A DNA stretch of 46,303 nucleotides from positions 1 through 46,303 of the forward strand of contig JAFXSQ010000058.1 in assembly GCA_017525525.1 (NCBI GenBank), written 5' to 3'. This DNA is from Lachnospiraceae bacterium (GTDB lineage: Bacteria > Bacillota > Clostridia > Lachnospirales > Lachnospiraceae). Each line of letters starts with the position of its first letter. Position 1 is the first letter of the stretch. A program made the position numbers and the translations under genes. Under the pieces are notes generated by a model. That model was not told where the DNA came from, ran no database searches, and was given only the letters and a program-made list of their open reading frames with translations. This document shows, one piece after another, positions 1-46,303 of the stretch.

Positions 1-7
1 ATTTGGA

Positions 8-79
8 TACCTCCTTTGTTATTTGCAGTGCGGTTGGCGAACCAGCACCAATTATAACACTGGAGGTTTTTTACTTGAA
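8..79 (-). promoter_or_regulatory. Promoter and ribosome site of a gene running off the left edge (minus strand)
   Basis: Read on the minus strand there is a TATAAT box (51-56), 17 bp from a weak TTCAAG (74-79), and then AAAGGAGGT (8-16) close to the window edge. This is what the 5' end of a leftward gene starting at or beyond base 1 would look like. A small hairpin (28-48, GTGCGGTT against AACC-A-GCAC) lies in its leader. No coding sequence of that gene is inside the window, so its identity is unknown. Confidence 0.4.
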
Positions 80-96
80 GCTAAAGCTAACTGGGG

Positions 97-125
97 ACCA
101 CCTGCATAGCAGGTGGTTTATTTTT
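97..125 (+). terminator. Intrinsic terminator (plus strand)
   Basis: Perfect 9-bp stem ACCACCTGC (97-105) / GCAGGTGGT (109-117) with a 3-nt loop, followed by a T-rich tract on the plus strand. No plus-strand gene precedes it inside the window, so it may end a short transcript or be the tail of an older insertion. Confidence 0.6.
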
Positions 126-128
126 ATT

Positions 129-192
129 GTGATACAAATAATATACTCGTAAGTTGGTAACTTACGAGTATATTATCACGTTTCCTTTTTTT
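129..192. terminator. Long AT-rich inverted repeat, possible bidirectional terminator
   Basis: A perfect 17-bp inverted repeat (139-155 / 159-175, loop GGT) is flanked by a second matching pair, GTGATA (129-134) / TATCAC (174-179, sharing its first bases with the inner arm). It is followed by a T-rich tract (181-192). It separates the left-edge region from the glycosyltransferase promoter. It could be a terminator or a protein-binding palindrome. Confidence 0.45.
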
Positions 193-228
193 CGTCAAGC
201 CGACCGCAAGCGATTGCTCATAAAACCT

Positions 229-257
229 TTGACAAGAATACGCATTTATTTTATTCT
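229..257 (+). promoter_or_regulatory. Housekeeping promoter of the interrupted glycosyltransferase gene
   Basis: TTGACA (229-234), a 17-bp spacer and TATTCT (252-257), followed by AAAGGTGG (269-276) and ATG at 286. The -35 box is a perfect consensus. The promoter still looks intact although the gene behind it is disrupted. Confidence 0.6.
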
Positions 258-285
258 TAATAAAACATAAAAGGTGGAACATATT

Positions 286-1191
286 ATGACTATTATACTC
301 TGTAGTTGGGACAACCTAATGGAACCCGGCATAATTAGCGGTTTTTCAAAGCTTGGCATATCAGTAACAGAATTCAAGCATCCCTTGAATGATTACGACA
401 CGGATGCAGACTACCTTAATGCCTTGTCTGCCTTTCTTTTGGCTCAAACAAACGTGAATGCCGTATTTTCAGTCAACTACATTCCCGTTGTAGCCATGGT
501 ATGCAAGGCTCACCGTATTCCTTATCTATCCTGGACGGTTGACTGCCCTTGTCTCACACTTTACTCAGATACGATTGCATATCCGACAAACTATATATTC
601 CTCTTTGACAGAGTTCAGGCAGTCAAGTTTGCCCCTTATAATCCGGGACACATATTCCATCTTCCGCTCGCGTTTGATCCGTCTTTTTTTGACGAGCACA
701 AGCCCACTGAAAAAGAAAGAACAAAGCATTCCTGCGATGTATCCTTTATTGGATCGTTATACATCAAGAACAATCAATATGATTCAGTTTCAAGTAAGCT
801 GCCCTCTCATATGCAGGGCTATGTTGACGGACTACTTTCTGCCCAACAGCAAGTATACGGCTACAACCTTCTAAAGGATTCAATCTCCGACGAATGGGCA
901 GATAGTTTTCTTCGCTATGCCGAGTTTCAGATTCTACCCAACTATCGCCCCGATTACACGGATTTTATCGCCGATTATTACCTAGGGTACAAGTGTACCC
1001 AGCTTGATCGAATCCACATTTTGCGTCAAGTTTCACAGTTAGCAAAAACTCATACTTACACAACAGATGATACTTTTTGCTATCCTGAGATCAATAACCT
1101 CGGAATAGCCGATTCGACAACTGTAACACCGAAAGTATTTGCCTCTAGCAGGATCAATCTAAATATATCATTAAGGATGTTTATTGTATAA
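286..1191 (+). pseudogene. Glycosyltransferase (CgeB/DUF3880-like), 5' part, cut by an IS element
   Basis: N-terminal two thirds of a glycosyltransferase of the CgeB type: a DUF3880-like N-terminal domain followed by the start of a GT1-type C-terminal domain. The start is ATG 286 rather than the in-frame GTG at 274, because AAGGTGG (271-276) is correctly spaced for ATG 286 and overlaps the GTG. Host coding ends at 1177, where the IS21-family element begins; translation then runs four codons into the element to TAA at 1189-1191. Joining 286-1177 to 4351-4625 gives an uninterrupted frame of 1167 nt (388 aa), so the disruption is the insertion alone, with no other visible damage. The intact protein probably transferred sugar to a surface polymer or to flagellin, judging by the neighbouring glycosyltransferase, LicD and flagellin genes; that role is inference. 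Confidence 0.85.
1170..1177 (+). repeat. Target-site duplication, left copy (ATTAAGGA)
   Basis: The 8 bp ATTAAGGA directly precedes the element's left TG end and recurs directly after its right CA end (4343-4350). Eight base pairs is within the range known for IS21-family insertions. Confidence 0.9.
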
Positions 1192-1192
1192 T

Positions 1193-1282
1193 AAAAATGT
1201 AGAAAGTTGCAGACCAAAAATGTAGGTTGTTGCAAAGCAAAAATGTAGGTTATTGCAACTACATTTTGTAGGTTGTTGCAAA
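1193..1282 (+). repeat. IS21 left subterminal repeats (four copies)
   Basis: Four direct copies of a ~19-bp unit with core AAAATGTAGGTTGTTGCAA at 1193-1211 (diverged), 1216-1236, 1239-1258 and 1264-1282. In IS21-type elements such multiple terminal repeats are transposase-binding sites. A 7-bp hairpin (1295-1301 / 1330-1336) follows before istA. Confidence 0.85.
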
Positions 1283-1426
1283 CCTTCATGATATCTCAGG
1301 AAAGGGAGAGCTCGCACCAAACGGAGAACTCCTGAGTCGGATATTAAAAGATCCATTGCGGACATACTGACAATTCTATATCCTTGAAGTGTTGTGCTTA
1401 ATCAATACGACAAGGAGGAAAGGAGT

Positions 1427-2965
1427 ATGACATCAATGGATCAGATCCATCGTATCAGAGACTTGTATTATGGGCAAGACAAATCTCTGGCAGAAATCGC
1501 CAGTATCGAAAATCTTGACTGGCGTACCGTCCGCAAGTATGTGGACAAAGAGGACTTTAACGAAGTGCCTCCCAGCCCAAAAGATGAACTGCATTCTTCG
1601 AAGCTTGATCCGTTCAAGCCACTCATTGACAAGTGGCTTACAGCGGACAAGAAAGCTCCTCGCAAGCAGCGACATACCGCCAAAAGAGTTCACAGACGTC
1701 TTAAGGACGAGGCAGAAGGATATGACTGCTCATACCGCCTTACTGCCACCTATGTTGCTGAAAAGAAGAAGGAACTACGCCTTAAGCAGAAAGAAGCTTA
1801 TCTTCCTCTCGAGCATCATCCCGGAGAAGCGCAGGCTGACTTCGGGTATGCTGATTTCTATGAGAATGGAAAACTGCATCATGAAGCAAAGTACCTTGTC
1901 CTCAGCTTTCCATACAGCAACGGCGGCTATCTTCAGTTAAACTACGGCGAAAACATGGAGTGCCTGTTGGAGGGACTGGTAACAATGTTCGAGTATATCG
2001 GCAGTGTCCCGACTGAGATATGGTTCGATAATACCAGAACCATCGTCACCGACATAATCAAGGGCGGTGGGCGTGAGGTCACTGAGCGTTTCCGTAGGTT
2101 CTGCGAACACTACCGTTTCAAACCCGTGTTTATGAACCCTGAGTCCGGTTGGGAAAAAGGGAATGTCGAAAACAAGGTTGGATACTTGCGCCGCAACGAA
2201 CTCGTTCCTGTGCCGCAGTTCGAAAGCCTGCCTACAAAAAACCGAGAACTCCTCGTAGCCTGTGACAGGGATATGAACAGGGAACACTACGATGATGATA
2301 ATAACCGTTTTATCTCCGAGCTTTTTCAGGATGATAAGGCTGCACTTTTGCCGCTCCCTGCAGTTCCGTTCGACACATCCCTCTATATAACCGCCAGAAC
2401 GGATAAATACGGCAAGTTTACGCTGGATGCTGGTAAGCACCGTTATTCAGCTTCTCCTGCATTCTGTGAGGAAACAGTGCGTCTGCACATCACCTCCGCA
2501 GAGGTGACTGTTATGGACAGCAATCTTCATGAGGTGGTCAGGCACCGCAGACTGTATGGTGATGAACACGAAAGCATGGATTGGATCCCGTATCTGAGGT
2601 ATATATCCCGTAAGCCCCGTTCACTCAAGAACAGCGGCATATATGATATGATGCCTGATTCCATGAAGATGTATATGGACGGGTGCGAAAGCGGGAATCG
2701 CGGAAGGGCTCTCAAGGTTCTTGCTGAACTGACTGAACGCAGCGGTTTTGAAAGCGCACTGACTACTGTTAACAAAGCTATTGAACATCAGGTGAACGAT
2801 CCCGACAGCCTTATAAGCCTTTACCGGCGTACATTTATGGATGTTCCACCTCTGCCTCCGATAGAGTCCTCTGAAAAAATCCCGAACATGAAGGTGATCA
2901 TGTTCCCTTCAGACCTTACAGCGTTGGATGCTGTCCTTGCGAAGGGAGGTGCTGCACGTGGTTGA
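1427..2965 (+). CDS. istA: IS21-family transposase IstA
   Basis: DDE transposase that cuts and joins the element's ends with help from IstB. The start is ATG 1427, preceded by AAGGAGG at 1412-1418, which gives 512 aa; an upstream GTG at 1394 lacks such a site. Residues ~6-42 form a helix-turn-helix for end binding, with the pattern SLAEIA...WRTVRKYV. The retroviral-integrase-type core follows: candidate catalytic residues are Asp138 (in QADFGY), Asp201 (in WFDNT) and Glu248 (in KGNVENKVGYLRR). The length is normal for the family. Its 3' end overlaps the istB start by 8 bp. No frameshift or internal stop is present, so the protein should be functional. Confidence 0.93.
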   Translation: MTSMDQIHRIRDLYYGQDKSLAEIASIENLDWRTVRKYVDKEDFNEVPPSPKDELHSSKLDPFKPLIDKWLTADKKAPRKQRHTAKRVHRRLKDEAEGYDCSYRLTATYVAEKKKELRLKQKEAYLPLEHHPGEAQADFGYADFYENGKLHHEAKYLVLSFPYSNGGYLQLNYGENMECLLEGLVTMFEYIGSVPTEIWFDNTRTIVTDIIKGGGREVTERFRRFCEHYRFKPVFMNPESGWEKGNVENKVGYLRRNELVPVPQFESLPTKNRELLVACDRDMNREHYDDDNNRFISELFQDDKAALLPLPAVPFDTSLYITARTDKYGKFTLDAGKHRYSASPAFCEETVRLHITSAEVTVMDSNLHEVVRHRRLYGDEHESMDWIPYLRYISRKPRSLKNSGIYDMMPDSMKMYMDGCESGNRGRALKVLAELTERSGFESALTTVNKAIEHQVNDPDSLISLYRRTFMDVPPLPPIESSEKIPNMKVIMFPSDLTALDAVLAKGGAARG

Positions 2966-3737
2966 ACTTAAGGATTCTATCGCACTGTGTTGCAAACAGC
3001 TTAAAATATCAACAAACTTCGCAGAAAGGGCCATGTCCCAGGAAGGAGAAACAAACCAGGAATACCTTTACAACCTTTTGAGCAATGAGGTTAGATACCG
3101 AAAAGAGCGTCGCATGACCAAGCTTCTTAATACCGCCGGTTTTCCTAAGATATATACTCCGGAACAGTTTAGAACTGATGAGATTGATTTTCCTTCCGGT
3201 GTATCGTTAGATTCTCTTCTTAGGCTGGACTTCTACACCAAAGGGGAGAACCTAATCCTTTACGGAGGCACAGGAACAGGAAAGACAATGCTGTCAACAT
3301 TAGTCGGCATTGCAGCATGTAATGCCGACATTCCGGTAAAGTTCTTCCGTACCGCCGGACTTATCAATCTGTTTTCCGAGAGCAAAGCAAAAGGAAGTCT
3401 TGGCGTGCTGAAGAAAAAACTTAATACTGCTCAGATCCTGATATTGGATGAGTTCGGGTATGTACCATATGATCGCATCGGAGCACAGTTATTGTTTGAT
3501 TATCTGTCCGAAATACATGAGCAGAAATCTGTGATCCTTAACACAAATCTGGAGTTCTCGCAGTGGGTCAACGTTCTGTACGATGAACGAATGACCACAG
3601 CGCTTATCGGGCGTCTTACCCATCATGTGGAACTTATACTCTTCCCTGGCGGGAACAATCGACTCAGAGAATCAAGCATCAATGAAGCGTGGGGAAGGAT
3701 CAATACTCAGGAGGTTGTCAATCATGGCGAAAAATAG
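2958..3737 (+). CDS. istB: IS21-family helper ATPase IstB
   Basis: AAA+ ATPase of the DnaC/IstB type that assembles on target DNA and regulates the IstA transposase. The chosen start is GTG 2958, which overlaps the istA stop and is preceded by GGGAGG at 2944-2949; this gives 259 aa. Walker A is GGTGTGKT (residues 103-110) and Walker B is LILDE (161-165), followed by FGYVP as expected for IstB. The C-terminal GRLTHH segment matches the sensor/arginine region of the family. Translation is probably coupled to istA, and its 3' end overlaps the next ORF by 14 bp. All conserved motifs are present. Confidence 0.92.
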   Translation: MVELKDSIALCCKQLKISTNFAERAMSQEGETNQEYLYNLLSNEVRYRKERRMTKLLNTAGFPKIYTPEQFRTDEIDFPSGVSLDSLLRLDFYTKGENLILYGGTGTGKTMLSTLVGIAACNADIPVKFFRTAGLINLFSESKAKGSLGVLKKKLNTAQILILDEFGYVPYDRIGAQLLFDYLSEIHEQKSVILNTNLEFSQWVNVLYDERMTTALIGRLTHHVELILFPGGNNRLRESSINEAWGRINTQEVVNHGEK

Positions 3738-4176
3738 GGTTTTCAATGTGCACGATTTATATCCGGCAGACTACTGCTTTGACTCTGAATCGTTTTATGC
3801 CGATCCAGAAGGTTATGTGTTCACGCCGGAAGACATAGCATACAGTAACGCAATGGAACTTGAACAGTATGAGCGTGAGGTCCCAATGACCTACTACGAA
3901 AAGACACTTCTTCGAAAATGGGTAATGTCTGGCCACAGTCCACGTGAGATGCCGCCCTCAAGATATCTGTGTCTTACAGGATCTGAACCTTACGATTTTC
4001 TTGATGTTCATCGTATGGATAAAGAGATACGACGAGCTATGAAAGGCATGAACAAGGAAGAACAGAAAGCCTATCTCATGGAATATATGGGATGGACAGA
4101 TGAGGAACCCTCAGATGAGGATGCTGATTTCCTGGAGCTCTCAGAATGGGATCAAGCTCATCCATTCGGTTTATAA
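3724..4176 (+). CDS. Extra ORF carried by the IS21-family element, function unknown
   Basis: A 150-aa acidic protein that I do not recognise. The start is ATG 3724, preceded by AGGAGG (3709-3714), and overlaps the istB stop by 14 bp, so it is laid out as the third translationally coupled gene of the transposition operon. It lies entirely inside the element. No signal peptide or membrane segment is evident. Residues ~55-100 hold a basic/aromatic stretch with YYEKTLLRKWVMSGHSP, followed by a charged region and an acidic C-terminus (EEPSDEDADFLELSEW). IS21 elements normally encode only istA and istB, so this may be a regulator or accessory factor of transposition, or a passenger. Confidence 0.7.
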   Translation: MAKNRVFNVHDLYPADYCFDSESFYADPEGYVFTPEDIAYSNAMELEQYEREVPMTYYEKTLLRKWVMSGHSPREMPPSRYLCLTGSEPYDFLDVHRMDKEIRRAMKGMNKEEQKAYLMEYMGWTDEEPSDEDADFLELSEWDQAHPFGL

Positions 4177-4238
4177 TCGACTTGATAAACAATATGTCAG
4201 CATTGGAAGTGCCGGTCTGAGTCGGCCGGCACAAGCCT

Positions 4239-4327
4239 TTGCAACAATCTACAAAATGTAGGTGCAACAACCTACAAAAACGTTTTGCAACAACCTACAT
4301 TTTTATTTTGCAACTTTCTGCAAAAAA
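4239..4327 (-). repeat. IS21 right subterminal repeats (four inverted copies)
   Basis: Copies of the same ~19-bp unit as at the left end, in inverted orientation, at 4239-4256, 4263-4280, 4285-4304 and 4308-4327 (the outermost is diverged, like the outermost left copy). The symmetrical four-and-four arrangement supports an intact element. Confidence 0.85.
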
Positions 4328-4342
4328 GGCTTGCAAAAAACA

Positions 4343-4350
4343 ATTAAGGA
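4343..4350 (+). repeat. Target-site duplication, right copy (ATTAAGGA)
   Basis: Exact second copy of the 8 bp at 1170-1177, directly after the element's terminal CA at 4341-4342. Confidence 0.9.
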
Positions 4351-4625
4351 CTATTACAAGCGGAATACCTTTAAGATGCTTTGATATTATGGGCATGGGT
4401 GGCTTTCTTCTGTCAAATTATCAACCTGAACTCGACGAATTCTTTGTCGACGGTGAAGACCTTGTTCTGTATACAAGCACCCATGACTTGATCAATAAAG
4501 TAGAATACTATCTTTCTCACGAGGAGGAGCGAACTGCAATTGCATTAAACGGGCAGCAAAAAGTATTCTCGTTATTCAGCATCGAGCACCAATTACTTGA
4601 AATGTTCAGATTATTTAAAGAATAG
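4343..4625 (+). pseudogene. Glycosyltransferase (CgeB-like), 3' part
   Basis: C-terminal ~90 residues of the interrupted glycosyltransferase, beginning at the right target duplication. The reading TITSGIPLRCFDIMGMGGFL followed by an acidic DGEDLV-type stretch matches the donor-binding C-terminus of GT1-type (Glyco_trans_1_2) enzymes. The frame continues exactly from the 5' part once the element and one duplication copy are removed. A TTG codon in the right IS repeats (4239) is in frame, but no ribosome site supports independent translation. The end overlaps the convergent gene on the minus strand by 11 bp. Confidence 0.85.
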
Positions 4626-5712
4626 ATGAGTATTCGCTCAAGAAAACCTGTCTGTATTTTTCATAATCATGCATACTTAAGAAACCGCAATCATGCACGC
4701 ACCATGTCTTCTCCTGATACGGTATGAGCACCCTGTAACCATTTCGTATGAATTCCATGCATTGGGAAGCGTCATAGAAATCCCAACCGTCAAACAGATC
4801 TTCTCTCCAAGGAAGATCATACTGCGTAGCAAGCAGAAGCCCATCACACAATACAGCATTAATATCGCTTTCATCCGGATAATTCCTTAGCAGTACAGTT
4901 TCATTTACATGAGTTTCTAAAACCGATCCGTATCGAGGTACATTCCACATTGTTCCGTCCGCGGGAAAGCTGTCCGTCCCAACCATACCGATCATGCCAA
5001 CATTCTCGTTATCTGCAAAAAGATCTATCAATCTGCTTACAAAGTCTCTATCGATTATTCGTACATCTTGATGCATATAAACCTTATACTTCGCTGAAGA
5101 TGCACTCATTCCCTCGTTATACCCCGCGCAAAGCGAGCAAGCCTCTTGTACGGATATCACATCCAGCTTTACTCCATCAGGTACATCCAATCTGCTTATG
5201 TAGAATATGGCTTCTTCAAGTTCGTTACTGTTATTACTGCATATAATAAAATCAACCGCTATATCCTTATAACTATGTTTTTGCACATACCTCGGCGATT
5301 CGTTCGAATCGTCTGATGGATTACCATATAGTTTGTTTAAAACCCTTTCCGGTTCCGGTGTAGATACATTTATAGTCCAAAGCAATTCACTTGCTTTAGC
5401 ACCTGTCGAGCGAAGAGCAGCCGGAATCCCTAACGCATCATGCTCATCGCAATAAGCAATCCTCTGTACCTCACGTTTCAAATTCAGGAAAGCATCGCTT
5501 ACCTCCCTTACAGTCTTTTTCCCGGTGACTATACCCATTTCTCCTGTATTACGGAAAGCCTCCCTGTTTACTTCGCACATACAGAAAAAATAGCTCAATT
5601 CATTTGATTTCGACAAGGTGTCCATATTACTATCCAGCAATTCAAAGATTCGCTGATAATCACTTGTTTCTAAAAGTTCATTTATCTTGCTTTCAAGTTC
5701 CGAAACCACCAT
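4615..5712 (-). CDS. Glycosyltransferase, GT2-like (Glyco_tranf_2_5 type)
   Basis: Predicted glycosyltransferase of 365 aa. The start is ATG 5712, because GAGG lies 9 bp upstream; the in-frame GTG at 5718 is too close to that site. Residues 1-130 are a helical region without a clear family. The rest matches a GT-A fold: FIICSNNSNELEEAI, then NEGMSASSAKYKVYMHQDV with the metal/nucleotide-binding His-Gln-Asp stretch, then a GMIGMVG strand and an acceptor region with WREDLFDGWDFYDAS. It lies 11 bp after the LicD-type gene, whose stop overlaps its ribosome site, so the two are cotranscribed. Together with flagellin upstream this suggests modification of flagellin or another surface glycan. The region looks richer in A+T than the flagellar genes, as glycan islands often are. 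Confidence 0.75.
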   Translation of the reverse strand: MVVSELESKINELLETSDYQRIFELLDSNMDTLSKSNELSYFFCMCEVNREAFRNTGEMGIVTGKKTVREVSDAFLNLKREVQRIAYCDEHDALGIPAALRSTGAKASELLWTINVSTPEPERVLNKLYGNPSDDSNESPRYVQKHSYKDIAVDFIICSNNSNELEEAIFYISRLDVPDGVKLDVISVQEACSLCAGYNEGMSASSAKYKVYMHQDVRIIDRDFVSRLIDLFADNENVGMIGMVGTDSFPADGTMWNVPRYGSVLETHVNETVLLRNYPDESDINAVLCDGLLLATQYDLPWREDLFDGWDFYDASQCMEFIRNGYRVLIPYQEKTWCVHDCGFLSMHDYEKYRQVFLSEYSSIL

Positions 5713-5723
5713 ACACACTTACC

Positions 5724-8060
5724 TCAATCCAATATATCAACATTTTGAAGCATTACCGGTTTTTTTAGTAGGGAAATCATATGCGATTCATGCCCCGGAT
5801 CACCATAATATGCATCCACTAACTGAACCAATAGATTTCTTGTTTCATAATCTGTAGCTTCCGTGAATATTCCCCAACCATCCTGCTTATATTTTTCTAC
5901 AGCCTTGGCATACTTATCTCTCAATGATAAGTCTAATCTCTTGAATGTTTTTTTGATATGCGGGTTCGCATGCCAAATCAGAGTGATCTCATCTTTACTA
6001 TCCTCAAATGTTTTTAATACCGTTTGAAGCTTATCGATTGCTCTTTCTCCGGATTGTGCAAGAGAGGCAACACTTAGATTGTAAAGCACTACCTTCTTCA
6101 TGCTTCCATCCGGTTTTTCTATCATCTTTTTCCATTCCTCGGGTATTTTTCCGATTACTTTTGACTTACTGTTATCCTTTTGTCTTTTTAATAACGCATC
6201 TGCAAGAGGTACACCAGATCCGTCTATTTTATTCTCCCATACTTCCCTGTAGTCTTCACCTGACATCTCAGTCAACCTGTCAACATAGGCTTGTCTCATC
6301 TGTTCAGACTGAACTATCACCTTATCTGCATGAACAACACCGGGAACTGCACAGAAGTAATCCATTGTCTTCCACGATTTACTGTCTCTGTCTCCGATCT
6401 CATCAAGTATAAAAGGAGTGACATAAACCAGCTTATCAGTATGCTTTTTTAATACTCTCGAGTAGTAATCTATCCCAACGCCTATACAATAATTACACTC
6501 ATCGTACGGTTGCTGCGTAACTATCACATCCGGATGACGAAGTACAAAATTATAGTCATGATAATCTGTAATATGCAGTTTCTCCGGGAACTCTTCACCT
6601 TCATAATACTCATCTGCATAACCGCCCAACGCTGTTTTTTTATAAAACGGAATCGGAACTACCGATACATCATACTCTCCCTCAGCAACAACCTTCTCCC
6701 ACATACTGTCAAGCCCATCCCAATAATCAGCTCTGTACGGAATAAAAACCATTTCTTTCCTGTTTAATATCTTATCTTCAAGAACCGTTTCCATCTCATC
6801 AAGCATATTCTCAAGAAAGCTCTTTACACCTACGGCATCCTGTGAACCAAATTCCCCCTGTGATATTGCGTTATACAGTTCATAGACTCCTTCACAATAC
6901 GACTCCAATGCTGAAACCGCACTAAATCCTTCTCCATAAGCATGTTCTATCAGGTTTCCTGTATTAATAGCACTTGTCTGGCATGCCTCGAGTAGTTCCA
7001 GACATACTTCAGCATTGCCGTTGGCAAGCATAACGCTTACCGCCCCGTGTGCCTCCGCTGTTGTTAACAGATAGTTTTCAATCTGTTTTTTTACACCCTC
7101 ATTTTCCTCTCTCTCCGGATTATTCAAGTCATCCGGATCAAACTTATATTTTAATATATAATTATTCACAAGCTCCTGCAGTTTAGATTCAAGCTTTTCA
7201 TAATATGGATAATCATGAACTCCTCCTGCTTTTTGAACTCTCGAATAGTCTCCATACTCTATTTTTAAAACCCTGTCATACTCGATTGGAACTGGTACCT
7301 CCATATATTCAAAAGGAACATAAACTGTATCTCTGAAGCACTCTATAGGATACTTATGACTATGTTCATTAACCCAGTAAGACATCAAAGCAACATGCTC
7401 AGCCTCTTTTGAACCGAATAATGAGTACATATCATCAGTTGCTTCAAACAAAAGCTGTTTTACAGATCTGTTTTTATTATATACCCTACCTGTCAGTTTT
7501 TGAGTCTCCTCAAGCAACTTTAAGTATTCCTCTGTACACTCGGCATCGTCACTCATATGCTCTAACACAGCCATGATTTGCAAAGTAGCAGCACTTCTAC
7601 TTTTTTCTTCCTCATCATTTGGTGAAAGATAATCCAAGGTGAATATATCTACTCCTACAGGCATATAGCAATCATGATACTTTTCCAAAAATTCCTTATC
7701 AAAAACAAGACCATGCCCGTTATTAATCCTCGATATCACATTAGGATAAAACTCATCAAAATGAAGATTAAACACATAAAACTCTTTCCCAAGCTCTTCA
7801 GGTGCTATTCTCATGAACTTTTCAAAATCATCCCTGAGCATACATATATCCATATCATCATCCCATGGAATATAACCACCATGTCTGATTGCCCCCAAAA
7901 GCGAACCGCAGTCTGCAAACCATCTGATTCCATGTTTCTTGCAAACTGTATCAATAGCGGAAAGCACTTTCATCTGAGCGCCCCATACACGTTTCAATAA
8001 TCCGTTTATATAAAAACCCTCACGAACGTCATCCTCAAAGTAATGCCTTGGATACTCCAT
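5724..8060 (-). CDS. LicD-family phosphotransferase with a second, glycerophosphotransferase-like half
   Basis: Large 778-aa protein. Residues ~30-290 are a LicD domain, the family that attaches phosphocholine or similar groups to sugars: WFADCGSLLGAIRHGG is followed by IPWDDDMDI (residues ~64-72), whose acidic cluster binds metal in this nucleotidyltransferase fold. Residues ~300-420 are helical. Residues ~435-778 contain VFIPYRADYWDGLDSMWE and a later KKVVLYNLSVASL stretch. These resemble CDP-glycerol glycerophosphotransferase/GT-B-like C-terminal modules found fused to LicD; the exact transferred group cannot be read. The ribosome site GGAGGG lies just before ATG 8060. It sits behind the flagellin gene and its terminator, so readthrough could couple it to flagellin expression. 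Confidence 0.75.
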   Translation of the reverse strand: MEYPRHYFEDDVREGFYINGLLKRVWGAQMKVLSAIDTVCKKHGIRWFADCGSLLGAIRHGGYIPWDDDMDICMLRDDFEKFMRIAPEELGKEFYVFNLHFDEFYPNVISRINNGHGLVFDKEFLEKYHDCYMPVGVDIFTLDYLSPNDEEEKSRSAATLQIMAVLEHMSDDAECTEEYLKLLEETQKLTGRVYNKNRSVKQLLFEATDDMYSLFGSKEAEHVALMSYWVNEHSHKYPIECFRDTVYVPFEYMEVPVPIEYDRVLKIEYGDYSRVQKAGGVHDYPYYEKLESKLQELVNNYILKYKFDPDDLNNPEREENEGVKKQIENYLLTTAEAHGAVSVMLANGNAEVCLELLEACQTSAINTGNLIEHAYGEGFSAVSALESYCEGVYELYNAISQGEFGSQDAVGVKSFLENMLDEMETVLEDKILNRKEMVFIPYRADYWDGLDSMWEKVVAEGEYDVSVVPIPFYKKTALGGYADEYYEGEEFPEKLHITDYHDYNFVLRHPDVIVTQQPYDECNYCIGVGIDYYSRVLKKHTDKLVYVTPFILDEIGDRDSKSWKTMDYFCAVPGVVHADKVIVQSEQMRQAYVDRLTEMSGEDYREVWENKIDGSGVPLADALLKRQKDNSKSKVIGKIPEEWKKMIEKPDGSMKKVVLYNLSVASLAQSGERAIDKLQTVLKTFEDSKDEITLIWHANPHIKKTFKRLDLSLRDKYAKAVEKYKQDGWGIFTEATDYETRNLLVQLVDAYYGDPGHESHMISLLKKPVMLQNVDILD

Positions 8061-8077
8061 ATGTTTTTTCCCTCCGT

Positions 8078-8112
8078 AAACAAAATATGGCTGACTCGTT
8101 GCCGAGCCAGCC
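8078..8112 (-). terminator. Terminator of the flagellin gene
   Basis: On the minus strand, 3' of the flagellin stop, a GC-rich stem GGCTGGCTCG / CGAGTCAGCC (8089-8112, one wobble, 4-nt loop) is followed by ATATTTTGTTTA. It probably ends most flagellin transcripts while allowing some readthrough into the LicD gene. Confidence 0.75.
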
Positions 8113-8132
8113 GTATCTTGTTAGATTAAAGA

Positions 8133-8951
8133 TTAACCTAATAATGAAAGTACACCCTGAGTAGACTGATTTGCCTGTGCAAGCATTGACTGAGCAGCCT
8201 GCTGGAGAATGTTGTTCTTGGTGTAGTTAGTCATCTCAGTAGCCATATCCGTATCTCTAATCTGAGACTCAGCAGATGTTAAGTTCTCGCTGTAGTTCTT
8301 CAGGTTGTTTACGGTATAGTCGAGTCTGTTCTGAACAGCTCCGAGTTTTGAACGTGCACCAGATACAGTCTTAATAGCAGCTGTAATCGTAGTCATAGCG
8401 GTTGTAGCCTTACCATGGCTAGATACATCGATGGTTGTAGATGTAATGCTGAGGCCAGATGCTGTCATCTTCTGGATGTCGATCTGCATATCCTCGCTTG
8501 CATTAGCACCAACCTGAAGCTTCTTGCCGGTGAATGAACCCTGAAGGAGCTTTGTGCCGTTGAATGCAGCCTTAGAAGCGATACTATCGATCTCTTCCTT
8601 GAGCTGTCCCATCTCGTCAGCGATAGCTGTACGATCCTCAGATGCATTAACGTCGTTAGCTGCCTTTGTAGCGAGCTCACCCATTCTCTGAAGGATGCTG
8701 TGGATCTCGTTCATGTTACCCTCTGCAGTCTGGATAAGAGAAATACCATCCTCTGCATTCTTAACTGCCTGATTGATACCACGAATCTGATTTCTCATCT
8801 TCTCACTGATGGAAAGACCTGCTGCATCATCAGCCGCTCTGTTCACCTGATAACCAGATGAAAGCTTCTCTGTAGCCTTTGCTACTGCCTTGACATTCTG
8901 TCCAAGCATTCTGTTTGTGTTTGCTGCCTGCAAATTGTGCTGTACTACCAT
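8133..8951 (-). CDS. hag: Flagellin
   Basis: Structural protein of the flagellar filament, 272 aa, which is in the short range typical of Firmicutes flagellins. The N-terminus MVVQHNLQAANTNRMLG and the LSSGYQVNRAADDAAGLSIS block form the D0/D1 helix. The C-terminus with ESQIRDTDMATEMTNYTK and LAQANQSTQGVLSLLG is the matching D0/D1 partner. The middle (residues ~140-195) is the short variable domain, rich in Ser/Thr and therefore possible glycosylation targets. It is preceded by AAGGAGG and a structured leader with a sigma-28 promoter. Downstream lie LicD and glycosyltransferase genes that may modify it. It is the only flagellin gene in the window. Confidence 0.97.
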   Translation of the reverse strand: MVVQHNLQAANTNRMLGQNVKAVAKATEKLSSGYQVNRAADDAAGLSISEKMRNQIRGINQAVKNAEDGISLIQTAEGNMNEIHSILQRMGELATKAANDVNASEDRTAIADEMGQLKEEIDSIASKAAFNGTKLLQGSFTGKKLQVGANASEDMQIDIQKMTASGLSITSTTIDVSSHGKATTAMTTITAAIKTVSGARSKLGAVQNRLDYTVNNLKNYSENLTSAESQIRDTDMATEMTNYTKNNILQQAAQSMLAQANQSTQGVLSLLG

Positions 8952-8956
8952 AATTA

Positions 8957-8992
8957 TTCCTCCTTGAATATAATGTTGCGTCCTTGCAACAT
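8957..8992 (-). promoter_or_regulatory. Candidate CsrA-binding sites in the flagellin leader, including the ribosome site
   Basis: In the flagellin mRNA leader a perfect 7-bp stem ATGTTGC / GCAACAT (8973-8979 with 8986-8992) presents the hexaloop AAGGAC, i.e. the GGA motif that CsrA/RsmA proteins recognise. Twenty nucleotides downstream a second GGA lies within the Shine-Dalgarno AAGGAGG (8959-8965). A GGA hairpin plus a GGA in the ribosome site is the layout of the known CsrA targets of the Bacillus hag leader. csrA and fliW are both in this window. Confidence 0.7.
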
Positions 8993-8997
8993 CTACT

Positions 8998-9054
8998 GGC
9001 GGTCTCTGCCGCCGTTAATAAGTAGTTTATGTTATACGCCTTCGGCGTTATAAC
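8998..9054 (-). other. Two further hairpins in the flagellin 5' leader
   Basis: GGCGG / CCGCC (8998-9002 / 9009-9013, 6-nt loop) and a 10-bp stem with a single bulge (9031-9040 / 9044-9054, 3-nt loop). Both lie between the predicted start of transcription near 9087 and the CsrA-like hairpin, giving a heavily folded ~135-nt leader that may protect the abundant message. Confidence 0.55.
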
Positions 9055-9093
9055 CTATGTGATGTTGTAAGGTGTCTTTGTCTTACACCTTAT

Positions 9094-9147
9094 ATATCGG
9101 ATTTTAACCCCGATACTTAACCCCTGATTAAAAATTTTTTTAAATTT
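9094..9147 (-). promoter_or_regulatory. Sigma-28 promoter of flagellin with an A/T-tract upstream element
   Basis: On the minus strand TTAAGTAT (9113-9120), an 11-bp spacer and TCCGATAT (9094-9101) match the motility sigma factor pattern TAAAGTTT-N11-GCCGATAA with the exact spacer. Directly upstream, 9121-9147 is made of A and T tracts like an UP element. The remaining ~220 bp up to the acetyltransferase gene (9148-9367) is A/T-rich and shows no other recognisable feature. Confidence 0.8.
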
Positions 9148-9367
9148 ATTATCCGAGTATTAATCGACATCCGAACTGCTACCCTTAGTGCAATTTTAAG
9201 TCTTTCGAGCATATTTGTCAATAGCTTTTATGCAAAAAAGCGAAAAATCATATTACTTGTCATGTCATAATTTTACTCTATGGACTCGCACACAAGCTAT
9301 CGCATTTAAATCATCCTGCATTCATATTCATATTTATATATACAGTTGCTCTTGAACCGTATTTTCA

Positions 9368-10198
9368 CTACCTAAGCAACCTCACAGAAACCTGTTGATT
9401 TGTGCCGGAGATAACGGCAAATGAATCCTCACACTCTCCGAACAGGCCCTCATACAGGCTTTTTCCTTCCTCGGTTGTAAGCAGCATCTCAATTTCAGTG
9501 TCAGGGGTATGAGAGGCGGAAAGCTCAGACAATGTTTTATTCAGCATTGCAATAAGCTCTTTTTTATTATCGCGGTCATAGTGTACCAGGTCGATTTCCA
9601 CATGCCCCTTCTCCTCCTCACGGAGCAGAGCGCAGCCGTACACAGCATCTTTATCTATCAAAAACACACTCGGAGCAATGTTTCCGCTGTAGGAAAATAT
9701 GCTTTGCTCGAAGTTTTGGGAAAGCCACTCTGCCACAAGCCTCTTTTGTTCTCTGCCAAGCTCACTGTACTTTGCTCCGGCAACTCCGACGCTGCTGTAT
9801 TTATCCTGTTTCAAGGCTTCCTCTGCAAAGGAAAGCGTGAGATGCCCCAAGGGGTAATCAATACGTTCCGTATCAAACCCGACGGCCTCAAAGAAGGGTT
9901 CAAGCTCTGCCCTGTCGTCAATTGCTGTGTAAGAAAAAGAGATCGAGCGATCCCGCAGCTGCGAGAGCAGCATGGAAGCTACTCCTAATCTGCGATATTC
10001 CGGAAGCACGAACAGACTGAGCAGGACTACCTTTTCATTATCCTTATCAGTCTTCCATACGATTACTCCCGCAGGTGTATCATCAAAGATTCCTCCAATT
10101 GCAGGGAGGTCGCCGTTTCCGACCTCTGCCATGTATTCCATCGGGATCATATTCGCGTACTCCGCGATGTTTTCTCCCGTAATCTTTACTACATCCAT
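9368..10198 (-). CDS. GNAT-family N-acetyltransferase
   Basis: 276 aa with the acetyl-CoA-binding motif LFVLPEYRRLGVASMLL (residues ~59-75), the Q/RxxGxG/A signature region of GNAT enzymes. It is followed by a second, degenerate GNAT-like half (residues ~130-276), so a double-GNAT arrangement is possible. The start is ATG 10198, preceded by GGAGG (10205-10209); the frame is open upstream to 10312 but that region contains a strong hairpin and no ribosome site. It is the gene after the calpain-like protease on the same strand, 129 bp downstream. The substrate cannot be read. Confidence 0.75.
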   Translation of the reverse strand: MDVVKITGENIAEYANMIPMEYMAEVGNGDLPAIGGIFDDTPAGVIVWKTDKDNEKVVLLSLFVLPEYRRLGVASMLLSQLRDRSISFSYTAIDDRAELEPFFEAVGFDTERIDYPLGHLTLSFAEEALKQDKYSSVGVAGAKYSELGREQKRLVAEWLSQNFEQSIFSYSGNIAPSVFLIDKDAVYGCALLREEEKGHVEIDLVHYDRDNKKELIAMLNKTLSELSASHTPDTEIEMLLTTEEGKSLYEGLFGECEDSFAVISGTNQQVSVRLLR

Positions 10199-10224
10199 TT
10201 TATTCCTCCATACTGCATACAGTG

Positions 10225-10246
10225 CCGCCGGCATTAAAGCCGGCGG
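10225..10246 (-). other. GC-rich hairpin between the protease and acetyltransferase genes
   Basis: Perfect 8-bp stem CCGCCGGC (10225-10232) / GCCGGCGG (10239-10246) with a 6-nt loop, 16 bp before the acetyltransferase ribosome site. It lacks a T tract on either strand, so it is more likely an mRNA stabiliser or attenuating structure than a full terminator. Confidence 0.45.
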
Positions 10247-10327
10247 TTCCCCCGATGCCTTCTTACTTTTTTGCTCCTCATCCTCTTTCACATGTACGTG
10301 CATATGCTTCAAATCATCAATAATCTA

Positions 10328-12988
10328 TCATATCACGTCGTATTCATCTAAAATGTTCTTTTCCTCTTTTTTCTTTTCTTTTTTATCTTCTACATCTTCT
10401 TCTATCACATCATACTCATCGAGAATATTCTTTGCTTTTTTCTCCTTAACGTCCCGGTTGTCAGCATTTTTATTTATGTTATGTTGCTTATCCACCTGCC
10501 GCGGCTCATATAAGACAGACTCTTCAGTAAGGTCAGTGTAAGAAAGGCCGCTCATACTACTAAGCAGATCCTCAAACTTCATACGGAACTGCCCGCAGGT
10601 ATAGTTCATCTCGGAAGACAGATATGATTCAGTCATGTAATTTGAACCGTTTTTCTTGTACTCGAGACTCATGTTCGAATAGGGATTACGCATAATCACA
10701 TACTGCTCACCGTCTATAATCTCCGCACCCAGAATCGTATAGGCGTGACCGGCATTGAGACCCGCAGCGATATTCTTCTCTTTTGTTCCACAGGAGAATA
10801 CTATCTTGTTTTCCCTTGCATGAAAGATTTTATTAAAAACCCTGTCCTTTTCTTCCTTTGTCTTCGGAAGGTTTCTCATTTCTCCTCCCTTTCCTTCCTG
10901 ATAGAAGATATCATGTTTTCTCTTTCCTGTCAGGGCGAATATCCACTGCGCAGAATCTGAATACCACAAAGTGCGGTACCCTCTGCTCATTGTCTCACCA
11001 TTGGAAGTCGTATCGCCTAAGAATGCACGCGCCTTTTCAAGCATCTGCATCCAGAGAGCTCCGGAGCTTTGGATTGCGCCCCCGGTCACAAGCCGCGGAA
11101 CCTCCTTTGTCACGGTGATATACACCGGTTCCGCACCCATCGCTTTTTTCCCGTGTTCATCTTTATCTCTGTAGCGGTAAAGCCGCACGGTTACTGTGCC
11201 ATCCCCGTTGTCCTTCATAGCGTTTTTGATGATCTGCGGATCTAAGTTGACCAGGCAGGTGGTGGCTGCCACCATCCAGCAATTGCTTATCTTACCCTGT
11301 CTTAAGTCATTGACCGTCGGCTCGTGTGCAAAGAGGGGGTCATTCCTTCGATCCACCATCTTTCTAAACATGTTCAAAGCTCCGTCCCGAATTACGACGC
11401 TCGTTTCAGGTGCGAAATTTCCATCATAGACTTCATCCGTAGGATAACCGAGTTCCTTTCTCACAGCGCCTTTGTGCTCCTCGGGAATCACAAGTCCGCC
11501 CATTGTAAGAGACTGAACCTTATCGACCAGGGCTTTTAACCCCGCGTGTTTTTCTATATCCTCCTTCGGCACTTCTGCCAGAGCCTGCTGCAGCTTCTTT
11601 AAGTTTTTTACTTCCTTCATTTCCGCGACAATGTAAAAATTGTCGTCGAAATAGACTCTCGCTGCCTTTTGAATCTTCTCCACATACTGAGGTTTTTCGC
11701 CCTCCCATCCTTTTGACAGAGCTTCCGCGAGCTTAAGCAGATTAGTACGCTCCGAAAAGCTCCTCCTGTCGGATTCATTCGACAGTGCTTCCGACCTTGT
11801 CATCTTCTGCAAACGCTTAGGCATCGTGCGTTCCGATACGATATCCGCGGGGCGATTCATGCGTTTTAAGAGCTTTCTGACCTCCTCTGATGCTGCATAC
11901 AGCTTGTCTGTCAGCTCCGAATCCGCCACCGTCTTCAACGAATACTCAACCTCAAGCTCCGCAAGCTTTTTTAAGGCATTCAACTCCATGAGCTCCCTTC
12001 GAAGCACACTCTTTCTGTCTTCTGCTGTTTCCGGATCCTGAAATTCCTCTCTCCTCTGCTCCATAAGGAATCGGATCTTCGGCAATGCCCGTATCCTCTC
12101 ATCCTTGCTTAATTCATACAGATCTTTAACCTCCGGCATATCCTGTTGCTTTTCTTCCTCTGAAAGGCCGGGGTGATCCTTTATCTGTTCCAATTCCTCC
12201 ACAGCAAGTGCCGACTTTTTTAAAGCTTCGTCCTTTCGTTTTTCCTTTCTTGCCGCTTTTTCGTCGTTGGTTAGGATAAGCCACTTTCTGTAATCCTCAT
12301 CCGTGATCTTTGTCATTTCAGGAAGATCTTCATCATCCTTCCCCATCACGATGGCTTTACTATTGATATTGATCCGGTTCAGGCTGTTGAAATGCTCAAA
12401 CCTTTTTGTAAAAAGGCTCATGATCGGATCGATTCTTTTCAGCAGCTCATAATTCGCTTCTCCCTCTTCGCCGATCTCATGCAGCGGATACATCTTATGG
12501 TAAGCTGCAACAAGATCATAGCACTCACTATAATGGCCTTTGATATATGAACTTGTGAACATTTTTGCCGTAAAACTCTGGGAAGAAAAAAGTTTAAATG
12601 CAGCATCAAAGTTTTGATCATTATTAGCGCTGGTAATATCTCTTCCTTTTCGCTGTTTTCTACTAATGATATCGTAAATCGTCAGTGTATCTGCCGTTGC
12701 CTTCTTTGTGAGCTTTTTTGCCCTATCAATCCTGCGGTTATTTTCTTTTTGCTGCTCATTTGGCTTCCACAACTTTTTTGACCCAAGTTTGGCACAGTCG
12801 TGTCGCAGATCATATTTTGTAATAAAAACGTTTTTTACGTAAGAATTGTTCTCATATGTCTGTTCGTCCCAATGCTTTACATCCTTTTCTTTCTGCAAAA
12901 TCTCTTTTGACTTTTGATTTTGCGTTTTTATTTCCTCTTTAAGCGCCACTAACTGATCCTCGTCCATGATATCAAAGCTGTTATCCAT
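10328..12988 (-). CDS. Large protein with a C-terminal calpain-like cysteine protease domain
   Basis: 886 aa, ATG 12988 behind AAGGAGG. Residues 1-550 are charged and mostly helical, with coiled-coil character at ~240-350 and ~410-480, and no family I recognise. Residues ~555-815 carry a calpain (peptidase family C2) catalytic pattern. QGKISNCW places the nucleophile at Cys570 with oxyanion Gln564; GLNAGHAYTILGA gives His748; MRNPYSN gives Asn768. The Cys-His and His-Asn spacings (178 and 20) resemble those of animal calpains. There is no signal peptide and no membrane segment. The tail is very charged and contains the decapeptide KNILDEYDVI twice (853-862 and 877-886), the second copy forming the exact C-terminus. 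The acetyltransferase gene follows. Role unknown: a regulated cytoplasmic protease or an exported effector are both possible. Confidence 0.82.
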   Translation of the reverse strand: MDNSFDIMDEDQLVALKEEIKTQNQKSKEILQKEKDVKHWDEQTYENNSYVKNVFITKYDLRHDCAKLGSKKLWKPNEQQKENNRRIDRAKKLTKKATADTLTIYDIISRKQRKGRDITSANNDQNFDAAFKLFSSQSFTAKMFTSSYIKGHYSECYDLVAAYHKMYPLHEIGEEGEANYELLKRIDPIMSLFTKRFEHFNSLNRININSKAIVMGKDDEDLPEMTKITDEDYRKWLILTNDEKAARKEKRKDEALKKSALAVEELEQIKDHPGLSEEEKQQDMPEVKDLYELSKDERIRALPKIRFLMEQRREEFQDPETAEDRKSVLRRELMELNALKKLAELEVEYSLKTVADSELTDKLYAASEEVRKLLKRMNRPADIVSERTMPKRLQKMTRSEALSNESDRRSFSERTNLLKLAEALSKGWEGEKPQYVEKIQKAARVYFDDNFYIVAEMKEVKNLKKLQQALAEVPKEDIEKHAGLKALVDKVQSLTMGGLVIPEEHKGAVRKELGYPTDEVYDGNFAPETSVVIRDGALNMFRKMVDRRNDPLFAHEPTVNDLRQGKISNCWMVAATTCLVNLDPQIIKNAMKDNGDGTVTVRLYRYRDKDEHGKKAMGAEPVYITVTKEVPRLVTGGAIQSSGALWMQMLEKARAFLGDTTSNGETMSRGYRTLWYSDSAQWIFALTGKRKHDIFYQEGKGGEMRNLPKTKEEKDRVFNKIFHARENKIVFSCGTKEKNIAAGLNAGHAYTILGAEIIDGEQYVIMRNPYSNMSLEYKKNGSNYMTESYLSSEMNYTCGQFRMKFEDLLSSMSGLSYTDLTEESVLYEPRQVDKQHNINKNADNRDVKEKKAKNILDEYDVIEEDVEDKKEKKKEEKNILDEYDVI

Positions 12989-13053
12989 TCTTTTCCTCCT
13001 TCACATAACAGTAACAGTTCACCATTATCATTCAGAATAATGATTATAGCTTT

Positions 13054-13140
13054 GTCATTCTGAGAGCAAAGCCCGAAGAATCTTTTAAGATCCTTCGCTG
13101 CGCGTAAGTCATGACAGGCTATATCGCTTAAAGCGACAGA
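13054..13140. repeat. Dispersed intergenic palindromic repeat (GTCATTCTGAG...GAAGAATC family)
   Basis: Contains GTCATTCTGAGAGCAAAGC with CCGAAGAATCT, then AAGATCCTTCGCTGCGCGTA and AGTCATGACA. Related copies lie at 13785, 17017, 19594, 21631, 21780, 27682, 33467 and 46122. An open frame across it (12949-13188) is not a gene. Confidence 0.7.
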
Positions 13141-13230
13141 TAAGGGTGAACTGTTACATATAACATGATACCGTTTCCAAAACCCCACTGCTTTATAAAT
13201 ACATTTTGATTTTTATATGATATTATACTC

Positions 13231-13278
13231 AAAAGGTCATAGTTTTCATGCTTGCATGAAAATTATGACCTTTTTGAT
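13231..13278. terminator. Strong bidirectional terminator
   Basis: A 21-bp stem with one wobble pair (13231-13251 / 13254-13274, 2-nt loop) with A tracts before and T tracts after on both strands. It ends the flagellar transcript coming from 13284 and insulates the calpain-like gene. No clear promoter for the latter is seen in 12989-13230. Confidence 0.85.
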
Positions 13279-13283
13279 CCGTC

Positions 13284-13766
13284 TTATTTTTTCCTGTCAT
13301 ACAGCATGGAATCATTCACCATACCGTTTGCCATGGATTTATAATACTTGTTCGCAACCGATTTCGACTGCTTCACCTGATTCATGCCCTTGAAGCTTCT
13401 GGCAATGGCGCTCTCAAGTGAGGACCGGTTTCTCTCCTCTAAAGCTTCTATCTCAAGCCCCTTATCCACGCACACGCGAATCAGTTCCTGAATGGCTTTA
13501 AGCTCGCTCGTAAAAACAGACTTATTCTCCTGAATCTCGGTTCTTACTCTCTTATACACAGATTCGAAGCCCTTGTCTATCTCATTTACATTATCTATGT
13601 ATATATCCTTTTCCTCTATGATCTTCTCAAAGGCATCCTCGTCAAGCCTCACTGCTTTGGCAAGCTTTTCCTGCTCCTTCGTAAGATCAAGGATTTTATC
13701 AAGATAGTCTTTTTTTCTCTCGAGAGACTCCCTCAGTATTCTTATGTATGTACCGGTCTGCTCCAT
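13284..13766 (-). CDS. Probable FliT/FlgN-like flagellar chaperone
   Basis: 160-aa, highly helical, charged protein at the end of the flaG-fliD-fliS run. The start is ATG 13766 with GGAGAA six bases upstream; the frame is open to 13853, but that part is an intergenic repeat. FliT, the chaperone of the cap protein FliD, usually follows fliS, and this protein has the right place and all-helical character, although it is longer than a typical FliT (~120 aa). The sequence itself gives no decisive signature, so the function rests on position. It is the last gene before the bidirectional terminator. Confidence 0.5.
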   Translation of the reverse strand: MEQTGTYIRILRESLERKKDYLDKILDLTKEQEKLAKAVRLDEDAFEKIIEEKDIYIDNVNEIDKGFESVYKRVRTEIQENKSVFTSELKAIQELIRVCVDKGLEIEALEERNRSSLESAIARSFKGMNQVKQSKSVANKYYKSMANGMVNDSMLYDRKK

Positions 13767-13784
13767 ACTTTTCTCCAAAATACA

Positions 13785-13827
13785 AAGATTCTTCGCTTCG
13801 CGTAAGTCATGACACGCTTGCGTCAAT
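13785..13827. repeat. Dispersed intergenic palindromic repeat
   Basis: AAGATTCTTCGCTTCGCGTA followed by AGTCATGACACGCTTGCGTC, inserted between fliS and the FliT-like gene; member of the family at 13054. Confidence 0.6.
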
Positions 13828-13864
13828 ACACTTGCTTTTTCAGAACGATGCACTTGCTTAAGGA

Positions 13865-14260
13865 TTACTTGGTGTCAAGTACCACCTGCGGTCCTTTGGT
13901 TTTCGACATGATCTGCTTCCATATATCTCTTATATCTCTTAACTCGTCCAATGCGCGCTCAAGCAGTTCTTTGTCTTTCTGCATATTTGCTTCCACAAGG
14001 AGTGCAAATATATAATCATACAATCTCTGGAAGTCTTCAGCTACAGGATACTTGTGATCAAGTGTCGAGGTGAGCTCTACGATAATTGCTCTCGTCTTCT
14101 GAATATTTGTATTGACCGTTTCATAGTCACCCTTCTCAAGTCCCATCATAGCAAGGTTGCTGAACTTGATAGCCCCCTCATAGAGCATCAAAGTAAGCTC
14201 AGCCGGTGATGCCGTAGTTATCTTGTTGTTTCCGTATGCCTGTGCCGGATTCTTAGCCAT
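13865..14260 (-). CDS. fliS: Flagellin export chaperone FliS
   Basis: 131 aa, the normal length. It binds the C-terminus of newly made flagellin and prevents premature polymerisation. The conserved N-terminal pattern is present: AQAYGNNKITTASPAELTLMLYEGAIKF, in which the A-Y and ASPxELxLMLYxGAI elements are diagnostic. The rest is an antiparallel four-helix bundle. In Bacillus FliS is also tied to FliW through competition for flagellin, which links it to the fliW-csrA pair here. It follows fliD on the same strand after an 87-bp gap containing a hairpin. Confidence 0.95.
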   Translation of the reverse strand: MAKNPAQAYGNNKITTASPAELTLMLYEGAIKFSNLAMMGLEKGDYETVNTNIQKTRAIIVELTSTLDHKYPVAEDFQRLYDYIFALLVEANMQKDKELLERALDELRDIRDIWKQIMSKTKGPQVVLDTK

Positions 14261-14290
14261 AGTAACCTCCGATTTATATAATAATGATAC

Positions 14291-14316
14291 AACCGACCGG
14301 ATTGAACCGGCCGGTT
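14291..14316 (-). terminator. Hairpin between fliD and fliS, possible attenuator
   Basis: Ten-base arms AACCGACCGG (14291-14300) and CCGGCCGGTT (14307-14316) pair with one mismatch around a 6-nt loop; on the minus strand TTGTATCATT follows. It is weak as a terminator and may tune fliS relative to fliD. Confidence 0.4.
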
Positions 14317-14347
14317 GCAGTTAGAATTATTTTAATTTTATTACAGT

Positions 14348-16291
14348 TTACATACCCATGAGCTGGCTTATATAGCTCTGCTGCTCCTGAAGCTTTGCCA
14401 TAGCAGTCTCCATAGCACCGAACTGCTTATAGTACTTGTCTTCCATCTTTTGCAGCTTCTCAGCCCACTTGTCAAGCTCATCATCCTTATCCTCTATCTC
14501 GTCCTTAAGGCTGATGTCATTGTAGAAAGTAAGGGAGCTGCTGCTCTCCGTCTTCTTCATAGCTGTCTGCAGACGGTCATACATCTGGAATGCAATTCCC
14601 GGCTTATCCTTGGTTCCCGCAAGTGCCTGGGCGAACACGCTCGCATCATCCGCCAAAGCGGCTTTAAGCTTGTTCTCCTGAGCAGAGTAAAGAGGATCGT
14701 CCTCATCACCCAGGATGTGAAGCTTACCCTTCTCGGAATAATCTCCTGTCACTATGCCAAGTGAAGCAAGTGAAACCGTCTTTGTATTTCCGTCCTTATC
14801 GGTAACCTCTATACCCTTGTTAAGGATGGTTCTCATGCTTGAGAGAAGATTGCCGATAGTGCTGTCTCTTCTTAAGAGACCAACCTTTGCTTTCTCTTCC
14901 CACTTCTCTATCTGGTCGTCCGAAAGAGCATTCCTCTCGTCATCCGTCAGAGGATCGTAGCCCTCATTGGTCTCGTTATAGAGCTTGTTCATCTTGTCGA
15001 TGAGCTCATTGTACTTGTTTACAAAATTCTTTATGCTCTTGTAGGCACTGTCCACATCTGCCGATACATCTACCTGGATTGGCGAATCTTCAGTGAACTC
15101 ACCCGATGTCTTGTCATACTTTCCTGTAACTGATTTAGCGGTGATTGAAAGGCCGTTTATATCAAATGTATTGCTTGAGCCCTTATATTCCACACCGTTA
15201 TAATCAATTATCGCATCCTGTGCGTCTATCTTTTTTGCGCCGTTGTTCTTGTCGAGTCCCAAAGCATCGAGCGCACCCGCATTACCGCTCTTTACAGTGA
15301 TATCAAAATCATTTTCACTTCCGGTACCTGATGCGTTGACATAGAACCTTCCGCGTGCTTCGTCATAGTTGGCATTTACGCCCTTCTTTGAAAGCTCGCT
15401 CGCAAAGGATGAAAGTGTCATGCCTTCGTCAACCACAAGATCCTTGCCGTTTACCGAGAAAGTGGTTCCCACGCTTATACCAAGGTCGGAAAGCTTTGTC
15501 TTTCCTGTAATGTCTGAAGCGCCAAAGGTTTTCGGCACTGTAGTCGCACTGTCGGACACAAGCTTCATGCCGTCTGTGTTGCCGTCCTCGCCCTTCTTGT
15601 AGTCTATCTCTCCGCTTACGCCAAAGGAGCTTGCCGCGTCTATAGTATACTTGTGTCCGGTAGTTTCTCCGGCCTCATTTGTTTTCGCCGAACCGTTGGC
15701 AAATGTAATCTTGCCGTCCACGAAATTGGCCGAAAGACTCTCCACACCAAACTTTTCCTGCATCTTGGCATTCAGGTCAGCAAGTGACTCTATGCCGTCC
15801 TGTCCGAGCACAAAGCTCTCGCTCTGTCCATCGTCCGAAGTCACTGTGATAGACTTGCCTATCAGGTTCTCTGAGCCTGTCATGTCAGAGAACTTTGTAT
15901 TGACGTTCGCGTTCTCCTGTGTTGTGTAGGTTGCGCTGCTGTCCTTGATGTTCTTTCCGGTAAGATAAGCCGACGAAGCAAGCTGCTTTACGGATACGGA
16001 ATGTGTACCGTTAGCCGCACCGGCTGTTGCTTTCACGCTCACCTTGGTGCTGTCACTCACTGTGGCAGCCTTGCCCTTGAAGGTGCTGTTGGTCTTCATT
16101 GCCGAAAGCTCTGTCTTGTAGAAATCATACAACTGGGTGTTTAAGCCCTGCCATGCTTCCTTCTTCCACTCGAGCTTCTGCTTATCCTGCTTGACCTTGT
16201 CAACCTTCGAGGAGCTTGCCTTAACAAGTTCCTTAACCATGCTCTCGGTATCCATACCCGAGATAAGTCCGGTCATTCTTATTCCGCCCAT
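14348..16291 (-). CDS. fliD: Flagellar cap protein FliD (HAP2)
   Basis: 647 aa. It forms the filament cap and folds exported flagellin into place. The N-terminus reads RMTGLISGMDTESMVKELVK, the classic FliD start, and is followed by the KVDKVKQDKQKLEWKKEAW helix (FliD_N, residues ~8-105). The central part (~110-390) is Thr/Ser/Gly-rich, variable and surface-exposed. The C-terminal FliD_C domain includes a helix with KFVNKYNELIDKMNKLYN-like spacing and ends in the KYYKQFGAMETAMAKLQEQQ coiled coil plus SYISQLMGM. It is longer than many FliDs because of the enlarged central domain. It sits between flaG and fliS, 34 bp after the flaG stop. Confidence 0.95.
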   Translation of the reverse strand: MGGIRMTGLISGMDTESMVKELVKASSSKVDKVKQDKQKLEWKKEAWQGLNTQLYDFYKTELSAMKTNSTFKGKAATVSDSTKVSVKATAGAANGTHSVSVKQLASSAYLTGKNIKDSSATYTTQENANVNTKFSDMTGSENLIGKSITVTSDDGQSESFVLGQDGIESLADLNAKMQEKFGVESLSANFVDGKITFANGSAKTNEAGETTGHKYTIDAASSFGVSGEIDYKKGEDGNTDGMKLVSDSATTVPKTFGASDITGKTKLSDLGISVGTTFSVNGKDLVVDEGMTLSSFASELSKKGVNANYDEARGRFYVNASGTGSENDFDITVKSGNAGALDALGLDKNNGAKKIDAQDAIIDYNGVEYKGSSNTFDINGLSITAKSVTGKYDKTSGEFTEDSPIQVDVSADVDSAYKSIKNFVNKYNELIDKMNKLYNETNEGYDPLTDDERNALSDDQIEKWEEKAKVGLLRRDSTIGNLLSSMRTILNKGIEVTDKDGNTKTVSLASLGIVTGDYSEKGKLHILGDEDDPLYSAQENKLKAALADDASVFAQALAGTKDKPGIAFQMYDRLQTAMKKTESSSSLTFYNDISLKDEIEDKDDELDKWAEKLQKMEDKYYKQFGAMETAMAKLQEQQSYISQLMGM

Positions 16292-16325
16292 GTGATCATC
16301 TCCTTTCTTTCATGCTTAGAGCCGC

Positions 16326-16811
16326 TTAGCGCTTCTCATCCACAAGGAGACCGGCCATCTCCCATGCTTTCGCAAGCATGTCAAGGGCCTTTTCCGGCGG
16401 AATCTCCCGGATAACCTCATCAGTATCAGCGTTCTTTACCGTAATGGATATGCGGTTGGTATCGTCGTGATACTTAAAGCTGCAGGCTGTGTGATGAAGC
16501 GGATTGGCTTGCTTGATCTTCTTATTGATATCGTCCACGGCTTCCTTGACCTTGTCAGGGGAAACCTCCTTATCAGACTGAACCTCGCCCCACTTCTCAC
16601 TTTTACTGTTCTTGTCATCCTTACTGTTCTTGTTGTCGGTACTGCCCTTGTCGGCTACAGGCTTAATGGTATCAACCGACAGCGAACTGCTGCCTGCCGT
16701 CTCCTGTGCCGAGGAACTGATCTGGATGTCAGTTGTCTGCTGCTTTGGCTGTGGCTTTACTGTAGTTGCTACATTTATAGCTCCTACTCCACCGATTCCA
16801 TCTAATGCCAT
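16326..16811 (-). CDS. flaG: FlaG-family flagellar protein
   Basis: 161 aa. A low-complexity N-terminal half (Ser/Thr/Lys/Asp-rich, residues ~30-85) precedes the FlaG domain (residues ~88-161): VDDINKKIKQANPLHHTACS, then FKYHDDTNRISITVKNADTDE and VIREIPPEKALDMLAK, which are the family's most conserved features. FlaG proteins affect filament length by an uncertain mechanism and are normally encoded directly before fliD, as here. The ribosome site GGAGGTG precedes ATG 16811, and a probable sigma-28 promoter lies ~125 bp upstream. Confidence 0.9.
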   Translation of the reverse strand: MALDGIGGVGAINVATTVKPQPKQQTTDIQISSSAQETAGSSSLSVDTIKPVADKGSTDNKNSKDDKNSKSEKWGEVQSDKEVSPDKVKEAVDDINKKIKQANPLHHTACSFKYHDDTNRISITVKNADTDEVIREIPPEKALDMLAKAWEMAGLLVDEKR

Positions 16812-16936
16812 AATAATTCACCTCCGTGTGATCTCAGCGTGCATGCCTCCATGCGCACATAAACCGTTTACAAGTAAGCTTCATGTTTGACACATGCCTG
16901 CCGCGATCAGTTATAAAGATTGTCTCCTCATTACTG

Positions 16937-16964
16937 ATATCGACAGTTATATACAATAACTTTA
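16937..16964 (-). promoter_or_regulatory. Probable sigma-28 promoter of flaG-fliD-fliS
   Basis: On the minus strand TAAAGTTA (16957-16964) is a near-perfect -35 for the motility sigma factor. It is followed after 12 bp by GTCGATAT (16937-16944), six of eight matches to GCCGATAA; the spacer is one base longer than ideal. Confidence 0.55.
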
Positions 16965-16970
16965 CAATAG

Positions 16971-17015
16971 AACAGCCGAAAAGTCAAGTATTTGCTTGTA
17001 CTTTTCGGCTGTTTT
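16971..17015. terminator. Hairpin terminator after csrA
   Basis: A 14-bp perfect stem AACAGCCGAAAAGT (16971-16984) / ACTTTTCGGCTGTT (17000-17013), extended by CAAG/CTTG around the loop. The T tract is on the plus strand, but the structure also lies right after the csrA transcript and before the flaG promoter, so it separates the two flagellar units. Confidence 0.65.
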
Positions 17016-17016
17016 T

Positions 17017-17107
17017 AAGATTCTTCGCTTCCTGTCGCTTCGCAAGCCCTCGCCGGGCCGGCATCATACCGCTTTGCGGTACGATCAGCGTCGCTCAGAA
17101 TGACACC
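17017..17107. repeat. Mosaic of dispersed palindromic repeats
   Basis: Begins AAGATTCTTCGCTTCCTGTC and ends GCTCAGAATGACA. In between is a GGCCGGCATCATACCGC...GCGGTACGATCAGCGTC hairpin block that recurs almost unchanged at 21714-21750. This fills most of the csrA-flaG gap. Confidence 0.65.
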
Positions 17108-17151
17108 CGGTCTTGCCTGGAATGACACTAAACGTTTTGTGAATAATACTG

Positions 17152-17367
17152 TTACAATAATTTCTTTAAGCTCTCAACATCAAGATTGTTAACCGCCTCA
17201 CGGTTGGCATCCTGAATCTCTTTATAGATTTCCTTCCTGTACACGGGGACGGTCTTCGGAGCGGCTATGCCGATCTTCACCTGGTCACCCTTTACCTCAA
17301 GGATGGTTATCTCAACGTCCGAGCCTATCATAATGGACTCGCCATGTTTTCTGGATAATGCAAGCAT
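17152..17367 (-). CDS. csrA: Carbon storage regulator CsrA
   Basis: 71 aa, normal length. RNA-binding translational regulator that recognises GGA in hairpin loops and blocks ribosome access. The protein starts [15 protein letters not shown] and contains the [22 protein letters not shown] core, including the conserved Arg-Lys-Glu-Ile-Tyr element that contacts RNA. Its ATG overlaps the fliW stop by one base (TAATG), so the two are translationally coupled. In Firmicutes FliW binds CsrA and flagellin alternately, letting flagellin control its own translation. The flagellin leader at 8957-8992 carries the expected target sites. Confidence 0.97.
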
Positions 17368-17846
17368 TAATTCTTATCCTCTACTTTCTCCTCAAGTTTC
17401 TTTAATGCCTCATATACCTCATATACATTATACTTGATCTGGTAATCATCATTCTCGACGATAACCTGCATAGCCTGACGATTCTTGGTGTTGATGATAA
17501 TAGGCGCCTTGAGGTTCGCTGTCATCTTAGTCAGGTCTGTAGGTATGGACATGGTTACGAATATCAGAAGATCCTCATCCGCGGGATCGCCGATCCTCTT
17601 GGTGAGCTCATCTTCTATGATCGGGCTGTAATCAACCTTGATATCTGCAGGATTGATAACCGGAAGCGCCATAAGGGGCTCCTCCATGGACTGAAGCCAA
17701 CTGATCGAAGAACGCTCTTCTTTACCTACATCAAAGATCAACGCGAACTTCTTTAAGTTCTCGAATCCGATTATACCCATGGGAAACTCGATAATCTTCT
17801 CATCTTCAATGTCAATCTTACCGAAATACTTAGTTTCTGCTAACAT
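17367..17846 (-). CDS. fliW: Flagellar assembly factor FliW
   Basis: 159 aa, start at ATG 17846 with GGGAGGG just upstream; the frame is open to 17921 but that part is leader with a hairpin. FliW antagonises CsrA allosterically and is released from flagellin when filament assembly proceeds. The pattern [20 protein letters not shown] is followed by [13 protein letters not shown] and [15 protein letters not shown], and the C-terminal block [18 protein letters not shown] is diagnostic of the family. It is coupled to csrA. It has its own housekeeping-type promoter inside the end of flgL, so the regulator pair can be made independently of sigma-28. Confidence 0.95.
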
Positions 17847-17921
17847 ATGTACCCTCCCAATCCGCACGGGTTTTAAGTATCCGCCCAAAACTTCACCGTG
17901 CATATATTTTTTTACACACAT

Positions 17922-17948
17922 ACCGCTTGCCTTCTCAATCCAAGCGGT
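17922..17948 (-). other. Hairpin in the fliW-csrA leader
   Basis: Perfect 8-bp stem ACCGCTTG (17922-17929) / CAAGCGGT (17941-17948) in the ~120-nt leader of fliW. Its role is unknown; it could stabilise the message. Confidence 0.45.
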
Positions 17949-17972
17949 CGCGCATCAACCTGTAACACAAGT

Positions 17973-18001
17973 ATTGTAGCACTTTTCTTATATATAATCA
18001 A
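17973..18001 (-). promoter_or_regulatory. Housekeeping (sigma-A type) promoter of fliW-csrA
   Basis: On the minus strand TTGATT (17996-18001), a 17-bp spacer and TACAAT (17973-17978). The -35 box overlaps the last codons of flgL. It is unlike the sigma-28 boxes before flgM, flaG and flagellin. Confidence 0.6.
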
Positions 18002-19571
18002 GCAAAGTCTTATCAATTATGCTTCCGGTTGCGGCCAAGGCTGCGTTAAAAGCAAGGTTAGCCTCGTTTAAGTTGGTTATGGCCACATCAGACTCCACAT
18101 CCTCATTCTGTGACTTAAGCTCCTTAAAGGAAGCAAGCTGTTCCCTAACCCTTGTTTCTATCATCTCAAGCTTGGTCATGCGGCTTCCTACATCGGACTG
18201 CATGGCAGATACCTCATCCAGGTACCTCTGGAAATTCGCTATGTTAGCAGAGAAGGTCTTCTGCATATTCTCCTTCTTTACAGCAACCTCAACATCTATA
18301 TCCGAAAGCATCTCATTGATCATCTTTACCGCATTCTCGTTATCGGTATACTGATCATCCGAAAGCATGGCCTTAATCTTCTTCTGAGTGCTTTCGGCAT
18401 CCTGAAGATCCTTCAAAGCGTATATCAGATCATTGATATCATTTGCCGTCTCGGAATTGATTATCTCGCGTCCCTCGGTATTGACCTTTATGCTCTGGCT
18501 GAAGTTAACCTCGTAGTAAATCTCCTGGCCACCCTCAGGCTGCTCGTAATCTACTACCTTCCTGCTTCCGTCGGTCTGTGTCTTGTACTGAGTACAATCA
18601 AAGTAGTGTTCCGGCCTTAAGTCACCTGGTTCAAAATTATTCTTCGCGTAGGTAACCTCTATATTGGCAGCGGTTTTAAGAATATTATACACATCCTCGT
18701 TGAAGATAACCTCTCCGGTTTCCTTGATAACCTGTATCTTTCCGTCTGACACATCATAATACTGCTCCACATCCGCCGGGTCAGTCGACTTCAAAACTTT
18801 CGGCGGAAGATATGCTGACAGGTTGATTGGATTGCCACTTTCGTCATAAGCCTTTATATCAAAAAGCCCCGTAGCATCATTGGTTCCGTCGCCGTCGGTA
18901 TCCACCTCATCGTCTATACCCTCGTAAGCGACATTCAATCTGTAAACCATCTCTTTATTAATCTTCTTGTACGAAGCAGATGAACCACCGCCTGCAACAG
19001 CTTCACTTATATAATCATCCGCCTTGTCGTAATCAAGTCCGTTCAATACCACGTTCTTGGTATCAAGCTCCTTCGGGTCGATTTTCTGCTTGATTATATA
19101 AGAATACACATCCGTTTTTTCTGTCTCGGTATAGGCAAGTGATCTGTCGGTCTTATACCCCGAGAATATGTACCTTCCGGCATAAGTCGAGTTACCCTCG
19201 CTGGCAAGCATATCCTGGAACTGCCTCAATGTGTCGATAATCGCAGCCCTGTCATCTGTGTTAAAGGAATCTGTCGAGCCCTGAACGCAATACTCATATA
19301 TCTGTGTTAGCCTGCTGGTTATATTATCTAATGAAGTAGACGTTATATTATACCACGAAGTCGCATCCGGGATATTCTTCTCCTTGTACTGTGTGAGCTG
19401 GTTAACCGTGGTTCTAAGCTTTAAAGCTCTGACCGCGATAACAGGATCTTCAGACGCCTGCTGAATCTTCTTGCCGCTGGTCATCTGCTTTGTCTTCTCA
19501 TCCACACGCTCCATGGATTTCTGCATATTTCTGAGGGCATTGCCCGATACCATCTGGTTTGTAATTCGCAT
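17988..19571 (-). CDS. flgL: Flagellar hook-filament junction protein FlgL (HAP3)
   Basis: 527 aa. It is the second junction protein between hook and filament. The N-terminus RITNQMVSGNALRNMQKSME is followed by TSGKKIQQASEDPVIAVRALKLR, a flagellin-like helix. The C-terminus includes NLNEANLAFNAALAATGSIIDKTLLDYI, the FlgL/flagellin-type C-terminal helix. It is much longer than common FlgL proteins (~300 aa). The extra mass is in residues ~180-390, which are Asp/Glu/Tyr-rich and likely an added surface domain. Ribosome site AGGAGG, ATG 19571. It is downstream of the two flgK genes and upstream of fliW. Confidence 0.92.
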   Translation of the reverse strand: MRITNQMVSGNALRNMQKSMERVDEKTKQMTSGKKIQQASEDPVIAVRALKLRTTVNQLTQYKEKNIPDATSWYNITSTSLDNITSRLTQIYEYCVQGSTDSFNTDDRAAIIDTLRQFQDMLASEGNSTYAGRYIFSGYKTDRSLAYTETEKTDVYSYIIKQKIDPKELDTKNVVLNGLDYDKADDYISEAVAGGGSSASYKKINKEMVYRLNVAYEGIDDEVDTDGDGTNDATGLFDIKAYDESGNPINLSAYLPPKVLKSTDPADVEQYYDVSDGKIQVIKETGEVIFNEDVYNILKTAANIEVTYAKNNFEPGDLRPEHYFDCTQYKTQTDGSRKVVDYEQPEGGQEIYYEVNFSQSIKVNTEGREIINSETANDINDLIYALKDLQDAESTQKKIKAMLSDDQYTDNENAVKMINEMLSDIDVEVAVKKENMQKTFSANIANFQRYLDEVSAMQSDVGSRMTKLEMIETRVREQLASFKELKSQNEDVESDVAITNLNEANLAFNAALAATGSIIDKTLLDYI

Positions 19572-19593
19572 ATTATGTACCTCCTGTTTAAGA

Positions 19594-19628
19594 AAGATTC
19601 TTCGTCGCTTCGCTCCTCAGAATGACAC
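19594..19628. repeat. Dispersed intergenic palindromic repeat
   Basis: AAGATTCTTCGTCGCTTCGC then TCCTCAGAATGACACCA: a minimal copy of the family, between flgK and flgL. Confidence 0.65.
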
Positions 19629-19663
19629 CACACGTTTGCCCTCCTGAACGCAGATAATAATCT

Positions 19664-21610
19664 TTATACTCCCGTCTGGTTGATCAGCTTGTCGTAGACC
19701 TCGTTCAATACCGAGATAACCTTCGAAGAAAGGTCGTACAGATTCTGGAACTTCACAAGGTCCGCGCCTTCTTCGTTCTGATCTACGCCCGATACGGACT
19801 TTCTCTGATTATCTATCGCATACCTTATATCATCCTGGTTCTTCGTGAACACCTTCATCTTCGCGATGTCCACCGCCATATTCGTTGTGATTGCCTGCAT
19901 GTACTGCGACAGAGCACCCTGCTCGAACATGCCCGTATCCTTCATGCCGAATACTATTCCCTCAAGAACCGGAGTATGTTCTATGTTGCCCTGGTTTATA
20001 TCGTCCTCATAGGAGGTTACCACCTTCGAAGGATCGGTCTTCCACGCGTTGTTAAGCTCCCAGTTAAGGCCTGTGAGCCTGTAATAGCTCTGGTCACTGG
20101 ACTTTAAGGTAAGTCCGGTTGTTCCCTTCTTCGCTTCCTCCATAACCTTTACGCTGTCCTTTAGGACAAAGTCCGTACCCGGAACCATCTCCGCAGTGAA
20201 CATATCCAAGCCGTCATCGCCGTTCTCGTCTACTGCCTTAACCCTGGTTCCGTCATCTAAAACTTCGTCCCTTGTAGTAAGGTTATTCATGTACATCGAG
20301 AAGGTTCTTACCATCTCAACAAGTCTGGTCTGATAGTACGGCACGCCCTTAACAGAGTTCTGTGAGCCCATAACCGCCGTATGTCCCAAAAGACCGCTGT
20401 CAGGGAAGAGTGCCGGAACCTCAACTCTCCTCTCATTGTACATGGTCATGTTGTTGAATCTGAAATTATTAAGCTTTCCTTCGGAGTCGTACTCAGCTTC
20501 CCAGCCGTCGTACATATACTCTCTTCCGTTCAGGGTTATCGTTCCCTGTGCTGCTATGTTAAGTGTTCTTACATCAATTGACTTGTCAAGCTTGACCACA
20601 ACAGAAGCCGGAGCATCCGGATCATCAGGATCAGGAACCTCTACTATCTCACCTTCGAAGCCCTCGGCGTTGTTGCCGTCTCTTACATTGATAAGTCCGG
20701 CAAGCTTGCCCTTGGTCTCAACCGACACGAATTTCGCGCCCGGCGTGCCGTCCGAATTAGCCCAGAACACATCAACCAGACCTTCGGCATCCGTTTCATT
20801 TACCTTCTGGCCACGCGGCGCAACCATAAGCTCGTTGTAGGTCATGTCATCGGCAAGGATATGTCCACCTATTCTGACCGTAAGTGATTTCGCATGTGAT
20901 TCAACCTGATCCACACCCACGCCGAACATGATATTCTGCTCGACTACATCCACCTCCGCGTACTGCGAAAGCTGGTCTATACACAGATTTCTCTGGTCTC
21001 TCAAGTCGTTGGCATTGCTGCCCTTGAGCTCTATGCTAATAATCTGCTGAGAGAGCTCGTATATCTGCTTTGCCAGAGAGTTAATCTCGGATACCGCAAG
21101 CTCAACCTCATCGTTGATGGTCTTCTGGGTACTCTGGAAATTCGCCGACATCTCGTTGATCATATCCGTAAATGAATCGGCTGTCAGAGTATATGAAATC
21201 CTTGTGGTATAATCTCCCGGATTGTCCGCCAGGTCCTGAAGTGCATCGGACATCTTGGATATCCATGTGGTATAGCCCGAATCACCGGACATCTCGTTCA
21301 TATAGGTCTGCAGCTCATTTAAGTAGCTATCCTGGATGCCATACTTGTTGTACTTCGTGTTCGCATCCCAGTACTTGACATCATAGTAGCTGTTCCTCTG
21401 CTGCTCAATATCCTTGCTGGCCACACCGGTGCCCATCATACCGTAACGCGCGGATATGTCGAGCGGACTTGCGGCGCTGCCGTTTACCTTCTGTCTGGAG
21501 TAGCCTTCCGTGTCACTGTTAGATATGTTGTGTGAGGTCGTATTCAACGCATTCTGAAAATAATTTAAACCCGAAAGTCCTGTATTGAGTCCTAAAAATG
21601 TTGACGGCAT
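19664..21610 (-). CDS. flgK: Flagellar hook-associated protein FlgK (HAP1), copy A
   Basis: 648 aa, ATG 21610 with GGAGGTG upstream. FlgK joins the hook to FlgL and the filament. The N-terminal rod/hook signature is clear: LNTGLSGLNYFQNALNTTSHNISNSDTEGYSRQ. The helical D1 region with SQQIISIELKGSNANDLRDQRN is typical of HAP1. The C-terminus VDQNEEGADLVKFQNLYDLSSKVISVLNEVYDKL matches the D0 partner helix. The middle (~250-560) is variable. It diverges strongly from the second FlgK encoded directly upstream (22039-23958), so the two are old paralogues and not a recent duplication. Confidence 0.93.
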   Translation of the reverse strand: MPSTFLGLNTGLSGLNYFQNALNTTSHNISNSDTEGYSRQKVNGSAASPLDISARYGMMGTGVASKDIEQQRNSYYDVKYWDANTKYNKYGIQDSYLNELQTYMNEMSGDSGYTTWISKMSDALQDLADNPGDYTTRISYTLTADSFTDMINEMSANFQSTQKTINDEVELAVSEINSLAKQIYELSQQIISIELKGSNANDLRDQRNLCIDQLSQYAEVDVVEQNIMFGVGVDQVESHAKSLTVRIGGHILADDMTYNELMVAPRGQKVNETDAEGLVDVFWANSDGTPGAKFVSVETKGKLAGLINVRDGNNAEGFEGEIVEVPDPDDPDAPASVVVKLDKSIDVRTLNIAAQGTITLNGREYMYDGWEAEYDSEGKLNNFRFNNMTMYNERRVEVPALFPDSGLLGHTAVMGSQNSVKGVPYYQTRLVEMVRTFSMYMNNLTTRDEVLDDGTRVKAVDENGDDGLDMFTAEMVPGTDFVLKDSVKVMEEAKKGTTGLTLKSSDQSYYRLTGLNWELNNAWKTDPSKVVTSYEDDINQGNIEHTPVLEGIVFGMKDTGMFEQGALSQYMQAITTNMAVDIAKMKVFTKNQDDIRYAIDNQRKSVSGVDQNEEGADLVKFQNLYDLSSKVISVLNEVYDKLINQTGV

Positions 21611-21627
21611 GTATTCCCACCTCCATG

Positions 21628-21808
21628 TTTAAGATCCTTCCTGTTGCTTCGCAAGCCCTCGCATTTCGTCATAAGGGGTACCGCTTGCGGTGGATTCCTT
21701 ATGACATCGAAGGCCGGCATCATACCGCTTCGCGGTATGATCAGCGTCGTTTCGCGTAAGACACGACACCGCTTGTCTTTCTGAGGGTTCAGCCCGAAGA
21801 ATCTTTTT
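21628..21808. repeat. Mosaic of several palindromic repeats between the two flgK genes
   Basis: Contains, in order, an AAGATCCTTCCTGTTGCTTC unit, an inverted copy of the central hairpin of the 24531/46178 family (about 21668-21705), a block GGCCGGCATCATACCGC...GCGGTATGATCAGCGTC (21714-21750) also present at 17057-17095, and an AGCCCGAAGAATCTTT end. This shows the short repeat units being combined modularly. Confidence 0.65.
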
Positions 21809-21903
21809 CATAATCTACTTTATACTATACTATCTGGAATTTCGTTACTACTTATAGTTTTTATCGGATAATCCGCCGCAAATCTTAACCATAAAACCAC
21901 TAA

Positions 21904-21932
21904 ATCCGGGGAAGATGCAGCCTCCCCCGGAT
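21904..21932 (-). terminator. Hairpin after the second flgK, possible terminator
   Basis: ATCCGGGGA (21904-21912) pairs with TCCCCCGGAT (21923-21932); on the minus strand it is followed by TTAGTGGTTTT. It lies between the two flgK genes and may reduce expression of the distal one. Confidence 0.45.
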
Positions 21933-21939
21933 CAACCGT

Positions 21940-22026
21940 TATGCACACGCCCGCGCAATGAATTCTATCACTTCGTGACCGCGGACGGCGCAACAATCAG
22001 GGTACGACTTCGTCTCCCCCTTCTCG
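21940..22026. repeat. Intergenic repeat, third family, copy 1
   Basis: Starts TATGCACACG with a following AATGAAT and ends CGACTTCGTCTCCCCC...CTCGA, with a CACTTCGTG hairpin inside. It matches 35768-35854 at both ends, with a different middle. Confidence 0.55.
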
Positions 22027-22038
22027 AATACATTTTCA

Positions 22039-23958
22039 TTATGAACCGAGCGTATTGATAAGATGCTCTATCATGTCAGCCACGGTATTTATATATCTCG
22101 ACGAAGCGTTGAACGCATGCTGGAACCTGATTAAGTTGGAAAGCTCCTCGTCCGAGGATACGCCTAAGACCATCTGCCTCAGGTTGTCAAGCTCGGTTGA
22201 CGACTGCTCGCAGGTCTTCGCCATATTGTCGTAGGTGTAGCCCCTGTCCGCAAGAGAGTCCGTCATGCCCGCGTAGAAGTCCACATAAGTGCACTCAACC
22301 AGCGAGTTGGGGCTTACGGTAGCGAACTTGGTATTCCAGAGGTTCAGCATCTTGTCGACCACCTCCTGAGCCTCGGCACCCGACTCTCTCGAGAGCGGTA
22401 TCTTCGAGGGATCCTGAAGCAGGTTGTCGTTGATCTCAAGGTTGCCCGAAGAGTAAAGGCTGTAATAATTATCGGCGTCCTCTTCGTTGTAGACCTTTAT
22501 CTTTATCGTCGTTCCGTCAGGAAGCGTCATATCCTCTTCAGTGTAACGATCCACACTCTTTCTCTTGAAGAGCTCCTCGCCGGCGTACTCGTTGCCGGTG
22601 CCCATGCCTATACCGGCCTTGAGGTTGTTATTCTCAATCTCTTCCTCCGTCTCCTGCACGGTAAGCAGGTCGGAGATGTACTTCTGCGTTCCATCCGCGA
22701 GAGTTACCATCTCATTCAATACATGTCTGCCGTCTGCCAATGTAACGTTCGGGCAAAGCGCATCATTAATTCCGGTAACCATAGCGTTGACCAGCACGTC
22801 AAACTGTGACATCAGGTTGGTTATGGTGTAAGGCTCCACGTACTTGTTGAAGTACTCGAGCTTCTCCGAATACTCATGTATGTCGATGTTATACTGATCC
22901 ATCGCCGTCTGGTAATCGGCTACATTGTCAAAATCAGTCTCAAGGGGCTTTATGGGCTTTTCAGGAACGTCGGTATAGTTTCCCGTGAAATACCCTCTCG
23001 ACATCATAAGTCCCTTAAGCGCTCCGACGTCGGTATTGTTCTCAGCCGTCGGTATCTTCTCTATATGGAACAACGGAGCTGTGTCGTCCTTCCAGACAGG
23101 CATCAGGAAATCCGTTGCATCGTTGGCGAATTCGTATTTTTTGGTACCATCCTTGTTAGTTGCATCGGCATAGTACTCATTGTCGCATATCTTCTGCGTG
23201 TCAAGCTCGTACATCCTGCCCTTTGTGACAAATATACGGCCCTCTATGTAGATTTCGGCTGTTCCGTCGGAGTTGGGCACAATATCGGCGCTCACTAAGC
23301 TGGAAAGCTCGTCATACGCCTTGTTTCTTGCATCACGGTAGTCATTGGCATTCTCTATTCCGGACGCCTCAGCCGCAAGTATTTTATCGTTAAGATCAAG
23401 TATCTGCTTTCCGAGATCATTTATAGTCTTGACCTCGTTCTTGATCTGGGTGTTCAAATTTCTCTGATAGGTTATCAGACTGTCCCTGATGCTCTGCACG
23501 CGATCAAGGAAAGTCAGTGAGGTTGCTATAAATGAACTTCTGGTAACGATATTGTTGGAGTCCTTCTGCATCTCCTGAAGTGACTTCCACAGCTCATTAA
23601 GGGAGTCGTTAAAGGTCGCACCCTCAAGCTCGGAGAAGAAGCTCTCAACCTCTTTTACCGTCTCGGTCTGAGCCTTGTAGTAGCTGTTTCTGCCACTTTC
23701 TGTCCTGTAAGAGATGTCTGCAAAATTATCTCTTACTGTCTTAACCTCGGCAGTCACAACTCCGAGACCCGTCTGGTTCTTGCGGATTGCATCTACCGAA
23801 AGATTATGATAAGTGCGGTCGGTAAGCATCACCTGCTGGCGACTGTAGCCTTCCGTATGAACATTCGTAAGGTTGTGCGCTGTTGTATTTAACGCATATT
23901 GATTTGTCTTAAGACCTGTCACTCCAACGGACAGTCTTCCCATAGTACCTGCTGCCAT
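22039..23958 (-). CDS. flgK: Flagellar hook-associated protein FlgK (HAP1), copy B
   Basis: 639 aa. The N-terminus has the rod/hook signature GLKTNQYALNTTAHNLTNVHTEGYSRQ, followed by a HAP1 D1 region with ENANDYRDARNKAYDELSS. The C-terminal helix with NLIRFQHAFNASSRYINTVADMIEHLINTLG is the best FlgK-type ending. This copy directly follows flgN, its expected chaperone gene, which makes it the better candidate for canonical FlgK; the downstream 648-aa copy may be a specialised junction protein. The gap between the two is 428 bp, filled with repeats and a hairpin. Confidence 0.93.
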   Translation of the reverse strand: MAAGTMGRLSVGVTGLKTNQYALNTTAHNLTNVHTEGYSRQQVMLTDRTYHNLSVDAIRKNQTGLGVVTAEVKTVRDNFADISYRTESGRNSYYKAQTETVKEVESFFSELEGATFNDSLNELWKSLQEMQKDSNNIVTRSSFIATSLTFLDRVQSIRDSLITYQRNLNTQIKNEVKTINDLGKQILDLNDKILAAEASGIENANDYRDARNKAYDELSSLVSADIVPNSDGTAEIYIEGRIFVTKGRMYELDTQKICDNEYYADATNKDGTKKYEFANDATDFLMPVWKDDTAPLFHIEKIPTAENNTDVGALKGLMMSRGYFTGNYTDVPEKPIKPLETDFDNVADYQTAMDQYNIDIHEYSEKLEYFNKYVEPYTITNLMSQFDVLVNAMVTGINDALCPNVTLADGRHVLNEMVTLADGTQKYISDLLTVQETEEEIENNNLKAGIGMGTGNEYAGEELFKRKSVDRYTEEDMTLPDGTTIKIKVYNEEDADNYYSLYSSGNLEINDNLLQDPSKIPLSRESGAEAQEVVDKMLNLWNTKFATVSPNSLVECTYVDFYAGMTDSLADRGYTYDNMAKTCEQSSTELDNLRQMVLGVSSDEELSNLIRFQHAFNASSRYINTVADMIEHLINTLGS

Positions 23959-23977
23959 CAGTTAAGCCTCCCTTCCG

Positions 23978-24511
23978 TTAATTTCTCGAATCAAAGCCTC
24001 CGCTTGTCACAGGGGCCGTGTCCCCGTAGCTGCCTTTTTTGCCCTTGAACATATCCCTGGTGTACTCGGCAGTCTCCGGAGCCCTGTCCATATTCTGCAG
24101 CAGAGTGATGCTGTAATTGATCATCTCAAGCTGCGTCTGAATAAGATTCTGATTATGGGTGTTAACCTCTTTCAAGGACTTCGCAAGCCGTCCCAGCTTT
24201 GTGTTGATCTCGGCAAGCGGATCATGGAACTCAGGCTGGGAAGAAAGCATGTCCACTATCTCGGTTATGCGGATGGTTCCCCTGGGCTTTCCCAGCACCT
24301 GGGCGATACCGTCCATCGTCTTTCTTCTCTCGATATCCAGTCCCGTTATCGTATCCACCAGAAGTTGTTCCTTGTCGGTAGTCGTCCTCAGCCTGTCTAA
24401 GTCATTCGACACTATCGCGCTTGTCTTCTCCATGGATACGTCCATAAGCTGCTCGTATACTACATATTCCTTATTCAGTTCTTCAATAAGATTCTCGATA
24501 AGACTCGCCAT
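23978..24511 (-). CDS. flgN: Flagellar chaperone FlgN
   Basis: 177 aa. Export chaperone for the junction proteins FlgK and FlgL. All-helical protein with the FlgN pattern: an N-terminal helix SLIENLIEELNKEYVVYEQL, then a central helix and the C-terminal LIQTQLEMINYSITLLQN substrate-binding helix. The last ~40 residues are a loose Gly/Ser-rich tail. It is 20 bp upstream of flgK copy B and downstream of flgM, the usual order flgM-flgN-flgK. Confidence 0.9.
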   Translation of the reverse strand: MASLIENLIEELNKEYVVYEQLMDVSMEKTSAIVSNDLDRLRTTTDKEQLLVDTITGLDIERRKTMDGIAQVLGKPRGTIRITEIVDMLSSQPEFHDPLAEINTKLGRLAKSLKEVNTHNQNLIQTQLEMINYSITLLQNMDRAPETAEYTRDMFKGKKGSYGDTAPVTSGGFDSRN

Positions 24512-24530
24512 TGTCCTTACCCCTAATAAT

Positions 24531-24655
24531 AATGTAATGGCATGATTACTTCGTAATCCTGCCCATATATATCACAAGGAATCCACCACTTCGTGGTCCC
24601 CCTTGCGATGAAGGTCGGCGCGATGCTGAATTATGACTTTGTCATAATCGCGCCT
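24531..24655. repeat. Structured intergenic repeat, family 2, copy A
   Basis: About 125 bp with three hairpins: GATTAC-TTC-GTAATC; a CAAGG...CCTTG hairpin with CCAC/GTGG inside; and a GGCGCGAT...ATCGCGCC stem with ATTATGAC/GTCATAAT. A second full copy is at 46178-46303, and the middle hairpin alone recurs at 21668-21705. Paired arms change together between copies (see findings). Confidence 0.75.
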
Positions 24656-24658
24656 TCC

Positions 24659-24943
24659 TTATAATGATACCGACTGATATGTACTCATGAGCTTTGCCGC
24701 AAAGTCCTCAACCGATACATCATATGTACCGTTGTCGATACGTGACTTTATGTCGGCGATCTTGGCCTCACGCACATCAGGAACGGTGTTTAAAGCATTT
24801 TTTGCGACCTGCATGTCCTTCCCGGCCGCCGAAAGTGATATCTCATCCTTGAAGCTTGAAAAACCTGCCGCTGTCGTCCCTGACTTCGCAGTCTTGCCGG
24901 TACCGTAAATCTGACTCATCATGTTTATAGTACCTATACGCAT
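24659..24943 (-). CDS. flgM: Anti-sigma-28 factor FlgM
   Basis: 94 aa, normal length. It binds and inhibits the motility sigma factor until the hook-basal body is finished and FlgM is exported. The N-terminus is short and disordered (MRIGTINMMSQIYGTGKT). The C-terminal inhibitory region reads DEISLSAAGKDMQVAKNALN, then VREAKIADIKSRIDNGTYDV and EDFAAKLM, a standard FlgM pattern. AGGAGG precedes ATG 24943. It heads the flagellar late gene run and has a sigma-28 promoter, giving the classical negative feedback loop. Confidence 0.95.
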   Translation of the reverse strand: MRIGTINMMSQIYGTGKTAKSGTTAAGFSSFKDEISLSAAGKDMQVAKNALNTVPDVREAKIADIKSRIDNGTYDVSVEDFAAKLMSTYQSVSL

Positions 24944-24985
24944 ATCAATTCCTCCTAACCTTGTAGATTTTAGTACTCATCTTAT

Positions 24986-25012
24986 TTATCGGAATATATC
25001 TATAATACATAA
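24986..25012 (-). promoter_or_regulatory. Sigma-28 promoter of flgM
   Basis: TTATGTAT (25005-25012), an 11-bp spacer and TCCGATAA (24986-24993) on the minus strand. It is closely similar to the flagellin promoter (TTAAGTAT-N11-TCCGATAT) and ends ~43 bp before the flgM start. Confidence 0.78.
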
Positions 25013-25120
25013 CCCCTTTTTTAAATTTCGTGCATAATACGCGTTGGAACAGTATGTGGGTTGTATCTCGCCCCAACGCTCACTTTACAGTAAATCATAG
25101 GTTTTTATCGGCAAAAAAAC

Positions 25121-25499
25121 AGCTTTGCAGTAGATGCGTGTTGCTGTTTCGAATCTTTTCGCGTAGATTTTCGTCATTTCAGCAGTGGTGGCTCGGTGTT
25201 ACCCGCCTCGAAAAAACCTCGGCGGACACCTGCACATGGGCAGTTCTAGACAGAGCAAAGAACACTCTGTAAGAACTGCCTCAAGCGGTCCGAAGTTGAG
25301 TGCTCAGAAATCGTTACAAGTGGAACGAGCAAAGCGAGTGTAACGGTTGTACGATTTCGTGCAACGAAACGAGGACCCGAACGCGCTGAAATATAAAGGA
25401 GTGACTTAGTGTTTGTTCTTTAAACACTTAGTCACTCCTTATGCAGAGCAGAAAATCGAAGTGTGATTCGAAACAGTAAGCACGCATCAATGCAAAGCG
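25121..25499. repeat. Nested inverted-repeat element (~380 bp), MITE-like or structured RNA
   Basis: The ends 25121-25155 and 25465-25499 are imperfect inverted repeats of about 35 bp, sharing GCTTTGCA, GATGCGTG and CTGTTTCGAATC. A second pair, ATTTCAGC / GCTGAAAT (25176-25183 / 25385-25392), nests inside. Within are hairpins at 25195-25230, 25239-25280 (9 + 6 bp), 25312-25345, 25346-25365 (2-nt loop) and 25396-25440 (19-bp arms, one mismatch). The last could also be the metG terminator. The 80-aa open frame at 25030-25272 has no ribosome site or recognisable product. No coding gene is seen in 24944-25536. Confidence 0.7.
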
Positions 25500-25536
25500 T
25501 CATTTAAGTCAGTTATTCATTTGTAAACCCTGTTAA

Positions 25537-27522
25537 CTACGATATCATCGCTCCGGCCGGCATATCCTTCTCGGCAGTGAGCAGCGCAAGATCTCCGTGC
25601 TCATTCTCGGCGCAGAGAAGCATGCCCTCGGAGAGAACGCCCGCAAGCTTGGTGGGCTTAAGATTGGTAATAACGACAACCTTCTTTCCTACCATGTCTT
25701 CAGGCTTGTAGTAATGCTTTATTCCGGATACGATCTGCAGTACTCTTCCTTGAATCTGTACCTGGCTGCAGAGAAGCTTCTTAGACTGCGGCACCTCTTC
25801 GCAAGAAAGCACCTCGCCTATCTGAAGCTGCATCCTGTCAAATTCATCGATGGTTATAGTCTCCTTAACCTTAGCCTCAACAACCTTCATCTCCTCCTCG
25901 GGAGCTTTCTTCTTCGGCTCAGGCTTTTCCTCCTCTTCGACAACCTCAGGCTCCGGGAAACGCTCGTGTATAACCTCAAGCATAGCCGGCACATCTATCC
26001 TGTTGAAGAGTATCTCAGGACTGTCCGTAACCTTGTTTCCGCTCTCGTAAAGTCCGAAGGTTGAAAGCTCAGTCACACGTCTTGCCTCGGTATTGAGCTG
26101 CTTTAATATCTTCTCGGAAGTCTCAGGCATAAACGGCGCAAGCAAGGTTGCCCCTACGGATATGCTCTCTACAAGATTGTAGAGCACCGTGTCAAGACGG
26201 TCTCTGTCATCCTCGTTTTTCGCGAGAACCCAGGGCTCAGTCTCATCGATATACTTGTTGCAGCGCTTAAAGAGGTTCATAATCTCGGTTATGGCGTCAG
26301 CCACCTTGAGCTTGTCCATAGCCTCATTAACCTTAAGCCTTGTTCCGGTCACTACTGCCTTTAAGTCGGCGTCTACGTCATCCTCAACATGTGTATTGGT
26401 AACAACTCCGTCGAAGTACTTATTCGACATGGAAATTGTACGGTTCACCAGATTGCCGAGGGTGTTCGCAAGATCGGAGTTGATTCTCTCCATCACAAGC
26501 TCCCATGAAATCACGCCGTCATTCTCGAACGGCATCTCATGAAGCACAAAATATCTCACGGCATCCACGCCAAAGTACTCAACCAGGTCGTCGGCATAGA
26601 TAACATTTCCCTTGGACTTGCTCATCTTACCGCCGGTCTGAAGCAACCACGGATGTCCGAAGATCTGCTTGGGCAGCGGCTCGCCAAGCGCCATAAGGAT
26701 GCACGGCCAGTAGATAGTGTGGAAGCGAAGTATGTCCTTGCCGATAAGGTGCAGGTCGGCCGGCCAGTACTTCTTGTAAAGCTCGCCCTTGGTATCCACA
26801 TCATAGCCGAGACCGGTGATGTAGTTTGAAAGCGCATCAACCCACACGTAGATGACATGTCCCGGATCAAAATCAACCGGTATGCCCCACTTGAAAGAGG
26901 ATCGTGACACGCAGAGGTCCTGAAGTCCCGGAAGAAGGAAGTTGTTCATCATCTCATTCTTCCTCGACTCCGGCTGTATGAATTCCGGATGGGTGTTGAT
27001 GTGCTCGATAAGTCTGTCAGCGTACTTTGAAAGCTTAAAGAAATAAGCCTCCTCCTTTGCAGGCTGAACATCTCTGCCGCAGTCGGGACATTTGCCGTCC
27101 ACAAGCTGTGACGGAGTGAAAAATGATTCGCAGGGCGTACAGTACATACCCTCGTACTCACCCTTATATATATCGCCCTGGTCGTAGAGCTTCTTGAATA
27201 TCTTCTTTACGGATGCCTCATGATCTGCATCGGTGGTTCTGATAAAACGGTCGTATGAGGTGTTCATCAGATCCCAAATCCTCTTGATCTCGCCCGAGGT
27301 TTCGTCCACGAACTCCTTCGGTGTCGAGAGATTCTCGAAAGCCTTGATCTCAATCTTCTGACCGTGTTCGTCTGTTCCTGTCTGGAAATGCACATCATAG
27401 CCTACAAATCTCTTGTAGCGCGCGATGGAGTCGGCCAGCACTATCTCGTATGTATTGCCTATATGAGGCTTGCCCGAGCTGTATGCTATCGCCGTTGTGA
27501 TGTAGTAAGGTTTTTTCGCCAT
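25537..27522 (-). CDS. metG: Methionyl-tRNA synthetase
   Basis: 661 aa. It charges tRNA-Met with methionine in the cytoplasm. The class I signature HIGN is at residues 20-23 and KMSKS at 299-303. A zinc knuckle is formed by Cys128, Cys131, Cys145 and Cys148. The anticodon-binding helical domain spans ~340-520. A charged linker rich in Glu/Lys/Pro (~530-560) leads to a C-terminal tRNA-binding OB-fold domain (~565-661; IGEVLSCEEVPQSKKLLCSQ), as in dimeric bacterial MetRS. The ribosome site GGGGG precedes ATG 27522. It is separated from murA upstream by a terminator hairpin. No T-box leader was recognised. Confidence 0.97.
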   Translation of the reverse strand: MAKKPYYITTAIAYSSGKPHIGNTYEIVLADSIARYKRFVGYDVHFQTGTDEHGQKIEIKAFENLSTPKEFVDETSGEIKRIWDLMNTSYDRFIRTTDADHEASVKKIFKKLYDQGDIYKGEYEGMYCTPCESFFTPSQLVDGKCPDCGRDVQPAKEEAYFFKLSKYADRLIEHINTHPEFIQPESRKNEMMNNFLLPGLQDLCVSRSSFKWGIPVDFDPGHVIYVWVDALSNYITGLGYDVDTKGELYKKYWPADLHLIGKDILRFHTIYWPCILMALGEPLPKQIFGHPWLLQTGGKMSKSKGNVIYADDLVEYFGVDAVRYFVLHEMPFENDGVISWELVMERINSDLANTLGNLVNRTISMSNKYFDGVVTNTHVEDDVDADLKAVVTGTRLKVNEAMDKLKVADAITEIMNLFKRCNKYIDETEPWVLAKNEDDRDRLDTVLYNLVESISVGATLLAPFMPETSEKILKQLNTEARRVTELSTFGLYESGNKVTDSPEILFNRIDVPAMLEVIHERFPEPEVVEEEEKPEPKKKAPEEEMKVVEAKVKETITIDEFDRMQLQIGEVLSCEEVPQSKKLLCSQVQIQGRVLQIVSGIKHYYKPEDMVGKKVVVITNLKPTKLAGVLSEGMLLCAENEHGDLALLTAEKDMPAGAMIS

Positions 27523-27622
27523 ATATGATAGCCCCCTTTATAAAATAGTATTCGGGCCGGAGTCTCCGACCCTCCCGCAGGGCGACGGCCAGCTTAGCTG
27601 ACATCTTTCTATCGCCGACACT

Positions 27623-27664
27623 GCGATATAATTAAAGCCTGTCGCCTTTATAGCGGCAGGCTTT
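27623..27664 (-). terminator. Terminator of murA
   Basis: On the minus strand an AAAGCCTG...CAGGCTTT stem (27634-27645 / 27653-27664; one mismatch, 7-nt loop) is followed by AATTATAT. A short dispersed-repeat fragment (CAGGATTCTACGATTCGCGT onward, 27682-27711) lies between it and the murA stop. Confidence 0.65.
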
Positions 27665-27718
27665 GAAATCTGTATTATTTCAGGATTCTACGATTCGCGT
27701 AAGTTATGACGCTGAGTC

Positions 27719-29029
27719 TTATCCCACTTTCAGTTTGAACTTCTGTATCCCCCGGTCGTCATCGTCGTCAAAATGATCAATCGCTCCACCGAGTCCTCGT
27801 ATCTTGCCGTCGAAGTCCTCGTATCCGCGGAGGATATACTTTATATCCTCTACCGTCGAGAAACCGTCCGCCGAAAGCGCTGCGATAACAAGCGCTGCGC
27901 CGGCTCTTAAGTCCGGAGCAACAAGGTTTGCGCCCGTGTAACCCTCAACGCCCGTGATAATCGCGGTGTTACCCTCGACACTTATGCGCGCTCCCATTCT
28001 CGCAAGCTCGCTCACGTACTTAAACCTGTTCTCGAAGATACTCTCCGTGATTATGCTCGTTCCTCTGGAAAGAGCAAGGGTTACCGCCATCTGCGGCTGC
28101 ATATCCGTCGGAAAGCCCGGGTACGGAAGTGTCTTTATATGTGTGCTCTTAAGTCTTCCGTCCGACATAACCCTGACGGAATCATCATATTCTATAACAT
28201 GCGCGCCTATCTCGTTAAGCTTTGCCGAAATAGCCTCAAGGTGCTTGGGGATTACATTCTTAATAAGGACATTTCCGCCTGTTGCAGCTGCCATCATCAT
28301 AAATGTGCCGGCTTCAATCTGATCCGGTATGATGGAGTACTCTGTCTTATGGAGTCTCTCAACGCCTCTGATCCTTATGACATCGGTTCCGGCGCCCTTG
28401 ATGTTTGCGCCCATACTGTTAAGGAAGTTTGCCACATCAACTATGTGCGGCTCCTTCGCTGCATTCTCTATGGTAGTCTTGCCCTGCGCAAGCACTGCGG
28501 CAAGCATGATATTGATCGTAGCGCCTACGGATACTATATCCATATACACATGGTTTCCGATAAGCTCATCGGCCCTGACAACAATCTTGCCGCCCTTGAC
28601 AATCTCCCAGTTTGCGCCTAAGGACTCAAAACCCTTTGTGTGCTGGTCGATTGGGCGCGCGCCTATATCACAACCGCCCGGAAGAGCAACATTGGCATAA
28701 TGATACTTTCCGAGAAGGGAGCCGAGCAGGTAGTAGCCTGCGCGAATCTTCCTTATGTTGCTGTCATCAACCTCAAGGTTCTTTCCGTCCCTGATGGTTC
28801 CCGCGCATATCGAAACCGTGTGCTTGTCTATGTATTTTACTCTCGCGCCTATATTCTCTATAGCCGCAAGAAGCACCTTCGTATCCTGAACACTCGGTAC
28901 ATTCTCTATGATGCATTCTTCATCTGTAAGAACGGCCGCCGCAAGTATTCCCAAAGCCGCATTCTTCGCGCCTGCTATGGTAACTTCTCCCTCAAGCCTG
29001 CGTCCGCCTTTAATCACATATTTTTCCAT
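27719..29029 (-). CDS. murA: UDP-N-acetylglucosamine 1-carboxyvinyltransferase
   Basis: 436 aa. First committed step of peptidoglycan synthesis, adding enolpyruvate from PEP to UDP-GlcNAc. The N-terminus has IKGGRRLEGEVTIAGAKNAA with the conserved Lys-Asn pair. The catalytic loop reads ALPGGCDIGARPIDQH, with the fosfomycin-target Cys at position 120. The later PGFPTDMQPQM and IFENRFKYVSELARMGA blocks are conserved in all MurA proteins. The C-terminal ~20 residues are an Asp-rich, basic-ended extension (HFDDDDDRGIQKFK). Firmicutes often carry two murA copies; which this is cannot be told here. It has a good housekeeping promoter. Confidence 0.97.
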   Translation of the reverse strand: MEKYVIKGGRRLEGEVTIAGAKNAALGILAAAVLTDEECIIENVPSVQDTKVLLAAIENIGARVKYIDKHTVSICAGTIRDGKNLEVDDSNIRKIRAGYYLLGSLLGKYHYANVALPGGCDIGARPIDQHTKGFESLGANWEIVKGGKIVVRADELIGNHVYMDIVSVGATINIMLAAVLAQGKTTIENAAKEPHIVDVANFLNSMGANIKGAGTDVIRIRGVERLHKTEYSIIPDQIEAGTFMMMAAATGGNVLIKNVIPKHLEAISAKLNEIGAHVIEYDDSVRVMSDGRLKSTHIKTLPYPGFPTDMQPQMAVTLALSRGTSIITESIFENRFKYVSELARMGARISVEGNTAIITGVEGYTGANLVAPDLRAGAALVIAALSADGFSTVEDIKYILRGYEDFDGKIRGLGGAIDHFDDDDDRGIQKFKLKVG

Positions 29030-29083
29030 CCTGCACCTTCTGTTGCAATAAAATAAAAAACTCTCTCAACAAATAACTAAAGA

Positions 29084-29130
29084 ATTATATCACTGCTATA
29101 TGCTTTTGTAAACACGAACGTTTGTTTACA
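29084..29130 (-). promoter_or_regulatory. murA promoter overlapped by an inverted repeat
   Basis: TTTACA (29107-29112), 17 bp, TATAAT (29084-29089) on the minus strand. The -35 box is inside an inverted repeat TGTAAACA (29107-29114) / TGTTTACA (29123-29130) with CGAACGTT in the centre, which looks like an operator. Confidence 0.65.
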
Positions 29131-29188
29131 TGTTTTTTCCACCTTGTGTCACGCAGGTTAAAACGCCCGAAAACCACTAAACTATCCG

Positions 29189-29956
29189 CTAAATAAGTCC
29201 TGCGTCCTTCATCTCCTGGCGCTTCCGCTTCATGCCCTCGATGATGATCTTCTTAGCGTCCGCAGCCTGCTGCTGGGTTGCATCCGGCGTGTCCTTAAGC
29301 ACGTAGTCAATTCCCATCTTCTCGTACTTAGCCTTGCCCATAGTATGATAAGGCAGAACCTCGAGCTGCTTTACATGAGTAAAACCTCCGAGGAAATACC
29401 CCAGCCTGTCAAGATACTCATCATTTAAAGTAATCCCCGGAACCACCACGTGTCTGATCCTTATGTCCTTGCCCTTCTCGTCCATATATTGAAGGAAGTC
29501 AAAAATATTATCGCAGGGCTGGCCGGTAAGCTCCATGTGCCCTTTGGGATCAATGTGCTTTATATCAAGCATGATAAGATCGGTCGAAGCCATCAAACGG
29601 TCATACTTCGCAAGCGTATCTGCCGGTTCTCTCCTGAAGGTTATGCCCGAAGTATCAAGGCAGGTGTGTATGCCCTTCTTCTTCGCTCCCTCGAAGAGCT
29701 CCGTCAGAAAATCAAGCTGCAGCATGGGCTCGCCGCCCGTAACCGTAAGCCCGCCATCCTTCAAGAACGGCTTGTACTTATCATAGTCCTCAAGTATCTC
29801 CTCAACGGTCATCTTGGTACCGCCTGCCATCTCCCAGGTGTCCGGATTATGACAGTACTGACACCTCATCGGACAGCCCTTAACGAACACCACATACCTT
29901 ATGCCCGGCCCATCCACCGTACCGAACGTTTCTATTGAGTGTATCATACCCTCCAT
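29189..29956 (-). CDS. pflA: Pyruvate formate-lyase activating enzyme
   Basis: 255 aa radical SAM enzyme that abstracts hydrogen from the glycyl residue of PFL. The cluster motif is in VKGCPMRCQYCHNPDTW (CxxxCxxC, Cys28-Cys32-Cys35), preceded by ETFGTVDGPGIRYVVF, which is diagnostic of PFL activases. The glycine-rich GGLTVTGGEPMLQ and the later LDIKHIDP and VLPYHTMGKAKYEKMG blocks complete the pattern. It is the last gene of the pfl cluster. A strong terminator hairpin stands immediately before its ribosome site, so it is probably made at lower level than its substrate. Confidence 0.95.
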   Translation of the reverse strand: MEGMIHSIETFGTVDGPGIRYVVFVKGCPMRCQYCHNPDTWEMAGGTKMTVEEILEDYDKYKPFLKDGGLTVTGGEPMLQLDFLTELFEGAKKKGIHTCLDTSGITFRREPADTLAKYDRLMASTDLIMLDIKHIDPKGHMELTGQPCDNIFDFLQYMDEKGKDIRIRHVVVPGITLNDEYLDRLGYFLGGFTHVKQLEVLPYHTMGKAKYEKMGIDYVLKDTPDATQQQAADAKKIIIEGMKRKRQEMKDAGLI

Positions 29957-29973
29957 ACTGTATCACCCCTCCT

Positions 29974-30012
29974 AAAAAAAGGGGGATACCCAAAAAATCA
30001 GGTATCCCCTTT
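29974..30012 (-). terminator. Strong terminator between the glycyl-radical gene and pflA
   Basis: On the minus strand AAGGGGATACC (30001-30011) pairs with GGTATCCCCCTT (29979-29990) around a 10-nt loop and is followed by seven T. It is ~18-20 bp from the pflA start codon and abuts its AGGAGG. Confidence 0.85.
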
Positions 30013-30026
30013 GAGTTTATTCCGTA

Positions 30027-30272
30027 TTAGCCGTTGATTGACTCGTGGAACGTACGTGAGATAACGTCAGCCTGCTGCTCGGGTGTGAGCTTGATGAAGT
30101 TAACTGCGTATCCCGATACACGGATTGTAAGCTGAGGATAGTTCTCAGGATGCTTCTGAGCATCGATAAGTGTCTCCCTGTTGTATACATTTACATTAAG
30201 GTGATATCCACCTTTCTCTGCATATCCGTCTAACATACCAACTAAGTTATCAATCTGCTGTTTACTAGCCAT
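30027..30272 (-). CDS. Separate glycyl-radical polypeptide of pyruvate formate-lyase (GrcA-like)
   Basis: 81 aa, ATG 30272 with GAGGAGG upstream. It matches the C-terminal glycyl-radical domain of [21 protein letters not shown], then [33 protein letters not shown]. The radical Gly is Gly54, 27 residues from the end, as in full-length PFL (26). GrcA/YfiD is known as a spare part that rescues oxygen-cleaved PFL. Here the core enzyme in the same operon lacks this domain altogether, so this polypeptide should be an obligatory subunit. Core (687) plus this (81) equals about one normal PFL. Confidence 0.92.
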
Positions 30273-30325
30273 GTCGTCTATTACCTCCTCTTATTTTGAT
30301 AAAATACAGTCTGTCTCTGCTTGTC

Positions 30326-30375
30326 GGATGAGTGAATATGTAACACGCTCACTTCGTGACCGTTAACATATTCAT
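30326..30375. other. Intercistronic hairpin in the pfl operon
   Basis: GAATATGT-AAC (30333-30343) pairs with GTTAACATATTC (30361-30372) with one bulge; TCAC-TTC-GTGA lies in the loop. There is no T tract, so it is probably an mRNA-stabilising or processing structure between the two small genes. Confidence 0.5.
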
Positions 30376-30402
30376 CTCTCCTCTTATACTATGTACGGAG
30401 CC

Positions 30403-30615
30403 TTAATCCTGCTCCATATACTCGTCTATGCCCTCATGAAGCGTGGGAACCGCACAGGCGAGGTTACCCTTTGCGCAGTCAAGGCAGCCAAGGGTCTCCT
30501 CCGTCTTACCCTCCTGATTGGGATCGTAAGACACATTTATATGCCCGTGTTCGTTCGCAACCATGTTGTCAAGCATAGCTACTATGTCGTCTACATTGTT
30601 TAATCCGTTATCCAT
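30403..30615 (-). CDS. Small Cys-containing relative of the glycyl-radical domain, function unknown
   Basis: 70 aa, ATG 30615 with AAAGGAGGT upstream, between the PFL core and the glycyl-radical gene. Its first 33 residues resemble the N-terminus of the 81-aa glycyl-radical protein: VDDIVAMLDNMVANEHGHIN-V against [21 protein letters not shown]. The radical loop RVSGY is absent. In its place is an acidic segment and a C-x2-C-x6-C motif (Cys44, Cys47, Cys54) followed by AVPTLHEGIDEYM. It cannot carry the glycyl radical. It may occupy the same surface on the core as a placeholder or chaperone, or sense redox/metal through the cysteines. No described family is recognised. Confidence 0.8.
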   Translation of the reverse strand: MDNGLNNVDDIVAMLDNMVANEHGHINVSYDPNQEGKTEETLGCLDCAKGNLACAVPTLHEGIDEYMEQD

Positions 30616-30694
30616 AAACTTTTACCTCCTTTGATAACGCCAAGCTCACCGATTGCAAGCTCCGGTTCACCAAGCTTCGCCGGAGATATCTTTA

Positions 30695-32758
30695 TTACAG
30701 CTTGAGATCAACGTCAAGGTCACCTGCGAATACCTGATCCTCCTTGCCAAGAGCTCCCGGAATGATAGAGAAGGTATTTGAGATACCATCCTGTGAATCC
30801 ATGTAAGGAAGCTTAGCAACTGATGAAAGTGAAGCAAGTGCTCCGTGAGTATCTCTCTGATGCATCGGGTTAGCACCGGGTGCGAAAGGCTGTCCGTGCT
30901 TACGTCCGCAAGGTGTATCACCTGTGTTCTTACCATAGGTAACGTTTGAAGTAATGGTAAGGATAGACATGGTCGGGAAGCCGTTTCTGTATACATGATG
31001 CTTTCTTAACTTGTGCATGAAGGTTGAAACAAGGCTTGCTGCAAGAGAGTCTACTCTGTCATCATTGTTACCGTACTTCGGGAAGTCTCCCTCTGTCTCG
31101 TAAGAAACTACGATGCCCTGCTCATTTCTGATACACTTAACCTTTGCATACTTGATAGCTGAAAGTGAGTCAGCTACTACAGAAAGTCCTGCAAGACCGG
31201 TTGCGAAGAATCTTCTTACATCCCTGTCATGAAGAGCCATCTGGATGCGCTCGTAAGCATACTTGTCATGCATATAGTGGATGATGTTAAGTGCGCTTAC
31301 ATAAACCTTTGCAAGCCACTCCATCATGTCGTCAAACTTCTCCATAACCTCATCATAATCGAGGTACTCGGAAGTGATAGGTCTGTACTTAGGACCAACC
31401 TGAACGCCTGTGCACTCATCAACACCACCGTTGATAGCGTAAAGAAGGCACTTTGCAAGGTTAGCTCTTGCACCGAAGAACTGCATATCCTTACCGATTC
31501 TCATAGAAGATACGCAGCATGCGATACCGTAGTCATCACCGTGAACAGGTCTCATAAGATCATCGTTCTCGTACTGGATAGATGATGACTTGATTGACAT
31601 CTTAGCGCAGTACTGCTTCCAGTTGATAGGAAGTCTGGTTGACCAGAGAACTGTAAGGTTCGGCTCCGGTGCTGTACCAAGGTTGTCAAGTGTGTGGAGG
31701 TAACGGAAGCTCATCTTTGTTACAAGAGTTCTGCCGTCTACGCCCATACCGCCGAGTGACTCGGTTACCCATACCGGATCACCTGCGAAGATTGAGTTGT
31801 ACTCAGGTGTTCTTGCGAACTTTACGCAACGAAGCTTCATGACGAAGTGATCGATGAACTCCTGAATCTGCTCCTCTGTAAATGTACCGTTCTTTAAGTC
31901 TCTCTCTGCGTAGATATCAAGGAAGGTAGATGTACGTCCAAGTGACATAGCCGCACCGTTCTGCTCCTTAACTGCGCCGAGGTAACCGAAGTACAGGAAC
32001 TGGATTGCTTCCTGAACATTCTTTGCCGGCTTTGATATATCTATGCCGTAGGAAGCTGCCATCTGCTTTAATTCCTGAAGTGCTCTTATCTGTTCGGCAA
32101 TCTCCTCCTTGCCTCTGATAACATCATCAGTATATACATCTCCGAAGGACTCCTTCTGGATCTTCTTGTCCTCTATGAGGAAGTCGATACCGTAAAGAGC
32201 AACTCTTCTGTAATCGCCGATTATACGGCCACGTCCATATGCATCCGGAAGACCTGTGATGATGTGGTTTGTACGGCATCTTCTGATCTCTGCGTCGTAT
32301 ACATCAAACACACCTGCGTTGTGTGTCTTTCTGTGAGTTGTGAAGAACTCTACTATCTCGGGATCTACTTTGTAGCCGTTGTCCTCGCATGCCTTCATAG
32401 CCATACGAATACCACCGTATACATTCATTCCACGCTTGAAAGGCTTGTCTGTCTGGAAGCCTACGATAGTCTCCTTATCCTTATCTAAGTATCCGGGACC
32501 GTGTGAAGTAAGTGTAGATACAACCTTTGTGTCCATATCGAGCACGCCGCCTGCTTCTCTCTCCTTCTTGGTGAGATCCATAACCATAGCCCAAAGATCT
32601 TTTGTGTTCTGTGTAGGTTCTGCAAGGAAGGTGTCATCTCCCTCATACGGAGTGTAGTTTCTCTGGATGAAGTCTCTGACCTCTACCTCCTTCTGCCACT
32701 TTCCGGGCACAAAGCCCTCCCAGCTGTCTGTCTCCAATGCATTCAGTTTGAGTAACAT
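30695..32758 (-). CDS. pflB: Pyruvate formate-lyase core polypeptide, lacking the glycyl-radical domain
   Basis: 687 aa; ATG 32758 was chosen because conserved sequence starts there ([16 protein letters not shown]) with purine-rich ribosome sites upstream, while the open frame to 32830 has none. It converts pyruvate and CoA to acetyl-CoA and formate. The catalytic Cys pair is present at 414-415 ([13 protein letters not shown]), as are [16 protein letters not shown] and the substrate-pocket regions. It ends at [28 protein letters not shown] followed by two stop codons, exactly where a one-piece PFL would continue into the glycyl-radical domain. That domain is encoded two genes downstream. The ending is clean, with no remnant of the domain after the stop. 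Confidence 0.95.
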
Positions 32759-32876
32759 TGTCCTTTTTGTCCTCCTTATAATAAGTAATTTTTCCGTTCC
32801 GGAAATGCTTGAAAATGTACCGCAAGGCACCTTGCAAATGCATCGCTGTACGCCGCATCTCCCGACCTATGATGTT

Positions 32877-32905
32877 ATTATACCTTCGGATTGTATACAA
32901 GTCAA
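32877..32905 (-). promoter_or_regulatory. pfl promoter with a palindromic operator in the spacer
   Basis: TTGACT (32900-32905), 17 bp, TATAAT (32877-32882) on the minus strand, an almost perfect housekeeping promoter. The perfect palindrome TTGTATACAA (32891-32900) sits between the boxes, where a bound protein would block RNA polymerase. The ~110-nt leader contains a GCAAGG/CCTTGC hairpin (32822-32835). Confidence 0.75.
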
Positions 32906-32946
32906 CGCACCAAAATACATTTCTTGCACTTTTTTCAGTACAAAGA

Positions 32947-32956
32947 TTGTATACAA
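32947..32956. promoter_or_regulatory. Second TTGTATACAA palindrome upstream of pfl
   Basis: Exact repeat of the palindrome in the pfl promoter, 56 bp upstream of it (both with GA or AGA before the TTG). Half-site-like ATACAA sequences follow at 33001-33006 and 33022-33027. Two identical operators suggest cooperative or looped binding; GntR-type regulators use sites of this general form, but the protein is not identified here. Confidence 0.55.
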
Positions 32957-33063
32957 TATGCAATCACTTATACATTATGTAGGCGTTCGTAATACTTTTG
33001 ATACAAGATATGTTATATTTTATACAAATCCGTAATAAATTGAATAATTGTTCAAATAAACAC

Positions 33064-33116
33064 TTGACTTTTCGCCGGAATGTATTATTATGTATTCGAG
33101 TTAGGAAGCTCTAACT
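33064..33116 (+). promoter_or_regulatory. feo promoter and inverted-repeat metal-regulator site
   Basis: TTGACT (33064-33069), 16 bp, TATTAT (33086-33091). At the expected start of transcription is GTTAGG-AAGC-TCTAAC (33100-33115), extended by one matched A/T pair. The form TTAGG...CTAA resembles DtxR/IdeR-type iron-regulator boxes, and the same GTTAGG-N4-TCTAAC recurs before feoB. Confidence 0.65.
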
Positions 33117-33159
33117 TTGAGCCTCCGATTTCATTATTATATAAGGAGACAACCTGCAC

Positions 33160-33375
33160 ATGACATTAAATGATGCCGAGCTCGGAAAAGAATATGTGAT
33201 TACCGACGTGAACACCGAGGGTGATGAGGAGATAGAAAGCTTCCTCTTCTCTTTGGGGTGCTACAGCGGCGAGAAGATCACAGTCGTAGATAAGAAGAGA
33301 AATCTCGTTGTGTCCATAAAGGATGCGCGCTACAACATCGATCCTGAGCTTGCAGGAGCCATCTCTGTACAATAA
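33160..33375 (+). CDS. feoA: Ferrous iron transport protein A
   Basis: 71 aa, ATG 33160 behind AAGGAGAC. Small SH3-like cytoplasmic protein that supports FeoB. The pattern TLNDAELGKEYVITDVN is followed by FLFSLGCYSGEKITVVDKKR and a terminal VSIKDARYNIDPELAGAISV, which is the standard FeoA fold, including the conserved ARYxID motif. It is first in the operon feoA-feoB-small membrane protein. The gap to feoB (187 bp) holds a second regulator-like inverted repeat and an intergenic repeat. Confidence 0.93.
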   Translation: MTLNDAELGKEYVITDVNTEGDEEIESFLFSLGCYSGEKITVVDKKRNLVVSIKDARYNIDPELAGAISVQ

Positions 33376-33440
33376 TTGATAGGGACCTGTGCCTTGTCAA
33401 AGACGCGTTGGAATAAAGCGCGTTTTCTTTTCAAAACCAG

Positions 33441-33456
33441 GTTAGGTTAATCTAAC
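33441..33456 (+). promoter_or_regulatory. Second GTTAGG-N4-TCTAAC inverted repeat, upstream of feoB
   Basis: GTTAGG-TTAA-TCTAAC, also extended by one matched pair (G...C). It has the same arms and spacing as the site at the feo promoter, and reads TTAGGTTAATCTAA, close to the IdeR/DtxR consensus. It may control a second promoter or reinforce repression. Confidence 0.6.
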
Positions 33457-33466
33457 CGCAATAATA

Positions 33467-33541
33467 AGATTCTTCGGGCTAAAGCCCTCAGAATGACACG
33501 GATGTGTCACCCTGAGCATAGTGAAGCTATGCGAAGGTTCT
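33467..33541. repeat. Dispersed intergenic palindromic repeat (two units back to back)
   Basis: AAGATTCTTCGGGCTAAAGC then CCTCAGAATGACACGG, then TGTCACCCTGAGCATAGTGA and AGCTATGCGAAGGTTCTT, i.e. the unit followed by its inverted counterpart, inside the feoA-feoB gap just before the feoB ribosome site. Confidence 0.7.
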
Positions 33542-33562
33542 TATAATAAGGAGGAATTAATC

Positions 33563-35560
33563 ATGAGAATTGCTTTAACAGGTAATCCGAACAGCGGTAA
33601 AACCACCATGTTCAATGCGCTTACCGGAAGAAGCGAGAAGATCGGTAACTGGGCAGGCGTTACCGTGGACAAGAAGGAAAGTCCAATTAAAAAAGCCTAC
33701 AACGACACTGACACGGAGCTTATAGCCGTGGATCTTCCGGGCGCATACTCCATGTCACCGTTTACATCCGAGGAAAGCATCACCAGCGCTTATGTAAAAA
33801 ACGAGCATCCGGATGTAATCATCAATATCGTGGATGAGACAAACTTAAGCCGAAGCCTGTTCTTCACAACCCAGCTTTTGGAGCTCGGCGTTCCGGTGGT
33901 AGTTGCACTTAACAAGAGCGACTTAACCGCCAAGAAAGGCAACAAGGTAGACACAAAGAAGCTGTCCGAGAAGCTTGGCTGTCCCGTTCTTGAAACAGTG
34001 TCCACCTCGGACAAGGGCTTAAAGGACGTTGTCTCGGCAGCTGCTGCCGCAGCAGGCAAGGGACAGAAGGCTCCCTACACTCAGGGCGATATAGACTTAA
34101 GCGACAAGGCAGCGGTTGAGGCTGCGGACAGAAAGAGATTTGATTTTGTAAACAATATAGTAAAGGATGTAGAGAAGCGTAAGACACTTACCAAGGACAA
34201 GACCACAGGTGATAAGATTGATAAGATTATAACACATCCGATCTTGGGACTTCTCATCTTCGCGGGCATCATGTTCCTTGTGTTCTACATCTCACAGACA
34301 ACAGTCGGTACATGGCTTGCGGATATCCTTGCAGGCTGGATAGAGACCTTCCAGGAGTGGGCAGGCGAGAAGCTCGGCGATGCAAACCCGTTGCTCTACG
34401 CGCTCCTTATAGACGGTATAATCGGCGGTGTCGGAGCCGTAGTCGGTTTCCTTCCCCTCGTTATGGTTATGTACTTCCTTATCGCGCTTCTTGAGGACTG
34501 CGGTTACATGTCAAGAGCTACCGTTGTTCTCGATCCCATCTTCAAGCGTGTGGGACTTTCCGGTAAATCGGTTATCCCCATGATCATCGGTACAGGCTGC
34601 GGTATCCCCGCAATCATGGCCTGCCGTACCATCAAGAATGAGCGTGAGCGCCGCGCGACCGCGATGCTTACGACCTTCATGCCCTGCGGCGCCAAGCTTC
34701 CCGTTATAGCGCTTTTCGCAGGAGCATTCTTCCCCGATTCAAAGTGGGTAAGTTTTGTATGCTACATGCTCGGAATAGTACTTATACTCCTCGGAGCACT
34801 CCTCATAAAAGCAATAACCGCATCAAAATTCAGAAAATCGTTCTTCATAATCGAGCTCCCGGAGTATAAGATTCCGAGTCTGTGGTTTGCAGTAAAGTCC
34901 ATGCTCGAGCGTGGCAAAGCCTACATCATCAAAGCAGGAACCATCATTCTTGTATGTAACACGGTGGTTCAGATCATGCAGGCCTTCAACTGGAGCTTTG
35001 AGGCTATTGAGGAGGGTGCCGAGGACACATCTATCTTAGCAAGCATTGCAGGACCCTTCTCATATCTTCTGGTTCCGATCGTAGGTATCGCATCATGGCA
35101 GCTTGCCGCTGCTGCGATTACCGGCTTTATCGCAAAGGAGAATGTCGTAGGTACCATCGCAACGGTATTTTCCATTACTAACCTGGTCGATCCGGATGAG
35201 CTTGAGCTCATAGGCGAGGGAACCTCCGTTGCAGCGGTTATCGGCATAACAAAGGCAGCAGCTCTTGCTTACCTTATGTTCAACCTCTACACACCACCTT
35301 GCTTTGCTGCCTTAGGTGCTATGAACTCGGAAATGAAATCGGCCAAGTGGCTCTGGGGTGCTATAGGACTTCAGCTTGCAACAGGCTTTACCGTAGGCTT
35401 CCTTGTATACCAGTTCGGTACGCTCTTCACAGAGGGAACCTTCGGCGCAGGCTTTGTCGGAGGACTTATAGCAATCCTCTGCTTTGCAGGAATAATAACC
35501 GGTATTATCATACACAACAACAAGAAGATAAAACTGGAATACCAGCTTAGCCAGTCATAA
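33563..35560 (+). CDS. feoB: Ferrous iron transporter FeoB
   Basis: 665 aa; ATG 33563 behind AAGGAGG (the frame is open from 33521, but that part is repeat). GTP-gated inner-membrane Fe(II) uptake protein. The N-terminal G domain has G1 GNPNSGKTT (residues 7-15), a G2 region with NWAGVTVDKKE, G3 DLPGAYS and G4 NKSD. The membrane part contains two gate domains, including GTGCGIPAIMACRTIKNERERR and the paired ANVVGTIATVF-type helix (here ENVVGTIATVF), with about eight to ten membrane segments. It is shorter than E. coli FeoB (773 aa), as is common in clostridia. Confidence 0.95.
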   Translation: MRIALTGNPNSGKTTMFNALTGRSEKIGNWAGVTVDKKESPIKKAYNDTDTELIAVDLPGAYSMSPFTSEESITSAYVKNEHPDVIINIVDETNLSRSLFFTTQLLELGVPVVVALNKSDLTAKKGNKVDTKKLSEKLGCPVLETVSTSDKGLKDVVSAAAAAAGKGQKAPYTQGDIDLSDKAAVEAADRKRFDFVNNIVKDVEKRKTLTKDKTTGDKIDKIITHPILGLLIFAGIMFLVFYISQTTVGTWLADILAGWIETFQEWAGEKLGDANPLLYALLIDGIIGGVGAVVGFLPLVMVMYFLIALLEDCGYMSRATVVLDPIFKRVGLSGKSVIPMIIGTGCGIPAIMACRTIKNERERRATAMLTTFMPCGAKLPVIALFAGAFFPDSKWVSFVCYMLGIVLILLGALLIKAITASKFRKSFFIIELPEYKIPSLWFAVKSMLERGKAYIIKAGTIILVCNTVVQIMQAFNWSFEAIEEGAEDTSILASIAGPFSYLLVPIVGIASWQLAAAAITGFIAKENVVGTIATVFSITNLVDPDELELIGEGTSVAAVIGITKAAALAYLMFNLYTPPCFAALGAMNSEMKSAKWLWGAIGLQLATGFTVGFLVYQFGTLFTEGTFGAGFVGGLIAILCFAGIITGIIIHNNKKIKLEYQLSQS

Positions 35561-35579
35561 CGTAAAAAGGACATATGCC

Positions 35580-35747
35580 ATGGGAACAATCTTGACCAAC
35601 ATCTTACTAATAATCATATTGCTTATACTGGTCGGCGGTGCCTGCGCCTACATCTACAAAGAAAAGAAAAAAGGCGCGCACTGCATAGGCTGTCCCTACT
35701 CAAAGAATTGCGCTAAAGCAAAAAACGGAGGGTGTTCACATATGTGA
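35580..35747 (+). CDS. FeoB-associated Cys-rich membrane protein
   Basis: 55 aa. ATG 35580 has AAAAAGGAC upstream and lies 20 bp after feoB. One N-terminal membrane helix (NILLIIILLILVGGACAYI, residues 7-25) is followed by a basic stretch and a cytoplasmic tail with C-x2-C-x5-C-x7-C (AHCIGCPYSKNCAKAKNGGC). This is the hallmark of the small FeoB-associated family (PF12669 type) found after feoB in Firmicutes; the cysteines may bind iron or a cluster. The stop codon is inside the stem of the operon terminator. Confidence 0.88.
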   Translation: MGTILTNILLIIILLILVGGACAYIYKEKKKGAHCIGCPYSKNCAKAKNGGCSHM

Positions 35748-35763
35748 ACACCCTCCGTTTTTT
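35720..35763 (+). terminator. Terminator of the feo operon, perfect 44-bp palindrome
   Basis: Six A, the arm CGGAGGGTGTTCACAT (35726-35741), its exact complement (35742-35757), then six T. There are no unpaired bases except those needed for the turn. The last codons and the TGA of the preceding gene (35745-35747) lie in the stem. Confidence 0.93.
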
Positions 35764-35767
35764 GAAC

Positions 35768-35854
35768 TATGCACACGACCACGGAATGAATCAGCCGCTT
35801 TGCGGCACGCAGTCGGCATAGCGAGCAAGAGGCGACTTCGTCTCCCCCACTCGA
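35768..35854. repeat. Intergenic repeat, third family, copy 2
   Basis: TATGCACACG...AATGAAT at one end and CGACTTCGTCTCCCCC...CTCGA at the other, as at 21940-22026; the middle carries a CCGC-TTT-GCGG hairpin. Confidence 0.55.
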
Positions 35855-35859
35855 TTATC

Positions 35860-37632
35860 TTACCCTACCGCGACGCGGTTCTTGCCGTTGGCCTTGGCAG
35901 CGTAAAGCGCCTTATCCACGCGCATGGTAACCGTATCCGCGCTCTCGCCGGGTTTGTACTGCGTAACTCCTAAGGTCATGGATACGTGTCCGGCCTTCTC
36001 GAAGCTCACCTCATAGAAATCTGTTCTGAGTCTCTCTGCAAGCTTTCTCGCCGTTTCCTCATCCGTCTCACGAAGAAGTATCATGAACTCCTCTCCGCCC
36101 CAGCGTCCTATCTCGGCAGGTATCCTGCTCTCACCTACATTCTTTCTTAATACATCCGCTAGCCCCTTCAGAACCTGATCACCCTCGTGATGGCCGTAGG
36201 TATCATTTACCTTCTTAAAGTCATCGAGATCCATCATTATCAGACTTATGGGATAATCCCTGCCTTCTCCGTTCTCAAGCTCATCGGTTATCCGTCGCTG
36301 TATCTCGCCACGGTTCAGCAAACCTGTCATGGCATCGGTTATGGCTGCTTCCGCAAGCTTCTTGTAAGCCTCCTCCATCTCCTCGGTCGTTGCATTGATG
36401 AAGGTAGTGAAGCGCTTAATCATGTTTATCTTGCCGGACTTGCTCTCCTCGGAAGGGATGTAGTAGATATCCCTGTCGGGATCCACATCGCCCTCACGCA
36501 TGGCCGCCACAACAAGAGTTACATTGTGAAGGTTCATGTACTTGTCCGTCCTTAAGAACTCTCCCGAAGTGAAGAAGCCGGCTGTCGAAGCTATAGCCTC
36601 AAAGGGCATGGTCTCTCCGCCCACATCCCTGTCACCCCAGTAAGAACGCCTTGCGGCGCAGGAGAACACATCTATGACCTCGGGCATGAACACAGCTACC
36701 GCCATACTGTCTTCCTTGATACTGTCTAAGATGACCTCGGGATCACCATAGGCCAGCCTTGCGCGCATTCCCTCTTTGATAGCTGAGCTCAAAGTGATTG
36801 AGCCGTCAGGATTGCTGTGTGTCGGAGCTCTGAGCAAATCTACGCCGTTTCTCTCAAAAAATATGGGAAACTCGAGCGCATTGTCAAAGAAGCTCGCATC
36901 ATTCTTTATGTTCAGGTACTTGTTGTAGATGTCAAACGCAGGCTTTCCGTCGAGCTCGCACAGTCTGTTATCCTCAGTCTTCGTCACAAGCATCTCCCTG
37001 CCTAAGGGCTGCCAGCCGGTAATGTGCATGGTAACCACATGGAACTCATCTCCGCCTATAAGGAGGAAGATGACCGCGCTGTCGGAGTAATCATTTTCCT
37101 TCGAGAACACAAAGGAATCGTCTCTCGCAAAGTTCGTCGGAAATGCACCGCCGCCGTAGATGCACACATCCTTCCTGCACTCCGCCATGACCTCACAGAA
37201 CTCAGTCATGCTCATACCGTTGATGGTCGTGAGCAGCTCTACCGACTTTACCCATCGGTTTGCATCTATGTAATTCTTTAATCTTCCAACAGTCTCAGCT
37301 TCATTTTCCTGGTTCATCGGAAGCTGAAAGACTCTGACTGTCGTATCGGGATACTCAAAGATATTGCAGATAACCGCAATCGTTTTCTTCCCCAGATCTC
37401 CCGATACTATATTGCCGTTAGTGGAGCAGCCGACATAATTGGCCTCCGGAAAGAACTTTTCTATTCCTTTTATTACCTCGTCGATAAGGGTCTTGTTCTT
37501 ATTATCCTCAATCTCGGCATAAATCTGGAAGAGTATCTCGTGAGCAATCTGTCTTTTAGTCCACTGTTTGAGCTTGCTTAATTCTCTAGCAAATGAGTTT
37601 TCACTCTCATATTCAATCTGAAATCTCCTCAT
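35860..37632 (-). CDS. FIST-domain diguanylate cyclase
   Basis: 590 aa; ATG 37632 chosen for the GGGGG ribosome site eight bases upstream (an in-frame ATG at 37671 lacks one). Residues ~20-385 are a FIST sensor (FIST_N then FIST_C): YVGCSTNGNIVSGDLGKKTI, CIYGGGAFPTNF and PFEAIASTAGFFTSGEF are characteristic. A helical connector (~395-425) leads to a GGDEF domain with DAMTGLLNRGEIQRRI, IMMDLDDFKKVNDTYGH and the active-site loop GGEEF (512-516), so it should make c-di-GMP. The usual product-inhibition motif RxxD is not intact (Arg503 present, Ala506 in place of Asp). There is no membrane segment. FIST domains are thought to bind small ligands such as amino acids. Confidence 0.9.
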   Translation of the reverse strand: MRRFQIEYESENSFARELSKLKQWTKRQIAHEILFQIYAEIEDNKNKTLIDEVIKGIEKFFPEANYVGCSTNGNIVSGDLGKKTIAVICNIFEYPDTTVRVFQLPMNQENEAETVGRLKNYIDANRWVKSVELLTTINGMSMTEFCEVMAECRKDVCIYGGGAFPTNFARDDSFVFSKENDYSDSAVIFLLIGGDEFHVVTMHITGWQPLGREMLVTKTEDNRLCELDGKPAFDIYNKYLNIKNDASFFDNALEFPIFFERNGVDLLRAPTHSNPDGSITLSSAIKEGMRARLAYGDPEVILDSIKEDSMAVAVFMPEVIDVFSCAARRSYWGDRDVGGETMPFEAIASTAGFFTSGEFLRTDKYMNLHNVTLVVAAMREGDVDPDRDIYYIPSEESKSGKINMIKRFTTFINATTEEMEEAYKKLAEAAITDAMTGLLNRGEIQRRITDELENGEGRDYPISLIMMDLDDFKKVNDTYGHHEGDQVLKGLADVLRKNVGESRIPAEIGRWGGEEFMILLRETDEETARKLAERLRTDFYEVSFEKAGHVSMTLGVTQYKPGESADTVTMRVDKALYAAKANGKNRVAVG

Positions 37633-37696
37633 GCTTTTTCCCCCTGCTTTTCGCCCCTTCTCCTGTAGCATGGTAAGTATTCAGGCTGTCATTTTA

Positions 37697-39685
37697 TTAC
37701 TTTAATACCTTCTTAACCGCCTCAACCACTGCATCGGTATTGATGCCGAAGTAATCAAATATCTTTCCGCCCGGGCCAGATGCACCAAAGCCCTTCATGC
37801 CTACGAACTCTCCGTCAAGGCCGATAAGCTCGCCCCATCCGAAGGATGAAAGAGCCTCAACGCCGACTCTTGCGCGGACTGCCTTCGGAAGCACGCTTTC
37901 CTTATACTCTTCGGGCTGACGCTTGAACTCATCCAGGCAAGGCATACTTACCACTCTTATATCCACGCCCTCGCTCTTCATTCTCTCCTTAGCCTCTACT
38001 GCAAGCTGAACCTCCGAGCCCGATGCTATGATTATCGCATCCGGTACACTCTTCTCGCTGTCCTGTAAGATGTAACCGCCCTTTAAGGCGTCCACTCCGC
38101 TTCCGTCAAGCTGAGGAAGGTTCTGTCTTGAAAGGATGAGAGCTGTAGGAGCCTTCTTCTCATTTAATGCAAAGTACCATGCAGCTGCGCACTCCTTGCC
38201 GTCAGCCGGTCTGAATGCAAAGAAGTTCGGTAACGCTCTGAGCATAGCAAGCTGCTCGATCGGCTCGTGTGTAGGTCCGTCCTCGCCCACGCCGATGCTG
38301 TCGTGTGTAAATACGTATGTAAGCGGAAGTCCCATCAAAGCCGAAAGCCTTGCCATGGGCTTCACATAATCACTGAATACGAAGAAGGTTGACACATACG
38401 GTCTTACGCCTCCGTGAAGAGCCATACCGTTGCCCATAGCGGCCATTGCAAGCTCTCTTATACCGAAATGAAGGTTACTACCCTCCGGTGTCTCTGCGGA
38501 GAAGTCGCCGGCGCCGTTCATATAAGTCTTGGTTGAAGGTGCAAGGTCCGCTGCACCGCCGAACATATTCGGAACCACATCCTTGATCAGGTTGAGTAAC
38601 TTGCCCGATACATTTCTTGTTGCCTCAGGCTTGTCGAACATATTCCAGAAGTCATCCATATCGTAAAGCTTCTTGGCGTTGTCGCTGTCGTGATAGGTAT
38701 CCCAAAGCTCCTTCATGTCAGGGTACTTGTCGCAGTACTCCGCGAAAAGCTTGTTCCACTCATCCTCTGCTGCCGCAAAGCCCTTCTTCAACTCTGCGAA
38801 GTTAGCCTGAACATCATCTGCTACCGTGAAGGGCTCCTGTCCGCCGAGACCGAGATTATCCTTTAACGCCTCCACATTCTCTGCGCCGAGAGGCTCGCCG
38901 TGAGCCGAGGCCTTGCCCTCCTTAGCCGGGCAGCCCGCGCCTATTTTGGTCTTTATCTCGATTAATGACGGCTTGCTCTTCTCGGCCTTCGCCGCCTCGA
39001 TTGCAGCGCCGATAGCGTCAAGGTCATTGCCATCCTCGACAAGCTGTGTATGGAAGCCGAAGGACTCGAAGCGCTTTCTTACATCCTCCTTGAAGGCGAT
39101 GTTGGTATCGCCCTCTATGGTTATATTGTTAGAGTCATATAAGATGATAAGCTTATCAAGTCCGAGCGAGCCCGCAAGCGAGCATGCCTCGTAGCTTATA
39201 CCCTCCATCATAGATCCGTCTCCGCCGAGTGCAAATGTATAGTGGTCAACCACATTGTATCCGTCCTTGTTGAATACAGCCGCAAGGTGCTTCTCTGCCA
39301 TAGCCATGCCTACTGCCATAGCGATACCTGCGCCTAAGGGGCCGGTTGTAGCCTCAACGCCTACGGTGTGGCCATACTCCGGATGTCCGGGAGTGAGTGA
39401 ACCGAGCTGTCTGAACTGCTTCATATCCTCCATGGTAAGGCCGTAGCCGAACATGTAGAGAAGTGAGTAAAGAAGCGCCGAGCCATGTCCGCCCGAGAGG
39501 ATGAACCTGTCTCTGTCTGCCCAGTTCGGATCGGCAGGGTTAATCTTCATGTGCTTTGACCAAAGCTCGTAAGCCATCGGAGCCGAACCGAGCGGAAGTC
39601 CCGGGTGGCCCGACTTTGCCTTCTCTATCGCCTCTGCGGCAAGCACTCTTATGGAATTAACGGATTTAACGTCTATGTCTCTCAT
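37697..39685 (-). CDS. tkt: Transketolase
   Basis: 662 aa. Thiamine-diphosphate enzyme of the non-oxidative pentose phosphate pathway, moving two-carbon units between sugar phosphates. The N-terminal part has the SGHPGLPLG and [13 protein letters not shown] motifs and the cofactor motif [14 protein letters not shown] with DSNNITIEG. The middle domain has [20 protein letters not shown], with the catalytic Glu, and [25 protein letters not shown]. The C-terminal domain begins near [20 protein letters not shown]. Full length, no defects. It is between the BI-1-like gene (27-bp gap) and the diguanylate cyclase, all on the minus strand. Confidence 0.97.
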
Positions 39686-39712
39686 TATTATTTTTATCCT
39701 TTCATATTTTGA

Positions 39713-40582
39713 TTAGTTGTTCTGTGCCCTTGCTACTATTCTTAGGATTCTGATGAACAGGTTTACGATGTCCACATAGAGCTCTGCAGCCGAGTCGATT
39801 GCATTGTCCACGGTCTTCGGTAGAGCATTTGCCTTAGCCCAGTCGTAGCCGATGTAGCCGCAGAAGATAAGCACTACTATGTAATCGATTATTGTAAGAT
39901 ATGTTCCGAAGAAAATAGCTGCAACAAGCTCAACTACTATGGTTATCATAAGTGTAACGAAAAGTGTCTTGCCGAGGCTCAAGAAGAACTGCGGGAAGAT
40001 ATTTGCTGCTGCCATCATTGCAAGCGTAACAACTGCGGTGATACCGAAGGCTATGGTAATTGCGGTGTTGTAGCCTGCCATAGCGTAGATGTTAAGGATG
40101 TAGCTTAAGCATAAGCCGAGGGGTACAACGAAAAGGTTGTAGCCTATAAAGCTTATAGCCGGCTTGTCTGACTTGTGAATCATTATGCTGCCCACAATAA
40201 TCATGGCGATATAAGCAATCATGAATACGATAGGACTCTTGTCTATGACGGATACAGCCGCATCAAAGCAGAAAGCTACCATAAAGACATTGATTAAGAA
40301 GCCGTACAAGAGACATGCTCCGATTACAAGATTGTACTTCTGGGGTGAAATCTCGTCTGCGGTGTATACGCCCGAGCCTGAACCCGAGCCAAAGCCCGAA
40401 GCCTGTCCTCCGCCAATCTGCTGCGCATAAAGCGGCGCCGAAAACGGATCATTCACACCACGGTTCTGCTGACCGTAGGGCTGTTGTTGTCCGTAAGGTT
40501 GCTGACCGTAAGGGTCGTTGTAGGGTTGCTGCCCATAGGGTTGATTGTTATTAAATCCGTTGTTAAAATTATTGTCTGCCAT
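39713..40582 (-). CDS. Bax inhibitor-1/YccA-like membrane protein with a Q/N/Y/G-rich N-terminus
   Basis: 289 aa. Residues 1-65 are of low complexity: runs of Asn with Phe, then PYGQQ at 15-19, 24-28, 29-33 and 35-39, then a Gly/Ser run. Residues ~80-289 hold about seven hydrophobic segments. The ending DSAAELYVDIVNLFIRILRI resembles the conserved C-terminal helix of Bax inhibitor-1 proteins (pH-sensitive ion-leak channels). A one-domain bacterial BI-1 is usually ~220-235 aa, so the N-terminal tail is the addition. It starts at ATG 40582 with AGGAGG upstream. Its role here is not known. Confidence 0.8.
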   Translation of the reverse strand: MADNNFNNGFNNNQPYGQQPYNDPYGQQPYGQQQPYGQQNRGVNDPFSAPLYAQQIGGGQASGFGSGSGSGVYTADEISPQKYNLVIGACLLYGFLINVFMVAFCFDAAVSVIDKSPIVFMIAYIAMIIVGSIMIHKSDKPAISFIGYNLFVVPLGLCLSYILNIYAMAGYNTAITIAFGITAVVTLAMMAAANIFPQFFLSLGKTLFVTLMITIVVELVAAIFFGTYLTIIDYIVVLIFCGYIGYDWAKANALPKTVDNAIDSAAELYVDIVNLFIRILRIVARAQNN

Positions 40583-40611
40583 AGTATCCTCCTTTGTACT
40601 TAAAGCATGTT

Positions 40612-41085
40612 TTATTTATCGTTTTTTTCTTCCGTTTTTGCGGCATTATCCGAAGTTTTATCAAAAGCTTTGTCCGAAGTCTCTGTTTCCTGCCCGTCTG
40701 CGTCCTCATAAGGCTCGTATCCGGCAAGCTCGTCAAGCCTGTCGGCTATGTCATGGTAATAATCATGCAGCGACTTCGCCATAAGCCCCATATTGAAGTT
40801 GGTTATGTCCGCCTTCTCCTGAACCTCGACTACCGCGCAGAAGGTACATACCACGAAGGCGGCGAGTATCAGGTCAAGGATAAATCCTACCGTCGCCATC
40901 CATCCCCTGGTGTAACCACCGTCGAAGATGAAGAAGCATGTCTTCGCGATCACATACACCAGCATGAATATAACCGCCAAAAGCTCGTACCAGGAGTCTG
41001 TCACCGAGAAGCGGTGCTCCTGTTTAAGCTTCTCGTAAGTATCCTCCGGCCCGGACTTTACGCTCTTTATTTCATTATCATCCAA
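40612..41085 (-). CDS. Small membrane protein, function unknown
   Basis: 157 aa, probable TTG start at 41085 behind AAGGAGG. Two membrane segments (about residues 34-54 and 63-87) form a hairpin with both termini on the same side. The C-terminal ~60 residues are very acidic and then lysine-rich. No family was recognised. It lies 29 bp upstream of the BI-1-like gene and is probably cotranscribed with it. In the 56-bp gap to pyk there is a direct repeat AAGCATAAACCAT (41107-41119 / 41123-41135). Confidence 0.65.
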   Translation of the reverse strand: MDDNEIKSVKSGPEDTYEKLKQEHRFSVTDSWYELLAVIFMLVYVIAKTCFFIFDGGYTRGWMATVGFILDLILAAFVVCTFCAVVEVQEKADITNFNMGLMAKSLHDYYHDIADRLDELAGYEPYEDADGQETETSDKAFDKTSDNAAKTEEKNDK

Positions 41086-41141
41086 CTGACTGTCCTCCTT
41101 ATTTTAAGCATAAACCATTTCAAGCATAAACCATAACACGC

Positions 41142-42557
41142 TTAAACCACCTGAACCTTGAGCATATTCGTCGTTCCGGTCACGCCGAGGGGTACTCCCG
41201 CGCCTATAACGACCGCATCACCGCTCTTTAGGTGTCCCTTTTCCTTCGCCACCTCAAGCGCATGGTCAAAGAGCGCGAATATCTCATCCTTTTCTTCCAG
41301 GAGATACGGCACAACGCCCCATGACATGTTCAGCTTCCTGTAAGCCTTCTCGCTTGTGGTCCCTGCGATAATCGGACAGGTAGGTCTGTACTTTGATACA
41401 TTCCTTGCGCTCATGCCCGACTTTGTGACCATGACTATCGCCTTTGCGCCAAGATCCATGGCCATCATGCAGGCCGAATGGCACACCGCATCGGTCACAT
41501 CCGGATTGGTCTTCCTGCCGTAATTATGGAAGCGCTGCGCGTAATTGATGTCGTTTTCCGTGCGCTCCGCTATCTTCACCATCATTTTCAAGGCCTCAAC
41601 GGGATATTTGCCCGCCGCGGTCTCACCCGAAAGCATGATGGCTGAGGTTCCGTCGTAGATGGCATTCGCCACATCCGTAGTCTCCGCCCTTGTGGGACGC
41701 GGATTCTTCATCATGGAGTCAAGCATCTGCGTCGCGGTTATTACACGCTTTCCGGCGTTGTAGACCTTCCTGATGATCATCTTTTGAACCACCGGCACCT
41801 CCTCGGTGGGCATCTCAACGCCCATGTCGCCGCGGGCAACCATTATACCCTCCGACACATAGATGATGTCGCCGATGTGGTTCACTCCCTCATTGTTTTC
41901 TATCTTCGAGATGATATCTATGTCCTGTCCGCCGTTCTTGTTGAGCAGGTCCCTTACCTCAAGCACGTCCTGCGCATTTCTTACAAATGATGCGGCGATG
42001 AAGTCCACATCCTGCTCTATCCCGAACAGAATATCGGCCCTGTCCTTTTCGCTCATATAGGGCATCGACAGATGAACATCCGGTACATTAATCCCCTTGT
42101 GATTGGAGATCACGCCGTCATTCATAACCTCGCAGAGGATGTCATCGTCATTGACCGCCTTCACGCGCATCTCTATCAGACCGTCGTCCACAAGTATGCG
42201 CGAGCCCTCCTTTACATCCTTACCGAGCTCCTTGTAGGTTATGGTGCATATGGTGCTGTCACCGACAAGCTCCCTTGTGGTAAATGTAAAGAAGTCTCCG
42301 GCCTTCACCTCAACTCTTCCGCCCTCGAAATCGCCGGTCCTGATCTCCGGTCCCTTCGTGTCGAGTAACAGAGCCACAGGTTTGTCAAGCTCGGCCCTGA
42401 GCTTCTTGACCATGTCCATGCGCTTTTTGTGCTCCTCGTGTGTCCCATGGGAGAAGTTGAGCCTTGCGACATTCATGCCCTCTTCGATAAGAGCCCTTAA
42501 AACTGCCTCGTCGTCCGTCGCCGGACCGAGGGTACAAACTATCTTTGTCTTTCTCAT
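41142..42557 (-). CDS. pyk: Pyruvate kinase
   Basis: 471 aa. Last step of glycolysis, PEP + ADP to pyruvate + ATP, feeding the pfl operon's substrate. The N-terminus is RKTKIVCTLGPATDDEAVL and then NVARLNFSHG. The metal/substrate site has DIISKIENNEGVNHIGDI, then IMVARGDMGVEMPTEEVPVVQK and ATQMLDSMMKNPRPTRAE. The C-terminal allosteric domain is present (residues ~350-471). It lacks the extra C-terminal PEP-utiliser domain seen in some Bacillus-type enzymes. A TATAAT box (42603-42608) lies upstream but without a convincing -35. Confidence 0.97.
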   Translation of the reverse strand: MRKTKIVCTLGPATDDEAVLRALIEEGMNVARLNFSHGTHEEHKKRMDMVKKLRAELDKPVALLLDTKGPEIRTGDFEGGRVEVKAGDFFTFTTRELVGDSTICTITYKELGKDVKEGSRILVDDGLIEMRVKAVNDDDILCEVMNDGVISNHKGINVPDVHLSMPYMSEKDRADILFGIEQDVDFIAASFVRNAQDVLEVRDLLNKNGGQDIDIISKIENNEGVNHIGDIIYVSEGIMVARGDMGVEMPTEEVPVVQKMIIRKVYNAGKRVITATQMLDSMMKNPRPTRAETTDVANAIYDGTSAIMLSGETAAGKYPVEALKMMVKIAERTENDINYAQRFHNYGRKTNPDVTDAVCHSACMMAMDLGAKAIVMVTKSGMSARNVSKYRPTCPIIAGTTSEKAYRKLNMSWGVVPYLLEEKDEIFALFDHALEVAKEKGHLKSGDAVVIGAGVPLGVTGTTNMLKVQVV

Positions 42558-42635
42558 GCAAGTTCCCCTTATCTGCAGTTAAATTTGATTACAATCTTAA
42601 TCATTATACATCATCTTTATCAAAAACACTACTAA

Positions 42636-42698
42636 TTTTTTCTTGCGAATGTGTGGTTTTTTCTTGTAAATGTGACCTTTTTATTGTAAGATTTGTGT
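42636..42698. repeat. Three tandem 21-bp imperfect repeats between pyk and the lipoprotein gene
   Basis: TTTTTTCTTGCGAATGTGTG-G (42636-42656), TTTTTTCTTGTAAATGTGAC-C (42657-42677) and a diverged third unit TTTTTATTGTAAGATTTGTG-T (42678-42698), two helical turns apart. They could be repeated binding sites in this divergent promoter region. Confidence 0.6.
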
Positions 42699-42722
42699 AT
42701 ATTATACGAGGGAGGTAATCCT

Positions 42723-43226
42723 ATGATCAAACCCGGTACAGGTACATCAGCAACAGCCTTAACGACCATACTGCTCGTGCTCTTTTTAGTTTTGCTTACA
42801 GGCTGTAAGGCCAACCCGAAGGATTTCCATTCTAACGGCTTAAGCATAACGCTTACCTCAGACTTTAAAGAGCGAAAGATGAACGAATACACCGTCTACC
42901 TCATAGGAAGTGATGTCTCATTTACCGCGAAGGAGGAGACCAACGACTCTCTCATCAGAAACGGTTACAACATAAGCACTCTCGAGGACTACTGCGCAGC
43001 GCTTATCAACATGAACGGTCAGCGTTCCTCCGACGTGAACCGCCGAGGTAATTATTATTACTTCGTAAATGAAGTGACCACCGACGGCACGAACTATACC
43101 TATGTGAACTGCATGCTCAAGGGTTCCAATTCCTACTGGCTCTGCAAGTTCATAGTAAAGGCCGATAATTACGATAAATACAAGGAGAACATCTTCGCAT
43201 GGGCGGATACGATAACAGTGGAATAA
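42723..43226 (+). CDS. Predicted lipoprotein
   Basis: 167 aa, ATG 42723 behind GGGAGG. The type II signal peptide has hydrophobic residues 13-26 and the lipobox LLTGC, with lipidated Cys28. The mature part (~140 aa) shows an alternating beta-strand pattern and Tyr-rich segments (GNYYYFVNEVTTDGTNYTYV). It resembles small PsbP/DUF-type lipoproteins of Firmicutes, but no specific family can be named. It is attached to the outer face of the membrane. It is divergent from pyk and is followed by a decayed phosphatase remnant. Confidence 0.75.
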   Translation: MIKPGTGTSATALTTILLVLFLVLLTGCKANPKDFHSNGLSITLTSDFKERKMNEYTVYLIGSDVSFTAKEETNDSLIRNGYNISTLEDYCAALINMNGQRSSDVNRRGNYYYFVNEVTTDGTNYTYVNCMLKGSNSYWLCKFIVKADNYDKYKENIFAWADTITVE

Positions 43227-43250
43227 ACCTTAAAACGATAAAAATGAAGC

Positions 43251-43463
43251 ATTAAGATCTTCCTCTACACCGACGGTGTTCCCGAGGCTGTAAACACTTC
43301 GGAAGAAATGTTTGGCGTCGACAGGCTTGTCGATGTATTAAACGCCTCTGCAGACAAGAGCCCGAAAGAAATAACGGAGGCTGTGGTAGCCTCCGTCGAT
43401 AAATTCGCCGGCGAAGCGGTGCAGTTTGATGATATCACAACGCTTTGCTTCGAATGGTTTTAG
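43251..43463 (+). pseudogene. 3' remnant of a PP2C/SpoIIE-type phosphatase gene
   Basis: Reading from 43251, 70 codons to TAG 43461-43463 give IKIFLYTDGVPEAVNTSEEM, then FGVDRLVDVLN and FDDITTLCFEWF. LYTDGVxEA and DDxT are the last two conserved, metal-binding motifs of SpoIIE/RsbU-type PP2C phosphatases. An in-frame TGA at 43245-43247 closes the frame directly upstream and no start or ribosome site exists. The N-terminal domain and first catalytic motifs are missing. The lipoprotein gene ends 24 bp before it, so a deletion probably joined the two. Confidence 0.85.
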
Positions 43464-43482
43464 AGTTATAGTTTATAGATTT

Positions 43483-43517
43483 GTTTTCTTGGTTTAGTTT
43501 TCTTGGTTTAGTTTTCT
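43483..43517. repeat. Short tandem repeat 3' of clpB
   Basis: GTTTTCTTGGTTTA twice (43483-43496, 43497-43510) and a partial third copy. No clear terminator hairpin for clpB is visible here. Confidence 0.6.
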
Positions 43518-43526
43518 CGTCCGGTC

Positions 43527-46103
43527 TCAGGCGGTAAGTCCGCCGTCCGGACCGACGTCTATGGTTATCGTATCACCCTCATGAAGGTTGCCAGAGAGTA
43601 TCTTTCTTGCGGCAAGCGTCTCCACATTCTTCTGTATATATCTCTTCAGCGGTCTTGCACCGTAATGCGGATCGTACCCCTCTTTGATGATCAAATCTCT
43701 TGCCTCGTCGGTAAGCTTAAGCTTAAGCTCTCTGTCCGCGAGCCTTGCATCGAGATCCTTCAAAAGCAACTCCACTATATCTCCTATGGCCGATTTGTCT
43801 AACGGCTTAAACATGATTATCTCATCCAGCCTGTTTAAAAACTCCGGTCTGAAATGATCCCTAAGTAAGCCCATAACACCTGTTGCAGCCTCAGGTCTGA
43901 TGTTGCCGTTTGCATCTATTCCGTCGAGCAGGAAATCAGAACCTATATTGGATGTCATGATCAGTATGGTATTCTTAAAGTCTACCGTCTTGCCTTTGGA
44001 ATCAGTTATTCGCCCGTCATCAAGCACCTGAAGGAGCACATTAAACACATCCGGATGAGCCTTCTCAACCTCATCGAACAAAACCACGCTGTAAGGCTTT
44101 CTTCTGACAGCCTCGGTTAGCTGGCCGCCCTCGTCATAGCCCACATATCCCGGAGGCGCGCCTATAAGCCTTGCCACACTGTGCTTCTCCATATACTCGC
44201 TCATATCTATCCTGACCATGTTCGCCTCGTTGTCAAAGAGAGATGCTGCCAGGGTCTTGGCAAGCTCCGTCTTGCCCACACCGGTAGGTCCTAAGAAAAG
44301 GAACGAGCCTATGGGCTTGGTCGGATCCTTTATGCCCGCCTTTGAACGGATTATGGCGTCGGACACAAGCTCCACTGCCTCGTTCTGGCCTATCACTCTC
44401 TTGTGCAGCTCCTCCGACAGATGGAGTGTCTTGTTCCTCTCTCCCTCCGTCAGCTTTGCTACGGGTATGCCTGTCCACTTCGAGACTATCTTGGCTATCT
44501 CCTCATCGGTCACGGTCTCATGGACTAAGGTCATCTGCTTTGCATTTACCTTTGCCTCAAGCGCCGTTATCTCCTTGTCTATGGCAGGAAGCCTTCCGTA
44601 CTGGAGTTCAGCCGCCTTGTTTAAGTCATAATTCCTCTGCGCTATCTGTATCTGGTTTTCTACTGCCTCACGCTCCTCGCGAAGTTGTCTAACACGTTCG
44701 ACACCTTGCTTTTCAGTCTCCCATACTGCTCTCAGCTCTGCCGACTTGCTCTTTAATCCCTCGAGTTCCTCCTGAAGATGCGCCAGTCTGTCCTTGCTTA
44801 AGGAATCCTCCTCATTCTTAAGGGCAGCCTCCTCTATCTCAAGCTGCATTATCTTCCTCTGTATTTCGTCGAGCTCCGCAGGCATGGAATCAAGCTCCGT
44901 CTTTATCATGGCGCAGGCTTCATCCACCAGGTCTATTGCTTTGTCCGGCAGGAAACGGTCGGTTATGTAACGATTGGATAAAACTGCTGCCGAAACCAGC
45001 GCGCCGTCGCTTATCTTGACGCCGTGGAATACCTCATAGCGATTCTTGATGCCTCTTAAAATGGATATCGTATCCTCAACCGTCGGCTCATCCACCATGA
45101 CAGGCTGGAAACGTCTCTCCAAAGCCGCATCCTTTTCTATGTACTTTCTGTACTCATCCAAGGTCGTTGCTCCTATGCAGTGAAGCTCGCCTCTTGCCAG
45201 CATGGGCTTTAGCATATTGCCCGCATCCATAGAGCCCTCGGTCTTGCCCGCGCCGACTATGGTATGAAGCTCATCTATAAAGAGGATTATCTGACCGTCT
45301 GAATTCTTCACATCGTCTAAAACCGCCTTCAGTCTCTCCTCGAACTCTCCCCTGTACTTTGCGCCGGCAAGCATGGCGCCCATATCAAGCGCAAAGATGT
45401 CTTTGTTTTTAAGCGAATCCGGTACGTCTCCGCGCACTATGCGCTGCGCTAAGCCCTCTATGGCTGCAGTCTTACCTACGCCCGGCTCACCGATAAGCAC
45501 GGGATTGTTCTTTGTCTTCCTCGAAAGGATACGGATTATGTTCCTTATCTCGGTGTCACGGCCTATGACCGGATCGAGCTTCTGCTCACGCGCGCGCTCG
45601 ACTAAGTTATAGCCGTACTTGTTAAGTGTATCGTAGGTATCCTCAGGGTTATCGCTGTCAACCCTCTTGTTGCCGCGAACCTTGGCGAGAGCCTCGAGGA
45701 ACTTGTTCTTAGTTATCCCATAACCCATGACAAGTCCCTTTACCGCCTTGTTCATCCTGTCCATGAGGCCTAAGAAAATGTGCTCTATGGACACGTACGA
45801 ATCTCCCATCTGCTTTGCCTGCTTCTCGGCAGCAATCAAAGTCCTCTGGAAATCATCACTTGTAAAGAGCTTTCCTCCGCTTACCTTCGGGCGGTAAGCC
45901 ACCAGCTTTTCGGCCTCCTTTGAGAAGGCCTCGACATTGATGCCCATAAGCTCTAAAAGCTTGACTATAAGGCTTTCATCCACAGTGAGCATGCTGTACA
46001 AAAGGTGCTCCTGATCTATCTCCTGATTGTTGTACTCATACGCGAGCTTCTCGCAATTCTCTATAACCTCGAGAGATTTTCTTGTAAATTTGTTAGCATC
46101 CAT
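43527..46103 (-). CDS. clpB: ATP-dependent disaggregase ClpB
   Basis: 858 aa, the normal length. Hexameric AAA+ chaperone that threads aggregated proteins together with DnaK. Order: Clp N-domain (residues ~5-145); first ATPase with GEPGVGKT (205-212), [15 protein letters not shown] and the pore loop [16 protein letters not shown]; the long coiled-coil middle domain (~405-525) that separates ClpB from ClpA/ClpC; a second ATPase with [15 protein letters not shown] and [21 protein letters not shown]; and the D2-small domain ending [14 protein letters not shown] 46103. No CIRCE-type heat-shock operator is visible in the 200 bp upstream, which hold repeats. Confidence 0.97.
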
Positions 46104-46121
46104 AGTATTCGCCCCCTTTTT

Positions 46122-46303
46122 AAGACTCTTCGCGTCACTCAGAGTGACACCGACGTGTCAACACCTCCTCGTATAATATGTAATGGCACGATTGCTAAAG
46201 CAATCCTGCCCAGTCTAATGTCATAAGGAATCCACCGCTTCGCGGTACCCCTTATGACGAAAGTCGGTGCGATGCAAAATTATGACTTCGTCATAATCGC
46301 ACC
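46122..46303. repeat. Palindromic repeat unit followed by structured repeat family 2, copy B
   Basis: 46122-46159 is an AAGACTCTTCGCGTCACTCA...GAGTGACACC unit. 46178-46303 is a full copy of the element at 24531-24655, with the same three hairpins: GATTGC-TAAA-GCAATC; GTCATAAGG...CCTTATGAC with ACCGC/GCGGT; and GGTGCGAT...ATCGCACC. It reaches the window edge and may continue. Confidence 0.7.

Follow-up and report, generated by a model that had tools for sequence, protein, structure and literature searches.

In many anaerobes, pyruvate formate-lyase (PFL) is a major means of converting pyruvate into acetyl-CoA and formate; the enzyme is vulnerable through a radical that is sensitive to oxygen. 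The one-piece enzyme (TIGR01255; PDB 1h16) is a single chain, whereas the locus described here spreads the enzyme over two or three chains. The closest described system is GrcA/YfiD of E. coli (6owr; PMC8683613), in which, likewise, a PFL devoid of a glycyl-radical domain is made complete by a small free chain carrying one; YfiD there rescues an oxygen-damaged one-piece PFL, and its N-terminal half is disordered. PFL, the E. coli spare part and a family model for a protein named GrcA3 are already known. In the literature searched, with preprints and most subscription papers outside its scope, neither a natural two-piece PFL nor the name GrcA3 was found.

A PFL core and its separate radical domain

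In the window, by which we mean the whole stretch of 46,303 nucleotides analysed, four genes follow each other on the minus strand in the order core, c70, GrcA3 and pflA (Table 1). Core, c70 and GrcA3 lie in three different reading frames, and each is preceded by an AGGAGG-type ribosome site.

Table 1. Parts of the pfl operon in the window and the evidence for each.
Feature	Position	Strand	Evidence and remarks
PFL core without radical domain, 687 aa	30695..32758	-	TIGR01255, PF01228, catalytic Cys414-Cys415; stop 30695-30697; AGGAGG ribosome site just upstream
c70, 70 aa: GrcA3-like helix and strand, then Cys motif C44/C47/C54, no glycyl loop	30403..30615	-	alignments, hhalign, dN/dS
GrcA3, free-standing glycyl-radical domain, 81 aa, radical Gly54	30027..30272	-	NF038360, PF01228 positions 50-106
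pflA, PFL-activating radical SAM enzyme, 255 aa	29189..29956	-	TIGR02493, 283.9 bits (cut-off 231.75)
Hairpin in the c70-GrcA3 gap	30328..30379	-	the 130-base intergenic stretch folds with -34.4 kcal/mol (raw value, without shuffle control)

The core scores 1102.4 bits against TIGR01255 (cut-off 994.2), and the match stops at model position 666 of 744. It passes this equivalog test for PFL, the next-best family reaching only 166 bits, and keeps the adjacent Cys414-Cys415 pair. Its glycyl-radical domain is encoded not in the same chain but by a separate gene: of the 106 positions of the Pfam glycine-radical domain PF01228, the core covers 1-50 and the 81-aa protein 50-106. Core and small protein jointly span the whole TIGR01255 model, and each aligns well to PDB 1h16. 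It could be argued that the core is no longer a PFL and has become a glycyl-radical enzyme acting on another substrate. Nothing was found that favours this, and it is very improbable in view of the distance between the PFL score and that of the next family, of the retained Cys-Cys pair and of the adjoining pflA.

The 81-aa protein passes the NCBIfam model NF038360, 'autonomous glycyl radical cofactor GrcA3', with 161.1 bits (cut-off 158). Its residues 8-78 align with E. coli PFL 683-758, and residues 20-79 with positions 68-127 of GrcA/YfiD in PDB 6owr. The protein thus fits the model; the name covers the small protein only, not c70 or the Cys tail described below. The initial annotation had already read the locus as a 687-aa core with Cys414-Cys415 stopping where PFL enters its radical domain, and as a radical domain placed two genes downstream as a separate 81-aa protein with Gly54; the points at which the TIGR01255 and PF01228 matches end, together with the NF038360 score, bear out both statements.

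It had also raised the question of another full-length pflB in the genome. Profile searches of the host assembly (3.19 Mb, 99.74% complete) with PF01228 and PF02901 found no intact pflB. PF01228 matches only the core, GrcA3 and an NrdD (anaerobic ribonucleotide reductase), and PF02901 matches this core alone above its cut-off, with one more, sub-threshold match at E 0.013. The GrcA3 of the window is thus not, in the manner of GrcA, the spare of a full-length PFL found in the same assembly.

Several observations concern the surroundings of these genes. A second copy of the hairpin, 86% identical over 58 bases, lies on a different contig (G000:C39:8781-8838), and the hairpin is perhaps a small intergenic repeat element. 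A feoA gene and an open reading frame that resembles FeoB (33160-35560, plus strand) adjoin the pfl operon with divergent starts, and the minus strand encodes at 35860-37671 a protein that combines FIST sensor domains with a GGDEF diguanylate cyclase domain.

Distribution and conservation of the split

NF038360 was run against 299 genomes sampled from the family. GrcA3 scores over the curated cut-off in 101 of them and is free-standing in 98, the remaining three (G252, G074, G096) being left out of the latter count because the model there matches the terminal part of a 752-774-aa frame. Sixteen further genomes have a short-frame GrcA3 just below the cut-off, which brings our own count of free-standing copies to 114 of 299. 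In a survey of the class with the same profile (341 genomes), 19 genomes have a free-standing copy at E 1e-40 or better, and these span nine families (f1, f4, f14, f18, f21, f22, f53, f56, f70). The split that the initial annotation had proposed to look for in related genomes is therefore found well beyond the host.

Forty-six genomes chosen for a free-standing GrcA3 were then searched with TIGR01255. All have a core match, which ends at model position 663-677 in 42 of them; in G099 and G110 it reaches as far as 700 and 704, across one or two stops, and in G061 and G157 it is listed in pieces. The truncated core is the only PFL match in 43 of the 46 genomes, and the other three (G265, G284, G296) hold a one-piece PFL alongside the split one. 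These last three genomes, the GrcA3 copies that have no core in the fetched flank and the domain and NCBI name shared with the E. coli protein could all be taken to mean that GrcA3 is no more than a spare part with the role that GrcA/YfiD has in E. coli, the repair of a full-length PFL. Such a role can hardly account for the arrangement, since neither the host genome nor those 43 genomes have a one-piece PFL to be repaired, and since the core itself is without a radical domain.

The core-less copies have features of their own. Of the 18 GrcA3 loci without a core in the fetched flank, seven (L041, L049, L051, L054, L073, L081, L083) share a gene belonging to one cluster; in the one such locus scanned this gene (L083:3616-4353) encodes a Crp/Fnr-type regulator and lies directly upstream of GrcA3, which fits stress-induced spare copies. 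Locus L051 has two GrcA3 copies about 3 kb apart (1912-2136 and 5044-5268).

Across loci, the frame of GrcA3 relative to the core is spread over all three possibilities (31/26/34), as is that of c70 (25/16/29), and a purine-rich ribosome site, by a loose pattern, precedes 110 of 110 GrcA3 genes and 60 of 71 c70 genes. Where measurable, dN/dS is 0.02-0.10 for the core and 0.01-0.08 for GrcA3. Pseudogene formation, assembly error and recoding were considered as candidates and rejected on conservation, frames and ribosome sites, nothing having come up in their favour. With a split so widespread, recurring in many genera, with purifying selection on both parts, with frames so spread and with ribosome sites so usual, there is next to no chance that a single gene has been broken by decay or sequencing error or is joined in translation by programmed recoding. 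The statement in the initial annotation that the arrangement is not decay holds on the same grounds. Annotation built on one-piece PFL may nevertheless mistake such cores for truncated genes.

As a variation in layout, c70 in loci L147 and L197 (G445) comes last of the three, after GrcA3, and not between it and the core.

The middle gene c70 and the cysteine tail

The reading of the locus as a PFL with its radical domain on a separate chain stands. The intervening gene c70, which the initial annotation passed over, proves to be a conserved third component. For the window copy, searches of Pfam and NCBIfam up to E 1 give no match of its own, yet 72 sequences can be aligned. In an alignment of 35 rows, residues D10, D16, G24, H25, N27 and V28 are invariant in the first part, and T41, G43, C44, D46, C47, A53, C54, V56, P57, T58, L59, G62 and D64 in the second. 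The first 32 residues are homologous to residues 1-31 of GrcA3 (hhalign 92.6%, E 4.4e-7), that is, to the stretch leading into the glycyl loop; weak matches to the GrcA3 model are seen in 32 of the 35 members (best E 2.8e-4), with none for the window copy. c70 has no glycyl-radical loop (RVSGYA), which sets it apart from the GrcA type, and carries instead a Cys motif, spaced C-x2-C-x6-C in the window. It is under purifying selection: dS was estimable in three of seven pairs, one of them near saturation, and dN/dS in these is 0.05, 0.06 and 0.22.

c70 was searched for in 69 whole genomes, matches at E 4.6e-9 or better being regarded as real. It is present in 26 of them, all among the 51 with a free-standing GrcA3, and in none of the 18 chosen for a one-piece PFL only. 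The weaker matches, where placed, fall inside GrcA3 or inside the radical domain of a one-piece PFL. In G282 and G297, c70 is located away from the core. The c70 profile has no match in the PDB up to E 10, and 13 c70 pattern matches in viral contigs include no relative.

Most split cores without c70 have a C-terminal tail with a similar Cys motif, for example DLDCSNGACSTPTLFEGLD (L149) and GCEAGSCAIPNLEEGLDRE (L006), or in a shorter form such as DCACCEPN. When a tail is defined as at least two Cys after LGK, the 131 split-core loci comprise 76 with c70 and no tail, 46 with a tail and no c70, none with both and nine with neither. Once identical core ends are collapsed, the 102 distinct cores divide into 70 with c70, 27 with a tail, none with both and five with neither (Fisher 5.7e-20, uncorrected for kinship); here L191 and L208 were reassigned to c70, because a diverged copy of the gene is present in their genomes, G259 and G350. 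The counts leave out one open-ended core as well as L142 and L205, whose HSPs are broken, and absence of c70 was judged within the fetched flank, except in the 69 genomes searched whole. As the 80 named loci were chosen by likeness to the GrcA3 of the window, the proportions are biased towards its kin. When the alternation is corrected for kinship, only five independent pairs (starred branches) are left, too small a number for the sign test, whose median p is 0.125; on average c70 and tail change in opposite directions in 3.8 of them and together in 0, and 1.2 show no difference. Real c70 is absent from all 18 tail-type genomes among those searched whole.

The simplest reading is that c70 and the tail would do the same job, in which case it is the shared cysteines that matter. 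Five distinct cores have neither (L034, L100, L151, L207, L209), and the searched genomes of four of these (G288, G448, G548, G486) contain no real c70 anywhere; either the Cys job is not indispensable, or the part that does it goes unrecognised. As to the nature of this job, the C-terminal Cys motif of NrdA, the class I ribonucleotide reductase of E. coli, acts as a redox arm. Tails such as DCSNGAC and GCEAGSC look like its C-terminus, GCESGAC(KI) (NrdA from L214), an analogy of short motifs only, with CX4C present in 21 of the 46 tail-type loci (duplicates included) and CC or CXC in most others. By this analogy, the tail or c70 may be a redox arm, as the likeness suggests.

Neither c70 nor the Cys tail has a family model of its own. 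The c70/Cys-tail module and the nested one-piece enzymes described below appear undescribed in the literature searched (preprints and most subscription papers being again outside). The module is thus a component without a family model that is directly testable.

Origin and possible working of the split enzyme

A quick tree of 105 cores, each cut off ahead of the tail, shows a split clade of 63 rows (98, starred) with 35 one-piece enzymes outside it; the clade takes in all split cores except L209, which sits on a long branch. Eight one-piece enzymes are nested in this clade (L156-L162, L211), seven of them as one group (99, starred) and L158 apart. Its sister (81) consists of the one-piece enzymes L166 and L171-L175 of the family, with L209. 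A single clade of the 55 split cores is rejected (AU p 0.0123), the group having been named after the tree was seen. L166 and L171-L175 have an unusual lead into the radical loop, and their group coexists with split PFL in G265, G284 and G296.

The tree of the radical domains, built from tblastn picks without L159, has few columns and leaves many forks unresolved. One of its branches (99, starred) separates 41 ordinary one-piece domains from GrcA3 and seven nested domains. The best identity of these seven is 78-93% to GrcA3 and 71-78% to ordinary domains. On the GrcA3 model, scores are 147-162 bits for the eight nested enzymes and at most 143 for the other one-piece enzymes among those listed. 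L158 has TCGCEEVTC between core and radical domain. A Cys motif at this seam is as expected from the fusion of a tail-type core with GrcA3, pointing to L158 having arisen by re-fusion; the other seven may be due to re-fusion or to late splits elsewhere.

The solved chains closest to the core, PDB 38la_A and 38lb_A, are both named 'Formate acetyltransferase'. They seem to be without a radical domain, as 38la and 38lb are not matched by a GrcA3 query of the PDB at E 0.001. 38lb has cysteines after LGK and falls inside the split clade, whereas 38la ends in LGKED and falls outside, the placement coming from a rough tree and the ends possibly being those of constructs. Both look like cores of this kind, and suggest that a structural group is already at work on such cores. 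Together with the NCBI family name, they make it probable that some groups already know of the split as such.

Very probably, core and GrcA3 together are the enzyme. From homology, sole occurrence and fusions, we infer that they form a working complex. It is also likely that c70 is a functional part of this system. Since a radical domain is missing from the core, the strand and glycyl loop of GrcA3 would enter the core barrel; PflA would then place the radical on Gly54, which would hand it to Cys414/Cys415 for pyruvate cleavage. Oxygen cutting GrcA3 would cost only an 81-aa part, and it is plausible that a radical part damaged by oxygen is thrown away and a fresh one put in its place.

A truncated PFL of E. 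coli made in the laboratory serves as a precedent. According to PMC8683613, PFL cut after residue 695 is, once activated with YfiD, as active as the wild type; the 1-695 core has no detectable YfiD binding and 32-fold less radical, so that a two-piece enzyme is not automatically efficient. The natural core ends, by alignment, at about E. coli position 680-690, so that binding of the partner must come about another way. c70 could replace the missing recognition element, c70 or the Cys tail being then an adaptor or a metal-binding third subunit of the active enzyme that holds GrcA3 or PflA on the core. The requirement of stretch 696-733 for YfiD binding in cleaved E. coli PFL (PMC8683613) would agree with this role, as would the correspondence of the N-half of c70 to part of the missing region and the three cysteines invariant in the 35-row alignment. 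It seems nonetheless rather unlikely, as tail-type cores have the Cys motif but not the strand of c70, the cysteines number only two in several tails and c70 proteins, few for a cluster, and the five distinct cores mentioned above manage with neither module.

As a hypothesis, we prefer to an adaptor the possibility that c70 fills the slot while GrcA3 is away, because tail-type cores have only the Cys motif in common with c70, and because the active-site cysteine itself reportedly takes part in oxygen inactivation. c70 or the fused Cys tail would then be a thiol module for the state without radical domain, a tentative proposal to which we give somewhat less than an even chance. c70 would dock in the same slot via its GrcA3-like strand, with its cysteines facing the open active site, where they could protect or re-reduce the catalytic cysteines or quench a stray radical; the two proteins would be plugs that replace each other, GrcA3 for the on state and c70 for the off state. 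The full form of this scheme, drawn by analogy, is less likely: interchangeable plugs, with GrcA3 as on-switch and c70 or the Cys tail as the counterpart of the redox arm of ribonucleotide reductase, preserving the catalytic cysteines or restoring them after oxygen, and a radical domain that was detached and later re-fused. Were plug swapping true, a cycle of swap and repair would be built into a glycyl-radical enzyme.

Other glycyl-radical enzymes provide a comparison. The large subunit of benzylsuccinate synthase and of 4-hydroxyphenylacetate decarboxylase keeps its radical domain. Both enzymes also have small accessory chains, those of the latter with Fe-S clusters (PMC11194802). Unlike those small subunits, c70 resembles the radical domain itself, and it matches no PDB chain. 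With respect to YfiD, the difference lies in the core, which here never has a radical domain, so that GrcA3 is a standard part, usually encoded in the same operon. With the radical part as a separate gene, the spare-part idea of E. coli becomes the normal state, and the split PFL lineage is a natural system for studying activation, exchange and oxygen recovery.
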